A stretch of DNA of 64,000 bases from NCBI GenBank assembly GCA_013792075.1, contig VMSR01000043.1:1-64000 (forward strand), in the 5' to 3' direction. Of the stretch, positions 1 to 64,000 are shown one piece after another. The notes below the pieces were generated by a model. It saw only the letters and a list, made by a program, of their open reading frames with translations. It searched no databases and was not told the DNA's origin. Every line of letters starts with the position of its first letter. The first letter of the stretch is position 1. The stretch comes from Desulfobacula sp. GTDB taxonomy: Bacteria; Desulfobacterota; Desulfobacteria; Desulfobacterales; Desulfobacteraceae. The position numbers were made by a program, and so were the translations under genes.

Positions 1-192
1 AATATAGGTACGTGGGGCGTGTTGAAGTCTTGTGTTCTATTCAAATATACTTTATGAAGGACGCAATTGTAATCCATAATGATAAAAGATTATACTCTTG
101 AGATATTCAAATCAAAATGTCAGGCAGATGCAAAAAATACACACTGTTTTGCCGGATAACAGAGAGAGTCTTGACCATGGAAGGAGAATCTT

Positions 193-1014
193 TTGAATAC
201 CAGGCGAACAACCGTTAGAATGTTTACACGGATTTCCATTCTTATTATTCTGGCATTGTTACCCTGTATAGTATTGGCTGCGGAAATCAAATCTGTCCTG
301 ATTATTTCGATAGATTCGCTTCACCCGGATGCCCTGGGAGAAGAAACAACAAAAACGATCAATGAAATCATGAAAAAAGGGGTTTTTACGCTGAACGGGA
401 GTAGTACAGCGCCACCATTAACCCTATTAAGCCATTCCGCCATGTTTTCTGGTGTGGGGCCGGATAAAGGTGGATTAACGGAGAATAATTGGGAATCTGG
501 ACAAAAACAAATTGATGTCAAAACGATTTTTGACGATGCAAAACGTAACCACTTTTTTACCGGTTTTTTTTATTCAAAAGAAAAACTTGGTTATCTTATT
601 TCAGGTGCTGTTGACCAATGTCAGTTAGATCAGGATTTTTCAGTTGAAAATGCCATCGAATTCTTTAAAGAATCGAACGCTAAAAAATTTTGTTTTCTTC
701 ATATCAGCGGCCTTGATCGAACAGGACCTGTCGAAGGCTGGATGTCGGACGGATACATGGAAGAATTATTTTTTATTGATGAAAGCATTCGTCCATTAAT
801 TGACCTGGTAATATCAAGAAAAGATTATTTGATCATCATCACCAGTGATCATGCCGGGCATGAAAAAACCCATGGCAGTGAACATCAGGATGATGCTAAA
901 TTACCTTTGGTAATGACTTCGGATATCGCTGAATTGACTCAATATCAGGAGATGCGATATCATGTTACCCAGCTTAAAAATATTTTGATAAACATTTTAG
1001 ACTTTCGGAAATAA
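193..1014 (+). CDS. Exported alkaline-phosphatase-superfamily hydrolase (phosphodiesterase/sulfatase-like)
   Basis: A 273-residue protein with an N-terminal hydrophobic segment (about residues 12-29, ending ALLPCIVLAAE) that looks like a signal peptide, so a periplasmic location is likely. Two regions fit the alkaline phosphatase fold: ISIDSLHPDAL, where the Asp would bind metal, followed by TAPPLTLLSH with a candidate Thr nucleophile; and TSDHAGHEKTHG near the C-terminus, the usual metal-binding DH...H region. The arrangement is closest to the type I phosphodiesterase/nucleotide pyrophosphatase branch. The start is TTG at 193, chosen because AAGGAGAA lies just upstream (181-188). The substrate cannot be told from sequence. 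It appears to be a single-gene unit. Confidence 0.75.
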   Translation: MNTRRTTVRMFTRISILIILALLPCIVLAAEIKSVLIISIDSLHPDALGEETTKTINEIMKKGVFTLNGSSTAPPLTLLSHSAMFSGVGPDKGGLTENNWESGQKQIDVKTIFDDAKRNHFFTGFFYSKEKLGYLISGAVDQCQLDQDFSVENAIEFFKESNAKKFCFLHISGLDRTGPVEGWMSDGYMEELFFIDESIRPLIDLVISRKDYLIIITSDHAGHEKTHGSEHQDDAKLPLVMTSDIAELTQYQEMRYHVTQLKNILINILDFRK

Positions 1015-1020
1015 CAAAGA

Positions 1021-1127
1021 TTTCTGAGATTGTCTGCAAGTTTACACCCAGTTATGCAAAGCAAAAATTTTCAGAGGACCGGAGGCGGACCGGAAAAACA
1101 AAAAAGGCTTTCAGACAATCTCTGAAA
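1021..1127. repeat. Long-spaced inverted repeat downstream of the phosphodiesterase gene
   Basis: A 16-base arm at 1021-1036 (TTTCTGAGATTGTCTG) is matched, with one mismatch, by its reverse complement at 1112-1127. The roughly 75-base interior holds a short direct repeat GACCGG...GGACCGG around 1077-1093. It lies between the first gene and the tRNA gene. It could act as a transcript end or be a REP-like element. There is no T-run directly after the right arm, so an ordinary intrinsic terminator is not a good fit. Confidence 0.45.
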
Positions 1128-1142
1128 ACCCTTGTGTTTAAT

Positions 1143-1217
1143 TGGTGATCCCACCGGGAATCGAACCCGAGTTTCCGGCGTGAGAGGCCAGCGTCCTAAC
1201 CGCTAGACGATGGGACC
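1143..1217 (-). tRNA. tRNA-Glu (anticodon CTC)
   Basis: Reading the minus strand gives a complete cloverleaf. The acceptor stem GGTCCCA pairs with TGGGATC, the anticodon loop is CTCTCAC with anticodon CTC (plus-strand bases 1182-1184), and the T arm carries GGTTCGATTCC. The 3' CCA is encoded (1143-1145). The D-arm (TAGCGGTTAGGA) and the anticodon decoding GAG identify glutamate. It stands alone, with no neighbouring tRNA or rRNA genes, and no phage or integrase sequence is visible beside it. Confidence 0.96.
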
Positions 1218-1274
1218 AGCAGTAAAGATTTTTATTTATACCGGATAAAGAAAAAAGTCAATTACAATTTCAGG

Positions 1275-1478
1275 TTAAACCGAATTTTTCTGGCCTTTTT
1301 TAAATCCGAAAACAAGATAGAGAAGCCAGCCGACCAAGGGGATCAGAGCGACAAAATGCCAGAAAACCTTGGTTTTGACTGATCCGAAATCCTTTTTAAT
1401 GATATCAATCAGGGCCAGCATGGTCAAACCCAGGGACAGGGCTGCTATGAGCAGAACATAGAGAACAATCTTATCCAT
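1275..1478 (-). CDS. Small membrane protein with PLDc_N-like domain
   Basis: A 67-residue protein with two hydrophobic helices (about residues 4-26 and 40-58). Between them is a charged stretch (DIIKKDFGS..KVFW), and the second helix carries the ALIPLVGWLLYLVFG pattern typical of the phospholipase D-nuclease N-terminal (PLDc_N) family. These are inner-membrane proteins with no catalytic residues and poorly known function. The start lies 12 bases downstream of the lytic transglycosylase stop on the same strand, so the two are probably cotranscribed. Confidence 0.7.
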   Translation of the reverse strand: MDKIVLYVLLIAALSLGLTMLALIDIIKKDFGSVKTKVFWHFVALIPLVGWLLYLVFGFKKGQKNSV

Positions 1479-1490
1479 AAACCGTTTTGT

Positions 1491-2399
1491 TTATCCTTCT
1501 TTTAACTTGTCTGAGATTTTTAGCAGGGTGTCGACATAATAGTTGCTGTGATTGTATTGGAACAAAACTTCGTGCTGGCGCTGACGGGGGATGTCGGGCT
1601 TCCAGCCATGGTGTTTAAGGTAATTGGCGACCGAAGCGATTGAGTCGGCATGGTTGAACAAGTCCACCCCGCCGTCATTGTTGCCATCCTTTGCCAGGGT
1701 AAGGGCATTGGAGGGCATGAACTGCGGGATGCCCATGGCGCCGGCATAGGAACCTTTGATTGATTCCGGGTCGATTCCTTCCCGGGTAGTGTATTGTATC
1801 AGGGCTTTGAGTTCCTGGTATCCCCATTGGGAACGTTTCTCAACTTTTTTCTCAAATTTTTCCCGGTCGGGTTTTTTATTGTCAGGAATAGATTCCCAGA
1901 TACGCTCTCTCAAGTTTTTATCGGTCAGGGCAGCCATGGTAGCAAGGGTGTTGATGACGGTGCGTTTGCCAAGATACCCCCCCAGCTGGGTTTCTACCAA
2001 AAGGATAGCGGCAATAATGGTTTTGTCCACCCCATATGTTATTTCCGCCTGTTCCAGGCTTTCCTTGTGGGTTTCCATGTATTCCCGGGCTTTTGCAATG
2101 GGTTTGGGGGCGATAAACTGGTCATAGTCCAGGCTTGATTCAGAATGGATAAAAAACAAGGAGACATCCGAGGGTGTAAAAAATATTTGTTCATTTAAAA
2201 ACAGAAGATTGATTTTTTCCGGATTAAAGCCGTCCTGAATAAGCCTCTGGGACAAGTCGGTAAACTCATTTTTTTTCCCCTGGAGTTCTTGTCCGGTTGC
2301 AAGGGGAAGGCTCATGGAAAAACAAAGCAGTAAAATAATGATAACCCACGATATCCGGTTATATGACAATGGCAAAAGTCCCATGGTGATGATGTCCAC
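1491..2399 (-). CDS. MltB-like lytic murein transglycosylase
   Basis: A 302-residue exported protein with an N-terminal hydrophobic segment (about residues 17-35). The body matches the SLT_2/MltB family: AAILLVETQLGGYLGKR contains the candidate catalytic Glu, followed by YAGAMGIPQFMPSN and DLFNHADSIASVANYL, the signature lobes of MltB. Family members cleave the glycan strand of peptidoglycan to give 1,6-anhydro-muramyl ends. No lipobox is obvious, so it may be soluble periplasmic rather than an outer-membrane lipoprotein. An internal Met at residue 6 is an alternative start. Confidence 0.88.
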   Translation of the reverse strand: MDIITMGLLPLSYNRISWVIIILLLCFSMSLPLATGQELQGKKNEFTDLSQRLIQDGFNPEKINLLFLNEQIFFTPSDVSLFFIHSESSLDYDQFIAPKPIAKAREYMETHKESLEQAEITYGVDKTIIAAILLVETQLGGYLGKRTVINTLATMAALTDKNLRERIWESIPDNKKPDREKFEKKVEKRSQWGYQELKALIQYTTREGIDPESIKGSYAGAMGIPQFMPSNALTLAKDGNNDGGVDLFNHADSIASVANYLKHHGWKPDIPRQRQHEVLFQYNHSNYYVDTLLKISDKLKEG

Positions 2400-2567
2400 T
2401 CCCTTATTGTTTTCCGATCAACTGCTGTGTATTGGCCGGGTCCCTATTTTATTTGTTCTCTTATAGCCTATTTCTTTTTTGATTGCATTAAAAAAATATA
2501 AGCAAAAATATTTCCGGGTTGGCAAAATGGGACCCGTCCGGGTTTGTGGTGAACGCCATGAAAGCAG

Positions 2568-2599
2568 GCGGACCCCATGGAATTTTCCATGGGGTCCGC
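2568..2599 (-). terminator. Perfect 15-bp palindrome after glnA
   Basis: Arms 2568-2582 and 2585-2599 are exact reverse complements (GCGGACCCCATGGAA). They lie 27 bases past the glnA stop, between glnA and the transglycosylase gene on the same strand. The stem is long and GC-rich but is not followed by a clear T-run on the minus strand. It is probably an operon-end or RNA-stabilising hairpin rather than a textbook intrinsic terminator. Confidence 0.55.
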
Positions 2600-2625
2600 T
2601 GTTTATATTATAGGTTTAATAAGGA

Positions 2626-4038
2626 TTAAATGTCATAGTAGAGATAAAATTCATGGGGATGGGGACGGCTGATAACCGGTTTGACTTCGTTTTCCATTTT
2701 ATAGTCAATCCAATAGTCAATGACGTCCTTGGTGAAGACATCTCCCTTGAGCAAAAAGTCATGGTCTTCTTTCAGGGCCTTCAGGGCTTCTTCCAATGTG
2801 CCCGGGGCAGATTCCATTTTGGCCAGTTCTTCCGGGGGCAGGTCATAGATGTTTTTGTCCATGGGGTCACCTGGATCCATTTTATTCTGGATACCGTCGA
2901 TCATGGCCATGGCAATGGCGGCAAAGGCCAGATAGCCATTGCATGAAGGATCCGGCGTTCTGAATTCGATTCGTTTGGCCTTGGGAGATCCGGAATACAT
3001 GGGCAGCCGGATGGCCGCACTCCTGTTCCGGCTGGAGTATGCCAGGTTGATGGGGGCTTCAAATCCGGGAACCAGTCTCTTGTAGGAGTTGGTGGTGGGG
3101 TTTGTGATGGCGCAAAGGGCTTTGCAATGCTTCATGATGCCGCCGATGGCATGGAGGGCCATCTCTGACATGCCGGCATATTTGTTGCCTGCAAACAGCG
3201 GGTTGCCGTCCTTCCAGAAACTCATGTGGGTATGCATACCCGTACCATTGTCGCCATACACGGGTTTGGGCATGAAGGTGACGGTGTGATCGTATTTAAC
3301 CGCCACATTTTTCAGAACATATTTAAACCAGGCAAGGCTGTCGCCCATGTTCAAAAGGGAATCAAACCGAAGGTCGATTTCAGACTGGCCGGGAGCGGCC
3401 ACTTCATGGTGCTGGCACTCCATGGCAATACCCAGGTCTTCCAGGGTGAGCATCATTTCGGTTCTCATGTCCTGGTATTTGTCATTGGGCGGCAGGGGAA
3501 AATATCCGCCTTTGGGCCTGATTTTGTATCCCAGGTTGGGCATTTCATCTCTTCCGGAGTTCCAATGGGCTTCATCAGAATCAATTTCAAAGAACGCTGA
3601 ATGGGGTTCAGAGGCATACCGGATGCTGGAGAAAATAAAGAACTCGGGTTCGGGTCCCACATAAATGGTGTCGCCGATGCCTGTGCTTTTCAGGTATGCT
3701 TCGACTTTTTTGGCAATGTTCCTGGGATCCCGGCTGTAAGATTCCATGGTAATGGGGTCATAGATGTTTCCGATGAGGACCAGGGTGGGAACTTTGAAAA
3801 AAGGGTCTATTTTGGCCGTGCCGGGTTCGGGAATAACGAGCATGTCAGAGTTGTCAATATTCTGCCATGCCCGCATGCTGGATCCGTCAAAGCCGAATCC
3901 GTCTTCAAAGGCAGATTCGCTCAGTTCTCCGACAGGAACAGAAAAATGCTGCCAGGTACCGATAAAGTCCATGTAACGGATGTCAACGATCTTGACCTTG
4001 TTTTCCTTTGCCATTGCAATTACATCTTTTGGTGTCAT
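2626..4038 (-). CDS. glnA: Glutamine synthetase type I
   Basis: This enzyme makes glutamine from glutamate, ammonia and ATP in the cytoplasm. At 470 residues it has the usual length for the type I dodecameric enzyme. The frame is open back to 4320, but that extension lies over glnB. The true start is the ATG at 4036-4038, which has AAGGAAG just upstream and gives the family N-terminus (MTPKDVIAMAKENKV). Visible landmarks are GFDGSSMRAW, PKPVYGDNGTGMH, the EFRTPD active-site region, and KNIYDLPPEE with Tyr at residue 398. That Tyr matches the adenylylated tyrosine of bacterial type I enzymes, so control by GlnE-type adenylylation is plausible. It is the third gene of the glnD-glnB-glnA operon, starting 49 bases after glnB. 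Confidence 0.97.
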   Translation of the reverse strand: MTPKDVIAMAKENKVKIVDIRYMDFIGTWQHFSVPVGELSESAFEDGFGFDGSSMRAWQNIDNSDMLVIPEPGTAKIDPFFKVPTLVLIGNIYDPITMESYSRDPRNIAKKVEAYLKSTGIGDTIYVGPEPEFFIFSSIRYASEPHSAFFEIDSDEAHWNSGRDEMPNLGYKIRPKGGYFPLPPNDKYQDMRTEMMLTLEDLGIAMECQHHEVAAPGQSEIDLRFDSLLNMGDSLAWFKYVLKNVAVKYDHTVTFMPKPVYGDNGTGMHTHMSFWKDGNPLFAGNKYAGMSEMALHAIGGIMKHCKALCAITNPTTNSYKRLVPGFEAPINLAYSSRNRSAAIRLPMYSGSPKAKRIEFRTPDPSCNGYLAFAAIAMAMIDGIQNKMDPGDPMDKNIYDLPPEELAKMESAPGTLEEALKALKEDHDFLLKGDVFTKDVIDYWIDYKMENEVKPVISRPHPHEFYLYYDI

Positions 4039-4087
4039 GTGTCTTACTTCCTTAAAGTATGGGGTTAAATATAAACAATTCCTATGG

Positions 4088-7058
<2,971 letters not shown>

Positions 7059-7092
7059 TTCCGCAAAAGATTAATAGCTGGCTTGCTTAATA

Positions 7093-7108
7093 AGCAATGG
7101 GCGTGCCA
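7093..7108 (-). promoter_or_regulatory. Sigma-54 (-24/-12) promoter of the glnDBA operon
   Basis: The minus strand reads CTGGCACG CCCA TTGCT (7109 down to 7093), against the sigma-54 consensus YTGGCACG-N4-TTGCW. The GG and GC dinucleotides have the required spacing. The predicted transcript start is near 7082, about 24 bases before the glnD ATG. The -12 half lies in a palindrome TTGCTTA-A-TAAGCAA (7083-7097). An enhancer protein such as NtrC would be required; no convincing NtrC dyad was found by eye upstream. Confidence 0.8.
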
Positions 7109-7292
7109 GGACTGAATTATCAGGGGTTTCAGGCCGGCAAGCGGGATTTGGGGCATTCAAATTATAAAAATTCTAAAATTTAACTACAAAAATGTTATTA
7201 AATATGTTCAAAAAAGCCTGTTTTTGTAATTAATAAAAAAAAGCATCCTTGCAGCACTATTGTGATTTCGGTTGACCGGGAAGGGGGAAAAG

Positions 7293-7329
7293 ACTCCAGC
7301 CAGATGTTGTAAAATCATCCGGCCGGAGT
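7293..7329 (-). terminator. Probable tatA terminator hairpin
   Basis: Arms 7293-7306 and 7316-7329 pair with two mismatches (ACTCCAGCCAGATG against CATCCGGCCGGAGT) around a 9-base loop. On the minus strand the stem follows tatA and is followed by CTTTTCCCCC, a short pyrimidine run. This is a reasonable end for tatA. It also insulates the glnD promoter region from readthrough. Confidence 0.55.
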
Positions 7330-7357
7330 GATGGGTCTTTGGTGAAACGAAAGGAAG

Positions 7358-7543
7358 TTAATCTTTCTCTATTTTTTCAGGTTCGTCTTCCTTGTCCGGG
7401 AGGGGGTCTTTTGTGGCTTTTTTGAAATTTTTAATTCCCTTTCCCAGGCCGGCACCGATTTCGGGAAGTTTTCCCGCACCAAAGATAATAAGGATAATAA
7501 CAAGAATTATTATGAGTTCCGGCATTCCAAGTCCACCAATCAT
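7358..7543 (-). CDS. tatA: Sec-independent translocase subunit TatA/TatE
   Basis: A 61-residue protein with one N-terminal transmembrane helix (about residues 7-22), then [23 protein letters not shown], the conserved hinge and amphipathic helix of TatA. The tail is acidic and lysine-rich. TatA multimers form the passage for folded twin-arginine substrates across the inner membrane. No tatB or tatC lies beside it, so this is an orphan tatA, as often seen in Desulfobacterota. It stands alone between the glnDBA operon and the divergent moxR gene. Confidence 0.93.
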
Positions 7544-7801
7544 AGCACGCTCCTATTTAATCAAATCTTTATAAAATCAAATAAAAATCATTAACACTAA
7601 GTTTGGGCGGTGTCAATCTTTTAGAATTTGCTTCAAAAAAATTAAAACCACAATTTTGTAACATGACAGGGGACATCCCCCTTGTTTTGAATAAAATACT
7701 TGTGAAAAAAGGTGAGATGATTCATATATTCTGCTATTGTTGAATAATAGTTAACGATAATAAAAAAATTGAAACTCTAAAATTTGTGGAGAATTCCATT
7801 G

Positions 7802-8653
7802 ATGAACCAAACCGCCGACAACGAATTCCATGGTGCAAAAAAATATGTTCTGGACACGGAACTGGCCTCAATTGTCAACATATCCATGAAGCTGGAAATG
7901 CCGCTGCTGCTCAAGGGGGAACCGGGTACCGGTAAAACCATGCTGGCCCATGCCATTGCCGACACCCTTTCCATGCCCCTGATTGTTTTGAACGTAAAAT
8001 CCAGCATGAAACTTGTGGAAGCCCTGTACCAGTATGACACCTTAACCCGGCTCAACGATTCCAGATTCGGTGATTCCAAGCGGGATGTGAGCAATATTGA
8101 TGAGTATATTAAAATGGGAAAAATCGGCCAGGCTTTTTGTGCCGACAAGCGAACCGTTCTGCTCATAGATGAAATCGACAAGGCCGACACGGATTTCCAG
8201 GATGATATGCTGGACGTTCTGGATCAGATGCAGTTTGACATAATTGAGACCGACAAAACCGTATGCGCAAAACACAGACCTGTTATCATTATTACATCCA
8301 ATGCCAAAAAAGATCTGTCCGACCCCTTTCTGGGGCGGTGTAATTTCCACCACATTGCATTTCCCGAGCCCAAAATGATGCGCAAAATTATCGGGGTGCA
8401 TTTTGACCGGATTGATGAACGGCTGGCGGAGAATGCCATTAACGCTTTTTATAGCCTGCGGGAGATTGAGGCCATTGAGAAAAAACCAGCCACCCGGGAA
8501 TTGATCAACTGGATCAGGGCATTGAACGCAGATCCGGATTTCAATGCCAAGGATCTTGTTAAAGGGAGTATGCCGTTTTTGGGGGTTTTGTTTAAAAAAA
8601 GTCCGGATTATGAGCGGGCAAAAAGTCTGACATCCAGACGGAAAATGTTTTAA
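7802..8653 (+). CDS. MoxR-family AAA+ ATPase
   Basis: A 283-residue ATPase. Walker A is GEPGTGKTMLAHA (about residue 40), Walker B is VLLIDEIDKAD, and IIITSNAKKDLSDPFLGRC gives sensor 1 and the arginine-finger region. The frame is open from a TTG at 7784, but the ATG at 7802 is preferred because GGAG (7788-7791) is correctly spaced for it. MoxR ATPases act as chaperones for maturation of protein complexes, usually with a VWA-domain partner. Such a partner follows 13 bases later. The target complex is not apparent from the neighbours. Confidence 0.88.
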   Translation: MNQTADNEFHGAKKYVLDTELASIVNISMKLEMPLLLKGEPGTGKTMLAHAIADTLSMPLIVLNVKSSMKLVEALYQYDTLTRLNDSRFGDSKRDVSNIDEYIKMGKIGQAFCADKRTVLLIDEIDKADTDFQDDMLDVLDQMQFDIIETDKTVCAKHRPVIIITSNAKKDLSDPFLGRCNFHHIAFPEPKMMRKIIGVHFDRIDERLAENAINAFYSLREIEAIEKKPATRELINWIRALNADPDFNAKDLVKGSMPFLGVLFKKSPDYERAKSLTSRRKMF

Positions 8654-8666
8654 CGGGCGGTTATCC

Positions 8667-9860
8667 ATGTTTTTAAAGTTTTTTTATACACTCAGGGAAG
8701 TGGGTATCCCGGTTTCTCCCACCTCTTTTCTGACATTGCAAAAAGCCCTGCACAAAGGGATGATCAACAGTCTGGATGATTTTTATACCTGTGCCAGGGC
8801 CGTCCTTGTTAAGAGCGAACGCTATTTTGATCTCTATGACCAGGTGTTTGCCCACCATTTTGACGGGGTTCCCCTGCCCGAAGACGGCGGGTTTGAAATA
8901 GACGAAATGGCCCGTGGCATGCTGGATGAATGGCTGAAAAATCCCAAGCAGATGGCCGATGCCCTTGGCATGGATGAAGCAACCCTGAAGAAAATGACCC
9001 CGGACGAATTGATTGAATATTTCAAAACACGCCTCAAGGACCAGGATGGGCGCCATGACGGCGGCAGCAAATGGATCGGGACCGGCGGAACTTCTCCGGT
9101 GGGCCATTCCGGATATCATCCCGGCGGCATGCGGGTGGGAGGGGAATCCCGGAACAAATCCGCAGTCAAGGTGGCCAATGAGCGGCGCTACAAGGATTAT
9201 TCAACCCAGGGTCCCCTGACCCAGGCCAAGATGGGAGAGGCCCTGAAACGATTGCGCAATCTTGTCCCTTCGGGCGCCAGGGACAAAATTAATATTGATG
9301 AAACCATCAAAGAGACCCTGCGGAACGGCGGGGAGATAGAGCTTCTCTTTGACCGCGCCCTGAAAGACCGGCTCAAGGTGATCCTTGCCATTGACAACGG
9401 GGGGTGGTCTATGGATCCCTATATTCGGGTGGTCCAGACCCTGTTTGACTATGCCCGGTCCCAGTTTAAAGAGGTAAAGACCTATTTTTTCCATAACACC
9501 ATTTATGATTATGTGTGGGAGGACAGCGCCCGGTACAAAAAACCCAAAAACATCATGGAGTTTTCCAGGCTTGATCCGGACACACGGCTTATCATATTGG
9601 GGGATGCCAGCATGGCGCCCTATGAACTCATGGCCCATGACGGTTCCATCCATATCACGGAAAGAAGCGGCCGGCCCAGTCTCGATCAATTGAAGTTTTT
9701 GGCCAAGACCTTTCCCCATACGGTCTGGCTCAATCCCGTGTCTGAATCCATGTGGGGATATACCCATAGTATCATGGCCATATCAAAACTTTTCCCCATG
9801 TATGAACTTTCCCTGGACGGCCTTGAAAAGGCCGTGGAAAAATTGATGGCTAAAAATTAA
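8667..9860 (+). CDS. VWA-domain protein, CoxE-like partner of MoxR
   Basis: A 397-residue soluble protein. The N-terminal half (FLKFFYTLREVGIPVSPT..) has the look of CoxE-family proteins, with a glycine- and charge-rich linker at about residues 130-180. The VWA core starts near residue 238 with VILAIDNGGWSMDPY. The metal-ion-dependent adhesion site is normally DxSxS; here it is D-N-G-G-W-S, so it is altered or shifted, although a later Ser is present. It sits 13 bases after the MoxR gene and is surely cotranscribed. Family members act with MoxR in metal insertion or complex assembly; the target here is unknown. Confidence 0.8.
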   Translation: MFLKFFYTLREVGIPVSPTSFLTLQKALHKGMINSLDDFYTCARAVLVKSERYFDLYDQVFAHHFDGVPLPEDGGFEIDEMARGMLDEWLKNPKQMADALGMDEATLKKMTPDELIEYFKTRLKDQDGRHDGGSKWIGTGGTSPVGHSGYHPGGMRVGGESRNKSAVKVANERRYKDYSTQGPLTQAKMGEALKRLRNLVPSGARDKINIDETIKETLRNGGEIELLFDRALKDRLKVILAIDNGGWSMDPYIRVVQTLFDYARSQFKEVKTYFFHNTIYDYVWEDSARYKKPKNIMEFSRLDPDTRLIILGDASMAPYELMAHDGSIHITERSGRPSLDQLKFLAKTFPHTVWLNPVSESMWGYTHSIMAISKLFPMYELSLDGLEKAVEKLMAKN

Positions 9861-9921
9861 ACCTGGGATATGCATTTTCCCGGCTCAACCGAGTCAAATA
9901 TCGGTTTTGGTCAAAAAAATT

Positions 9922-10707
9922 TTATAAGCAAACCTGATAAAATTTTAAGGTGTTTTCAAAAATGATCCGGGACAATTCCTCCGGGTCTGCCTGTCGTATT
10001 TGGGCCAGTTTTAAGAGAACATATTTTACAAATGCCGGTTCATTTCGTCGGGTTTTGTTTTTCTGGGGAGCCGGGGTCAGATAGGGGGCATCGGTTTCAA
10101 TGAGGAGCCTGTCCTCGGGAATTAAGGGGGCGATTTCCCGCAGGTACGCGCCTCTTTTTTCTATTGTCAGAATGCCGGTGATGCCGATGTGGTACCCCAG
10201 ATCCAAGTATTTGAACAATTCTTGCCGGGTGCCTGAGAAGCAGTGAATAACGCCTTTCCGTGTTGCAGGGCCCTCTGATTTCAGGATATCGTAAAGCCGG
10301 CCATTGGAATCCCGTTCATGGAAGATCAGGGGCAGGTCCAGGTCACCGGCAATGGAAAGCTGGGATGAAAAACAGTCTTCCTGGGCGCGTTGGGGGGAAA
10401 ACATCCGGTTAAAATCCAGGCCGGTTTCTCCCCAGGCTTTGACACAGGTGTGGGTGGCTGCGAGTTTTTTTAATGTTTCCAGGGTGTTTGGGGAACAGTG
10501 GCTTGCATCGTGGGGATGAATTCCCACGGAGGTGATCACATGGGAAAGCCCCTGGGCTATTTGAATGGCTTTTCGTGAGGAGGGAAGGTCAACCCCCACA
10601 ATCATTATTCCCTGTACCTGCTCCTGCTGCGCCCTTTCCATTACCGCTGAAATATCCTTGTCATAGGACAGGTCATCAAGATGGCAGTGGGAATCAAATA
10701 AAATCAT
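9922..10707 (-). CDS. TatD-family metal-dependent hydrolase
   Basis: A 261-residue TIM-barrel metallohydrolase. The start at 10707 is chosen because it gives the family N-terminus (MILFDSHCHLDD, the HxH metal site) and has AAGGGTAT upstream. The frame is open 54 codons further up, but that extension does not look like protein. Later landmarks are GEIGLDFNR-like GETGLDFNR, PLIFHERDSNG, GVIHCFSG and LLIETDAPYLTP. TatD proteins are 3'-5' exonucleases or deoxyribonucleases; despite the name they are not part of Tat transport. It is divergent from ftsE. Confidence 0.93.
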   Translation of the reverse strand: MILFDSHCHLDDLSYDKDISAVMERAQQEQVQGIMIVGVDLPSSRKAIQIAQGLSHVITSVGIHPHDASHCSPNTLETLKKLAATHTCVKAWGETGLDFNRMFSPQRAQEDCFSSQLSIAGDLDLPLIFHERDSNGRLYDILKSEGPATRKGVIHCFSGTRQELFKYLDLGYHIGITGILTIEKRGAYLREIAPLIPEDRLLIETDAPYLTPAPQKNKTRRNEPAFVKYVLLKLAQIRQADPEELSRIIFENTLKFYQVCL

Positions 10708-10783
10708 GGTCAAAATACCCTTATTTATTACTGGAGGAACACCCTTTATTTGCAGTATTCTTCCCTGATTGTTGAAAATGTCA

Positions 10784-10832
10784 AAGCCTTCACTGGTTGG
10801 AAGAAGCCGGGTTACGGTTACAGTGAAGGCTT
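10784..10832. repeat. Inverted repeat in the tatD-ftsE intergenic region
   Basis: AAGCCTTCACTG at 10784-10795 is exactly repeated in reverse complement at 10821-10832, with a 25-base loop. Flanking bases (TTCCCT... and ...AGGGAA) can extend the pairing. It lies in the shared upstream region of two divergent genes, so an operator or leader structure is possible. Nothing more specific can be said. Confidence 0.4.
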
Positions 10833-10937
10833 GGTGTAGGGAAAACTGTTTTTCAGCACTCCTTGACACAAAGAGTTTATATCAGTAAATTCAGTTTCAG
10901 TCAATTACGGACCAGGATAAGGGCAGTGTAATAAGGT

Positions 10938-11633
10938 ATGAATGCAGACACAAATAAAAACCCCATCATAAGACTTTTCAATGTGAGCAAGCGCTATGGC
11001 GCTAAACTGGCATTGAAAGATATCTCTCTGGACATTGAGCCCGGGGAATTTATATTTGTTTCAGGCCCGTCCGGTGCCGGTAAATCAACCCTGTTAAGGG
11101 TACTCTACCTGGCAGAAAAAGTGTCAGAAGGCCAGATTCTCATTGATGGCATGAACCTGGCCCGGATTCCTGCCGGTCGTCTGCCGTTTTTACGGCGAAG
11201 GTTTGGTATGGTTTTCCAGGATTTTAAACTGATTCCAAACCGAACCGTTTTTGAGAATGTGGCATTGGTGTTGGAGGCGGCAGGTGAAAAACCGGCCTTT
11301 ATACGGAAAAAAGTGATGCACGTGCTCAGGACCACGGGCATGGAAAAAAAAGTCAATGCCCTACCCCCCACCCTTTCCGGCGGAGAGCAGCAGCGGGTTG
11401 CGGTTGCCCGGGCTGTCGTGGGAGAACCCGCCATTATCCTGGCCGATGAACCCACGGGCAGTCTGGATGAAAAATCGGCCCAGGCTGTGATGGATTTATT
11501 GATGGAATACCATAAAAAAGGAACGACCATTCTTGTGGCAAGCCATAACCTCCACCTGATGGAAATTTCGGTTCGGGGGAGAAATATTGTCCTTGAAGAA
11601 GGTAAACTGAAAAAAACTTCCACCATGCTTTAA
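10938..11633 (+). CDS. ftsE: Cell division ATP-binding protein FtsE
   Basis: A 231-residue ABC ATPase. Walker A is GPSGAGKST (about residue 42), the signature is [14 protein letters not shown], Walker B is [12 protein letters not shown], and the H-loop is ASHNL. The N-terminal [12 protein letters not shown] is typical for FtsE. FtsE with FtsX forms a non-transporting ABC complex that signals across the membrane to activate septal peptidoglycan hydrolysis. It is the first gene of an operon with ftsX, an EnvC-like protein, an S41 protease and a deacetylase. Confidence 0.93.
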
Positions 11634-11652
11634 TGGAGATGAGACCTCGCAT

Positions 11653-12528
11653 ATGACCCGTTTTGTGAAAAAAGCCCTGGCAGATATCCGGTCCAATCGT
11701 TTTTTGAATTTTATTACCATTATAACCATCTCCCTTTCAATTTTGGTTGTCTCGGTTTTTATGCTTTTTTTTGAAAACGCAAGCCGGATCATCGAAGCCT
11801 GGAACCAGGGGGGGCGTGCCATTGTTTATCTGGAAAAAGAATTTTCCATGGACATGCTTCCGGATCTAAAGGTAAAAATTCAGGGATTGGGAGAGATTGA
11901 TGAAATGCGCTTTATCCCCAAGGCCCAGGCTCTGGAGAAATTAAAAAAAGAGATGTCCTCCCGAACAGAATTTTTCCAAACCCTTAAAACCAACCCCCTG
12001 CCGGACGCTATTGAGATTCGGATGAAATCCCATGGCAGTTTTGAACAGGTCCAGGCCTTTGCCGGGAAAATTGCGGCCCTGGAGCTGGTGGAAAATGTGG
12101 AATATGGCCAGGGCTGGCTGGGCAGGTTTTTAAATGTGTTCAATCTGTTTAAAATGACCGGATATGCCATGTGCAGCCTTTTTTTACTCATTGCATTGTT
12201 TATAACGGCCAACACGGTTCGGCTGGCCTTTTATTCCCGCAGGCTTGAGGTTGAGATTATGCGATTGGTGGGGGCTACGGAAGGCTTTATTAAAACGCCT
12301 TTTTATGTGGAAGGACTTTTCCAGGGCTTTTTTGGCGGAGTGCTGGGTCTTGTGATCCTGCTTTCAGGGTACCTGACCATATCCTCCGGCATTGCAGAGA
12401 ATCTTGCCGCGTATGTCTATATTGACATCCGGTTTCTTTCCATGGGGGCCATACTCACTATAATATTGAGCAGCACATTTTTAGGTTGGTTTGGATGCTA
12501 TCTGTCCTTAAAACAAATTTTAAAATAA
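11653..12528 (+). CDS. ftsX: Cell division protein FtsX
   Basis: A 291-residue inner-membrane protein. It has a first transmembrane helix at about residues 20-43, a periplasmic domain of roughly 120 residues, then three more helices (about 170-192, 222-244 and 260-285). This is the FtsX four-helix topology. The FVKKALADIRSNRFLNFITI start and the RRLEVEIMRLVGATEGFIKTPF loop are typical. The extracytoplasmic domain would bind the EnvC-like protein encoded next. It starts 19 bases after ftsE, and its 3' end overlaps the next gene. Confidence 0.92.
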   Translation: MTRFVKKALADIRSNRFLNFITIITISLSILVVSVFMLFFENASRIIEAWNQGGRAIVYLEKEFSMDMLPDLKVKIQGLGEIDEMRFIPKAQALEKLKKEMSSRTEFFQTLKTNPLPDAIEIRMKSHGSFEQVQAFAGKIAALELVENVEYGQGWLGRFLNVFNLFKMTGYAMCSLFLLIALFITANTVRLAFYSRRLEVEIMRLVGATEGFIKTPFYVEGLFQGFFGGVLGLVILLSGYLTISSGIAENLAAYVYIDIRFLSMGAILTIILSSTFLGWFGCYLSLKQILK

Positions 12529-13958
12529 TACAGTTTAAAACCAGGCTCTGCCTTATTTTCGGGTGCCTTGTTATTCTGGTTGCAGGGAATGTCAGCGCCA
12601 GTGAGAAGGTTCTGTTCAAGGGGATTGTCAATTCCTATAAACTCAATATCAGGGAAACGCCCTCCCAGTATTCAGATGTGGTTATTGTGGTTGAAAAAGG
12701 GGAACCTGTGGATGTTGTGGCGGAAAAAGGCGGCATCGGCGGATGGCTGACGGTGGTATACCAGGGCAAAAGAGGGTATATCCGAAATCGGTCCCAGTAT
12801 ATCCTCCTGAAGCCTGTGGCCGGGGTCAAAAATTCGATGGATCCAAAGGCTCAAACGAAGGAACCCAAAAAGGCCGCCACCGCCAAAATTGTGGTGAAGG
12901 ATAAAATTGACGTTACGGATAAAATTGTCACGGAAGAACAAAAGCTGGAAAAATTTTCCATAAAAGAGTCGGAAATTATCGAAGGACTGGATGAAATTGA
13001 CTATGGCCTGAACCAGGCCCGGTTAAAATCTGCTAACCTGTCCCGGGAGGCCGGGGCGCTTGCCGCAAGAAATACCAAGATCCGTGAAGCCCAAAAAATA
13101 CTGGCCGCAAAAATAGATGAAGACCAGGCCTATGCCGGCCAGCGACTCAACGCACTTTACCGGATGGGGATGATCGGCCGCCTGGATATTGCAGGACTTC
13201 CGTCCTCTGTGTTTGATTTTTTTTTAACCCAGAACGCTATGAAACAAGTGATCGCGTCGGATTTGAGGGTTCTTGAAACACAAGCCCAGGACCTTAAAAA
13301 ATTGAATTCCCTGGAAGAAGAGCTGAACCGGCAGGTGACAGAAAAAAACAACCTGGAAGCTGAACTCAATCTCCAGATTCGGATTAAGGAAAAAGAGACC
13401 CTTAAAAAAGAAGCTATTTTGTACGAGATCCAAAGGAAAAAAAAATTATCCCTGGCAGCTCTGGAATCCTTGAAATCATCTGCAAGAGATCTTGATGAAA
13501 AGATGAGCGCAATGGGAGAACAGATTTTACACCCCATTGAGAACTCTTCTTTTTCACACCAGAAAGGGCGGCTGCCCATTCCGGTGAATGGAAAAATCAT
13601 CTCAACCTTTGGACCTTCAAAGAACGGAGATTACAAATCCTTCACTTTTCAAAGCGGAATTGATATAACAGTGGAAAGAGGAGAGCCGGTCCGGTCAGTT
13701 TTCAAGGGAGAAGTCATTTTCTCACAATGGTTGAAAGGGTATGGAAATATGCTGATTATCAACCATGGTGACAATTATTATACCTTGTATGCCCATGTGG
13801 AAGAGGTCTTCAAGAAAAAGGGGGAGTCAGTTGGTACAGGAGAGGTGATTGCCACGGGCGGAGATACCGGATCCATCAAGGGTCTGTATCTCCATTTTGA
13901 GGTCAGGCACCATGGAAAACCTGTCAACCCCATGCAATGGTTAAGAAAAGGAGCATAA
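12495..13958 (+). CDS. EnvC-like murein hydrolase activator (SH3b, coiled coil, degenerate LytM)
   Basis: An exported protein of about 487 residues from the ATG at 12495, which overlaps ftsX by 34 bases; a TTG at 12486 is an alternative. Order of parts: signal peptide (LIFGCLVILVAGNVSAS), a bacterial SH3 domain (about residues 40-105), a long Lys/Glu-rich coiled coil (about 150-350) and an M23/LytM domain (about 360-480). Two metal-site positions of active LytM enzymes are changed: the usual HxxxD reads QSGID (near residue 386), and the usual HLHFE reads YLHFE (near 464). The domain is therefore probably non-catalytic, as in E. coli EnvC, which activates amidases under FtsEX control. The operon position fits that role exactly. 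Confidence 0.88.
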   Translation: MLSVLKTNFKIIQFKTRLCLIFGCLVILVAGNVSASEKVLFKGIVNSYKLNIRETPSQYSDVVIVVEKGEPVDVVAEKGGIGGWLTVVYQGKRGYIRNRSQYILLKPVAGVKNSMDPKAQTKEPKKAATAKIVVKDKIDVTDKIVTEEQKLEKFSIKESEIIEGLDEIDYGLNQARLKSANLSREAGALAARNTKIREAQKILAAKIDEDQAYAGQRLNALYRMGMIGRLDIAGLPSSVFDFFLTQNAMKQVIASDLRVLETQAQDLKKLNSLEEELNRQVTEKNNLEAELNLQIRIKEKETLKKEAILYEIQRKKKLSLAALESLKSSARDLDEKMSAMGEQILHPIENSSFSHQKGRLPIPVNGKIISTFGPSKNGDYKSFTFQSGIDITVERGEPVRSVFKGEVIFSQWLKGYGNMLIINHGDNYYTLYAHVEEVFKKKGESVGTGEVIATGGDTGSIKGLYLHFEVRHHGKPVNPMQWLRKGA

Positions 13959-13962
13959 ATAG

Positions 13963-15297
13963 ATGAGGTGTCAATTCCCTGAACGCTCACGGCGCTGGGT
14001 ATCGGGTACAATAGCAGCCCTGTTTTTTGTTTTTATAACAGGATCTTTCACCTTGAGTGAGGCAGGTAGTGAAAAGACCTATGAAACATTGAAGCTTTTT
14101 ACCGAGGTCTTGGAAGAGCTGGAAAAAAATTATGTGGATGAGGTGGATGCAGAAGAGCTGATTCACAATGCCATCAAAGGGATGGTGGGGGATCTGGACC
14201 CCCATTCAAGCTTCATGCCCCCGGAAGCATTTGACGATCTTCAGGACGATACCAAGGGAGAGTTTTCAGGCATTGGTATCGTGATTACCATGAAAGAGGG
14301 CATTCTCACCGTGGTTTCTCCCATTGAAGGCACTCCGGCCTATAAAGCAGGGATTCATGCAGGGGACATCATCATCAAAATAGATGACAATTCCACAAAG
14401 GGAATGGAATTGTGGGAAGCGGTTGCAAAGATGCGGGGGCCAAGGAACAAGGAGGTTTTGATCACCATCATTCGGGAGGGGGAAACCGCTCCCCTGGAGT
14501 TTGCCCTGAAACGGGATCTGATTCCCATGACCAGTGTGAGGTCTGCTGTTCTTAAACCCGGGTACGGGTATCTCAGGGTTACCAATTTTAGGATGAACAC
14601 CTTAGATGACATGGAAAAAGATCTGAAAAAGCTTGAAGAAAGCAATAATGGCCTCAAGGGACTGATCATTGATTTGCGGGATAACCCCGGAGGCCTTTTG
14701 GACCAGGCCATTAAAATCAGCGACCTGTTTTTGGACGAGGGAACCATTGTTTCCATAAAAGGCCGGCTTGAAAAAAATACCCAGGTATTTAACGCATATC
14801 CCAATGAAGAAGGCAGGGACTACCCCATTGTTGTTTTGATTAACGGGGGGTCTGCATCGGCATCGGAAATCGTGGCAGGCGCTCTTCAGGATCATTCAAG
14901 GGCTCTTATTCTGGGGACACCTTCATTTGGAAAGGGATCGGTTCAAACCGTACGCCCCCTTAAGGATGGGTTTGGTATTAAATACACCATTGCCCGCTAT
15001 TATACCCCCAATGGCCGTTCCATCCAGGCCAAGGGTATTCAGCCGGATATTGAAGTGGAATTTGATATCATTGAAAAAGAAGAAAAAGCGTCTGGCAATG
15101 ACAGGATGATCAAGGAAAAGGATCTGAGAAATAGCCTGGAGCCCGAAGAAAGAGAGTTGGGAAGGCCTGAGAAAATAAAATCAAAGAAAAACCGGCAACT
15201 TCTGGATGCCGAACAGCTTGAAAAGGATACCCAGGTGAAACGGGCCCTTGATATTCTGGTAAGCTATGGCGTGTTTAGTAAATTAAATGGCCGATAA
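13963..15297 (+). CDS. S41-family C-terminal processing protease
   Basis: A 444-residue exported serine protease with an N-terminal hydrophobic segment (about residues 18-32). A helical region follows (YVDEVDAEELIHNAIKGMV), then a PDZ domain (about 95-180, KAGIHAGDIIIKIDD) and the catalytic core. The core has GGSASASEIVAG carrying the candidate Ser (near residue 297) and FGKGSVQT carrying the Lys of the Ser/Lys dyad (near 323). The tail is charged. CtpA-type proteases trim or degrade periplasmic proteins, often peptidoglycan hydrolases. The gene starts 4 bases after the EnvC-like gene, so it probably acts on the same hydrolase machinery. Confidence 0.92.
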   Translation: MRCQFPERSRRWVSGTIAALFFVFITGSFTLSEAGSEKTYETLKLFTEVLEELEKNYVDEVDAEELIHNAIKGMVGDLDPHSSFMPPEAFDDLQDDTKGEFSGIGIVITMKEGILTVVSPIEGTPAYKAGIHAGDIIIKIDDNSTKGMELWEAVAKMRGPRNKEVLITIIREGETAPLEFALKRDLIPMTSVRSAVLKPGYGYLRVTNFRMNTLDDMEKDLKKLEESNNGLKGLIIDLRDNPGGLLDQAIKISDLFLDEGTIVSIKGRLEKNTQVFNAYPNEEGRDYPIVVLINGGSASASEIVAGALQDHSRALILGTPSFGKGSVQTVRPLKDGFGIKYTIARYYTPNGRSIQAKGIQPDIEVEFDIIEKEEKASGNDRMIKEKDLRNSLEPEERELGRPEKIKSKKNRQLLDAEQLEKDTQVKRALDILVSYGVFSKLNGR

Positions 15298-16420
15298 AAA
15301 AAAGAGCAGCCCCCGGAGGAAAACCGATGCTTCCCCAAAAAAAACACCAGGGAAAAAGGCGCCAGGAAAAACAGCAGGAACCAGAAAAAAGAAGAAAGCA
15401 GATCTTGGCAAGGAATTAAAAAAAGTTTTTTTGGGGATTGCCATTCTCCTTGCCATTTGCCTGACACTGGCCATGATGGCAGATATATTTTTCAAGCCCG
15501 GGAACAAAGGATCCATTAAGAAAGCATCCCAACCCCTGACCGCCAAAAGGGACAAGGTCCCCATTGTCATATCTCCCAAGGAGGCCACCCGGGTGGATCC
15601 GGTGTTCGAAGATCCCGATGATATACAGAATAAAAAACCCATAGCCGGTATTCAGGAAAAAACCCAGCGGCCGATCCTTTACGAGATCTTTGAGGACCTG
15701 GACCATGCCCAGGAGGAGGAAAAACCTGTCCCACCGGTGATCAAGAATGACATTCCCAGTATCGTTATCATTATTGATGATATCGGGTACGACCGGCAGG
15801 TGGCAATGGAATTATACCAGCTGAATTCCAACCTTACTTTTTCCGTGCTTCCCTTTTCACCTTTTGGCCGTTCCATTGCCAAGAAGCTTTCTGAAAAAGG
15901 TGCCCAGCTCATGCTTCACCTGCCCATGGAACCTGTTGAATATCCGGAAGTCAATCCGGGACCCGGCGCCTTGTTGTCCTCAATGACGCCGGACAAACTT
16001 TTGGACCAGCTTCGAAAAAATTTAATAGAGGTGCCCGGGGTTGTGGGGGTCAACAATCACATGGGCTCAAAATTGACAGCCGATTCTGATAAAATGAACC
16101 AGATTTTTACGATATTAAAAAAACAAGATCTGTTTTTCATTGATTCCAGAACATCTCCCGTATCCCGGGGCGAGGAATCTGCCCGGCTGTTCAAGCTCAG
16201 GTTTGCCCAGCGGGACATTTTTTTGGATAATTCCCAAAATATTCCCTATATCACGGGACAATTTGGGCGCCTCATTAAGATTGCCCAAAAGCACGGGATT
16301 GCCATCGGTATAGGCCATCCCTACAAATCAACCCTTGAGGCCCTTAAAATCGAATTGCCAAAACTGAATGGTAAGATTCGTATTGTTCCGGCCAGTCAGG
16401 CTGTCGTTGTTCTGGAATAA
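15287..16420 (+). CDS. Divergent polysaccharide deacetylase family protein
   Basis: A 377-residue protein starting inside the last codons of the protease gene (11-base overlap). The N-terminus is very rich in Lys, Pro and Arg (about residues 1-45), then comes one transmembrane helix (about 48-68), a variable linker and the C-terminal domain from about residue 155. The domain begins PSIVIIIDDIGYD and continues with LTFSVLPFSPF, LMLHLPMEP and NNHMGSK, the pattern of the divergent polysaccharide deacetylase (DUF610) family. The family fold resembles NodB deacetylases, but its substrate is unproven. Its place after envC and ctpA suggests a cell-wall role. Confidence 0.85.
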   Translation: MADKKKSSPRRKTDASPKKTPGKKAPGKTAGTRKKKKADLGKELKKVFLGIAILLAICLTLAMMADIFFKPGNKGSIKKASQPLTAKRDKVPIVISPKEATRVDPVFEDPDDIQNKKPIAGIQEKTQRPILYEIFEDLDHAQEEEKPVPPVIKNDIPSIVIIIDDIGYDRQVAMELYQLNSNLTFSVLPFSPFGRSIAKKLSEKGAQLMLHLPMEPVEYPEVNPGPGALLSSMTPDKLLDQLRKNLIEVPGVVGVNNHMGSKLTADSDKMNQIFTILKKQDLFFIDSRTSPVSRGEESARLFKLRFAQRDIFLDNSQNIPYITGQFGRLIKIAQKHGIAIGIGHPYKSTLEALKIELPKLNGKIRIVPASQAVVVLE

Positions 16421-16460
16421 CCCTTGACCGGACCTGATAAAAAAACACAAAAAGGCAAGC

Positions 16461-17021
16461 TCACAAGAACCAATCGCCTTTTATTTCATCCAGCAGTCCC
16501 AGGGCCTTGGACACGGGAATTCTGTCGGCAATCGGCTTGGTGGTTTCAATGGATACCAAAAATTGTTTGTTTATCGCTGTCAGCAGGATATTCAGCTGTT
16601 CAAGATCCAGGAGGGCCTCCCTGGGAAAGGATGTCACCCCTTTGAAATTTTTAGGGCAGAAGTCCACCATGCTTTTTATTTTTTTTTTGAAATAGAGCGG
16701 ATACCCGTGGGTCCGGCAGATGATGGGACGGGCGCCATAGAGAAGGCATTGTCTGTTGATCAAGAGGGGGCAGTCCTTGGCTTTTTTTTCCAGTCCTGCC
16801 ATGACAAGTTCCTTGGAAAATTTGTCCAGCTTACCAAAGGCTGCCGAAAGTGCAACGGCTTCGACGGGAAAAAGATTTATAGGCCTGCAGCAGCTGTCAC
16901 AGCCTTTTTTACAGGCAATTTTGCCGGGATAATTTTTTTCCACCTGTTGGATATGGGCATCCACGCGGTTTAACAAGTCGAAATAGTTTTTCAGCAAATG
17001 GGATTGGCAGTCCAGATTCAT
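16461..17021 (-). CDS. YkgJ-family cysteine cluster protein
   Basis: A 186-residue soluble protein with the spaced cysteines of the YkgJ/CxxCxxCC family: CKKGCDSCC (about residues 37-45), then NRQCLLYGARPIICRTHGYPL and a later VDFCPKNF. These clusters are thought to bind iron-sulfur or zinc; the biochemical function is unknown. The family is common in Desulfobacterota and often annotated as a zinc/iron-chelating protein. It is convergent with the deacetylase gene and is a single-gene unit. Confidence 0.85.
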   Translation of the reverse strand: MNLDCQSHLLKNYFDLLNRVDAHIQQVEKNYPGKIACKKGCDSCCRPINLFPVEAVALSAAFGKLDKFSKELVMAGLEKKAKDCPLLINRQCLLYGARPIICRTHGYPLYFKKKIKSMVDFCPKNFKGVTSFPREALLDLEQLNILLTAINKQFLVSIETTKPIADRIPVSKALGLLDEIKGDWFL

Positions 17022-17245
17022 TTGTTTCCTATTTTTTTACAGAATCATTGAAATGGATTGTTGGTTCATGATGTAATCTATATATACACGAGTTAGGGAC
17101 TCGGATAAATAAAAACCTTAACTCAACTTTTCGGACTTCGGCTTTGCAGAAAACAGGATAAAAAGAATTGACAAATGACCATAACCACTGGATGATTTGT
17201 TGATCAAAAGAGATATACGTCAGATAAAGATAAAAGGAGTCAACC

Positions 17246-18418
17246 ATGGCTAAGAAATCCTTGTGCTGGATATGGATCTTATTGGGAATCCTTATTTTTT
17301 TTACGGGCTGTAAGGACAAAATAGAACCCGGCACCACAGTGTCCGGTCCGTTGTCCTCCATCAAGGCAATTGTGGCTGTGGCGACGGTCAGTAACCAGCC
17401 CTTTGTTTACGAAGCCCTCGGCACCATTGTTGCCCAGGCCACCAGCACCCTATCCTGCAAAATCATGGGGACGGTGACGGCCGTAAATGTAAGGGAGGGA
17501 GATTTGGTCCGGCAGGGGGATATCCTGGTTGTACTGGACAAAAGACAGGTGGATGCGGGCCTGCGTCAAAGCCAGGCCAAGCTGTCAGAAGCCCAGAAAG
17601 CGCAATCTGCAGCCATCGCTGCCAGAAATGCGGCCCAGGCAGGCGCAGACCTTGCCGGGGCGACCTATAATCGATATCAAAAGCTGTTTCAGGAAGAATC
17701 CGCCACCCGCCAGGAGTTTGAGGAGGTTGAGGCCCGCCATCGTCAGGCCCAGGCATCCTTGTCCCAGGCAGATGCCATGGTGGCAGCAGCCCAGTCACGG
17801 ATTGCCCAGGCAAAGGCTGCTGTTTCCGGTGCCGGCATTTCCCAGAAAGACGCCACCATCCTGGCCCCCTATGATGGGATTGTGACGGAAAAAATGATCA
17901 GAGTGGGAGATCTGGCAGCTCCGGGAACTCCTTTGCTCACCCTGGAGGGAACAGGAGGGTTCCAGGCCGAGCTGGTGCTGCCGGAATATTATATCCAGAC
18001 GGTGCGGATCGGCCAGTCCCTGGATGTAGATATCCCCGCCCAGAAGGGTTCTCCGGTGATAATCGGCACGATAATAACCATTGCCCCCATGGCGGATCAG
18101 ACCAGCCGTTCGTTTACGGTCAAGGTCATGCTTCCTGAAACCGCATTGCTGCGGTCCGGCATGTTTGCCAGGATCAGTATCCCGGTGGGTGAAGGCGGCA
18201 TGCTGCTGATTCCTGAATCCGCCCAGGTGGTCCAGGGGCAGCTGACCGGATATTTTCTGGTGGATGACGCTGGTATTGCAAGGTTTCGCCTCATGCGAAC
18301 GGGCCGGCATTTCAAGGATAATATTGAAATCATTTCAGGGATGAAGCCCGGGATTCACTATCTTGTGTCTCCTCCTGCCGGCGTAAAGGACGGAATGACC
18401 GTTGAGGATGCATCATGA
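17246..18418 (+). CDS. RND efflux periplasmic adaptor (membrane fusion protein)
   Basis: A 390-residue lipoprotein; the signal peptide ends in a lipobox (FFTGC, Cys near residue 25). It shows a barrel-sandwich half-motif ([22 protein letters not shown], about 75-97), an Ala/Gln-rich alpha-helical hairpin (about 100-190), the second lipoyl half ([25 protein letters not shown]), and a beta-barrel with a membrane-proximal domain. It links the inner-membrane RND pump to the outer-membrane channel. AAGGAG precedes the ATG. It overlaps the pump gene by ATGA. No regulator gene is adjacent. Confidence 0.93.
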
Positions 18419-21400
18419 CTGCAAAGCTAGGCCCGGCAGGGAAAATTGCCTCGTTTTTCATTAACTCCAAACTGACCCCCCTGATTATCATTGCTTCGAT
18501 TCTTCTGGGGATTGCGGCGGTCATTGCCCTGCCCAGGGAGGAAGAGCCCCAGATCATCGTTCCCATGATCGACGTGTTTGTTCAGATGCCGGGGGCCTCG
18601 GCCAAGGAGGTGGAACAGCGGGTCACCAAACCCATGGAAAAATTGCTCTGGGAGATCCCGGGAGTGGAATACATTTATTCCACCTCCATGCCGGGCATGT
18701 CCATGGTCGTGGTTCGTTTTCTGGTGGGACAGGACCAGGAGGGGGCCATTGTCCGGCTGCAAGCCAAGCTTACGGCCAATTATGACAGGATTCCTTCCGG
18801 TGTCAGCCCGCCCCTGATCCGGCCAAGGTATATTGATGACGTTCCCATTCTGGCCTTGACCTTCTGGAGCGAAGAGGTGGATCATTATCTGCTCAGACGG
18901 CTGGTGGCAGAGGTGGAGGACCGGGTCAAGCAGGAACCCAATGTCTCGATCACCGCCATCATTGGCGGGGAGGCGCGTCAGGTGAATGTGCGCCTGGACC
19001 CCATCCGTCTGGCGGCCTACGGCCTGGACATGGAACAGGTGGCAGGCCTTGTGGCGGTTGCCAACCAGGCATCGGACTCCGGCAGTTTTCCCTCCCGCCA
19101 GGGCCAGGTGGTCGTTCATGCGGGAGGGCTTCTCAAGGATGCCGAAGATGTGGGCCGGGTGGTGATCAATGTCTACCAGGGCCGGCCGGTTTATCTGCGG
19201 GATGTGGCTGTCATTGAAGACGGACCAGGGGATCCGTCGCAATATGTGTTTTTTGGTGTTGGGCCTGCTGCCGCAGAAAAACAGATCCAGGCAAAGGCCG
19301 GATCCAAGGGTGTCTGGCCTGCCGTAACCCTGACCGTGGCCAAGCGCAAGGGCACCAATGCCATCAGTGTGGCGGAAAAAGTATTGGAACGGGTCGAGGG
19401 TGCCCGGGGACGGATCATCCCGGACAATGTTCACATGACCATTACCCGCCATTATGGTGAGACGGCCAAGGAAAAATCCAATGAACTGCTGTTTCACATG
19501 CTCATTGCAGTGGTCTCTGTCACCATTCTTATCTGGTTCACCCTGGGCCACCGGGAATCGGGGGTGGTGGCCTTTGCCATACCCGTCACCCTGGCCCTGA
19601 CCCTGACAACCTTCTATCTTTACGGCTACACCTTGAATCGCATCACCCTGTTTGCCCTGATTTTTTCCATCGGCATTCTGGTGGATGACGCCATCGTGGT
19701 TGTGGAAAACGTGGTGCGCCATTATCACCTTCCCGAAAACCATAGCCGTTCCCGGTTCAAGGTGGCAATAGAGGCGGTGGATGAAGTGGGCAATCCCACT
19801 ATCTTAGCCACCCTTGCCGTGATTGCGGCTATTCTGCCCATGGCCTTTGTGGGAGGTCTCATTGGACCTTATATGCGGCCCATTCCCATGGGGGCTTCGG
19901 CAGCCATGTTCTTCTCTCTTTTGGTGGCCTTTATTGTCACGCCCTGGGCATCGGTGCGCATGATAAAGCCGGACGGGCACGGCCAGCATGATCTTCACAA
20001 GGAAGACTGGTCCATCCGGCTGTATCGGAAGGTCATGGACCCCTTGCTTCATAAGCCGATGGTTCGATGGGGCTTTCTTGCGGGAGTGGCAGGCCTGTTG
20101 CTTGCAGCCTGTGTCCTGGTGGCCACAGGCCTTGTCCGGGTCAAGATGCTGCCCTTTGACAACAAGAGCGAATTCCAGGTGATTCTGGACATGCCCGAAA
20201 CCGCAACCCTTGAGGAAACAGCCTCAGCCGCTATGGAAATGGGGGATTATCTTAAAACTGTCAATGAGGTGGTGGATTTTCAGATCCATGCGGGAACAGC
20301 CGGGCCTTTTAATTTTAACGGCCTGGTCCGGCATTATGACCTGAGAAAGGGGCCCTCCATGGCCGATATCCAGGTCAATCTGGCCGGCAAGGGCCGGCGC
20401 AAACAGCAGAGCCATGGGATTGCCAAACGGGTGAGACCCCCCTTAAAAATTATTGCCGACCGTTACGGGGCCAGGGTCAAGATCGCTGAAGTCCCGCCCG
20501 GACCTCCGGTGTTGTCAACCTTGGTGGCAGAGATTTACGGTCCGGACTATGATCGCCAGAAAGAACTTGCCCTCAAGGTGCGCAATATTTTTGAGGCCAC
20601 GGAGGGCGTGGTGGATGTGGACTGGTACATGGAAGAAGACCAGGCAAGATTTCAGCTGGACATTGACCAGGAAAAGGCAGCCCTCCACGGCATCAGTGTC
20701 GGCAGGATCGCCCGGACGCTCAAGCTGGTCCTGGAAGGACAAAGGTCCGGCCTGCTCCATCAGCCCCTGGAAAAAGAAGATGTTCCCATTGTGCTGAAAC
20801 CGGCCCTGGCCGACCGGGCAGGTGTGGATCGGCTGGGGGCGGTCAAGGTGCCGGCAGCCGACGGCAGCCTGGTGGATCTGTCCGCCCTGCTGCGTGTGAG
20901 CCAGACCCCGGTGGACAGGAGCATCTATCATAAAAATTTGATGCCGGTCATCCATGTGACGGCAGATGTGGCAGGCGCCAAGGAAAGCCCGGTCTATGCC
21001 ATCCTGGAGATGTGGAAAAAAATAGACGCCATTACAACGCCCGAAGGGTACGGCATTGTCCAGCACACGGCAGCCCTGCCGGAAACCGACCGGCACCTGG
21101 CCATGAAATGGGACGGGGAATGGCATATCACATACGAGGTATTTCGGGATCTGGGCCTGGCCTTTGCCGTGGTTCTGGTTTTGATCTTTGTCCTGGTGGT
21201 CGGATGGTTCCAGTCCTTTTCAACGCCCTTTGTGATCATGGTGGCCATTCCCTTTTCCCTGATCGGGATTCTCCCGGCCCACTGGGCAATGGGGGCCTTT
21301 TTTACGGCCACCTCCATGATCGGCTTCATCGCAGGCGCCGGGATTGTGGTGCGCAATTCCATTATTTTAGTGGATTTTATTGAGCTGAGGATCGCCCAGG

Positions 21401-21660
21401 GTATGCCCCTGGACCAGGCAGTCATTGATGCCGGCGCTGTCCGGTTCCGGCCCATGATGCTGACGGCTGCCGCCGTGGTGGTGGGTGCGTCTGTCATTCT
21501 CTTTGATCCGATTTTCCAGGGGCTTGCCATATCGCTCATGGCCGGAGAGGTGGCCTCCCTGCTGTTTTCACGGATGACGGTACCGATTTTGTATTTCATG
21601 GACAAACGATGGGAAGCCGGTCATCTGCATCCTGGGATCAAAGAGGCGGAATCCGAATAA
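18415..21660 (+). CDS. RND-family efflux pump, inner-membrane permease
   Basis: A 1081-residue protein of the usual RND length, with twelve expected membrane helices and two large periplasmic loops. Visible landmarks are [20 protein letters not shown] in the first porter domain, the proton-relay segment [16 protein letters not shown] in TM4, and [17 protein letters not shown] in the second half. The two Asp in VDDA of TM4 suggest a proton-driven pump. The HxxxKE-rich heavy-metal signatures were not seen, so a hydrophobic or multidrug substrate is more likely. The substrate cannot be predicted with confidence. It overlaps the adaptor gene by 4 bases. Confidence 0.93.
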
Positions 21661-21692
21661 CGGCGGCTGGCCAACCAATTAAGGAAGAACCA

Positions 21693-23108
21693 ATGACACG
21701 ACAATTGAATAAAGGGGTTTTACGAGGTGGGACCAGAAGGATTGGGACGAGAAGGGTTAGGACCCGTTGGATAATAATGGGCTGGATTCTGGCTGCAGGG
21801 TTATGGGTATCTCCGGTTTGCGGCCTGGCATCGGATCTGATATCGGACCTGACCCTTTCCAAAGCGGTTGAAACAGCACTTTCCAGCAATCCAGGGCTTC
21901 AGGCCGCAGGCTTCGGCATCCTTTCTGCCCAGGAAAAGGTTATCCAGGCCCGTTCGGGTGCAATGCCCCAGGTTCAGCTTCAAGGACAGTCCAGCCGCAC
22001 CACCAATCCCATGTGGGCCTTTGGAACAAAACTGAACCAGGAATCCATCACCGCTCAGGATTTCGACCCTGGCCGGCTCAACCATCCGGACGGCATCACA
22101 AATTATTCGTCCGGTATTTTCGTTGCCTGGCCGGTGTATGACAGCGGCCAGACCTGGTATGGACTTCAGCAGGCCCACCTGAACAAGGAGGCTGCAGCGC
22201 TTTTTGACGAGCATACCCGGCAGCAGGTGATTGCCCAAACCATAACCGCCTATATCGGCGCCCTGTTTGCCAGGGAAAACCAAAGGGTTATCCAGCAGAT
22301 ATTGGAAACGGCCCATTCCCATCTGAAATTGGTACAATCCCGGTATAACGGGGGCTTTGTGGCAAAAAGCGATCTGCTGCGGGCCCAGGTCCAGATCGCC
22401 GACCTGGATCAGCAGCTGGCCGAGGCCAAAAGCCAGGTCGATATTGCCAAATGCCGGCTGAACGTTGCCATGGGGGTTGGCGGAGACGCGACCTATACCC
22501 TGTCAAGTCCCCTTGAGGCAGGTGATCCCATCGTCGGCAGTCTGGACACCTGGATTGCGACAGCTCTGTCCAACAGGCCGGATCTCAAGCACCTGGCATT
22601 TCAACAACAGATTGCCCAAAAAGAGATAGACAAATCAATGGCATCCCGGAATCCTTCGGTGAATCTCACAGGAAACTATGAGGTTAATTCCGAGGAGTTT
22701 GATGATTCGGCAACCAACTATACCATTGGTGCCGTTGTGTCCATGCCCTTGTTCACCGGCGGCCGGATCTCGGCAAAAATACGGGAGGCACAAATCAATC
22801 TCAAGCAGACCAAGGCCATGCTCCGGGGTATGGAACAGCAGATCTGCGGAGAAGCCCGCCAGGCTTTTTTCAATTCCCAGAGCGCCTGGGAGCGCATTCA
22901 AGTCAACCAGGCAGCCGTCGGTCAGTCTCAAGAGTCTTTGCGTATCGTGAAAAACCGGTATAACAGCGGTCTGTTCACCATTACCGATCTTCTGGATGCA
23001 CAACTCATGGTTCAGCAGAGCCTGACCCATAAAATAAAGGCTGTCCACGATTACAGGCTGGCTGCAACCCGCCTTGCCCTGGCAGCCGGAACCATTGACC
23101 CGCCATGA
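21693..23108 (+). CDS. TolC-family outer-membrane efflux channel
   Basis: A 471-residue protein. The start at 21693 is preferred over the frame opening at 21609 because AAGGAAG lies at 21681-21687 and it places a signal peptide (IIMGWILAAGLWVSPVCGLAS) near the N-terminus. The N-terminal stretch before it is unusually rich in Arg, Thr and Gly. Two repeated halves follow, each with coiled helices and LxxAxxxALxxNPxL-type motifs (LSKAVETALSSNPGLQAAG), plus QARSGAMPQ, SRYNGGFVAKSDLLRAQ and NRYNSGLFTITDLLDAQ, which are typical of TolC. It completes the tripartite pump and overlaps the SulP gene by ATGA. Confidence 0.92.
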   Translation: MTRQLNKGVLRGGTRRIGTRRVRTRWIIMGWILAAGLWVSPVCGLASDLISDLTLSKAVETALSSNPGLQAAGFGILSAQEKVIQARSGAMPQVQLQGQSSRTTNPMWAFGTKLNQESITAQDFDPGRLNHPDGITNYSSGIFVAWPVYDSGQTWYGLQQAHLNKEAAALFDEHTRQQVIAQTITAYIGALFARENQRVIQQILETAHSHLKLVQSRYNGGFVAKSDLLRAQVQIADLDQQLAEAKSQVDIAKCRLNVAMGVGGDATYTLSSPLEAGDPIVGSLDTWIATALSNRPDLKHLAFQQQIAQKEIDKSMASRNPSVNLTGNYEVNSEEFDDSATNYTIGAVVSMPLFTGGRISAKIREAQINLKQTKAMLRGMEQQICGEARQAFFNSQSAWERIQVNQAAVGQSQESLRIVKNRYNSGLFTITDLLDAQLMVQQSLTHKIKAVHDYRLAATRLALAAGTIDPP

Positions 23109-24871
23109 AGTCTGCATCTTCCTCAACACTGCCTGTTCGGAAGATTCCCTTGCGCGTCCGGTTGTTTCCTTTTTTGAAATGGATCAATCTGATCAACAAA
23201 AGATCGTTGCGGGCAGATCTTGCCGCAGGGCTCACCGGCGCCTTTATCGTCCTGCCCCAGGGGGTTTCCTTTGCAATGATCGCAGGGCTTCCGGCTGAAT
23301 ACGGTCTTTATACCGCCATCATTCCGCCCATTGTCGCAGCCCTTTTCGGTTCCTCCCTGCATTTGATCAGCGGACCGACCACAGCGCTTTCCATCATTGT
23401 TTTTTCTACGATCAGCCCTTTGGTGGAACCCGGTTCTGCCGGCTATATCAGTCTGGTTCTTACCTTGACCTTTCTTGCCGGTGTTTTCCAGCTGGCCTTT
23501 GGTCTTGCCCGACTGGGCACAGTGCTGAATTTTGTTTCCCATTCGGTTATTGTCGGGTTCACTGCCGGTGCTGCCTTTCTGATTGCAACCGGCCAGATAA
23601 AATATGCAATGGGGATAGATATCCCCAACGGGTCCTCATTTTTGACCAGCTGGTCCGTCATCATAAAATCCTTTGGCCAGGCCAATGGCTATGAATTGGC
23701 CGTTGCCGTGATAACCCTGGTCTGCGGTGCAGGGTTAAAAACATATCGGCCCCGCTGGCCAGGCCTTCTCATTGCCCTGATCCTCGGCAGCCTGTTTTCC
23801 ATTGTCATTCAGGGAGATGCCCATGGGGTCAGACTTCTCGGCCCTCTGCCAGGCCATCTCCCGCCGTTTTCAAGACCGGATCTGGCATTTGACACGATCC
23901 GGATGCTGGGCCCGGGTGCACTGGCCATCGCCCTTCTGGGGCTGATCGAAGCCTCGTCCATTGCCAGGTCCATAACCGTGCAGTCCAAGCAGCACATCAA
24001 CGGCAACCAGGAATTTATCGGCCAGGGACTTTCCAATATCGCGGGCAGTTTTTTTTCAGGGTATGCAAGTTCCGGGTCCTTTACCCGGTCCGGGGTTAAT
24101 TACGAATCAGGGGCCATCACCCCTTTTTCCAGTATTTTTTCAGCATTTTTTCTTTTGGCCATTATTCTGCTGGTGGCTCCCTTGACAGCCTGGCTCCCGT
24201 TATCCGCCATGGGGGGTGTCATTCTGATTGTGGCATTCAAATTGATCGATGTCCGCCATATTCTGGAAATTTTAAAAACCAGCCCCTCAGAATCTTTTGT
24301 GCTTTTGGTCACGTTTTGCGGCACACTTTTGTTTCAAATCGAGTTTGCCATTTATACAGGCGTTCTTCTTTCCCTTGCCCTCTACCTGACGCGGATGTCC
24401 CACCCGCATATCTACTCCCTTGTTCCAGACCCCAACGGCCCCCGGCGGCGCATGAAGGATATTTTCAATGACGAGCTTCCCGAATGTCCTCAATTGAAGA
24501 TCGTCCGGATCGACGGGTCTCTTTTTTTCGGGGCTGCCAACCATGTTTCGGAAATTTTTGAAGAGATGGACGCTGATGACCCCCAGCATCTGCTGATTGT
24601 GGGGTCCGGGATCAGCTATATCGATATATCCGGTGCCATGATGCTGGTCCAGGAAGCCCAAAGACGAAGGGCCCTGGGAAAAAACCTCTATCTGTGCCGG
24701 CTGGGAAAGGAAGTCCGGGACTTTCTTTCCCAGGGAGGATATATGCATGGCATCCAAGAGGCCAATGTCTTTGATTCAAAACAGGTGGCTATCTCCCAAA
24801 TTGTTTCCCGGCTGGATTTGCCTGTCTGCCGATCCTGTCCCCATAAAATTTTCAATGAGTGCCCCATTTAA
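23105..24871 (+). CDS. SulP-family anion transporter with STAS domain
   Basis: A 588-residue membrane protein. It has a transmembrane region with SulP signatures (LPQGVSFAMIAGLPAEYGLYTA; SGPTTALSIIVFS) and a C-terminal cytoplasmic STAS domain (about residues 455-560: LKIVRIDGSLFFGAANHV...SGISYIDISGAMML). The extreme C-terminus carries CRSCPHKIFNEC, a short Cys motif not usual for the family. SulP proteins carry sulfate, bicarbonate or other anions. Sulfate uptake would fit a sulfate reducer but is not shown. It is translationally coupled to tolC, an unusual association with an efflux operon. Confidence 0.9.
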   Translation: MKSASSSTLPVRKIPLRVRLFPFLKWINLINKRSLRADLAAGLTGAFIVLPQGVSFAMIAGLPAEYGLYTAIIPPIVAALFGSSLHLISGPTTALSIIVFSTISPLVEPGSAGYISLVLTLTFLAGVFQLAFGLARLGTVLNFVSHSVIVGFTAGAAFLIATGQIKYAMGIDIPNGSSFLTSWSVIIKSFGQANGYELAVAVITLVCGAGLKTYRPRWPGLLIALILGSLFSIVIQGDAHGVRLLGPLPGHLPPFSRPDLAFDTIRMLGPGALAIALLGLIEASSIARSITVQSKQHINGNQEFIGQGLSNIAGSFFSGYASSGSFTRSGVNYESGAITPFSSIFSAFFLLAIILLVAPLTAWLPLSAMGGVILIVAFKLIDVRHILEILKTSPSESFVLLVTFCGTLLFQIEFAIYTGVLLSLALYLTRMSHPHIYSLVPDPNGPRRRMKDIFNDELPECPQLKIVRIDGSLFFGAANHVSEIFEEMDADDPQHLLIVGSGISYIDISGAMMLVQEAQRRRALGKNLYLCRLGKEVRDFLSQGGYMHGIQEANVFDSKQVAISQIVSRLDLPVCRSCPHKIFNECPI

Positions 24872-24963
24872 AGTGTTCCATTAAAAAAAATCTCCTTCTT
24901 CACCATTTCTTCATAATGGCCATGCTATTTTCTTAGCCGGTAAACAAATAAATACATACTGGC

Positions 24964-25770
24964 ATGGCAATGAAGTATAAAGAACACCCTAATTTTATTG
25001 AAAAACAGAATCAATGGCTGTCACGCCTGGCAACCATTTTTTCATTTTGTCCTAGGAAGTCGGTTCTTGTGAGCGGGCAAACCTCTGGGGAATCCTTCTC
25101 CTGGATGATGGGGTTTCCGTTTGTGCTGGTTTCTCTGGGAATCGCCTTGGAATACAGCGGTTTTGATGTCTGGTGGATCTCCCATTTCTATGATGCCAAT
25201 ACCCAGTCCTGGCCATTTCGGGATCATTGGCTGTTTGATCGTGTCATCCATGGATGGGGAAGGCGTTTCGACATGGGGATCGCCCTGATGTGGCTGCTGG
25301 TTTTCTTTTCAGCATTTTTTTTTGCTCCGGTCAGAAAATTCAAAAAAAATTTGATCTATTTCCTCCTAGCGACGGCTGCCGGCCCTTTGATCGTGGGCGC
25401 TGGAAAACAGCTTACCCATATCTATACGCCCTGGGATCTGACATTATTTTCCGGCACGCTGCCCTATATTAGAGTCTTTGATTCGGTTCCCAGTGGACTG
25501 CCTGTGGGAGAGGCATTTCCGGCGGGCCATGCTGCAGGCGGGTATGCCTTTTTCAGCCTGTACTTTGTACTCAGGGTCCTTGCACCTTCGTACAAAAAAG
25601 CTGGCTTTGTGTTCGGGCTGATGCTGGGTCTCATATTTGGGATAGGCCAGCAGGTGAGAGGTGCGCATTTCCCCAGCCATGACCTGTTTACTATGGCGAT
25701 CTGCTGGCTGTCAGCTCTTTTTTTCCATTATATTTTTTATCCAAAAGACGGGAGATTTTATCCGCAATGA
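24964..25770 (+). CDS. PAP2-family membrane phosphatase
   Basis: A 268-residue protein with about six hydrophobic helices. The acid-phosphatase motifs are present in divergent form: GAGKQLTHIYTPWDL for the first, EAFPAGHAAGGYAFF for the PSGH motif, and VRGAHFPSHDLFT for the third, with H and D in a lipid-phosphatase-like HFxSHD spacing. Likely substrates are isoprenyl pyrophosphate, phosphatidic acid or lipid A phosphate. It is the first gene of a five-gene unit, overlapping the LTA-synthase-like gene by 4 bases. The genes after it (DgkA, two-component system) suggest membrane-lipid turnover. Confidence 0.85.
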   Translation: MAMKYKEHPNFIEKQNQWLSRLATIFSFCPRKSVLVSGQTSGESFSWMMGFPFVLVSLGIALEYSGFDVWWISHFYDANTQSWPFRDHWLFDRVIHGWGRRFDMGIALMWLLVFFSAFFFAPVRKFKKNLIYFLLATAAGPLIVGAGKQLTHIYTPWDLTLFSGTLPYIRVFDSVPSGLPVGEAFPAGHAAGGYAFFSLYFVLRVLAPSYKKAGFVFGLMLGLIFGIGQQVRGAHFPSHDLFTMAICWLSALFFHYIFYPKDGRFYPQ

Positions 25771-27725
25771 TACAGAAAAGTTTTAATATTCCAAAATCAC
25801 GATTTGTCATGGTGTTTTTTCTGGCAACGATTGTATTGGCAAGCTTTGCAGTGTTGAGGGCCGCGCTATTTGTCCGGGTCTGGAATCTCATCGACCCTGG
25901 TGAGTTGGTTTATATTTTTGGTCAGGGTCTTGTTTATGACATGGCGTTTATCAGTTATTTGTATATTCCATTTGTAATTTTATTGTTGGTTTTACCCAAT
26001 AAATGGTTCAACAGCTCCCCCTTCAAATACCTGGCACAGGGTGTCGGATTTTTGATCGTATACGGTCTTGGCTTTTGCTTCATTTCCGAATGGCTTTTCT
26101 GGGATGAATTCGGGGTGCGGTTTAATTTTATTTCCATTGATTACCTTGTCTATCGTCGCGAGGTCACGGATAACATTCTCCAATCCTATCCCGTATTCTG
26201 GATTCTCCCCATCCTGTTCATCATCGCCACGGTTATTTTTTGGAGGGTACGCTCCTTTTTTATAAAACCCTTGGCTGTTCGGGAGAAGTTTTCCCAAAGA
26301 CTTGTCATTGCCATCTGTCTCCTAGTGATCCCCGGCTCGGCATTCCTTTTTCTGAATCAATCCCAACGGGTTCTTTCTGATAATAATTATGTGAATGAAC
26401 TGGCGTCAAACGGCCCTTATCAGTTATTTGCCGCTTTCCGCAACAATACATTGGATTACCGGCAATTCTATAAAACTTTTGATGATAAAGTGCTTTCCGA
26501 TATATTAAAAGATCAGGTTACAGAAAAAAATGGCCACTACCATGGTCAGGGCTTATACAACATTGCCCGGCGAATTGAAGAAGAACAATCGCCCAAAAAA
26601 CTCAATGTTATTCTGATTTCGGTGGAGAGCCTGAGCGCAAGCTTTCTCACCCGTTTTGGGGAACAAAAAAATATTACGCCCTTTATGGATGACTGGTTTA
26701 AAAAAGGAAAACTTTTTACAAATTTTTATGCCACCGGCACCAGAACCATCCGGGGCCTTGAGGCCATAACCCTTTCCATCCCTCCGACACCGGGGCGTTC
26801 CATTGTAAAACGACCGGATAACGACCATATGTATAGTCTGGGCAAAGTATTCAAGGACAAGGGATATGATATTGCCTTTCTTTACGGGGGACGCGGATAT
26901 TTTGATAATATGAACATTTTCTTTTCAGGAAACGGATATCGCATTGTGGACCAAACCGGTTTTAGTGATAAAGAGGTCTCTTTTAAAAATGCCTGGGGTG
27001 TTTCAGATGAAGATCTGTACGACCGTGCCATTTATGAAGCAAATAAGGGTTACGATTCAAAAAAACCATTTTTTTTCCATATCATGACCACCAGCAATCA
27101 CCAGCCATTTACCTATCCGGAAGGGAAAATTGATCTGCCCCCCGGAGAGGGCGGATCCGGCAGCGGCAGGGACGGGGGGATAAAATATACAGATTATGCA
27201 CTGGGCCAATTGCTCAAAAAGGCTGCAAAGCAGCCCTGGTTTGAGGATACCCTTTTTGTGGTCACAGCGGACCATTGTGCTGCCAGTGCCGGTAAAATAG
27301 GGCTGCCTGTCAACAAATACCACATCCCTTTGTTCGTATATTCACCCAAACATATTGAGGCTGGTGAGATTGATCGACTTTCAAGCCAGATTGATCTGGC
27401 TCCCACCCTGCTTGCTTTGCTTCATTTTTCCTATGATAGTTTCTTTTTTGGGAAAAACATTCTGGCCCAGGATTTTAAAGAAAGAGCGTTTATTGCAAAT
27501 TACCAGAAACTTGGGATATTAAGCGGTGGAGAACTCCTGATCCTGTCACCGGGAAAAGAAATCGCTCTCATGGATATGGCTGCCGAGATACCTTCCCTTA
27601 AAAAAATACAAAATTCCTCTCCCTTTGTTAAAGAATTAATGTCATATTATCAGGGTGCTGATTATGTGCTGGGCAACAGATTAAACCGATGGGCCGACAA
27701 CCGAACAAATGTCGCGGCAAACTAA
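25767..27725 (+). CDS. LTA-synthase-family membrane sulfatase (phosphoglycerol/phosphoethanolamine transferase-like)
   Basis: A 652-residue protein. The N-terminal part has five predicted transmembrane helices (about residues 1-210), followed by an extracytoplasmic sulfatase domain from about 280. Catalytic-site features are ILISVESLSASF (metal-binding Glu), TGTRTIRGLEA (nucleophile Thr), IMTTSNHQPFTYP (His) and FVVTADHCA (Asp-His). The family transfers a head group from a phospholipid to a glycan, lipid or other acceptor. With DgkA next door, a phosphoglycerol transferase that releases diacylglycerol is an attractive reading, but phosphoethanolamine transfer is not excluded. It overlaps the PAP2 gene by ATGA. 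Confidence 0.88.
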   Translation: MIQKSFNIPKSRFVMVFFLATIVLASFAVLRAALFVRVWNLIDPGELVYIFGQGLVYDMAFISYLYIPFVILLLVLPNKWFNSSPFKYLAQGVGFLIVYGLGFCFISEWLFWDEFGVRFNFISIDYLVYRREVTDNILQSYPVFWILPILFIIATVIFWRVRSFFIKPLAVREKFSQRLVIAICLLVIPGSAFLFLNQSQRVLSDNNYVNELASNGPYQLFAAFRNNTLDYRQFYKTFDDKVLSDILKDQVTEKNGHYHGQGLYNIARRIEEEQSPKKLNVILISVESLSASFLTRFGEQKNITPFMDDWFKKGKLFTNFYATGTRTIRGLEAITLSIPPTPGRSIVKRPDNDHMYSLGKVFKDKGYDIAFLYGGRGYFDNMNIFFSGNGYRIVDQTGFSDKEVSFKNAWGVSDEDLYDRAIYEANKGYDSKKPFFFHIMTTSNHQPFTYPEGKIDLPPGEGGSGSGRDGGIKYTDYALGQLLKKAAKQPWFEDTLFVVTADHCAASAGKIGLPVNKYHIPLFVYSPKHIEAGEIDRLSSQIDLAPTLLALLHFSYDSFFFGKNILAQDFKERAFIANYQKLGILSGGELLILSPGKEIALMDMAAEIPSLKKIQNSSPFVKELMSYYQGADYVLGNRLNRWADNRTNVAAN

Positions 27726-27746
27726 TATTTTTATAAGGAAATTAAG

Positions 27747-28106
27747 ATGTCCCCCAAAAAACCAACAGGCCTCTCCCGCATTATAAAGGCGACAGGATAT
27801 TCATTCGCTGGATTCAAAGCCGCCTGGAGCCATGAAGCCGCATTTCGGCAGGAGTTGACGGGCTTGGCCGTGGTAATACCCCTTGGGCTTTTTCTAGGGC
27901 AAAACGGAATTGAAAGGGCGGTGTTGATATCATCGCCAATGATTGTGATTGTAACCGAGCTTTTAAATTCAGCTTTGGAGGCGGTTGTTGACCGGACAGG
28001 GCTTGAACATCACCCACTGGCAAAGCGGGCAAAGGATATGGGGTCTGCAGCCGTGTTTGTCAGCATCGCCATTGTGATCATTGTCTGGGTGCTCGTTCTT
28101 ATTTAG
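27747..28106 (+). CDS. dgkA: Diacylglycerol kinase (prokaryotic, membrane)
   Basis: A 119-residue membrane protein with three helices. It carries the DgkA signature: HEAAFRQELTG, then VTELLNSALEAVVDRTGLEHHPLAKRAKDMGSAAVF, including the NSA..E and KDxGSAAV catalytic residues. It phosphorylates diacylglycerol (or undecaprenol) at the inner membrane to recycle lipid. AAGGAAATTAAG upstream is the ribosome site. It ends with TAG. Its position directly after a lipid head-group transferase-like gene fits a role in reclaiming released diacylglycerol. Confidence 0.95.
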   Translation: MSPKKPTGLSRIIKATGYSFAGFKAAWSHEAAFRQELTGLAVVIPLGLFLGQNGIERAVLISSPMIVIVTELLNSALEAVVDRTGLEHHPLAKRAKDMGSAAVFVSIAIVIIVWVLVLI

Positions 28107-28152
28107 AAGGTGGTATTTTATAGGCACTCGGGCATAATCAGGAAATTTTGCT

Positions 28153-28830
28153 ATGACCATTCTCATTGTAGATGACGACGTTGAGCTGCTTGACCAGCTC
28201 GGTAAATCCTTGGAAAGGAAACGATACCAGGTCGAAACTGCGGTTAATGGAGAGCAGGCACTGGATAAAATATTTGCAGTTCCCTATGACCTTATTTTAC
28301 TGGACATCATGCTGCCCCGCCTGGATGGACTGGGGGTGCTCAAGGAAATACGGCTGGCTGGATTGAACACGCCGGTACTGATGCTCACTGCCAGAAGTGA
28401 TGTCGAAGACAGGGTGAAAGGGCTTGATTACGGTGCGGATGACTATCTGGCAAAGCCTTTTTCCATGGCTGAGCTGATGGCCAGGATCAGGGCACTGCTG
28501 CGAAGGGATGGAAAACGGAACCCGCTTCTTACTGCAGGCTGTGTTGAACTGGATACCGTCAGTCGCAGGGTTACCCAAAACGGAAAATTGCTCAATTTAA
28601 CATCCAAGGAATTTTCCATCCTTGAATTTTTACTGCACAATAAGGGAAGTGCTGTGTCAAGATTTAACATGGCGGAACATGTATGGGGAAATGATTTCGA
28701 CCCTTTTTCCATGTCCAATTTTATTGATGTCCACATTAAAAATCTGCGCAAAAAAATAGACTCCCACAGGGATGCTGAATTGATCAGGACAATCCGGGGT
28801 ATTGGCTTTATAATTGACGAGCCCCTATGA
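28153..28830 (+). CDS. OmpR/PhoB-family response regulator
   Basis: A 225-residue regulator. The N-terminal receiver domain shows IVDDDVELL (acidic pocket), LILLDIMLPRLDG with the phosphoryl Asp near residue 51, LTAR (Thr switch) and KPF (Lys). A C-terminal winged-helix DNA-binding domain follows (about 128-222; LTSKEFSILEFLLHNKG, VDVHIKNLRKKI, IRTIRGIGF). It is 46 bases after dgkA and overlaps its sensor kinase by ATGA. It likely controls the preceding lipid genes in response to envelope state; this is inferred from gene order only. Confidence 0.94.
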   Translation: MTILIVDDDVELLDQLGKSLERKRYQVETAVNGEQALDKIFAVPYDLILLDIMLPRLDGLGVLKEIRLAGLNTPVLMLTARSDVEDRVKGLDYGADDYLAKPFSMAELMARIRALLRRDGKRNPLLTAGCVELDTVSRRVTQNGKLLNLTSKEFSILEFLLHNKGSAVSRFNMAEHVWGNDFDPFSMSNFIDVHIKNLRKKIDSHRDAELIRTIRGIGFIIDEPL

Positions 28831-30215
28831 AAATCCGAAAAAAAATAACCCTATGGATTTCCGGCACCGCTTTATTGTCCACCATTGTTTTTTCTTGTTT
28901 TATTTTTTTTGAGCTGATGGAGGAGCCCTTCAAGTATATTGACCAGGAGATGCAGTACATGGCAGACGCCCTTGTGGAACAAATGCAGAAACAAGGGACG
29001 GAAAAGGGGGCTTATGATCTGTCCCATCTGCCCTATAATCCGGATACCTATTGGATCAGGGTAACGAACAATAAAGCAGATACCTTGTATCAGTCTGAAA
29101 TAACAAAGTTTACGGATATCCCCCCTTCTCCCAAAACAACGTATATGGTGGAACGGGTCATCCCGAGAGCACAAATCTGGCTGGGGCAGGATGACCATGA
29201 TGATGTGCTCTTCAGGGTAAGAGTGGTTAAAAAAAAGATAGACAATCTGCCCATTGAAGTTCGCATCGCCAAGCCCATTGAAAGCCTTGAGGAAGAATTG
29301 CTCGAATTGTTGCGCTATATTACCGTTAGTCTGACGGTATGTACTTTGATAATCATCATTTTAAGCTATCAGCTGGCCGGAAAAATTCTGGACCCTGTCG
29401 TCTCCATCACCCGAATGTCAAAAGAAATCAGTGAAAAATCTTTGGACAAACGCATCCCCCTGGGTCGGAACAAAGATGAATTATATGATCTTTCCTTTTC
29501 CCTGAATAAAATGTTTGACAGCCTCCAATATTCTTTTAAACGGCAGAAAGAATTTATCGGGAATGCGTCCCATGAGTTAAAAAGCCCTATCACACTGCTC
29601 ATGCTGGCCCAGGAAGAAATGCTGATGAACGATACGTTATCGGCATCCACACTCAACGACCTTACCAAACAGCTGGATACAACCCGCCGCATGAGCCATT
29701 TGGTAAGGAACCTGCTGGATCTTTCCCGGCTTGAACAGCAGGAAACCCTTATCAAGGTACCTGTTGACGTGGTAACCGTGGTGAACCAGGTTTTAGATGA
29801 CTATGCAGAGCTGTTTAAAGCAAAGAATATCAACATACAGAATAAACTTGCACAAGCATTGATGTTTCAAGGTGACAAAGAGAAGCTTTTCCGTCTGGTC
29901 ATCAACCTGATTGACAATGGCATCCGTTATAATTTTGAAAACAATGGAAAGCTTGTTGTTGAGGGAAGGAAAACAAACAAGGGGATATTGCTGGAAATTT
30001 TTAATACAGGCCAGGCGATTCCGGAAAAGGATCTGGATCGAATTTTTGAGCAGTTTTACAGGGTAGAAAAATCCCGTTCAATTACCCATGGCGGTTCAGG
30101 GCTTGGACTGGCCATAGCAAAAAAAATAGTCCAACTCCATGACGGTACCATTGATATCACCAATGAACCCGGAAGCCTTATAAAAACCGCTGTGTTTTTT
30201 CCTTTAAAAGCGTAA
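28827..30215 (+). CDS. Sensor histidine kinase
   Basis: A 462-residue membrane kinase. Two transmembrane helices (about residues 8-30 and 167-187) flank a periplasmic sensor of roughly 135 residues. Then come HAMP (KILDPVVSITRMSKEI), a HisKA H-box FIGNASHELKSPITLL (His near residue 249), an N-box (INLIDNGIRYNF) and G-boxes (GSGLGLAIAKKI). It is the cognate partner of the regulator gene it overlaps. The sensor domain has no family I recognise. The general layout resembles PmrB/QseC-type kinases that control envelope lipid modification. Confidence 0.93.
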   Translation: MKIRKKITLWISGTALLSTIVFSCFIFFELMEEPFKYIDQEMQYMADALVEQMQKQGTEKGAYDLSHLPYNPDTYWIRVTNNKADTLYQSEITKFTDIPPSPKTTYMVERVIPRAQIWLGQDDHDDVLFRVRVVKKKIDNLPIEVRIAKPIESLEEELLELLRYITVSLTVCTLIIIILSYQLAGKILDPVVSITRMSKEISEKSLDKRIPLGRNKDELYDLSFSLNKMFDSLQYSFKRQKEFIGNASHELKSPITLLMLAQEEMLMNDTLSASTLNDLTKQLDTTRRMSHLVRNLLDLSRLEQQETLIKVPVDVVTVVNQVLDDYAELFKAKNINIQNKLAQALMFQGDKEKLFRLVINLIDNGIRYNFENNGKLVVEGRKTNKGILLEIFNTGQAIPEKDLDRIFEQFYRVEKSRSITHGGSGLGLAIAKKIVQLHDGTIDITNEPGSLIKTAVFFPLKA

Positions 30216-30234
30216 TGGGGCAGCTATACAATGG

Positions 30235-30259
30235 TGAATTTATGAAATTCAAGACATTT
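30235..30259 (+). terminator. Possible terminator after the histidine kinase gene
   Basis: A short AT-rich hairpin TGAATTT-ATG-AAATTCA (30235-30251) is followed by AGACA and a run of eight T. It lies between convergent genes, just after the kinase stop. A wider pairing AATGGGG (30214-30220) with CCCCATT (30275-30281) encloses it. The stem is weak, so this is a tentative call. Confidence 0.4.
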
Positions 30260-30284
30260 TTTTTGAGCACCTTACCCCATTTCC

Positions 30285-31079
30285 CTATTCTGGGTTTTCC
30301 ATCAGGCCGTTGATCCGGTCAAAATAACGGCCCAGGGTTTCCGGGGAATGGGAGTCAGACCCCATCACAATGGGTATTCCCCGTTTAACGGCAGACCGGA
30401 TGATCCAGGGGCTTGGATAGGCCGCTTTTGCCGGATGGTTCAGGCCGGAGGTGTTGATTTCCATTTTGAGGTGATGGGTTTTCAGCAGATCAAGGGTCTG
30501 TTCAATAAGTGTTTGATGCCAGGAATCTGTTTCATCGAAACTCGGATTTGCCCCATTGTGTTTTTTTATCACATCCAGATGGCCGGCAATGTCGAACCAC
30601 TGTGTGGCGGCTGCCTGCTGGATGGTTTGATAATATTGTTGGTACAATGCCTTGATATCCCCTTTAAAGGCATGATCCAGGGTTTTTTTGAATTCTTGTT
30701 CATTGCCGTTGACCATGTAGTGGTCACCCTCCACCAGGATGCTGTGCACCGAGGCAATCAGAACATCCCAGTCCATGGCAACGATATCCTCAATCCAGGT
30801 GGCAATCTGGGGGATATATTCGATTTCAAGTCCTGTCAGGATGGTCAGCTTGTGGCCGTATTGCTGCCGGACCCGGTCAATTTCGTTTCGATAGGCCACA
30901 AGCCTTTGTTTGTCCATGGCATACCGTGTTTTAAAGGGCAGGGGCATATGGTCGGTTATGGCAATGGTGTGCAGTCCCTTTTTTATGGCGGATTTTACCA
31001 TGGTTTCAATGGTGTCGGTACCGTCTGAATAGGTTGAATGCATGTGGTGGTCTGAAAAAATATCAATGGGTGTCATCAT
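30285..31079 (-). CDS. PHP-domain phosphoesterase (histidinol-phosphatase-like)
   Basis: A protein of about 264 residues. PHP-family metal ligands are visible: DHHMHSTYSDGTDT at the N-terminus, AITDHMPLP, GLEIEYIP, IASVHSI and the C-terminal MGSDSHSPETLG. This is the layout of HisK-type histidinol phosphatases and related PHP phosphoesterases. The frame is open to a GTG at 31121. ATG codons at 31109, 31079 and 31076 are all possible; 31079 is given because homologues begin close to the DHHMHS motif. The true substrate is uncertain. It is a single gene ending in TAG. Confidence 0.85.
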   Translation of the reverse strand: MMTPIDIFSDHHMHSTYSDGTDTIETMVKSAIKKGLHTIAITDHMPLPFKTRYAMDKQRLVAYRNEIDRVRQQYGHKLTILTGLEIEYIPQIATWIEDIVAMDWDVLIASVHSILVEGDHYMVNGNEQEFKKTLDHAFKGDIKALYQQYYQTIQQAAATQWFDIAGHLDVIKKHNGANPSFDETDSWHQTLIEQTLDLLKTHHLKMEINTSGLNHPAKAAYPSPWIIRSAVKRGIPIVMGSDSHSPETLGRYFDRINGLMENPE

Positions 31080-31185
31080 CTTCTCTTCAGTGGTTAGGGT
31101 GGATTTCATTTTCCTATGCACATAAAGATAAGCAAGGATGGGGCATAATCAATCCGGCCAGGAAAACTTTATCCTTTAACAGGGC

Positions 31186-31217
31186 TTGACTTTGTTTTGT
31201 AAGTAAGCGTTACTTAC
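31186..31217 (+). promoter_or_regulatory. Promoter with palindromic operator for the TetR gene
   Basis: A TTGACT -35-like hexamer at 31186-31191 is followed by the palindrome GTAAGTAA-GCG-TTACTTAC (31199-31217, two perfect 8-base arms). The palindrome covers the -10 zone, about 50 bases upstream of the TetR-family start. This is a typical placement for autorepression by a TetR dimer. Binding by this particular regulator is inferred from position. Confidence 0.65.
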
Positions 31218-31266
31218 CGACGCAAGTGTCGGCTGATATGAATTTTAAAACTGAGACGGGTATCCC

Positions 31267-31860
31267 ATGAAGCACAACGGCAAAACAAATCCACCGGGCA
31301 GGGTCAAAATTATGAAATCCTTTTCCGCTTTGATGAAAAAAAAAGATTTTCATTCCATAACAACGGCTGAGATAGCCGGAAATGCCAAGGTCACCGAAGG
31401 GCTTATCTATAAATATTTTAAGGACAAAAAAGAGTTGCTTTACCAGGTGCTGAACGAATATTTTTTTGAATTTCTGGTAAAAATAGAAGACAGGGTGGCC
31501 AATGAAAAAACCTGTGTTGATAAGCTTTCGGTCGTTATTTTTTCCAGTCTTGAAAGCTATGCCGACAACCGGGTTTTCTCAAAAATATTACTGCTGGAGG
31601 TGAGAAATTCCCTGGAATTTTTTAACTCCTGCGCCTATGGCAGGGTGCGTAAATATGCCGGAACCATTCTTGGCATCATTGAGGACGGAATACAAAAAAA
31701 GGAACTAAAACCGGACACAGACCCGTATCTGCTACGGAAGGTGATTCTCGGGGCCATTGAACATGCCTGTCTCGGGGAAATCATATTTGGCAGGGAGCTT
31801 GATATTGAGCAGGTTTCCAGTGGCATTGTAAACATTGTATTTAACGGAGTAAAAGCATGA
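31267..31860 (+). CDS. TetR/AcrR-family transcriptional regulator
   Basis: A 197-residue regulator. An N-terminal helix-turn-helix (about residues 15-60) contains FHSITTAEIAGNAKVTEGLIYKYFKDKKELLYQVL, the classic TetR recognition region. The C-terminal ligand domain is all-helical. It overlaps the acyl-CoA synthetase gene by ATGA, and the palindrome at 31199-31217 lies just upstream. A local regulator sensing an acyl-CoA or related metabolite is plausible, as for FadR/PaaR-type TetR proteins. The ligand is not known. Confidence 0.92.
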   Translation: MKHNGKTNPPGRVKIMKSFSALMKKKDFHSITTAEIAGNAKVTEGLIYKYFKDKKELLYQVLNEYFFEFLVKIEDRVANEKTCVDKLSVVIFSSLESYADNRVFSKILLLEVRNSLEFFNSCAYGRVRKYAGTILGIIEDGIQKKELKPDTDPYLLRKVILGAIEHACLGEIIFGRELDIEQVSSGIVNIVFNGVKA

Positions 31861-34073
31861 TAACGCGGGAACACGTCGCACAACTGATTGTCGAAAAGCA
31901 GGTATCCGGAGTTCATGTGATCAGCGAAGATGAAGCCAAACAAATTTTTTCTTGTTTTGGCATTCCCGTGGTCAGGGAGAAACGGGTAAAACAGATTTCC
32001 CAGGCAGTGGATGCGGCAAAAGAGACCGGCTTTCCCGTAGCCCTTAAAGGGATCGGATCAAAGATTCTCCACAAGACAGAAGCCGGAATGGTCTGTCTGG
32101 GGCTTGGCAATGAGGAACAGGTCCGGCAGGCAGCAGAGCAGATGGAGACCGCAGGCAAAGATTGTCTGGAGGCTTTTTTGGTACAGCCCATGGTCTTGGG
32201 CAAAAGGGAATTTGTTGCCGGCATGTTCAATGATCCCCAATTTGGTCCGGTGATCCTGTTTGGCCTGGGAGGAATTCTGACAGAGGCCTTAAATGATATT
32301 GTTTTGAAAATCGCCCCCCTAAAAGATGCTGACATGGAGGACATGATGGCCCAATTGTCTGGCAAAAAATTGCTGGGAGCCTTCCGGGGGGAGGCGGCGG
32401 TGGACAGGGAGATGATCAAAAAAATTCTACGGGGTCTGTCGGACCTGGCCCTTGAGAATCCGAACATCCGGGAAATAGATATCAATCCTTTGATTATCCG
32501 GAAAGACGGGTCGCCCATTGCCGTGGACGGGCTTTTGGTGTTGGGAAAACCGTCTGAAAAAAAAGAAAATCACATCGATTCAAAACCAATAGATCTTTCC
32601 GTGCTGGGCGCTTGTTTTTATCCGGAATCCATCGCCTTTATCGGTGCCTCGGCAACCCCTGGCAAGTGGGGGCATATGCTGCCCACCAATACCCTGTCCA
32701 GAAACTACAAGGGCAGGGTTTTCCTGGTAAATCCCAAGGGCGGTCAGATGATCGGCCAGGCGGTATACAAACAGATTTCCGAGATTGATGGCAATATTGA
32801 TCTGGCAGTGGTAACCATTCCGGCAGAAAAAGTCATTGATTTGATACCTGCTCTTGCCGCAAAAAAGGTGAAGGGTATTTTGCTGATCACCTCTGGGTTC
32901 AGGGAAGTGGGGGCAAAGGGGGAGGCCCTTGAACAGATTCTGGTCGAAACCGCCCGAAAAGCCGGTATTTTGTTGCTGGGTCCCAATACCATGGGAATCT
33001 GCAATCCCCATGCCGACTTTTTCTGCTGTGCCGCCCATGCCTATCCTTTGCCCGGGTCCACGGCCCTTGTCTGCCAGTCCGGCAACATGGGCACCCAGCT
33101 TCTGGCCTTTGCCGAACAGCAGGATATCGGCATCCGGGCCTTTTCCGGATCCGGCAATGAAGCCATGGTCACCATTGAGGATTACATGGAAGCCTTTGAA
33201 ATTGATCAACTGACCCGGACTGTGGTCCTCTACCTTGAGAGTGTCAAGGATGGGGCAAGGTTTTTCAGGTCTGCGGCCCGGGTATCCCGGAAAAAACCCG
33301 TGGTGGTCCTGAAAGGTGGCAGGACCAGGGAGGGGGAAAAGGCGGCTTCCAGCCACACCGGAGCCATGGCCTCGGATGCCAGGGTCTTCGAAGCTGCCTG
33401 CCGCCAGGCCGGGGTGATCCAGGTGGAACAGCCCATGGAGCTTCTGGATCTGTCTGCGGTGTTTTCATCCCTTCCCCTGCCAAAGGGAAAACGGGTGGCC
33501 ATCATGACCCTGGGGGGGGGGTGGGGGGTGATCACCACAGACCTGTGTGCAGACTATGGTCTTGAGGTGCCTGAATTGTCAGGAGATATCATTGAACGCC
33601 TCAACCGCATTCTTCCCTCTTTCTGGAGCCATGGAAATCCGGTTGATATTGTGGGAGAAGGGGACCCCGATATCCCCAAGACCTGTATGGAAGAATTGCT
33701 CAAATGGGACGGGTGTGATGCGGTCATACACCTGGGTATTCACGGCAAAAGGGTTCTGGCAAACAGCATGATTAACTCTGTACTGAAAACAGACCCGAAT
33801 GTGGATGAAGCATCTGCTGTGTTGTTTAAGGAGACGCTTTTGCAGCTTGAAGATGCCTATGTAAAATATATAGTGGAGATGACCCAAAAATATGGAAAGC
33901 CGGTTCTGGGGGTCAGCCTTTTGACCGATGAGATCAGCCGGACCCTTTACCGGTATGAGAACAATCCCTATAAAGGGGTATTTTTCCCTTCCCCTGAAAG
34001 GGCAGTGAAGGCCCTGGCCGGTATGTGCCAGTATAACCAATGGCGCAGGACCCATTCTTTGGACAATGCCTGA
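31857..34073 (+). CDS. ADP-forming acyl-CoA synthetase (acetate-CoA ligase family, fused beta-alpha)
   Basis: A 738-residue fusion. The N-terminal ATP-grasp/beta part (about residues 1-235) includes KGIGSKILHKTEAGMV, whose His72 matches the mobile phosphohistidine of the family. The alpha part starts near 245 with a CoA-binding Rossmann domain (YPESIAFIGASATPGKWG), followed by succinyl-CoA-ligase-like domains with LCQSGNMGTQ and SSHTGAMASD. Such enzymes interconvert acyl-CoA, ADP and Pi with acid, CoA and ATP. They are widespread in anaerobes, where they conserve energy from acyl-CoA. The beta-alpha order is reversed relative to the common alpha-beta fusion. A ten-base G tract at 33512-33521 encodes part of a Gly-rich turn. 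Confidence 0.9.
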   Translation: MITREHVAQLIVEKQVSGVHVISEDEAKQIFSCFGIPVVREKRVKQISQAVDAAKETGFPVALKGIGSKILHKTEAGMVCLGLGNEEQVRQAAEQMETAGKDCLEAFLVQPMVLGKREFVAGMFNDPQFGPVILFGLGGILTEALNDIVLKIAPLKDADMEDMMAQLSGKKLLGAFRGEAAVDREMIKKILRGLSDLALENPNIREIDINPLIIRKDGSPIAVDGLLVLGKPSEKKENHIDSKPIDLSVLGACFYPESIAFIGASATPGKWGHMLPTNTLSRNYKGRVFLVNPKGGQMIGQAVYKQISEIDGNIDLAVVTIPAEKVIDLIPALAAKKVKGILLITSGFREVGAKGEALEQILVETARKAGILLLGPNTMGICNPHADFFCCAAHAYPLPGSTALVCQSGNMGTQLLAFAEQQDIGIRAFSGSGNEAMVTIEDYMEAFEIDQLTRTVVLYLESVKDGARFFRSAARVSRKKPVVVLKGGRTREGEKAASSHTGAMASDARVFEAACRQAGVIQVEQPMELLDLSAVFSSLPLPKGKRVAIMTLGGGWGVITTDLCADYGLEVPELSGDIIERLNRILPSFWSHGNPVDIVGEGDPDIPKTCMEELLKWDGCDAVIHLGIHGKRVLANSMINSVLKTDPNVDEASAVLFKETLLQLEDAYVKYIVEMTQKYGKPVLGVSLLTDEISRTLYRYENNPYKGVFFPSPERAVKALAGMCQYNQWRRTHSLDNA

Positions 34074-34153
34074 GGAAACAAGCTTGAAACTTGGGTAAAT
34101 TTATTTTAAGCTTACAAAACAATAAGATCCATACTTAATTTGGGAGGGAAAAG

Positions 34154-34945
34154 ATGCATTCCAGAGTCACCACATCAACCTTGATAAAAATGAAACAGGA
34201 AGGAAAGAAAATTACAGCTTTGACTGCCTATGATTTCCCCTTTGCCGGTTACCTGGACAAGGCAGGGATTGAAATTATACTGGTGGGGGATTCTCTGGGC
34301 ATGGTGGTCCAGGGAAAGGAAAACACCCTTTCCGTGACCATGGATGAAAGTATTTATCATACGGCCATGGTATCCCGGGCCTGCCAATATTCAATGGTCA
34401 TAGGAGACATGCCCTTTATGTCCTACCATGGCTCGTTGGATCGGGCAGTGGAAAATGCGGGCCGGTTTTTAAAGGAAGCAGGGGCAACTGCCGTGAAACT
34501 GGAAGGCGGCGCCGCTGTATGTCCGGTGATTTCGGCCCTGGCAAAGGCGGGTATTCCGGTCCAGGCCCATATTGGTCTCACCCCCCAGTCGGTTCACCAG
34601 ATGGGCGGTTTTAAGGTCCAGCGGGATGAAGACCGGCTCTTAAAAGATGCCAGGGATGTTGAAGCGGCAGGTGCTTTTTCCGTTGTTCTGGAGGGTATTC
34701 CCTCGCCCATTTCTGCCAGGATCACCCAGGCCTTGAATATTCCCACCATTGGCATTGGCGCCGGACCCGGATGCGACGGTCAGATTCTGGTGCTCCATGA
34801 CATGCTCGGCATAAATGACCGTTTCCTTCCCAAGTTTGTTAAGAAATATGCAGATATTGCCCAAATAGCCGGCCAGGGACTGGCAGCCTATATCAAGGAT
34901 GTGAAGGAGGGAACTTTCCCCTCGGATGAATATGAATACAAGTAA
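34154..34945 (+). CDS. panB: 3-methyl-2-oxobutanoate hydroxymethyltransferase
   Basis: A 263-residue enzyme of normal family length. It transfers a hydroxymethyl group from methylene-tetrahydrofolate to 2-oxoisovalerate to make ketopantoate, the first step of pantothenate synthesis. Landmarks are [24 protein letters not shown] with the metal-binding Asp, [21 protein letters not shown] and [18 protein letters not shown] precedes the ATG. Its end overlaps the DUF2520-like reductase gene by 20 bases. The usual panC and panD are not nearby, but a PanE-like gene lies at 59.9 kb. Confidence 0.96.
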
Positions 34946-35831
34946 ACCGGAACACAATTTTTGCATCATCGGGTGTGGCCGCCTGGGGATTTCCCTGGCT
35001 GTTTTTTTGTCCGGCCGGGGATTTAAACCCATCTCCTTTTGCAGCAGAGGCCCTGATTCGGCAAAACATGCCGCTGCCATGGCAGGAACAGGAATCGTAT
35101 ACGAGGACCCGGTCAAAGCCGCAGCCGCCTGTGACCTTGTTTTTATAACGACGCCGGACACCCGGATCGGGCCGGTGTGTGAGAAGATTGCAAAAGGCGG
35201 GGGCTTTACAAAGGATTCCGTGGTGTTTCATCTGTCGGGTGCCCTGTCTTCGGATGTTCTGGGGGCGGCCCAGAAAGTGGGCGCTGCAACGGGCTCCATC
35301 CATCCCCTCCAGTCCTTTGCTCCCTATGAAAAGGGTCAGGCCTCTCCTTTTCTGGGGATCAATATTTCCCTGGAAGGGGAAGTGCGGGCCGTCACCCTGG
35401 GGCGAAAAATTGTGGATGTGCTTGGGGCCGGTTCCTTCACCATTCCCACCCAGGCCAAGACTCTCTACCATGCCGCGGCCGTGGTGGCATCCAACTATCT
35501 GGTGACCCTGGAGCATTTTGCCCTGAGTCTTTTAAAGGAAACCGGTTTGGCGGAAGGGGAGGCCTATACCATTTTAGAACCCCTTATCCAGGGTACCTTG
35601 AGCAATATCAAGGCCCGGGGCAGCATAAATGCGCTGACCGGACCTGTGGCAAGGGGGGATGACGGGATTATTGCCAGCCATCTGGAAGACATCGACCGAA
35701 AGATGCCCCAATTCTCATGCTTATACCGGCTTTTGGGAGCCCACACCCTTGAGATTGCCAAATTGCGGGGAGACCTGGACCCTAAGGTCCAGGAAAAACT
35801 AGCCCTCTTGTTTAAAAATACGGGCGTTTAA
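34926..35831 (+). CDS. Rossmann-fold, DUF2520-domain oxidoreductase-like protein
   Basis: A 301-residue protein. The N-terminal NAD(P)-binding fold has [17 protein letters not shown] (GxGxxG type) and [11 protein letters not shown]-terminal helical domain follows ([14 protein letters not shown]..., [18 protein letters not shown]), typical of the DUF2520 family, which resembles F420-dependent NADP reductase and ketopantoate reductase folds. It is translationally coupled to panB (ATG at 34926 or 34932). A role as the reductase acting on ketopantoate is a reasonable inference from context but unproven, and a separate PanE-like protein exists in this window. Confidence 0.82.
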
Positions 35832-35863
35832 TTTCGATTCTCAATCGGATTTTTAACCCCGGG

Positions 35864-38848
35864 CTAAATTTTAACCAGCCGCAGGGGTGCCTGCTTGTCA
35901 GCTTCAAGGGCCTCATTTGCCGTTTCAAGCAATGTCTTGCTTGAGATAACCGATATGCCCTTCTGGTCTTCATCTATTCCAAAGTAGCGTTGGGCAATTT
36001 TTTGGATCCGTTTTTTGTCAAGCCGGAGCAGGGAATCCTTAAACTGCTGGCGGATTTCATCGGTCATGCGGGTGATATCCCTGTAGAAGGCTTTCATGGC
36101 TGAAGGGCCTGGGGTCTCTGGTTTGTCAAAATCAGAACAGACCTGGAGGATGGCTTCCTTTACATCGGTCTGGGTAAATGCTCCCCGGATAATATAGGCG
36201 CAGGCGTCCTTGTAAACATCCAGGGTCCGTTTGATGTGGGGGTCCCTGTAGGAGCCGAAGGAAAAGATGCCTTCTTCTGTATTGTACAGGGCAAACCCGC
36301 CGTAGGCCCCGCCTTTTTCCCTGATTTCCCGGTGCAGATAAAGGGATCTTAAAATTTTACTGATCACTGCCAGTCCCGGGGAATCCTTATGGGTGATGCG
36401 GACGGTTTTAAAGGATTGTCCCACAAAGGAAACCGCCGTATTGGTATACCATCCGTCATAGGGCCTTTGGGTGTCAAGGGCAATGTCTGGGGTGGAAAAG
36501 CTGTCTTTGGAGCCCTGGGTCAAGTGGGCATGGAGCCGGCTGATTCTCTGGTCGGCGTGCTGCAGGGCCTGGGTGCTGCCGATGACGGCAGGTTTTAAAT
36601 TGTCCCGTCTGAACAAGGTGGCCGCGATGGTTTCCAGGTTTGCCGACAGGGTGTTCAATGCCCCCTTGTTTTTATCGGGACCTGTCAATTGTCCGGTGAG
36701 GGTTTTGATCTGTTGAAACTGGTCTATTCCGTGCCAGAGTTCGTTGATATGGGATGCCTTGGACAGGTGGCGCGCTGAAAGGGAGATGGCATATCGATGG
36801 CCCGAAGAAACAATGGAGGATTCCATACCGGACTGGTATTGGAGCAGAAGGCTTTTCAGCCTGTCCGGGTCCTTGAATCCAAAGTCCATGACAAATTCAT
36901 CGATCATATCAAAGAGGTTGTCAATATTTCGGTCCAGGGCTTTTCCCTGGAGGGCCAGGAACGAGTGGGCTTCTGCACCTTGGGAAAAATAGGAGCCTGA
37001 AAAGGGAGACATGGTAATTCCGCCGGTATACAGATCCATGAGCTCGGCTATTTTCGTATAGGCGCTTTTTTTTGTGCCGCTGTTGGTAAAGGCCATGGAG
37101 AAGAAAGGAACCAGGGGAAAAAGATCCATGGGGATATTACCGGCACCCACAGGACACGTGAAGTATAGGATACCGGAAGTGGCCTTGTCATAACAGGTGG
37201 AAAGACTAACATCCTTTACCAGATCCGGCCGGATGATCTCAACTTCAGGGGGGACATCGGAAAGTTCCAGGGTGGGCAGTGACGAAAGATCTTCTTCCGA
37301 TTCCTGGAGCAATTCAAGGGCGGCGTTGTCTTTTCGGATCTGGTCTAAATCATCGGCTTTAAGGGTTGCCAGAAGGGCTTTTAGTTCTTGTTTGGTCTTT
37401 TTTTCCTGCTGTTCTTCAAGCAGGGTGTCCGGTTCCAGGGTAAAGCGTACTTTGTGGGGATTTTCAAGAAAGTAGTGAACAATTTTTTGTTCAAGAAAAT
37501 TGCCCTGACTGATTTTGTCGGCAAGCCTTTCAAGGTCATCATCCACATTGATACACAGGACAGGATCCCCGTCATGGATCATGGTGCCGGCAAAAGAAAG
37601 CAGTAATTTAATGCCAAAGGGATAGGGGCTGTTGGTGATTTCCTTGCGATAAAACTCAATCTGATGAATGGCCGACTCGATCAGCTGTTTGTCTATTCCC
37701 TCGTCTGCCACCGTTCGCAGTGTTGAAAAAATGATCTCTTCTACTTTGGGGATGGATTCTTTGGCAATATCTTTCAGGCCGCAGACAAACAGGGTATCCC
37801 GGTTGTCTGCATCAAACCCGGTTGCATCGGAAAGGGCAGACCCCAGATTGGAATCAATCAATGCTTTTTTCAGGGGGGAGGCGGAATTTCCCAGGAGGAT
37901 CTGTTCCAAGACCGTGAGCACGAGAATTTCAAAGGCATCTTTGATATCACAGGTTAGCCAGGCAACACAGGTCTGGTATTTATGGCTCAGATCTTCCGGG
38001 TCGGAATAGGCATAGGTCTGGGTCATCTCTTTGGGGGTTTTCCACCGGGGTTGAGGCGGCACGGCTGAATCGATTTTAAGGTAGTCGAATTTATCCAGAA
38101 CTTTTTCGGAAACAAAGGCCAGGGTCTCTTCCAGGGGGAATGAGCCATAGGTATAAAAATAGGAATTAGACGGATGATAGTATCTGGCATGGAAGGCCTT
38201 GAGTGCTTCATGGGTCAGTTTGGGGATATCAGCAGGCTCCCCTCCTGAGTTGTTGCTATAGGTGGTATCCGGGTAGAGACTTGCCAGAAGCGACCGGGAA
38301 AGCACCTGACCCGGAGAGGACATGGCGCCTTTCATCTCATTGTAGACCACGCCCCTGTATTCCAGCTCAACCGTTTTTTCGTCGGTCTCCACAAGCGCTA
38401 ATCGGTGGCCCTCCTGCTTAAAACTCAGGTCATCAATGTTGGGAAAGAACGCCGCATCCAGATAGACATCCATGAGGTTGTAATAATCTTTTTTGTTTTG
38501 TGAGGCAAAGGGATACATGGTCCAGTCGGAAGCGGTAAAGGCGTTCATGAAGGTTGACAGACTTCGCTTGATCATGGAAAAGAAGGGATCCCGGACCGCA
38601 AATTTATCGGATCCGCACAGCACCGTATGTTCAAGGATATGGGCAACGCCCGAGGAATCCTGGGGGACAGTCCTGAAAAAAACCCCAAAGGTGTTTTCCG
38701 TATCCTTGTTGGCAATGTGGATATGCCGGGATTTTGTAACCTCGTGGGTCAGCTCAACGAACACCGAGGCAATGGTGGGTAGGGGACAAACCCGGTTGAC
38801 GATATATCCGTTAACGTTCTGGCCTTCTTTAAATGAAGTGAATTCCAT
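35864..38848 (-). CDS. M16C metalloprotease (PreP/insulinase family)
   Basis: A 994-residue zinc peptidase with the inverted zinc motif HILEHT (HxxEH, near residues 68-72) and a downstream Glu region (RGVVYNEMKGAMSSP). Four M16 repeats are expected. The second half carries the non-catalytic RY-type region (EKGGAYGGFALYN). Length and the peptidasome-associated central part match the PreP/M16C branch. Members degrade peptides of about 10-65 residues. No signal peptide is seen, so it is cytoplasmic. It is convergent with the DUF2520 gene and is followed upstream by a small conserved-looking orphan gene on the same strand. Confidence 0.92.
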   Translation of the reverse strand: MEFTSFKEGQNVNGYIVNRVCPLPTIASVFVELTHEVTKSRHIHIANKDTENTFGVFFRTVPQDSSGVAHILEHTVLCGSDKFAVRDPFFSMIKRSLSTFMNAFTASDWTMYPFASQNKKDYYNLMDVYLDAAFFPNIDDLSFKQEGHRLALVETDEKTVELEYRGVVYNEMKGAMSSPGQVLSRSLLASLYPDTTYSNNSGGEPADIPKLTHEALKAFHARYYHPSNSYFYTYGSFPLEETLAFVSEKVLDKFDYLKIDSAVPPQPRWKTPKEMTQTYAYSDPEDLSHKYQTCVAWLTCDIKDAFEILVLTVLEQILLGNSASPLKKALIDSNLGSALSDATGFDADNRDTLFVCGLKDIAKESIPKVEEIIFSTLRTVADEGIDKQLIESAIHQIEFYRKEITNSPYPFGIKLLLSFAGTMIHDGDPVLCINVDDDLERLADKISQGNFLEQKIVHYFLENPHKVRFTLEPDTLLEEQQEKKTKQELKALLATLKADDLDQIRKDNAALELLQESEEDLSSLPTLELSDVPPEVEIIRPDLVKDVSLSTCYDKATSGILYFTCPVGAGNIPMDLFPLVPFFSMAFTNSGTKKSAYTKIAELMDLYTGGITMSPFSGSYFSQGAEAHSFLALQGKALDRNIDNLFDMIDEFVMDFGFKDPDRLKSLLLQYQSGMESSIVSSGHRYAISLSARHLSKASHINELWHGIDQFQQIKTLTGQLTGPDKNKGALNTLSANLETIAATLFRRDNLKPAVIGSTQALQHADQRISRLHAHLTQGSKDSFSTPDIALDTQRPYDGWYTNTAVSFVGQSFKTVRITHKDSPGLAVISKILRSLYLHREIREKGGAYGGFALYNTEEGIFSFGSYRDPHIKRTLDVYKDACAYIIRGAFTQTDVKEAILQVCSDFDKPETPGPSAMKAFYRDITRMTDEIRQQFKDSLLRLDKKRIQKIAQRYFGIDEDQKGISVISSKTLLETANEALEADKQAPLRLVKI

Positions 38849-38863
38849 GTTTTGTTTTTTCCA

Positions 38864-39226
38864 TTAGATTTTTTTATAGATACCCCGGTTAACCCGTTGG
38901 ATCTTTCCTATTTTATCCAGCCTGAAAATAATGTTTCTCAGCTTTTTGTCGTCAAAACCGGTTGCCGCCTTAATGGTCTTAAAATTGGTTCCGCCGGGGT
39001 GATTGGCAATGACCTCCAACACAATGGCCGAGGCACTTTTCCGCTTGGAAGTCTTTTGCGCGGCATCCTTTCTGACACCCGGCTGTTTCTGATAGATTAA
39101 TTGCTCAAGCTTGTCAAGCCTGCGGTGTAGATTGTTTATGTCTTCTTTTGTTGGGATATCCAACCGGTGCAACAGCAATTTGACAAAGCCTTCCCAATTG
39201 GTTCCAAGTTCAGTGTTTTCGGTCAT
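38864..39226 (-). CDS. Hypothetical protein with coiled coil and winged-helix-like C-terminus
   Basis: A 120-residue protein. The N-terminal third (NWEGFVKLLLHRLDIPTKEDINNLHRRLDKLEQLI) looks like an amphipathic coiled coil with a heptad pattern. A basic linker follows (about residues 55-68). The C-terminal 50 residues (VLEVIANHPGGTNFKTIKAATGFDDKKLRNIIFRL) resemble a small winged-helix DNA-binding unit. It is a likely DNA-binding or scaffold protein, but I do not recognise the family. It lies 15 bases upstream of the M16 protease gene and is probably cotranscribed with it. Confidence 0.75.
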   Translation of the reverse strand: MTENTELGTNWEGFVKLLLHRLDIPTKEDINNLHRRLDKLEQLIYQKQPGVRKDAAQKTSKRKSASAIVLEVIANHPGGTNFKTIKAATGFDDKKLRNIIFRLDKIGKIQRVNRGIYKKI

Positions 39227-39563
39227 GATACATCTCCTGAAATAAAGGGTTTAATCTTTGGATTACACCATATTCATTCACTATCCTGTTCCGGAAAAAA
39301 CAAGGCTGCGGGGAATAGGAATGTCGATACCCTTGCAATAAGTTGAGCTGCTTGGGTTTTGTATTGGTTATTGAATCTTATTATCCATTGAAGTATATAT
39401 AAAGAAATTACTTCTGGGAACAAAGAAAGTCAAGTAGTAATTTTGTCGGACGATGAACAGAGCAATGCGAATACCGTCAAGGTTGCAATGAAGCACCCGG
39501 CTCCAGGCCGGATGCAATTTACGCCTTGTGTAGTTAAACACAGGAAGCAAACAGGTAGGTGAT
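39227..39563. other. Intergenic region between divergent genes (337 bases)
   Basis: No convincing gene is seen. A 24-codon ORF (39488-39562) ends one base before the rsmA ATG and contains a small GC hairpin (CCGGC-TCCAG-GCCGG near 39497-39511). It may be a leader for rsmA or chance. The rest is AT-rich and presumably holds both divergent promoters. Confidence 0.35.
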
Positions 39564-40412
39564 ATGACACATCCGGGACAAGTGTTAAAAAGAGAAAAAT
39601 TATATGCGGGCAAGGAGATGGGACAAAATTTTCTATCCAGCCCGGGAACTGCAGAGATGATCGTGGAACGAACCGGAATAGACAAGGAGGCAATTGTCCT
39701 GGAAATCGGGCCCGGCCTGGGGGCCCTCACCATCCCCCTTGCCCGGAGAGCCGGCCGTGTCATCGCCGTTGAAAAGGACAGCCGGCTGATTCCTCTTCTG
39801 GAAGAAGAGCTTGCCCTGGAGGAAATCAGCAATGTGACCGTGCTCAACCAGGATATAATGAAAACAGATTTTCGAGAAATTGCCGGAGATGAAAAGCTTA
39901 CCATCATGGGAAATCTTCCCTACAATATTTCATCCCAGATTCTGTTTCGCCTCGTAAAAGAAAGGGCCATCATTGAAAAGGCCTTTTTAATGTTTCAGAA
40001 AGAGCTTGCCACACGGATCATCGCATCTCCCGGAGGAAGGGATTACTCCCGATTGTCAGCCGTGGTGCAATATGCGGCCCAGGTCGGGTTTGTGGCCGAT
40101 ATCAAACCCACCGCTTTTTTCCCGAAACCCGATGTACACTCAACCGTACTGAGATTTGATTTTCTGGCATCTGCAGACATGTCCGCTCCCATGGAGGACC
40201 TGCTCTTTGATGTGATCAAGGCTGCTTTTTCAAAGCGGCGAAAATCCTTGAAAAATTCAATGGCCGGTGGTGAACTGGGCCTTGAAAAATCTGTTGTGAT
40301 AGCGGCATTGACCCATGCCGCCATTGTGCCGGAACGTCGGGCGGAAACCTTGTCAATTGCTGAATTTAAAGCGCTTGCAATGGCCGTTTGGCAGATTCGT
40401 CAGGAGACATGA
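39564..40412 (+). CDS. rsmA: 16S rRNA dimethyladenosine transferase (RsmA/KsgA)
   Basis: A 282-residue SAM-dependent methyltransferase that dimethylates two adjacent adenosines in helix 45 of 16S rRNA. Landmarks are GQNFLSSPGTAEMIV, the SAM-binding VLEIGPGLGALTIPL, VIAVEKDSRL, the catalytic GNLPYNIS and a C-terminal PFPKPDVHSTVLRF-like FFPKPDVHSTVLRF. Length is normal. Its TGA stop overlaps the start of the HD-GYP-like gene, so the two are coupled. A Lys-, Arg-rich segment (FSKRRKSLKNSM) is typical of the RNA-binding tail. Confidence 0.95.
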   Translation: MTHPGQVLKREKLYAGKEMGQNFLSSPGTAEMIVERTGIDKEAIVLEIGPGLGALTIPLARRAGRVIAVEKDSRLIPLLEEELALEEISNVTVLNQDIMKTDFREIAGDEKLTIMGNLPYNISSQILFRLVKERAIIEKAFLMFQKELATRIIASPGGRDYSRLSAVVQYAAQVGFVADIKPTAFFPKPDVHSTVLRFDFLASADMSAPMEDLLFDVIKAAFSKRRKSLKNSMAGGELGLEKSVVIAALTHAAIVPERRAETLSIAEFKALAMAVWQIRQET

Positions 40413-41830
40413 TGATCGAGGCAATGTTTTCCATTGAAAATCTCATTGAAATTGTAAAAACCGGGGGACGTATAAAAACCGGAATAGATGTTTACAATAA
40501 AAAGGGAACATTGCTGCTGGGGAAGAACGAAGTGGTGGACAGGGTAAGATCCCTTGAAATCATCCAGGAGAACGGAATCCGTTCTGTGCCCGTGGCACCG
40601 GATGGGGGGCTTTGGGACGGTAACGGCAACCAGATTCGTATGGGTTCGGACGGGGTGATTGAACTGATTCCTCCCCGGCCGTTGAAGAAATCAGGTTTGT
40701 CGGTTTTGGTGCCTGTCCATGAAAGTTCCCGGGATATTGAGCGACGGTTGCAGGAAATTGAAATGATAAAAAAGGAGACCGTCCAGCGATATGCCCGGGC
40801 AACCCAATGCCTGAAAAACGCATTGCAGCAGATCCGGCAGACCCGTGGGCAGTTTGACGTCCAGGCGGTTGAATCCTGTGTGTCCGGGCTGGTAAAATTT
40901 TTTGTGGATGCAGACCACCCCTTTCAATATATGAGCCGGGAAATCTTTTCCCATGACGACTACCTGTATCAGCATTCCACCAATGTGTGTGCCATTGCCA
41001 CCGCAGTGCTGATAAGATTCAATGAGAATTTTTCCCATACCATTGATAGGTTTTTGTCAGAAAACAGGGCAGACCCCGGGGGTGCCGGCCGGCCGGAGAA
41101 GCGAAAATCAGGGGCTTTTAACTATTATTATCCGGAAGACCTCACTGAAATTTCCCTGGGTTTTTTTTTGTACGACATCGGAAAGGCCATGGTTCCGGAA
41201 AAATTGTTAAACAAAAACAGCCGTCTCACGGAAGAGGAGTTTCAAACCATAAAGCGGCATTCCTTTGAATACGGGGCAAAAATTCTGGAGGACAACAAAA
41301 TTAATAATCGTGTGCTGAACAATATCGTCCGCTACCACCATGCCCCGCTGTTTGAGAACGAAGAAAGTTGCTATCCGCTGGATAAAGCCTGCTCGGATAT
41401 CCCGCTGTATGTCAGGATTTGCAAACTGGCAGATATTTATGATGCCATGACATCCAAAAGAAGCTACAAGGATGCATTGAACCAGGTATCGGTCATTACC
41501 CAATTGTTTCGCAAATATGTTAAGAAGGACGCCGTGCTGCAATTTGTCCTCCACGCCTTTGTAAAAAGTGTCGGCCGCCATCCGCCGGGCAGCATTGTAT
41601 ACCTGGAAAACGGTCAGATGGCCTATGTCCTTGACAGTATCGGCCCCTTGGTTCTTCCCTTTACAGACAACAAAGGCAATACCCTGTCGGCAAAACCGGA
41701 CCCCATTGATATGGGCAGCCCGGGAACACAGCAGCTGTTGAAAATAGACAATGGGCGGAGCATAAAAACCCCCAAGGAAGTATACAAATTTTTGCCGGCA
41801 TATATCAAAAAAGTTGCCATGCCAACCTAG
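40409..41830 (+). CDS. Degenerate HD-GYP-domain protein
   Basis: About 473 residues from the ATG at 40409, with AGGAGA upstream; it overlaps rsmA by ATGA. The N-terminal 80 residues resemble the domain found ahead of many HD-GYP phosphodiesterases (ETGxRIKTGIDVYNKKGTLLL-like). The HD-GYP region is recognisable from SLGFFLYDIGKAMVPEKLL, IKRHSFEYGAKIL and RICKLADIYDAMTSKRSYKDA. However, the HD pair reads Tyr-Asp (residue about 255) and the GYP motif reads CYP (about 321). With a metal-binding His lost, c-di-GMP hydrolysis is doubtful. It may be a c-di-GMP sensor or have another role. It ends with TAG. Confidence 0.82.
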   Translation: MMIEAMFSIENLIEIVKTGGRIKTGIDVYNKKGTLLLGKNEVVDRVRSLEIIQENGIRSVPVAPDGGLWDGNGNQIRMGSDGVIELIPPRPLKKSGLSVLVPVHESSRDIERRLQEIEMIKKETVQRYARATQCLKNALQQIRQTRGQFDVQAVESCVSGLVKFFVDADHPFQYMSREIFSHDDYLYQHSTNVCAIATAVLIRFNENFSHTIDRFLSENRADPGGAGRPEKRKSGAFNYYYPEDLTEISLGFFLYDIGKAMVPEKLLNKNSRLTEEEFQTIKRHSFEYGAKILEDNKINNRVLNNIVRYHHAPLFENEESCYPLDKACSDIPLYVRICKLADIYDAMTSKRSYKDALNQVSVITQLFRKYVKKDAVLQFVLHAFVKSVGRHPPGSIVYLENGQMAYVLDSIGPLVLPFTDNKGNTLSAKPDPIDMGSPGTQQLLKIDNGRSIKTPKEVYKFLPAYIKKVAMPT

Positions 41831-41836
41831 GAAATA

Positions 41837-41976
41837 CAGCGGCAAAGGGGGTAAGGCTCTTCGCTCATTCTCGCCGGACCTCGTGTCCGGCTCCGAGGTG
41901 AATGGCGCTTGGCCCCGTCCATGGGGAACGCTGCCATTTAATACCGCTGCGAACCTCACCCCCTTTGCTGCCGCTG
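41837..41976. repeat. GC-rich three-hairpin structured element
   Basis: The outer arms CAGCGGCAAAGGGGGTAAGG (41837-41856) and 41954-41976 pair over about 19 of 20 bases, with one mismatch and a three-base bulge. Two hairpins sit inside: GCCGGAC-CTCGT-GTCCGGC (41873-41891, perfect), and 41901-41938 with AATGGC/GCCATT and CCCC/GGGG arms around GTCCAT. The result is a three-way junction fold. It starts 6 bases after the HD-GYP stop, is much more GC-rich than the following DNA, and codes for no recognised protein. It may be an interspersed repeat, a mobile non-coding element or a structured RNA. Confidence 0.65.
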
Positions 41977-42359
41977 CCCCGGAAAATAAAATCAATGGCA
42001 GATATTCACCAATCGCTGGACTTCAGCGTCAGATTTTTTGTTCAAACCCCAGGACGTATAGAAGAGCGTTTTGTCGATTATCGTGAATAAGACATTTTTC
42101 CATTTAAAAATTTAGGAATGCTAATGCAAGTAGTCATAACTTTGAGTTTCAGACTTGGGGATATATATTTTTTCCTCTAATTCTTTATGGTAGGGGTTTA
42201 ATTTGGGTGTCTACAATATCGGAGGAGAATCAGGTTTGTAATTAAAAAAATTAGGCTATAATCCAATTTGATTTACGGCCATCCGGTCTTATATTCTAAA
42301 TAGTATAACAGAGAAAGTGTAATAACTGTTATGCGATTTGGTTATATTCGGAGGTAAAT
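41977..42359. other. AT-rich intergenic region after the structured element
   Basis: This stretch has no gene I can support. A 31-codon ORF (41995-42090) has protein-like composition but no ribosome site and no recognised family. An 8-codon ORF (42331-42357) overlaps the ribosome site of the next gene. The region presumably contains the promoter of the Cys-rich small gene; TATAAC at 42303-42308 is a possible -10. Confidence 0.3.
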
Positions 42360-42536
42360 ATGAAATCATATAAAAAGAATAAAGCAGCCATGTGCGCTGC
42401 AATCGGAAAGAAACGAATGATAGATGCGCTTAGATCTTGTGATTACTGCACAACCAGCATGGATAAGCGCAGTGCGTGCTATAAGACTGTAGCCAAGGAC
42501 AGCGGCCTTCGTGCTAAAACCTGTATTCTGATGTAA
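42360..42536 (+). CDS. Small cysteine-rich protein (58 residues), unknown
   Basis: ATG at 42360 has GGAGG (42350-42354) at ideal spacing, the frame runs 58 codons to TAA, and a strong terminator follows 45 bases later. This makes a complete monocistronic unit. The N-terminus is basic (SYKKNKAAM). Five Cys lie at positions 12, 27, 30, 40 and 55, including CDYC (CxxC), and the C-terminus is AKTCILM. There is no signal peptide and no recognised domain. Possible roles include a metal-binding protein, redox protein or modified-peptide precursor; none is shown. Confidence 0.65.
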   Translation: MKSYKKNKAAMCAAIGKKRMIDALRSCDYCTTSMDKRSACYKTVAKDSGLRAKTCILM

Positions 42537-42580
42537 GAATACAATATTATCAGGTCATATGATCGTGTATTACAACATGT

Positions 42581-42620
42581 CGGGCTCAGGAAAATTTTAG
42601 TTTGAGATTTCCTGAGCCCG
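42581..42620 (+). terminator. Strong intrinsic terminator
   Basis: A perfect 13-base stem, CGGGCTCAGGAAA (42581-42593) with TTTCCTGAGCCCG (42608-42620), with a 14-base loop. It is followed by ATATTGTTTTATAAT, a T-rich tail. It ends the 58-residue Cys-rich gene and lies 81 bases before the end of the convergent 139-residue gene. Confidence 0.85.
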
Positions 42621-42701
42621 ATATTGTTTTATAATAAAAAACATTTTTTAAATTCTTAATTATTCTTCAAGATGAAATTTTGCAAAATTCAAACAAAAGC
42701 G

Positions 42702-43121
42702 TTATGGAAATTTTATAGTGACCTCTTTATAGTCAGCCTTATCGTTGACACTGATATTGAGTTCAAGACTTGAATCTCTCAGCCCTAAAGCAAATTTGCT
42801 TTTGCCTTTTGCATCTTCAATATGGGTGATATCTCTTACGACTTCAAAAACATTAGCGGCTATATCATTTCCGGGAGATGGAAGTTCAGTGTCACGATAT
42901 TCGGCCACTACAGAAACACTGCCATCACTGGTCTGTTTGATAGAAATTTTTTTTGCATTGCTGTTTACACCATGGAGTGCCGCCAGGGCAAACCATTTTA
43001 AAGCAGCATCCAGACTATTTTGATCTCCTCTCAATGTGGACATTTCTTTTAATGGATCTGTTGTTGAAAAACAATCACACAATTCTTGTATCTTTAAATG
43101 TAAATTTCCTGAATCTTTCAT
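42702..43121 (-). CDS. Hypothetical protein (139 residues)
   Basis: A complete small gene with AAGGAG 8 bases before the ATG (minus strand). The protein is soluble, with a helical first half (about residues 1-55; LDAALKWFALAALHGVNSNAKK) and a beta-rich second half ending in SLELNISVNDKADYKEVTIKFP. Two Cys (residues 15 and 17, CDC) lie near the N-terminus. I do not recognise a family. It is divergent from the 85-residue gene and convergent with the Cys-rich small gene. Confidence 0.75.
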   Translation of the reverse strand: MKDSGNLHLKIQELCDCFSTTDPLKEMSTLRGDQNSLDAALKWFALAALHGVNSNAKKISIKQTSDGSVSVVAEYRDTELPSPGNDIAANVFEVVRDITHIEDAKGKSKFALGLRDSSLELNISVNDKADYKEVTIKFP

Positions 43122-43320
43122 TGTGTTGTCTCCTTATACAAAAGGGATTAAAGAACCATGTCATAAAATATAAGACGCTTTGGAAGTAATGCAATAATTG
43201 ATTGAATTGTTGGAAGGCCTTGAATTAAAAAACATTTACATTACCTGAAAAAGGATTATTTTTATCTTATAGCGCCTTCAATCCCTATCGTAATGCCATA
43301 AGAAATAACAAGGAGACGAT

Positions 43321-43578
43321 ATGTATAATAAAAATCAATTATGTGAGAAAATAAGATCCGTGCACAAGGATATCGGAAAGTGCGGGATCGATATAAATGT
43401 GGAATACGGCACTGATAATAAGGCATGGGTTGTACACTTAAGAAAAGGGAACCTTAAACTAAAGACTTATCTTGAACCTGAAGATGCGAATATCTGCATG
43501 GACGGGAAACACTGTATCGGACTTGTAATGCAGATATCCCAACTAAAGGACAATATCGTAAATATGAAATATTCATAA
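43321..43578 (+). CDS. Hypothetical protein (85 residues)
   Basis: ATG at 43321 is preceded by AAGGAGACGAT, a strong ribosome site. The protein is small and soluble, with an alternating beta pattern (CGIDINVEYGTDNKAWVVHLRKGNLKLKTYLEP) and a C-terminal helix. Cys lie at residues 8, 21, 59 and 65 (ICMDGKHC). No family is recognised. The stop is 40 bases before the preferred start of the DsrC-like gene, so they are probably one transcript. Confidence 0.75.
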   Translation: MYNKNQLCEKIRSVHKDIGKCGIDINVEYGTDNKAWVVHLRKGNLKLKTYLEPEDANICMDGKHCIGLVMQISQLKDNIVNMKYS

Positions 43579-43618
43579 GAAAAATTTAATGGAAGATCAA
43601 GAGTTTAAGAGGTGGAAA

Positions 43619-43957
43619 ATGATAAAGGTAGATCAAAATAATGCAGATATAATATTAGATCAAGAAGGATATCTTAGAGATTTTGAGTCCTGGACAGAAA
43701 AAATCGCATGTGCTTTAGCAGATCAGGCAAATGTTTCACAGGAATGTCCTTTAAGCGAGGATAGAATGGATATTTTGAAATTCATACGAGACTACTATAT
43801 GAAATTTGAAGCATTTCCAATAGTTAGAGCGGTATGCAAAAACGTTGGGCAGTCAAAGGATTGCCAGTATCAACAATTCCCAGATCCGATCATAGCGTGG
43901 AAAATAGCAGGGCTTCCCAAACCCACGCCAGAGGTACTTGCCAAGATTAAACACTAA
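43619..43957 (+). CDS. DsrC/TusE-family protein lacking the C-terminal redox cysteines
   Basis: A 112-residue protein. The start at 43619 is preferred over the frame opening at 43589 because GAGGTGG lies just upstream and it matches the family N-terminus. Family features are DQEGYLRDFESWTEKIACALAD, DILKFIRDYYMKFEAFPIVRAVCK and the end WKIAGLPKPTPEV. In functional DsrC the C-terminal arm reads CKIAGLPKPTxC, and the two Cys carry sulfur or form the trisulfide. Here they are Trp (about residue 94) and Pro (about 104). It is therefore not a canonical sulfur carrier and may be a regulatory or partner-binding paralogue. Other Cys are present at about 31, 43, 73 and 82. Confidence 0.82.
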   Translation: MIKVDQNNADIILDQEGYLRDFESWTEKIACALADQANVSQECPLSEDRMDILKFIRDYYMKFEAFPIVRAVCKNVGQSKDCQYQQFPDPIIAWKIAGLPKPTPEVLAKIKH

Positions 43958-44125
43958 GCTAAAGCGAGAAGAGAAACAGGCAGTAATTATGGATTGCTTG
44001 ACGTGTTCCTCACAATGTCTAACATTATTTTAATGATGCCGTATTTTTTAAATACCATCTTGTGTCCTCATTCAAGCGGCACCATAACAAATGATCTCTA
44101 ATATCAAAAATGGAGGTATGCTAGC

Positions 44126-44293
44126 ATGAGTGATGATAAACAGAAAACTTTATGCGCCCATATAGAAGAAGAACTGCAGGTCAAAGACCCGCAGGCATAG
44201 GTAAAACTTATTAAACCAGCCACACATTACTGTGAAGGCTGTGGACGTAGCGTGGCTAAATCTGAAAATGTGTGTAAGCCAAAAAAATTTTAA
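44126..44293 (+). CDS. Small Cys-motif protein interrupted in frame by TAG
   Basis: ATG at 44126 has GGAGG (44112-44116) upstream. The first 24 codons run to TAG at 44198-44200. The same frame then stays open for 30 more codons to TAA at 44291-44293. The second part, HYCEGCGRSVAKSENVCKPKKF, has a zinc-ribbon-like CxxC and a later Cys, with a protein-like ending. The two halves read as one 55-residue protein (Cys at about 10, 36, 39 and 50) with an amber codon at position 25. Readings are amber decoding (for example pyrrolysine), a nonsense mutation of Gln, Trp or another codon, or a 24-residue peptide with chance continuation. No ribosome site precedes the second part. Confidence 0.5.
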
Positions 44294-44365
44294 TCCGTCA
44301 TAATTTACCCTGGCACTCCTCTGGTGTACTGGGGTACTTGAATTGCACGTGAAATAAACATGGAA

Positions 44366-44394
44366 TTGACATATCAGCCCCATTTGGCTAAAAG
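44366..44394 (+). promoter_or_regulatory. Candidate sigma-70 promoter upstream of dapL
   Basis: A perfect TTGACA (44366-44371) is followed, after a 17-base gap, by TAAAAG (44389-44394, four of six matches to TATAAT). It would start transcription near 44401, so the hairpin at 44418-44448 would lie in the dapL leader. It is assigned by eye only. Confidence 0.5.
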
Positions 44395-44417
44395 TAGATT
44401 GGATAGAAGTTTATTGT

Positions 44418-44461
44418 CTGGGGTTGGTTCTTCAGGGAAAAACCCCAGGCATTGTATTTTT
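44418..44461 (+). terminator. Intrinsic terminator or attenuator before dapL
   Basis: The stem CTGGGGTT (44418-44425) pairs with AACCCCAG (44441-44448) around a 15-base loop, then GCATTGTATTTTTTAA gives a T-rich tail. It either ends the small gene at 44126-44293 or, if the promoter at 44366 is used, acts as an attenuator in the dapL leader 56 bases before the dapL start. Confidence 0.65.
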
Positions 44462-44516
44462 TAAATGATTACCAGTGCGGTTGGTGCGGACACACATCGT
44501 ATTGAAAGGGAAAAAT

Positions 44517-45743
44517 ATGATCAGAGCAAATGAGAATTATAATAAATTACAGGCGTCCTATCTTTTTTCAGATATTGCCAAGCGGGTGGAAGACTTCCAG
44601 CAAAAAAATCCAGAGGCCCATGTTATCCGTCTGGGGATCGGAGATGTGACCCGGGCATTGCCCAAAGCCGTGATCAAAGGATTTCATCAGGGGGTGGATG
44701 AAATGGCTGCCGATGCCACCTTCCGCGGTTATGGCCCGGAGCAGGGATATGCCTTTTTAAGGGAAGCCATCGCGGCCCACGATTTTAAATCCCGGGGAGC
44801 AGATATCGCAGCAGATGAGATTTTTGTGAGCGATGGCGCCAAATGTGATACTGGCAATTTTCAGGAGTTGTTTGCAAATGATATTAAAATAGCCATTCCG
44901 GATCCGGTTTATCCGGTCTATCTGGATACCAATGTCATGGCCGGAAGAACCGGGGGCTTTGAAAACGGCAGATACCAGAAGATTGTGTATATGGACTGTC
45001 TTAAAGAGAACAATTTTATGCCCGAACTGCCCAAGGAAAAAGTGGACCTGATCTATTTGTGTTTTCCCAATAATCCCACCGGTGCAACGATATCCAAATC
45101 AGAGCTGAAGGTCTGGGTGGAGTATGCAAGGGAAAACCGTGCCCTGATTCTTTTTGATGCGGCCTATGAAGCCTTTATCCGGGATGAGACCCTGCCCAGG
45201 AGCATCTATGAGATTGAAGGGGCCAAAGAAGTGGCTGTGGAATTCAGAAGTTTTTCCAAGACTGCCGGATTTACCGGCACCCGTTGCGGATTTACCGTTG
45301 TGCCCAAAGAATGTATGGTCTTTTCTTCAACCGGAGAGAAGATTTCCCTTCACCGCATGTGGCATCGCCGCCAGAGCACAAAGTTCAACGGGGTTTCCTA
45401 CCCGGTTCAACGAGCAACCCAGGCGGTATATTCTCCCGAGGGACAGGCCCAGGTCAAGGAATTGATCGACTATTATCTGAACAATGCCGCGATTGTCTGC
45501 AAAACAATTGCCCAGCTTGGATTTGATTATGTGGGGGGGGGCAATTCCCCCTATATATGGATAGACGGCAAGGGCCGGGATTCCTGGGAGTTTTTCGACC
45601 TTCTGCTCACCAAGGCTTCGGTGGTCTGCACGCCGGGCGGCGGGTTCGGCCGGTGCGGCAACCCCTACATACGGATTTCCGCCTTTAACAGCCTGGAAAA
45701 TGTGAAATTGGCCATGGATCGGCTGAAAGATGCGTTAAAATGA
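44517..45743 (+). CDS. dapL: LL-diaminopimelate aminotransferase
   Basis: A 408-residue PLP enzyme that converts tetrahydrodipicolinate directly to LL-diaminopimelate, a short lysine/peptidoglycan route found in plants, Chlamydiae and many Desulfobacterota. The start at 44517 gives the family N-terminus ([24 protein letters not shown]); the frame opening at 44475 is upstream of it. Landmarks are [38 protein letters not shown] and [14 protein letters not shown] with the PLP-binding Lys. A nine-base G tract (45533-45541) encodes a Gly triplet. It overlaps moeA by ATGA. Confidence 0.95.
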
Positions 45744-46969
45744 ACCATTTTTTCAATGTAAAAACCCTTGACCAGGTTTTTACCCTGATGGCCCAATTTC
45801 CTGTTCTGGGGACCGAAACAATTGATGTGGGGAGTGCTTATTCCCGGATTCTGGCCACAGATCTGATTGCCAGAAGAGATATGCCGGGGTTTCGGCGTGC
45901 CACCATGGACGGATATGCCGTTCATGCCGCATCCACCTACGGGGCTTCCGAGGCAAGTCCGGCATGGCTTGAGATTGCGGGAACCATCGGGATGGGCCTG
46001 GTACCGGATTTTACCCTGGAATCGGGGCATGCGGCCCATATCTCCACGGGCGGCATGCTGCCCCCCGGTGCCAACGCCGTGGTCATGGTGGAGCATACGG
46101 AAGCTGTAGACCAGGGATCTGTCGAAATATACAAGAGCGTGGCCCCGCTCCAGAACGTGATTGATGCTGCCGAGGATTTTGCGAAGGATCAGATCGTGCT
46201 GGGTGCCGGGACCTTTATCCGGCCCCAGGAAGCCGGACTTGCCGCAGGACTGGGGTTTTCGGAACTGGAAGTATATCAGGTGCCAAAGGTGGGGATTATT
46301 TCAACTGGGGATGAAATCATTCCCATTACCCAGGAACCCCGCATTGGTAAAATACGGGACATCAATTCCTATACATTGGCAGGATTTGTGGCGCAAGCCC
46401 ATGCCATACCCGTTCGGTACGGGATCATCAAGGATGATCCCCGGGCCCTTAAAACTGCCTGTGAACGCGCCCTTGCCGAATGCGACATGGTATTGATATC
46501 CGGGGGCAGCTCCGTGGGCACACGGGATTATACCGTGGATGTCCTGTCCTCCCTTGCCGACACCCAGATTTTGGTCCATGGCATGTCGGTGAGCCCCGGT
46601 AAGCCGACCATCCTTGCAAATAGCGCCAACAAACCGATCTGGGGACTTCCCGGACAGGTGGTCTCTGCCATGGTGGTCATGAAAATTATTGTGACGCCCT
46701 TTTTGAACCGGATTCAAGGATACAAAAAAGCTGTAAACAAGGTTCGGATTCCGGCGAAATTGACCCGGAACGTCGCTTCTGCTCCTGGCAGGCGGGATTT
46801 TATACGGGTAATTCTCGAAAACGAACAGGGCCGTATGCTGGCCCGTCCGGTTTTGGGAAAATCAGGGTTGATCCGGACCATGATCCATGCAGACGGCCTC
46901 CTTGAAATCGGAGAGCATGTGGAAGGCCTGGAAAAAGATGCGCTGGTGGATATTATCCTGCTATCGTAA
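45740..46969 (+). CDS. moeA: Molybdopterin molybdenumtransferase MoeA
   Basis: A 409-residue enzyme that inserts molybdate into adenylated molybdopterin. Landmarks are [32 protein letters not shown], the MoCF-domain [33 protein letters not shown] and [12 protein letters not shown]. Length and domain order match MoeA. It is coupled to dapL by ATGA overlap and is followed by a second MoeA fused to a substrate-binding-like domain. The pair suggests use of more than one metal (Mo and W) or of different pterin cofactors, which is an inference. Confidence 0.94.
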
Positions 46970-47039
46970 CGACCAGGTCTGATGATCGTAACAATGTATG
47001 GCCAACTTCTATGACCAAAAGGGAAAAAGAGCGGACCCG

Positions 47040-48977
47040 ATGAATTCAAAAAGAAATGTATACCTGGACATGAAGAGTATCCAAGAGGCGAAAACATGCC
47101 TGTTTGAGCATTTTAACACCTATGCCGTCGCCAGTGAAACCATTGATGTGGTGACCGCAAAGGACCGGGTGCTGGCAAAGCCGCCAACGGCGGTCATTTC
47201 GTCTCCCAATTTCCATGCAGCCGCCATGGACGGCATTGCCGTGGATGCCCAGATCACCTTTGGCGCAAGCCAGGAGGCACCCAAAACACTTGTTCCGGAA
47301 AAGAACGCCTTTTGGGTAAATACCGGCAATCCTATGCCCGAAGGCACTAATGCCGTGATTATGATCGAGCACTTAAATATTTTGGACCAGAAGCGTGTTG
47401 AAATTGAAGCCCCTGTTTTTCCCTGGCAGCATGTCCGAAAAATGGGAGAGGACATTGTGGCCACCAAGCTCTTGTTTCCCAGGGGGCATCGGGTGAATTC
47501 CTATACCCTGGGTGCCCTTCTTTCCGGTGGTATTTTTCGGGTATCGGTGTACAAGCAGCCCCGGGTAATGATCATTCCCACGGGGTCTGAACTCAAGCAA
47601 TGGCAGGACATCCGGCCGGACCGGATGAAACCCGGTGATGTGGTTGAGTCCAACTCCATTGTTCTGGGCGGACTTTGCCGGGATCACGGCGCCCTTTTTG
47701 ACATTCACCCCATGCTCATGGATGATCTGTCTTCCATCAAAGCTGCGGTGACGGATGCAACCACTTCCGGTCATTACGATATGGTCTGTATCATCGGCGG
47801 TTCCTCTGCCGGATCCAAAGATTTCGCAAAGCCGGTCATCTCCTCCCTGGGCAAGGTGTATGTCCACGGCGTCACCATGATGCCGGGAAAACCGGTTTTG
47901 TTCGGCAACGTGAATCAGGTGCCGGTATTCGGGATTCCCGGCTATCCTGTGGCTGCCATTGTCGCCTTTGAACAATTTGCCGGACCGTTGCTGCAGCACA
48001 TGCAGCATTTGCCGGAAAATGTCCCTCAGACAGTCCTGGTAACCCCTGCCCGGAAGATCGCCTCCAAACTGGGCCAGGAAGAATTTTTAAGGGTCAAGGT
48101 CGGCTCTGTGGACGGACAGCTGATCGCTTCCCAGCTTCCCCGGGGGTCGGGAAGCATCACCACCCTGACCGAAGCAGATGCGGTCATCCGGATACCCCGG
48201 CACATTGAAGGTATTTCCGAAAAAGAACAGGTTCCGGCCCATTTGCTGCGGCCCCTGTCTGCCATAGAAAATACCCTGGTCATCATCGGTTCCCATGACA
48301 ATACCCTGGACCTTCTGGGGGATCAGATCCGGCAGAAAAATTTTGATGTGGGGATTTCCTCCAGCCATGTGGGCTCCATGGGGGGATTGATGGCCATTAA
48401 AAAAGGGGGGTGCCACATGGCGGGTGCCCATTTGCTGGACCCCCTTGACGGCAGTTACAATATTTCATATGTCAAAAAATACCTGCCGGACCATCGGGTG
48501 CGGATTGTCAACCTGGTCATGCGGGAACAGGGGCTGATGGTGCCCAGGGGAAACCCAAACAATATCCAGTCCATTGGAGACCTGAGATCCGGAAACTTTG
48601 TCTTTATAAATCGCCAGCCTGGATCCGGCACCCGGATTTTATTTGATTACAAACTCAAACAGCTGGGAATAAGCCCCAACGATATTTTGGGATACGAGAC
48701 CGATGAGTACACCCATATGTCTGTTGCCGTGGCCGTACTTTCAGGCAGGGCCCATGCGGGTTTGGGGATAAAGGCGGCATCCAACGCCCTTGGTCTTGAT
48801 TTTATCCCCATCATCACCGAGTCCTACGACCTGATTATTCCGGAACGGTTTTTTGAAACCCAAAAGGTCACGGTCCTTCTGGAGACCATTGGCACGGATG
48901 ATTTTAAAGACAGGGTCATGGCCCTTGGGGGATATGGCGTGGAAAAAACAGGTCAGATTCTTTACCAATCAAATTAG
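47040..48977 (+). CDS. MoeA fused to a C-terminal PBP-like domain
   Basis: About 645 residues from the ATG at 47040; an in-frame ATG at 46998 is an alternative. Residues about 1-400 form a second MoeA (SPNFHAAAMDGIAVDA, TGNPMPEGTNAVIMIEH, MIIPTGSEL, IIGGSSAGSKDF, MMPGKPVLFG, GIPGYPVAAI). From about residue 410 a periplasmic-binding-protein-like domain follows (VIIGSHDNTLDLL, GSMGGLMAIKKG, INRQPGSGTRILFD, AGLGIKAASNALG), related to ModE/LysR-type molybdate-responsive domains. The fusion is known in anaerobes and archaea. The C-terminal domain may sense or deliver molybdate or tungstate. It ends with TAG and is followed by a strong terminator. Confidence 0.9.
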   Translation: MNSKRNVYLDMKSIQEAKTCLFEHFNTYAVASETIDVVTAKDRVLAKPPTAVISSPNFHAAAMDGIAVDAQITFGASQEAPKTLVPEKNAFWVNTGNPMPEGTNAVIMIEHLNILDQKRVEIEAPVFPWQHVRKMGEDIVATKLLFPRGHRVNSYTLGALLSGGIFRVSVYKQPRVMIIPTGSELKQWQDIRPDRMKPGDVVESNSIVLGGLCRDHGALFDIHPMLMDDLSSIKAAVTDATTSGHYDMVCIIGGSSAGSKDFAKPVISSLGKVYVHGVTMMPGKPVLFGNVNQVPVFGIPGYPVAAIVAFEQFAGPLLQHMQHLPENVPQTVLVTPARKIASKLGQEEFLRVKVGSVDGQLIASQLPRGSGSITTLTEADAVIRIPRHIEGISEKEQVPAHLLRPLSAIENTLVIIGSHDNTLDLLGDQIRQKNFDVGISSSHVGSMGGLMAIKKGGCHMAGAHLLDPLDGSYNISYVKKYLPDHRVRIVNLVMREQGLMVPRGNPNNIQSIGDLRSGNFVFINRQPGSGTRILFDYKLKQLGISPNDILGYETDEYTHMSVAVAVLSGRAHAGLGIKAASNALGLDFIPIITESYDLIIPERFFETQKVTVLLETIGTDDFKDRVMALGGYGVEKTGQILYQSN

Positions 48978-48996
48978 ACTGGGGCTATTAAACGGA

Positions 48997-49031
48997 AAAG
49001 GGCATCAAAGAAAACGTCTTTGATGCCCTTT
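48997..49031 (+). terminator. Strong intrinsic terminator of the dapL-moeA-moeA/PBP operon
   Basis: A perfect 15-base stem, AAAGGGCATCAAAGA (48997-49011) with TCTTTGATGCCCTTT (49017-49031), has a 5-base loop and is followed by TTTGGTTTTTT. It lies 20 bases after the MoeA/PBP stop, a textbook Rho-independent terminator. Confidence 0.92.
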
Positions 49032-49052
49032 TTTGGTTTTTTATCTGTTTGT

Positions 49053-49084
49053 GTTAAGGGAAAGGGTTCGCCCTTTCCCTTAAC
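49053..49084 (-). terminator. UUCG-capped hairpin between convergent genes
   Basis: A perfect 14-base stem, GTTAAGGGAAAGGG (49053-49066) with CCCTTTCCCTTAAC (49071-49084), carries a TTCG tetraloop. It sits 15 bases after the end of the minus-strand OmpA/VWA gene and is its likely terminator or 3' stabiliser, though no long T-run follows on the minus strand. UUCG caps are exceptionally stable in RNA. Confidence 0.7.
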
Positions 49085-49098
49085 AATTTTATAGCGAT

Positions 49099-50250
49099 TT
49101 AGTAGGGATTAAGCTCAACCCGTCTGTTCAAGGACCGTCCGAAGGTTGTACCATTCAGGGCAACTGGTTTTTTGAACCCAAAACCAATTGTGGCCAGTCT
49201 GTTTCTCAAAATTCCTTTGTCCACCAGATAGTTGGCAACCGCAGTGGCCCTTCTCATGGAAAGATCCATGTTATAGGCTTCGGTTCCCACATTGTCGGTG
49301 TGGCCCTGGAGTTCAACACTCATGGCCGGGTTTTTTTCCAGGATGACAAGGACTTCATCAAGGGCGGGGAAGCCTTCTGGTTTGATTACAGCTTTGTCAA
49401 AATCAAACAACACATGGCTCAGGGTCCAGCAGCCGACTGCATTGACTTTGGCGCCTGCAGGTGTTCCCGGGCACTGGTCTTCATCATCGTAAACACCATC
49501 ACCATCACTGTCTTTTCTTTCCGCTTTGGTCATTTCCTTTTTGGAGAGAAAAACTTTTTCAACAAAGGCAGCCATGCCGGCACCGGTCATCAGATCGTCG
49601 GCAGTTGAATAAAATCCGCATTCACCGATTTTTGCGATTTCCTGGAGAAGGGCATTGCCTTCGGCAGCATCACCCACCTGGATGGGATAAAAGCAGATGG
49701 AAGAACCGTATTTGTTTTTCAGGGCCTGGGCCTGGTCAATGGTTTTTTGCATATCTAGACCGTCACTGATGATGATTACGGCATTGTGGACACCTGAAAG
49801 ATTCTGAAAGTCCATTTGGGCTGCATCCATAGCGGCTCCCAGGGGGCTAAATCCGCCGGCAGCTGTGATGAGCGCAAGTTTATCGTTCATGTCGGTGGTT
49901 GCGTAGGTTGTCATGCCGTAGAACAATTCGGTCAGGTTTTTGGAAACTTCAGGTGCATGGCCGAAACTTCTAAGTCCGGCTGTCTGGCCCATTTCCGGGA
50001 TCGTCAGATTCAACCGCTCTGCGATGGCTTTGGCAGTGGTGAATTTGGCATTCGCTTTATAAGGATGTCTCATGGAGCTGGAGGCATCCAGTATAACAAG
50101 GAAATTGTCTACCTTGGAATCGTACATGTTTGTGTCAAATTGGGTTGCCGAAAAGGAAGGAAGTTCCATTGGGGCTTTTGTCGCACACCCGAACAAAAAA
50201 AGAACTGCAATTACAGAAAATACACTTTGTACTAATAATTTTTTAGTCAT
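49099..50250 (-). CDS. VWA- and OmpA-domain outer-membrane lipoprotein
   Basis: A 383-residue lipoprotein; the signal peptide ends with a lipobox (LFLFGC, Cys near residue 22). A von Willebrand A domain follows (about 48-220), with an intact MIDAS start ILDASSSM. Next is a short thrombospondin-3-like Ca-binding piece (DSDGDGVYDDEDQCPGTP). The C-terminal OmpA domain (about 270-383; FDFDKAVIKPEG, VELQGHTDNVGTEAYN, RLATIGFG) binds peptidoglycan. It probably anchors the outer membrane and displays or receives a ligand through the VWA part. The hybrid kinase gene lies upstream on the same strand, about 200 bases away. Confidence 0.9.
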   Translation of the reverse strand: MTKKLLVQSVFSVIAVLFLFGCATKAPMELPSFSATQFDTNMYDSKVDNFLVILDASSSMRHPYKANAKFTTAKAIAERLNLTIPEMGQTAGLRSFGHAPEVSKNLTELFYGMTTYATTDMNDKLALITAAGGFSPLGAAMDAAQMDFQNLSGVHNAVIIISDGLDMQKTIDQAQALKNKYGSSICFYPIQVGDAAEGNALLQEIAKIGECGFYSTADDLMTGAGMAAFVEKVFLSKKEMTKAERKDSDGDGVYDDEDQCPGTPAGAKVNAVGCWTLSHVLFDFDKAVIKPEGFPALDEVLVILEKNPAMSVELQGHTDNVGTEAYNMDLSMRRATAVANYLVDKGILRNRLATIGFGFKKPVALNGTTFGRSLNRRVELNPY

Positions 50251-50457
50251 TTTGTCTCCTTTTATTTAAACGTATTGCTGCTATGATTATGATTGTATAT
50301 GAAAATACAAAACTACTTTGAAACCTCGGGTTAATTGAAATTGAATTATGATTTAATTGAATATTTTTTTAAGGTATATTAATACAAGAAAATGAGAAGA
50401 AAATCAACATTTTTTTTAAAAAAATTTAAGTTCTTTTTTTGGGGTTTGATCCGGGAT

Positions 50458-52173
50458 CTATTTTGTCCCTTCCAATTCTTTTTTCAAAGCAATGGCAAAT
50501 TTTTGAAGCGTATAGGGCTTTTTAATATACTGGCCCGCACCCAGTTTCAATGCCTCTTTTACCCGCGGGGTTTCAGAAAAACCACTGGCAATGATTGCTT
50601 TTTGTTTGGGGTTGATTTCAAGTATTCTTTTGTAGGTCTCAAGGCCGTCCATTCCCGGTTCCATTTTCATGTCCAGAACGAGCAGGTCCACTGGATGTTC
50701 TTTTAAAAAGAGTATTGCCTTTTCCCCGCTCTCCACTGCAAAGGGGGTGTAGCCTAATATTTTGATGCATCCCTGGGCGATTTTTCTCTGCTCGTTGACG
50801 TCGTCAATCACCAGAATCGTTTCATTGTTCCCCTTAAAGGCCGCTATCAGGAAATCATTGGGAATGGTTTGCATCTTCTCCCGGGTTGCCGGAAAGTAAA
50901 GTTCAAAAACCGTGCCCTCTTCTTTTTTACTGGAGACATCAATATGCCCATGGTGATCCTTGACCGCATTCCAGACAACGGAAAGCCCAAGTCCCGTACC
51001 GCTGCGTCCCATCTGTTTTTTTGTGTAAAAGGGTTCAAAGATTCGGTCGATGTCGGCTTTTTTTATGCCGTCTCCGTCGTCACTTACCCGTAATATCACA
51101 TACTCGCCTTCGCAAATTTTATCATGCCCGGGAACACCTTTTTCCACGTATCGGTTGACGGTTTCAACACTTACCCGCCCTTGCGTCAGGACAGCTTCGG
51201 CTGCATTTATGACAAGGTTCATCACCATTTTGGAAAGATGGGATTCAGACCCTTTGATATTCAGCAGATCCGGTTCAGAGGTGATTTTAAAACAGACCCC
51301 TGGAAAGTTCTTTTCAAGGCGGTGGTGGGCAGAACTGTTAAAATAGTCATGGACCACCTGGTTCAGGTTCAGCACGCTTGTCTGGTGAACTCCCTGCCGG
51401 GTGAGTGTCAAAAGGTCCTGAACAATCTCGGCAGCCTTGAGCCCGGTATCATGGATGAAAGAGATGGGTTCAACAAGGGGGCTGTGCTTGTCAAGCTGCA
51501 TCAACAAAAGTTCAGGATAGGAGACAAGGCCGGAGAGAATGTTGTTCAGGTCATGGGCAACCTCGCCGGCGATAACGCCGAGTAATTCCATTTTTTCAGC
51601 CTGCTTGAGTTTTTCCTCCATTTCCGTGATCCCGGAAGTATCCTTTAGTAATTTTTCATGGGCAAGCCGTTCTTCTTCAAGGCCGAGGGCTGCTGAAAGG
51701 GTTTGGATGCAGCCAATATCTTCAGGCGTGAAAGAACGGGCATGGGTATCGGTAACCCAGAGGGTGCCTATACTCTTTTCTTTGTGATAAACCGGGGTAC
51801 CCATGCATGCTTTTAATCCGTATTTTTTGGCAAAAGGGTCGGACCCAAGTGTTTCCCGGGAGAAGATACAGGCAGATGCATACTTTTTTTCGTGGCCGGA
51901 GAACACCCGCTCTTTGAAAAGCGGGGCTCCCTGAAAAAAATTATTTTCAAGATCCCAGGGAAGATTGGACCCTGCCCGGATCACAGGCGGTTCCTGCTGA
52001 GCGTCCCAGCCAATATAAAGGGAGAAAAAACCTTCCATGATGGAGAGGGTCTGGTCTAGGATAAGATCAATGTTTTTTTGGGGGTCTGTTCCAAGCAAAT
52101 GGAAGATACGGGCAATCCTTGCTGGGCGTTTATCTTTATCGGACCGATTGTATTCTTTTTCCTGAATTCCCAT
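50458..52173 (-). CDS. Hybrid histidine kinase with GAF and receiver domains
   Basis: A 571-residue soluble kinase. A GAF-like sensor comes first (about residues 25-170; FSRETLGSDPFAKKYGLKACMGTPVYHKEKSIGTLWVTD). Then a HisKA domain with AGEVAHDLNNILSGLVSYPEL (His near 210), a HATPase domain (NLVINAAEAVL; GTGLGLSVVWNAVKDHHG) and a C-terminal receiver (about 450-565; ILVIDDVNEQR, LLVLDMKMEPGMDG with the phosphoryl Asp, SGFSE, KKPY). There are no membrane helices. The signal is unknown. It ends with TAG. Confidence 0.92.
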   Translation of the reverse strand: MGIQEKEYNRSDKDKRPARIARIFHLLGTDPQKNIDLILDQTLSIMEGFFSLYIGWDAQQEPPVIRAGSNLPWDLENNFFQGAPLFKERVFSGHEKKYASACIFSRETLGSDPFAKKYGLKACMGTPVYHKEKSIGTLWVTDTHARSFTPEDIGCIQTLSAALGLEEERLAHEKLLKDTSGITEMEEKLKQAEKMELLGVIAGEVAHDLNNILSGLVSYPELLLMQLDKHSPLVEPISFIHDTGLKAAEIVQDLLTLTRQGVHQTSVLNLNQVVHDYFNSSAHHRLEKNFPGVCFKITSEPDLLNIKGSESHLSKMVMNLVINAAEAVLTQGRVSVETVNRYVEKGVPGHDKICEGEYVILRVSDDGDGIKKADIDRIFEPFYTKKQMGRSGTGLGLSVVWNAVKDHHGHIDVSSKKEEGTVFELYFPATREKMQTIPNDFLIAAFKGNNETILVIDDVNEQRKIAQGCIKILGYTPFAVESGEKAILFLKEHPVDLLVLDMKMEPGMDGLETYKRILEINPKQKAIIASGFSETPRVKEALKLGAGQYIKKPYTLQKFAIALKKELEGTK

Positions 52174-52352
52174 TTTCTAAAAGTGTCCCCCAAAAAGAAT
52201 ATGGTTATTTCTATTGTGAAACCCTTTTAAGTTCAAGTCTTTTTTTAAAATCTTGCAATTTAAGGACACAAATTATATACGATTGCTTGACTGGATCGGG
52301 TTTAATAGTTGGTTTTATGCGGACCTTAAAACAATAAAGAACATGACGGAAT

Positions 52353-53180
52353 ATGGAAATATATCAGGGAATCATACTGGGGATTCTTCAGGGATTGACC
52401 GAGTTCCTGCCGGTAAGCAGTTCCGGGCATCTGGTGCTGGGGCAGCTTTATTTTAAGATTACCGAATTTACATTGGTATTTGATGTCAGCGTTCACATGG
52501 GAACCCTGGCAGCCGTGGTGGTGGTGTATTGGACCGACATTCGGCAGATGCTTGAAGCCATTTTTAAACTTTTGGCAAGCATTGCAGGGTCTAAGCCGTT
52601 TGTCCCCCTGTTCAAGACAGATGCAAACCTGAAGCTGGCCGCATTTATCATCGCAGGTTCGGTCCCAACGGCAGTGATCGGTCTTTTCATCAAACAATTT
52701 GAGCAGGTTTTGTTTTCCTCGGCTACCCTGGTGGGCTGCATGCTGATCCTCACCGGTACGATTTTGTGGATTTCAAGGCGGTATTATCACAATGAAAACG
52801 CCATGGCAAAATTTAACATGAAACAAGCGGTTTTTATCGGTGTTGTCCAGGGACTGGCCGTTATTCCCGGTATCTCCCGGTCCGGCAGTACCATTGCCGC
52901 CGGCATGTTTGCCGGGCTGGACCGGCAGACGGCAGCCAAATTCTCCTTTCTTTTGTCTGTACCCGCCATTATAGGCGCCGAGATTCTGGGTGTGAAAGAT
53001 GCCTTGGAAAACGGATTTGTGATGAATTTGGCTACAATTTACGGAACCATCGCGTCTTTTGTCGTCGGCCTGGTTGCCTTGAAATTATTATTAAAATTGG
53101 TCCATAGGGGCAAATTTCATTTGTTTGCCCCCTATTGCTGGCTGGCGGGTACGTTGGTACTCTTATCAAAAATAATCTAA
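52353..53180 (+). CDS. uppP: Undecaprenyl-diphosphate phosphatase (UppP/BacA)
   Basis: A 275-residue membrane protein with about eight hydrophobic helices. It carries the two family signatures: GILQGLTEFLPVSSSGHLVL (N-terminal, Glu-rich motif) and VIPGISRSGSTIAAGM (the Ser/Arg motif). It dephosphorylates undecaprenyl pyrophosphate to recycle the lipid carrier for peptidoglycan and O-antigen synthesis, and its over-expression gives bacitracin resistance. It starts 180 bases downstream of the divergent hybrid kinase gene and lies 10 bases ahead of the phosphohexomutase gene. Confidence 0.95.
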   Translation: MEIYQGIILGILQGLTEFLPVSSSGHLVLGQLYFKITEFTLVFDVSVHMGTLAAVVVVYWTDIRQMLEAIFKLLASIAGSKPFVPLFKTDANLKLAAFIIAGSVPTAVIGLFIKQFEQVLFSSATLVGCMLILTGTILWISRRYYHNENAMAKFNMKQAVFIGVVQGLAVIPGISRSGSTIAAGMFAGLDRQTAAKFSFLLSVPAIIGAEILGVKDALENGFVMNLATIYGTIASFVVGLVALKLLLKLVHRGKFHLFAPYCWLAGTLVLLSKII

Positions 53181-53190
53181 AGGAGGCTCT

Positions 53191-54558
53191 ATGAATCCAG
53201 GGATCTTCAGGGAATATGACATCCGGGGAGTTGCAGGCAAGGATATCTGCGAACCGGATGTGGTTGATATCGGGAAAGCCTATGGCACCCTCTTAACCGA
53301 ACAGGGCAGAAAAAAAATATCCGTGGGAAGGGATTGCAGGAAAACCTCGGACCGGTTTTCCGAGCTGTTCATCCAGGGCATTGTTTCCACGGGGTGTGAT
53401 GTGGTGGATATCGGTACCTGCCCTACGCCGGTGCTTTATTTTTCCATCCACCACCTGGAACTGGACGGCGGTGCCATGGTGACAGCCAGCCACAATCCAC
53501 CCGAATACAACGGGTTCAAGCTCATGAGCGGGATGGACTCCATCCATAGCCAGGGGCTTCAGGACATCCGCATGGCCGTTGAAAAAAAGGCTTTTGCAAC
53601 GGGAACGGGCCGGGTGACAAAAAAAGATGTGATTTCGCCCTATATGGCTTATCTGACTGAAAATATCCGTCTTTCCCAGAAAATCAGGATTGGTATTGAT
53701 GCCGGCAATGGTACCGGTGGCATCACAGCATTGCCGGTATTAAAAGCCCTGGGGTGCGAGGTCCATGACATTTTCTGCGATCTTGACGGTTCATTTCCCA
53801 ATCATGAGGCAGATCCCACCCAGAAGAAAAATCTGGTTGACCTCATCGCTCTTGTGCAAAAGCAAGGCCTGGATTTGGGCGTCGGATATGACGGGGATGC
53901 CGATCGGATCGGCGTGGTGGATAAAAACGGAAACGTGATTTACGGGGATCAGCTTATGGTGATCTATGCCAGGGAGATCCTTGCCAGAAAACCTGGTGCA
54001 ACCTTTATCTCCGAAGTAAAATGCTCCATGGTCATGTATGATGATATCCGGAAACACGGCGGAAATGCCATTATGTGGCGGACCGGTCATTCATTGATCA
54101 AGCAGAAAATGAAAGAAGAAAAAGCCGAACTTGCCGGGGAAATGAGCGGTCACATGTTTTTCAAGGACCGGTATTTCGGGTTTGACGATGCCCTCTACGC
54201 TACCTGCCGGCTGCTGGAAATCATGGCAGATACGGGCCGCGGCGTGGATGAACTGATAGCAGATCTCCCCAAAACCTTTACCACTCCGGAACTTCGGGTG
54301 GACTGTCCCGATGCCATTAAATTTGATGTGGTGGATAAAATTGTGGCCCATTACAAGGCAATACCAAACCAGGAGGTGATCGATATCGACGGGCTCCGGG
54401 CGGTGTATGCGGACGGGTGGGGGCTTGTAAGGGCCTCCAATACCCAGCCGGCCCTGGTCCTGCGGTTTGAATCATTAACCCGGGAACGGCTGGACGAGAT
54501 CCGACAGGAGATTGAGTCCACCTTGAAACACATAATAGATGAAATACAAAACAGGTAA
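53191..54558 (+). CDS. Phosphomannomutase/phosphoglucomutase
   Basis: A 455-residue alpha-D-phosphohexomutase. The four-domain signature motifs are all visible: MVTASHNPPEYNGFKLM (catalytic phosphoserine), GYDGDADRIGVVD (metal-binding loop), AGEMSGHMFF (sugar-binding loop) and RASNTQPALVLRFE (phosphate-binding loop). It interconverts hexose 1- and 6-phosphates for nucleotide-sugar synthesis. AAAGGAGG is the ribosome site. With uppP just upstream (10 bases) it fits surface-polysaccharide supply. The exact sugar preference cannot be read from sequence. Confidence 0.93.
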   Translation: MNPGIFREYDIRGVAGKDICEPDVVDIGKAYGTLLTEQGRKKISVGRDCRKTSDRFSELFIQGIVSTGCDVVDIGTCPTPVLYFSIHHLELDGGAMVTASHNPPEYNGFKLMSGMDSIHSQGLQDIRMAVEKKAFATGTGRVTKKDVISPYMAYLTENIRLSQKIRIGIDAGNGTGGITALPVLKALGCEVHDIFCDLDGSFPNHEADPTQKKNLVDLIALVQKQGLDLGVGYDGDADRIGVVDKNGNVIYGDQLMVIYAREILARKPGATFISEVKCSMVMYDDIRKHGGNAIMWRTGHSLIKQKMKEEKAELAGEMSGHMFFKDRYFGFDDALYATCRLLEIMADTGRGVDELIADLPKTFTTPELRVDCPDAIKFDVVDKIVAHYKAIPNQEVIDIDGLRAVYADGWGLVRASNTQPALVLRFESLTRERLDEIRQEIESTLKHIIDEIQNR

Positions 54559-54640
54559 AATTTAATTTAAGGAGATAAATTTAAGCGGCTCACCCTAAGG
54601 CCCGGTACATAGGGGTTTGTTCGGTTGATTTTTTGTATAT

Positions 54641-56503
54641 ATGCACTTATCGTTACAGCAGCAGAATGCCGTTGACCATACCGGTTCTCCGGCCCTGGTC
54701 GTTGCAGGCGCAGGCTCCGGCAAGACCCGGACCCTGACCGCCAAGTTTTCACACCTGGTGAATTTGGGGCATGACCCCAAAAGGATACTGGCCATAACCT
54801 TCACCAACAAGGCGGCCCAGGAGATGAAAGCCCGGCTCATTGAAATGACGGGGCTTGGCCCCACAAGTTTCCAATGGGTTCGCACCTATCATTCGGCCTG
54901 CCTCATGATTTTAAAAAAACATTGCGAACTCATGGGATATATGGCACCTGTTCAGGTGTTTTCGGTCTACCAGCAGGACAAGCTTGCCAAAGAGCTGTGC
55001 GTGAAAAATAATATTGAAAAAAAATATGCCAACCGGATTCTGTCGTCCATCTCCCAGGCAAAAAATTCCGGAAATACCACCCAGTATTTTGATGTGAATC
55101 CCGGTTTTTTTAATGTCCGGATGGCTGATATTTATGCCCAGTTTGAACACCGCCTCAAGGAAATGAATTCTGTGGATTTTGACAATATTCTGTTAAAAAC
55201 CCGGGATCTTCTCCGGGACCATGAACAGGTCCGCACCTGGTACAAGCAGTATTTTACTTTTTTGTTGGTGGATGAATACCAGGACACCAACAACCTCCAG
55301 GAGGATCTGACCAACTTGCTTTTGGGCGAACACAGAAATCTGTTTTGCGTGGGTGATGACTGGCAGTCGGTTTACGGGTTCCGGGGCAGCAACGTCAATC
55401 ATTTTTTGCGATTTCCCGATAAATATAAGGATTCCAAAATATTCAGGCTGGAAGAAAATTACAGGTCCGCCAATGAAATTGTCCAGGCGGCCAATGACAT
55501 GATCGATTACAACCCGGATAAGATGGAAAAGAAATGTTTTTCCAACAAAAAGGGCGGGGTGGTTGAAATCTATAATTTCATGTCCGATTCCCATGAAGCC
55601 GAATGGATTGCCAAAAGAGTTCGTGCCATGAACCGTGAGGGCCAGGGGATTGCCTTTGACCGGATGGCCGTGGTTTACCGCACCAAATTTTGTTCCCTTC
55701 CCTTTGAAAGAATCTTCAGGGCGTTTCGGGTGCCCTATCGCCTCATGGGATCCCAGGGGTTTTTTGAACGCATGGAAATTTTGGATATCAATTCCTATTT
55801 GAGTGCCGCCTATTTCCCCAATGACGATCTTTCCTTTGAGCGGGTGGTCAATACCCCCAAACGGGGAATCGGCCCTTCCATGATCAAAAAAATGGCGGTC
55901 ATGCGTGCCCAGGGGACGAGCCTTCAGGATGCGGCACGGATTATGGTCAAAGAGCGGGTTCTGACCGCAAAGATCCATGAAAATCTGTCCCTTGTTTTGG
56001 AAATTTTAGATGCTATCCACGACATGGCCCCGGCCATGGCTATGGAAACCGTCATTGACCGGACCGGATATTATGAATATCTGGAAAAAAAGGTAAAGAC
56101 CAAAACCGAATTTATTTCAAAAAAAGAGAATATTGAACAGCTCATCTACACGGCAAGGTCAAAGGACAATCTGCTGGAATACCTTGAAGAGGCGGCCCTG
56201 ATCCGGGAGGACAAAGAGGAGGATGATACCCAGGATTCAAAAGGGGTCGCCCTTTTGACCATTCATTCTGCCAAGGGCCTGGAGTTTGATATTGTCTTTA
56301 TTGTGGGATGTGAAGAACGCCTTTTTCCCCATTGGCGGTCCATTGACGATGGAGACCAGGCCCTGTATGAAGAGCGCCGTCTCATGTACGTGGCCATGAC
56401 CCGGGCGGAACGATTTTTATACCTGACCCATGCCAATTACAGAAAAGGCGAATTTGCCACCCCAAGCCGGTTTATCGGTCAGATAAAAGAATGCCTAACC
56501 TAG
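54641..56503 (+). CDS. UvrD/Rep/PcrA-family ATP-dependent DNA helicase
   Basis: A 620-residue superfamily 1A helicase. Motif I is VVAGAGSGKTRTLTAK (about residues 20-36), motif Ia is ITFTNKAAQEMK, motif II is LLVDEYQDTN, motif III is VGDDWQSVYGFRGS, motif IV is RLEENYRS, and motifs V-VI are LLTIHSAKGLEFDIVFIVG and RRLMYVAMTRAERFLYL. It is slightly shorter than UvrD or PcrA and lacks the extended C-terminal tail, so it is closest to Rep in size. No ribosome site is visible directly before the ATG at 54641; AAGGAG lies about 70 bases upstream. It ends with TAG. Confidence 0.93.
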   Translation: MHLSLQQQNAVDHTGSPALVVAGAGSGKTRTLTAKFSHLVNLGHDPKRILAITFTNKAAQEMKARLIEMTGLGPTSFQWVRTYHSACLMILKKHCELMGYMAPVQVFSVYQQDKLAKELCVKNNIEKKYANRILSSISQAKNSGNTTQYFDVNPGFFNVRMADIYAQFEHRLKEMNSVDFDNILLKTRDLLRDHEQVRTWYKQYFTFLLVDEYQDTNNLQEDLTNLLLGEHRNLFCVGDDWQSVYGFRGSNVNHFLRFPDKYKDSKIFRLEENYRSANEIVQAANDMIDYNPDKMEKKCFSNKKGGVVEIYNFMSDSHEAEWIAKRVRAMNREGQGIAFDRMAVVYRTKFCSLPFERIFRAFRVPYRLMGSQGFFERMEILDINSYLSAAYFPNDDLSFERVVNTPKRGIGPSMIKKMAVMRAQGTSLQDAARIMVKERVLTAKIHENLSLVLEILDAIHDMAPAMAMETVIDRTGYYEYLEKKVKTKTEFISKKENIEQLIYTARSKDNLLEYLEEAALIREDKEEDDTQDSKGVALLTIHSAKGLEFDIVFIVGCEERLFPHWRSIDDGDQALYEERRLMYVAMTRAERFLYLTHANYRKGEFATPSRFIGQIKECLT

Positions 56504-56526
56504 ACAAAGGATAGGGTACAGGACCC

Positions 56527-57780
56527 ATGGACCTGTTTTATGCCATAAAAGAACCCATATCCCAGCTTGCTGCCAGGGTCCTGCGCAAAGGGAACAAGAT
56601 TATTCCTTCGGCCCATAAGGGAATATTTCTGACCCTGTTTTTTATTATTTTTACCACGGTGACAGGGGTGGGTATCGTGGTGCCCTTATTGCCCATCTAT
56701 GCCCATGACCTGGGGGCGGCCGGCTTTTATGTGGCCATGATTTTCGGCTCTTTTTCCCTCTCCAGAACCTTTTTACTGCCCTTTTTTGGCCGCCTTTCCG
56801 ATCAGAAGGGCAGAAAACCCTTTATTCTGGCCGGCCTTGCCACCTACGCCCTTGTATCTGTTGCCTTTGTCTATTCCACCACCGTGGAAGGTCTGATTTT
56901 TATCCGTTTTTTCCAGGGGGCAGGATCTGCCATGGTCATGCCCGTGGTCCAGGCCTATGTGGGAGAGATAACACCCGAAGGATCGGAAGGGTATTCCATG
57001 GGCCTGTTTAATCTGTCCATGTTTTTGAGCTTAAGTCTGGGGCCGGTCATGGGAGGCATGATCCATGACCTGTGGTCCATGGATGCGGCCTTTGTCTGCA
57101 TGGGTCTTTTATCCTCCACAGGCCTGGTGCTCTGTCTTGTTTTTCTGCCTCCCCTGTCCATGGAAAAGATCCGTTTAAAAAACAAGGGTACGGTTCCCTG
57201 GGTCCAGGTGATCAGGGATTGGGAACTTGGGGCATTGGTATCCTTCCGGTACGCTTATACTGCCTGTATCGGTATTATCTGGTGCTTTCTTCCCCTGTTC
57301 GCCGACAAGACCTTTGGCCTGTCAGGCGCCAGGATCGGCTTTTTGGTCATGTTGGGTGTTTTTGTGTCCGGCATTCTCCAACTGCCTATGGGATATGCTG
57401 CCGACCGGATGAACAAGCGGATTATGGTGGTTGTGGGGGGCGCATTATCAAGTATCGGCATCCTATTGCCTTTCTTTGCCGGGTCTTTTTCTGACCTGTT
57501 GATCAGTGTTACCCTGTTTGGGATTGGCGGCGGCATTTCCATGCCGGCCATTACAGCCATGGCCGTGGTCAAGGGGGAGGAGAAAAAGGCAATGGGATCT
57601 GTCATGTCCGTTCTGACCATGGCCCATTCTTTGGGTATGCTCACCGGATCTCTTATTGCCGGGCTTGCCATGGATTTTTTCAGCCTTAAATTTGCCTTCC
57701 CCTGCGGCATGGTCTTCATGGCCGCAGGAACCCTGGCATTTGTTCTTCTTTACAATCGACATCCTAAACCCTGGAGATGA
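56527..57780 (+). CDS. Major facilitator superfamily transporter
   Basis: A 417-residue protein with 12 expected membrane helices. The N-terminal MFS loop motif GRLSDQKGRKPFIL (between TM2 and TM3) and TGVGIVVPLLPIYAHDLGA in TM1 mark it as a DHA1-type drug/proton antiporter relative. The second half carries MGYAADRMNKRIMVV. A related but shorter MFS gene follows 65 bases later. The substrate is not predictable. It starts 23 bases after the helicase stop and may be part of the same transcript. Confidence 0.9.
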   Translation: MDLFYAIKEPISQLAARVLRKGNKIIPSAHKGIFLTLFFIIFTTVTGVGIVVPLLPIYAHDLGAAGFYVAMIFGSFSLSRTFLLPFFGRLSDQKGRKPFILAGLATYALVSVAFVYSTTVEGLIFIRFFQGAGSAMVMPVVQAYVGEITPEGSEGYSMGLFNLSMFLSLSLGPVMGGMIHDLWSMDAAFVCMGLLSSTGLVLCLVFLPPLSMEKIRLKNKGTVPWVQVIRDWELGALVSFRYAYTACIGIIWCFLPLFADKTFGLSGARIGFLVMLGVFVSGILQLPMGYAADRMNKRIMVVVGGALSSIGILLPFFAGSFSDLLISVTLFGIGGGISMPAITAMAVVKGEEKKAMGSVMSVLTMAHSLGMLTGSLIAGLAMDFFSLKFAFPCGMVFMAAGTLAFVLLYNRHPKPWR

Positions 57781-57845
57781 AGAAAAGAAAGTTCACCCCA
57801 TGATTTTTTTTACAATCCCTTTTAGTATTATGGTAAAATAATCCG

Positions 57846-58988
57846 ATGAAAACACAAAAATTCCATACCGCCAAAGTTGTGCTCGTCTCTTTTTCCCATT
57901 TTATACATGACGTGTATACAAGTTTTTTATCGCCCCTGCTTCCCCTGATCATTGAGCGGCTGTCTTTGACCTTAAGCCAGGCAGGTCTTTTGTCCACTGT
58001 CATGCAGATACCGGCATTGATGAATCCGTTTATCGGGCTTTTTGCCGACAACAAGGGGCTGGCAAGATGGCTGGTGATCCTGGCCCCCACCCTGACAGCC
58101 ATCCCCATGAGCCTTATCGGCATCACCCCTTCCTATGGCCTGATGCTGGTGTTGGTCTTTTTTGCCGGGATATCTGTGGCCCTCTACCATGTGCCGGCCC
58201 CGGTGCTGGTGGCCAAATATTCCGGGGACAGGAAGGGCCGGGGCATGAGCCTTTTCATGACCGGCGGGGAACTGGCCCGGTCCGTTGGGCCCATTTTTGC
58301 CGTGGCAGCCGTATCTGTCCTGGGCCTGGATCATTTTCACTGGGTCATGGTTTTTGCGGTGCTCACTTCCATCCTCCTCTATTTTACCCTGGAAAAGCAG
58401 GAAGAGAAAACCGCCATTAAACGGAACGGGTCCCTTATGGCCTCCTACCGGGAGATTCGCCATGTGCTTGATCCCTTGACCGGAATATTGGTGGCCAGGG
58501 CCTTTATGCATGCCTCCATGGGGGTGTTTCTGACCGTGTTTGTGGAAAGAAAGACCGGCAGCCTTTGGTATGGGGGGGCAGCCCTTGCCTTGTATGAGGC
58601 CCTGGGAGTGGCAGGGGTTTTGTCCGCCGGAACCCTTTCCGACTGGCTGGGCAGGCGGCGGGTGTTGTTCTGGGCCCTTGTGGTGGCACCGGTTGCCATT
58701 CTATTGTTTGTGTACACAACCGGGGCGATCAAGATTGCCATGCTGCTGGTAACCGGATTTACGGTTCTTTCCACCACTCCGGTGATGCTGGCCCTTGTCC
58801 AGGAAACGGCCAGGGATAATCCGTCGGCCGCCAACGGACTTTTCATGATGGTCTCATTTGCGGCCCGGTCCTTTGCCGTGGTCATTGTCGGGGCCATAGG
58901 AGATGTGGCAGGGCTTGAAAATATGTTCGCCATCTCCGCGTTGGTCGGGTTTGCGGCCATTCCCTTTTTGTTTAAACTTGAAAAATAA
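57846..58988 (+). CDS. MFS transporter, fosmidomycin-resistance-like
   Basis: A 380-residue MFS protein with 12 hydrophobic helices. The start VVLVSFSHFIHDVYTSFLSPLLPLI is characteristic of the Fsr/YfnC-like branch (fosmidomycin resistance) of the superfamily, and TGGELARSVGPIFAVAAVSVLG supports it. It is paralogous in fold to, but not a close copy of, the MFS gene just upstream. The DUF4438 gene follows 18 bases later, so they are probably cotranscribed. The substrate is unknown. Confidence 0.88.
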   Translation: MKTQKFHTAKVVLVSFSHFIHDVYTSFLSPLLPLIIERLSLTLSQAGLLSTVMQIPALMNPFIGLFADNKGLARWLVILAPTLTAIPMSLIGITPSYGLMLVLVFFAGISVALYHVPAPVLVAKYSGDRKGRGMSLFMTGGELARSVGPIFAVAAVSVLGLDHFHWVMVFAVLTSILLYFTLEKQEEKTAIKRNGSLMASYREIRHVLDPLTGILVARAFMHASMGVFLTVFVERKTGSLWYGGAALALYEALGVAGVLSAGTLSDWLGRRRVLFWALVVAPVAILLFVYTTGAIKIAMLLVTGFTVLSTTPVMLALVQETARDNPSAANGLFMMVSFAARSFAVVIVGAIGDVAGLENMFAISALVGFAAIPFLFKLEK

Positions 58989-59006
58989 CGCTCCTAAGGA
59001 GGTTAT

Positions 59007-59894
59007 ATGCTGAAAACCAATCTTGATAAAATTGTTGAAATGTATCTGGAATGCAGACCGGGCCAGCCCCGGGTGGGGGCCGGCTGGCGAGTGGACCATC
59101 AAGGCGTCCCCTTTCTTTTGCCCGGCATTGGCGGGATTACCCTGAACGTCCAGGTGGGCGATTCGGCCTTTGGTCTTGCCGGGGATCACATTGAGCCGGG
59201 GGTTTCGTGCACGGCCAATGCAGACAAGCCCAATGAGTTTCCCAATAATTCCCTTCAGATTCTTTCCTGCGTGGGCAATGAGGCCAGGATTGTCACGGGG
59301 GATGCCAAGGGGGAAAAAGGGATTGTGATCGGCCACCATGGGGGATCGGAACATATAATCGTCGACTTTTCACCCGCTGTCAAAGAGAAGATGACCTATG
59401 ACGATCGGATATTAATCCGGGCCAAGGGTCAGGGCCTTGCCCTCATTGACTACCCAAAGATAAAGCTGTTCAACCTTTCTCCGGATCTGCTGCACACGAT
59501 GAAAATTGTTGCCACCGATACCGGCACCCTGAAAGTGCCGGTGACAACTGTTGTGCCGGCGGCCTGCATGGGGTCGGGTGTGGGCAGGGCCCATGTGGGG
59601 GCCGGGGACTATGATGTCATGACCTCGGATCCTGCCACGGTTCAAAAATACCAGCTGGACAAAATGCGGTTCGGTGATATTGTTGCCCTGATGGACCATG
59701 ACAATTCCTATGGCAGGGCCTTTGTACAGGGAGCTGTGAGCATCGGCATCCTGGTCCATTCCGACTGCCGTCTGGCCGGTCACGGACCCGGGATATCCAC
59801 GCTCATGACTTGCCCCACCTCCCTGATTGAGCCGGTCATTGATCCTTGCGCCAATATCGCGGACCTGTTGAAAATCGGCACCGGTCGGGAGTGA
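59007..59894 (+). CDS. DUF4438-domain protein
   Basis: A 295-residue soluble protein with GGAGG before the ATG. The pattern [32 protein letters not shown], then [24 protein letters not shown] and [12 protein letters not shown] matches the DUF4438 family, found mainly in anaerobic bacteria and archaea. No enzymatic function is established. The His/Gly-rich motif IGHHGGSEH and conserved Asp/Cys suggest a metal or nucleotide site, but this is inference. It sits between an MFS transporter and a ketopantoate-reductase-like gene, 33 bases before the latter. Confidence 0.85.
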
Positions 59895-59927
59895 TCAAAT
59901 TTTTTATCCGGCAAAAAGGAAGTGTTA

Positions 59928-60851
59928 ATGAAAAAAATTAGAAAAATTGCCATTCTGGGTGCCGGGGCAATGGGCGCCTATTTTGCCGGTCGATTTTTCG
60001 ATACGACCGGTTTCTCAACGGTATTGATTGCCAAAGGTGAGCGTTCGGACAAGTTAAAAAAAGGCTTGGTCATTAACGGAACATCCTATGCTATACCGGT
60101 CATCCATCCTGATGAAGCGATTTTGCCGGTGGACCTGATTATCGTGGCCCTGAAACACCATCATCTGGAGGAAGCTGTTCAGGGGTTGGAAAAACTTGTA
60201 GGCGCGTCAACCCTCATTATCTCTGTCATGAATGGTCTTGAGAGTGAAGACTATATTGGTTCCATTTACGGAATGGACAAAATGTTATATGCCATTTCTG
60301 TGGCCATAGACGCGGTGCGCCAGGACAACCGGATAACCTATACCAAGCCGGGAAAACATTATTTTGGTGACGCAATCAATACCCGTCTCAGCCAGCGGGT
60401 TCTTCGTGTACAGGAAGCTTTTGATAAAGCAGGAATCGTTTATGAAACACCAGCGGATATGATCCGGATGATGTGGTGGAAGTTCATGATCAATGTCGGA
60501 ATGAACCAGGCCTCTGCTGTGATGGGGGCACCCTATGGCGTTTTTCAGACATCATCCGAAGCCCAGGACCTGATGGAGTCGTTGATGAATGAGGTGATTG
60601 CAGTGGCCAATGCAATGGATGTGGATTTGACAAACCGGGATATCGAAGACTGGTATTTATTTCTAAAGGTCTTATCACCACAAGGAAAAACATCAATGCT
60701 CCAGGACATTGAGGCTGGGCGCAAAACCGAAGTTGAAATTTTTGGAAAAAAAGTTGTTGAATTGGGTATGGCAAAGGGTGTGCCAACACCTGTGAATCAA
60801 GCATTGCTCCAAATTATAACGGTATTGGAGCGGTATCCAATAATCAACTGA
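59928..60851 (+). CDS. Ketopantoate reductase (PanE/ApbA) family protein
   Basis: A 307-residue NAD(P)-dependent reductase. The ATG at 59928 is chosen over a GTG at 59922 because AAGGAAG (59916-59922) is well placed. Landmarks are KIAILGAGAMGAYFAGRF (NADP-binding GxGxxG), VALKHHHLEEAV and MWWKFMINVGMNQASAV with the catalytic Lys and Asn of the family. PanE makes pantoate from ketopantoate. Distance from panB (25 kb) and the presence of a DUF2520 reductase-like gene next to panB leave open whether this enzyme acts on ketopantoate or on another 2-oxoacid. Confidence 0.87.
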   Translation: MKKIRKIAILGAGAMGAYFAGRFFDTTGFSTVLIAKGERSDKLKKGLVINGTSYAIPVIHPDEAILPVDLIIVALKHHHLEEAVQGLEKLVGASTLIISVMNGLESEDYIGSIYGMDKMLYAISVAIDAVRQDNRITYTKPGKHYFGDAINTRLSQRVLRVQEAFDKAGIVYETPADMIRMMWWKFMINVGMNQASAVMGAPYGVFQTSSEAQDLMESLMNEVIAVANAMDVDLTNRDIEDWYLFLKVLSPQGKTSMLQDIEAGRKTEVEIFGKKVVELGMAKGVPTPVNQALLQIITVLERYPIIN

Positions 60852-61002
60852 GTTCAACACAGCGTCAATTTGGCATCCAAATATCGATAGGACTTCAGCT
60901 TGGATCTTTCTCCTAGTCTTAATACGACGGCTTGATAGCCTTGCTCTGCCATAGGCGGATGTTTTTGGATGGTCACAAAACAAGGATACCCAGGGAGGGG
61001 AT

Positions 61003-61881
61003 ATGGAAATTGCAAAAAAAAAGACAATCATCGGGTTTATCGGCCTTGGGGTCATGGGGCACAGCATGGCCGGTCATCTTCTGGAGGCCGGCTTTGCCCT
61101 GCATGTATACAATAGAACAGCGTCAAAGGCCGATGACCTGGTGAAAAAAGGGGCGGTTCTGGAAGCCAGGGTTGCAGATCTTGCCCAAAAATCAGATGTC
61201 ATCATCTCCATTGTGGGGTTCCCCGGGGATGTTGAACAGGTGTATCTGGGAAGCCTGGGCGTGCTGGAGAATGCAAAACCGGGCAGTATTGCCATTGATA
61301 TGACCACATCGGATCCGGCCCTTGCCATTGACCTTTATGACAAGGGGAGGCAAAAGAAAATCCATGTGCTGGATGCCCCGGTATCCGGGGGAGACCTGGG
61401 GGCAAAAAATGCCAGCCTCTCCATTATGGTGGGGGGGGACAAGAAGATCTTTGACAAAGCCCTGCCTGTTCTGGAAATCATGGGGAAAAATATCGTATAC
61501 CAGGGTGGGGCAGGTGCGGGCCAGCATACCAAAATGGCCAACCAGATCGCCATTGCCGCCGGCATGGTGGCAATGTGTGAGGCTTTGGCCTATGCATCCA
61601 GGGCCGGCCTGGACCCTGAAACCGTTCTTGGGAGCATCGGCCAGGGTGCGGCAGGTTCATGGTCCCTGAACAATCTGGGCCCCAGAATTATTCAAAAAAA
61701 TGACAAACCCGGTTTTTTCATCAAGCATTTTATCAAAGACATGAAGATTGCTGCGGCATCTTCCAAGCGCCTGGGCCTTGAAACGCCGGGGCTTGACCTT
61801 GCCCTGTCCTTGTATCGCAAAATGGCGGAGAAGGGGCTGGAAAACGACGGTACCCAGGCCCTTTATAAATTGTTTGAATAG
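61003..61881 (+). CDS. NAD(P)-dependent beta-hydroxyacid dehydrogenase (3-hydroxyisobutyrate dehydrogenase family)
   Basis: A 292-residue enzyme. Landmarks are TIIGFIGLGVMGHSMAGHLL (cofactor site), DAPVSGGDLGAKNASLSIMVGG (substrate-binding SGG) and GAGQHTKMANQ with the catalytic Lys. This is the 3-hydroxyisobutyrate/tartronate semialdehyde/glyoxylate-succinic-semialdehyde reductase family; the exact substrate is unclear. GGGAGGGG precedes the ATG. An eight-base G tract (61431-61438) lies inside the gene. It ends with TAG and is followed after 21 bases by the DedA-like gene. Confidence 0.9.
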   Translation: MEIAKKKTIIGFIGLGVMGHSMAGHLLEAGFALHVYNRTASKADDLVKKGAVLEARVADLAQKSDVIISIVGFPGDVEQVYLGSLGVLENAKPGSIAIDMTTSDPALAIDLYDKGRQKKIHVLDAPVSGGDLGAKNASLSIMVGGDKKIFDKALPVLEIMGKNIVYQGGAGAGQHTKMANQIAIAAGMVAMCEALAYASRAGLDPETVLGSIGQGAAGSWSLNNLGPRIIQKNDKPGFFIKHFIKDMKIAAASSKRLGLETPGLDLALSLYRKMAEKGLENDGTQALYKLFE

Positions 61882-61902
61882 GCAGTCCCGGGAAAGGGCC
61901 GT

Positions 61903-62340
61903 ATGGAATTTTTAACCGGGTACGGACTGTGGGGGCTTTTTGCCGCTTCCTTTCTTGCTGCTACCATTCTGCCCTTGAGCTCTGAAGTGGTGCTGGGGTA
62001 CCTGCTGGTTCACAATTTTAATGCCTTTCAGGCTGTCGGAGTGGCCACGGTTGGCAATGTGCTGGGGGCTCTTTTGAATTACGGATTGGGCCGTGCCGGC
62101 AGCAAGGTGTTGCTGGAAAGGATATTCAGGATTTCTGCCCAAGAAATAGACACTGCCCGGCGCCGGTTTAAAACCCACGGCACATTAAGTCTTTTGCTGG
62201 CATGGGTGCCGATCATCGGAGATCCCCTGACCGTGGTGGCAGGCATGCTGAAAATCAACATCTGGGTTTTTCTGGCCCTGGTGTCCATTGGAAAATTTGC
62301 CCGCTATGCAACATTGTCCTGGGCCGTTCTCTTTTTATAG
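61903..62340 (+). CDS. YqaA/DedA-like small membrane protein
   Basis: A 145-residue membrane protein with about four hydrophobic segments. Motifs LPLSSEVVLGYL, GNVLGALLNYGLGRAGSK and LLLAWVPIIGDPLTVVAGM match the SNARE-associated/DedA superfamily, YqaA branch. Family members are inner-membrane proteins linked to envelope homeostasis and, for DedA proteins, undecaprenyl-phosphate flipping. Its last bases overlap the end of the convergent DUF3786 gene by 6 bases. It ends with TAG. Confidence 0.88.
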   Translation: MEFLTGYGLWGLFAASFLAATILPLSSEVVLGYLLVHNFNAFQAVGVATVGNVLGALLNYGLGRAGSKVLLERIFRISAQEIDTARRRFKTHGTLSLLLAWVPIIGDPLTVVAGMLKINIWVFLALVSIGKFARYATLSWAVLFL

Positions 62341-62964
62341 ACAGCCGGTGTCTGTCTGGAGGAGAAGGCCGGTCAGGTAGGTGCAGGTTATCATCAGACT
62401 TTCCAGGTCCAGATAACGGTCTGCATTGTCATGGTATAAAAAACAGGCCTTGGCCGGCAGTGTTTTGTCCCTGTCATTGAAGTTGAGGATGATGGGGATG
62501 CGGTAAAGGGCCCGGAACCGGACGCTCATATCATGGGAAGCGTTTTCCATAAGGGTGCCGCCAAGCCGGATGCATTGCTGCTCCAGGCGTACCCGATTGC
62601 CTGAAAAACTGGTTTCAATGATTTTAGCGGTATTGGCGGTAAAACTTGAGAAAAGGGGTGCGGCATTGGAAAATTCTCTAAAGGTCACCAGACGGTGGGT
62701 GGTTTCATGGATATAATCTGGGCAAAAGAGAAGGTATTTTAACAGCAACACCTTGATGGCGAGCGTGAGCTCTTTGCCTTCTGCATCCGTTACCGCTTCT
62801 TTTGAGACAAGAATTTTCCGGTTGAAAAAATCAACCACAACGGATGGTCCGGCTATCCGAACACCCAGAATCTCTGCTTTTTCAGGGGAAAAATCAAGAT
62901 CCCGGAATTTGTCCATGCAGTTCTTAAATTTTTCGTCAAAGGCCTGGAAGGGTTCCATGGTCAT
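62335..62964 (-). CDS. DUF3786-family protein
   Basis: A 209-residue soluble protein. The C-terminal half reads YRIPIILNFNDRDKTLPAKACFLYHDNADRYLDLESLMITC, the typical DUF3786 core. Family members occur in anaerobes, often beside corrinoid or iron-sulfur methyltransferase genes, but the function is unknown. Its ATG overlaps the stop of the 59-codon gene by 4 bases (ATGA), so it is the third gene of a small minus-strand operon. An in-frame ATG at codon 3 is an alternative start. Confidence 0.85.
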   Translation of the reverse strand: MTMEPFQAFDEKFKNCMDKFRDLDFSPEKAEILGVRIAGPSVVVDFFNRKILVSKEAVTDAEGKELTLAIKVLLLKYLLFCPDYIHETTHRLVTFREFSNAAPLFSSFTANTAKIIETSFSGNRVRLEQQCIRLGGTLMENASHDMSVRFRALYRIPIILNFNDRDKTLPAKACFLYHDNADRYLDLESLMITCTYLTGLLLQTDTGCL

Positions 62965-63140
62965 CCTTTGGACTTAAGTGCTTGGGCCTGTTTCATTAGG
63001 GACTCATATTCATCTTCATAGTCCAAAAGTTCCATCATGACCGGTGGTTTGGTCGAGTGGGCCGGCAGACGGTCCCGGGTCTCCTTGATCAGGATTTCAA
63101 GGGCTTCAAGCCGTTTTGTTATGGCTTCAATTTCCTTCAT
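62961..63140 (-). CDS. Small acidic coiled-coil protein (59 residues)
   Basis: A frame of 59 codons, ATG at 63138-63140 to TGA at 62961-62963, lies exactly between the zinc-ribbon gene (stop next to this start) and the DUF3786 gene (ATGA overlap). The first 24 residues (KEIEAITKRLEALEILIKE) form a clear amphipathic helix. The second half is acidic (ELLDYEDEYESLMKQAQALK). The tight coupling on both sides is the main evidence that it is real. It may tether or dimerise with its neighbours. Confidence 0.65.
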   Translation of the reverse strand: MKEIEAITKRLEALEILIKETRDRLPAHSTKPPVMMELLDYEDEYESLMKQAQALKSKG

Positions 63141-63383
63141 TTAATAATCAACTCCGGCGGCTTTTGCAAATTCAGAACTATGGGAATGGCAGGGAGTAAT
63201 GCCGTAAACCATTCCGCAGGAGGGACATCTGGATTCCATTGTCTCCATTTGGAAGAGCGTATGACAATTGTGGCAGTTAATTTCAAGTGGGCAAGCCAAA
63301 GGGGTGCTGTTAAATCCCATCATCCTGATTTTGTCCACGATCTGTTTTCCTGATTCAAAGGCGCCTGAACATCCGTCATGCAT
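63141..63383 (-). CDS. Small zinc-ribbon protein (80 residues)
   Basis: An 80-residue protein. A zinc-ribbon reads CHNCHTLFQMETMESRCPSCGMVYGITPCH (about residues 37-66; two CxxC knuckles about 12 residues apart, plus an extra Cys and several His). Two further Cys, at residues 5 and 31, lie N-terminally. It looks like a metal-binding small protein. It heads the operon with the 59-residue protein and DUF3786; all three are coupled end to start. I do not know a function for the set. Confidence 0.8.
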   Translation of the reverse strand: MHDGCSGAFESGKQIVDKIRMMGFNSTPLACPLEINCHNCHTLFQMETMESRCPSCGMVYGITPCHSHSSEFAKAAGVDY

Positions 63384-63470
63384 GGGTGATTCCTTTTATT
63401 TAATGGTTGAAAAGATATCAGGAGACTACCAGAAAAATAAAGGTTTGAACTTGATCTGTATCAATAAAAG

Positions 63471-63518
63471 AAAAAAATGATCCCAAAATCCTGTTGAGGG
63501 TTCCGGGATCATTTTTTT
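63471..63518. terminator. Bidirectional terminator
   Basis: A perfect 14-base inverted repeat, AAAAAAATGATCCC (63471-63484) with GGGATCATTTTTTT (63505-63518), has a 20-base loop. Seven A on one side and seven T on the other give a U-run in both directions. It lies 25 bases after the stop of the permease gene (minus strand). Confidence 0.9.
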
Positions 63519-63543
63519 AAAGGCAATGCCTCAGGGTGAATTT

Positions 63544-64000
63544 TTAGACGGCGGGTACCCGGCTTTTGGGGAGCACAAGGTTGAGTGTTACCCCCAGGAT
63601 GCCGGCAAGCCCGATGCCCTGGATTTGAAACTGGCCTGCGGAAAAGCTCATGCCGCCGATGCCGAATATCAGGATCAAGGCGACGATGGACAGGTTTCTG
63701 GCTTCCAAAAGGTCATCTCCGGACCGGACCAGGGTGTTGAGGCCGACAACCATGATGGCCCCAAAGAGCAACAGCATGATCCCGCCCATAACCGGCGTGG
63801 GGATGGTCTGGAGAATTGCTCCGAGTTTGCCGACAAAGGCCAGGAGCATGGCCGCAATGGCCGCCCAGGTCATGATGGCGGGGTTGTATATTTTGGTCAG
63901 GGCAACGGCTCCTGTGACTTCCGAATAGGTTGTATTGGGCGGACCGCCGAGAAAGGAGGCAATGGAGGTGGCAATACCGTCGCCCAGCATGGTGTTTTGA
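63544..64000 (-). CDS. Uracil/xanthine permease (NCS2 family), C-terminal part
   Basis: The frame continues past the window edge at 64000; the visible 152 residues are the C-terminal part of an NCS2 nucleobase permease. MLGDGIATSIASFLGGPPNTTYSEVTGAVALTKIYNP matches the UraA-type substrate-binding and helix-9/10 region, including the GGPPNTTYSE motif that favours uracil permease over xanthine permease. The Met at 63988-63990 is internal, not the start. The rest is hydrophobic helices ending in LPKSRVPAV. The terminator at 63471-63518 follows. Confidence 0.9.
   Translation of the reverse strand, partial: QNTMLGDGIATSIASFLGGPPNTTYSEVTGAVALTKIYNPAIMTWAAIAAMLLAFVGKLGAILQTIPTPVMGGIMLLLFGAIMVVGLNTLVRSGDDLLEARNLSIVALILIFGIGGMSFSAGQFQIQGIGLAGILGVTLNLVLPKSRVPAV

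Follow-up and report, generated by a model that had tools for sequence, protein, structure and literature searches.

Pyrrolysine (Pyl) use by marine Desulfobacteraceae has been published, with MttB proteins that contain an in-frame UAG (PMC8318568). A further report describes in-frame stops under purifying selection as widespread among bacteria (PMC7918605). The window studied here, a 64,000-nucleotide stretch of DNA from Desulfobacula sp., contains a small Cys-motif gene of 55 codons (44126-44293, plus strand) that is broken by TAG at codon 25. As Pyl is established in marine Desulfobacteraceae (PMC8318568), the possibility raised in a preliminary description, that this UAG is decoded as pyrrolysine, was a reasonable lead in general. 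Our analysis is best explained by a nonsense mutation that recently turned Tyr25 into an amber codon, in an accessory gene that is dispensable; we consider this reading probable.

The open reading frame starts with ATG at 44126 and continues for 24 sense codons up to the TAG (44198-44200, plus strand). It is followed in the same frame by 30 sense codons and by TAA at 44291-44293. A Shine-Dalgarno GGAGG is located at 44112-44116 (plus strand), the start region reading GGAGG-TATGCTAGC-ATG, and TGGAGG or a similar sequence is found in most relatives. The translation is MSDDKQKTLCAHIEEELQVKDPQA before the TAG and VKLIKPATHYCEGCGRSVAKSENVCKPKKF after it. This layout, including the good ribosome site, is the one given in the preliminary description. 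By our estimate, a run of 30 open codons occurs about one time in four by chance in random sequence, and is alone not significant. The window protein, with X in place of the TAG, was therefore compared with 97 other genomes. Eight uninterrupted copies were obtained from seven of them, one belonging to the same genus as the window (69-83% identity, E-values from 5e-25 to 2e-28, query residues 1-53 to 1-55). The gene was present in 9 of the 97 genomes searched. Because the homologues read straight through the position of the TAG, the open frame 3′ to it does not result from chance. Judged by this alignment, the second half with its CxxC...C motif, initially described as protein-like, is genuine protein-coding sequence.

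In a genome collection, 30 homologous loci were identified, 29 of them full length. They belong to Desulfobacterales and Desulfobulbales lineages, including Desulfospira joergensenii, Desulfobacula, Desulfosarcina, Desulfofustis and Desulforhopalus. Scanning 389 genomes of the order gave 35 places in 32 genomes. C10, H34 and the three cysteines of the CxxC...C motif (C36, C39, C50) are invariant across the family, and all five residues are retained in the window copy. This Cys/His set suggests metal binding. The family consists of uncharacterised proteins of 55 residues, and searches of Pfam, NCBIfam and the PDB gave no match above cut-offs. An intact relative was modelled with AlphaFold (pLDDT 69, pTM 0.37). 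The model has two short helices, the second of which contains residue 25, and a small beta part that bears cysteines. When the protein was considered as a zinc ribbon or zinc finger, no Pfam profile matched above cut-off, and Foldseek, run with this model, found nothing in the PDB with E below 4. No second intact copy of the gene was found in the genome of the window, the other match being a weak paralogue. The same genome also encodes a paralogous 76-aa protein (L002:1432-1659, contig C288) with three tandem CxxCG...C.P motifs, for which no Pfam or NCBIfam family was found above cut-off.

The residue at position 25 of the homologues, a check proposed at the outset, is informative. Codon 25 is aromatic in 29/29 full-length relatives of the collection, with Tyr in 27 cases and Phe in two. 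The codon is TAT in 24 relatives, TAC in two and a Phe codon in two; in the last one, L047, a one-residue deletion shifts the Tyr to codon 24. A distant subfamily (KTLCALQEEG...F.KLI.PA..FC..CGRSA) also carries Phe at this position. A TAG inside the gene occurs at one of the 35 places from the 389-genome scan, namely in the window copy. Tyr or Phe everywhere counts against pyrrolysine, and three genomes that bear PylS (G002, G008 and G014) yet have TAT at codon 25 of their homologue. In one distant homologue, L130 (G253:C345:3964-4125), codon 5 is TAA, a nonsense change that arose independently. This TAA cannot be pyrrolysine, and it shows that the gene family is nonsense-broken elsewhere too.

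The genome of the window (5.3 Mb, 98.9% complete, 308 contigs) was then searched for the pyrrolysine machinery, as had also been proposed. PylS (TIGR02367) was not found, the best score being 24.5 bits as compared to a cut-off of 178, whereas the same model reached 283-305 bits in genus mates G001-G004. The search for PylD (TIGR03911; Pyl biosynthesis) was likewise negative, with a best score of 22.7 bits as compared to a cut-off of 150, and no MttB-family methyltransferase was found in this genome. As a query for pylT, we used the gene of G001, a genome in which ARAGORN calls tRNA-Pyl. It matched G002 and G004 at E ~1e-31 and gave no strong match in G003 (E 1), the assembly of which is 84% complete. 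In the window genome, pylT was not found (best E 4.4). None of the 41 tRNAs detected there has a CTA anticodon, and an amber-suppressor tRNA was rejected on these grounds. The negative results for the Pyl parts carry weight because the same searches succeed in the genus mates. Overall, it seems that the Pyl system was either lost from the window lineage or never present in it, as for PylS and pylT in G005. The machinery is thus patchy within a single genus: PylS occurs in four of the five genus mates (G001-G004) and is absent from G005 and from the window genome, which also lacks MttB.

A small metal-binding protein with UAG read as pyrrolysine would find precedent in the published Pyl-using marine Desulfobacteraceae (PMC8318568) and in G001-G004, which contain mttB with an in-frame TAG in addition to PylS. 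However, a window genome without PylS, PylD, pylT or MttB and homologues with Tyr or Phe, PylS-bearing genomes included, make it extremely improbable. Pyrrolysine decoding is thereby ruled out as far as the incomplete assembly allows, the machinery being absent and the TAG not being conserved in homologues. The preliminary description had named beforehand a sense codon in the relatives and a genome devoid of pyl genes as the observations that would speak against its proposal; both were found, the second for PylS, PylD and pylT. Its statement that UAG still works as a stop in this DNA is upheld. Indeed, among the 43 long ORFs of the window that do not overlap, 7 end in TAG. At one of these seven (61879-61881), another 152 open codons follow the TAG in frame, but two genes are present: the domain of a 3-hydroxyisobutyrate-dehydrogenase-type protein stops two residues short of the TAG, and a distinct frame encoding a VTT domain comes after it. 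In a genome without the machinery for reading UAG as pyrrolysine, and with the usual Tyr in the relatives, the gene is most likely an ordinary, recently broken one. The nonsense mutation, which had been mentioned initially as an alternative, is supported in this way by a sense codon (Tyr/Phe) in all 29 relatives together with the lack of Pyl machinery.

We next consider the state of the broken copy. TAT and TAG differ by one base change (T to G). The 30 codons 3′ to the TAG contain no frameshift and no second stop, and the promoter, the 5′-leader hairpin, the Shine-Dalgarno sequence and the downstream frame are all intact. Selection after the TAG was gauged by pairwise counts and by consensus-based counts. 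Pairwise counts hint at extra non-synonymous change in this part. With the consensus, 3/12 scored changes were obtained as compared to 34/112 in the relatives (P ~0.6-0.76), a value based on small counts and lying within the range of the family. As no decay is visible beyond the single stop, the break should be young. Three readings therefore stand side by side: a mutation that arose recently compared with the split from known relatives, a second half that is still in use, and an error in the sequence at this base.

The main alternative to an ordinary nonsense mutation is a sequencing or assembly error, the organism really having TAT (Tyr) and an intact gene. The fragmentation of the assembly into 308 contigs, the single base that separates TAG from the family codon TAT and the lack of decay around the TAG are in its favor. 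However, the window copy also departs from the majority at codons 26 and 27 (GTA AAA in the window, ATT GCA in most relatives), showing that the neighbourhood of the TAG has genuinely diverged; we regard such an error as unlikely. A second alternative is leaky termination, in which a near-cognate tRNA such as tRNA-Tyr(GUA) would weakly suppress the UAG, with a trace of full-length protein keeping the second half under selection. The resemblance of the second half to functional relatives and the reported frequency of in-frame stops under purifying selection (PMC7918605) are consistent with this explanation. A young nonsense mutation would however look identical, and the TAG is absent from every relative, so that there is no conserved readthrough signal. 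Altogether, leaky termination appears quite unlikely.

Upstream of the gene, a promoter-like element (43998-44025, plus strand) consists of TTGACG, a 16-bp spacer and TAACAT. It is conserved in 24 of the 30 homologous loci as TTGA[CT] and TA at fixed spacing, with 16 bp between the hexamers (TTGACA-N16-TANNNT), and the consensus is TTGACATG-N9-RTGTCTA. The ATG lies 66-109 nucleotides from the point three bases past the second hexamer. Directly after the promoter, in most homologous loci, comes a hairpin. In the window it covers 44037-44081 (plus strand), near the inferred mRNA 5′ end, with arms TGCCGT (44037-44042) and GCGGCA (44076-44081). The arm sequences differ between loci while pairing is kept, as in TGCCGT/GCGGCA, GTCGCC/GGCGAC and CAGGTCGTT/AACGACCTG. 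Folding of the leader gave a mean z of -1.95, whereas coding segments taken from the same loci as controls averaged -0.03. The promoter-like element and the hairpin (43998-44081 in the window) are also observed upstream of the homologues in L028-L053. A search of Rfam gave nothing above chance. The pattern of the promoter element was also searched in the genome of the window itself and gave 14 matches as compared to 11 for the reversed control; therefore, no regulon is visible. Known 5′ stem-loops stabilise mRNAs or govern their translation, and by analogy the leader hairpin would likely play one of these roles. The conserved promoter with its 5′ hairpin is the more durable by-product of the analysis. 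One could also imagine that the TAG is a leaky regulatory stop. In a lineage that does not decode pyrrolysine, low-level readthrough by ordinary tRNAs would then give a trace of Cys-motif protein from the conserved promoter and its structured leader; we hold this to be very improbable.

The gene forms the right edge of an accessory stretch of about 2.5 kb (41832-44349). Genus mates G003 and G005 have only about 60 bp between the HD-domain gene (40388-41830 in the window) and the sequence matching position 44350, which precedes an aminotransferase gene. The 2.5-kb stretch contains a 58-aa Cys-containing ORF, a 139-aa ORF on the minus strand, an 85-aa ORF, a DsrC-like gene and the interrupted gene. 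The DsrC/TusE-like protein (43589-43957; PF04358, TIGR03342, above the NCBIfam cut-off) ends with ...GLPKPTPEVLAKIKH and is devoid of the conserved C-terminal Cys. The 85-aa ORF (43321-43578) accompanies the DsrC-like gene in the window, in L029 and in G002. Both adjoin the homologue in L029, in opposite orientation, and a DsrC-like fragment lies beside the homologue in G002 (L028). When the neighbours in the 30 loci were clustered, no family turned up at more than five of them, and thus no conserved neighbourhood pointing to a function. A neighbourhood varying from locus to locus fits an accessory, often lost gene. No clear direct repeats indicative of mobile-element borders flank the 2.5-kb stretch. 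At its left edge, a 164-bp G+C-rich stretch (41837-42000) contains inverted repeats, and no copy of it was found elsewhere in the window or in the loci examined.

The following scheme would account for the nonsense mutation. In the family, the 55-aa protein is made from a gene that stands alone, looks monocistronic and carries a promoter of its own together with a short structured leader. In the genome of the window, a single T-to-G change would have converted Tyr25 (TAT) to TAG. Ribosomes would start at 44126, add 24 residues and terminate, leaving out the Cys-motif half, so that the truncated 24-residue product is probably non-functional. Because the gene is patchily distributed and lies in an accessory stretch, its loss is likely tolerated. 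We infer that termination occurs at the UAG, that function is lost and that the organism itself carries the change, as opposed to an error in the sequence having produced it.

The locus can finally be compared with known systems. It resembles the nonsense-mutation pseudogenes of bacteria in being a single-copy, patchily distributed, dispensable gene with one premature stop where intact relatives have a sense codon; it differs from them in that no further decay was detected. With the Pyl proteins of Desulfobacteraceae, such as MttB with its in-frame UAG (PMC8318568), the gene shares an in-frame TAG and the bacterial family, and genus mates possess such proteins. In contrast, the window genome is without the machinery, the TAG is not conserved, and the site is Tyr/Phe in relatives rather than a catalytic Pyl site. 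Even where a lineage is known for pyrrolysine, an in-frame TAG does not have to encode it: most genomes of the genus have the system, whereas the window genome has no tested part of it. The comparison also brings to light a small protein of sulfate reducers that is well conserved and uncharacterised, without Pfam or NCBIfam entry, together with its conserved promoter and leader hairpin. The small, uncharacterised CxxCG...LCxP proteins of Desulfobacterota (for instance the 76-aa triple-motif protein of L002) share with it the CxxCG and LC(K/D)P spacing, whereas in the window family one motif is combined with an N-terminal half bearing C10.
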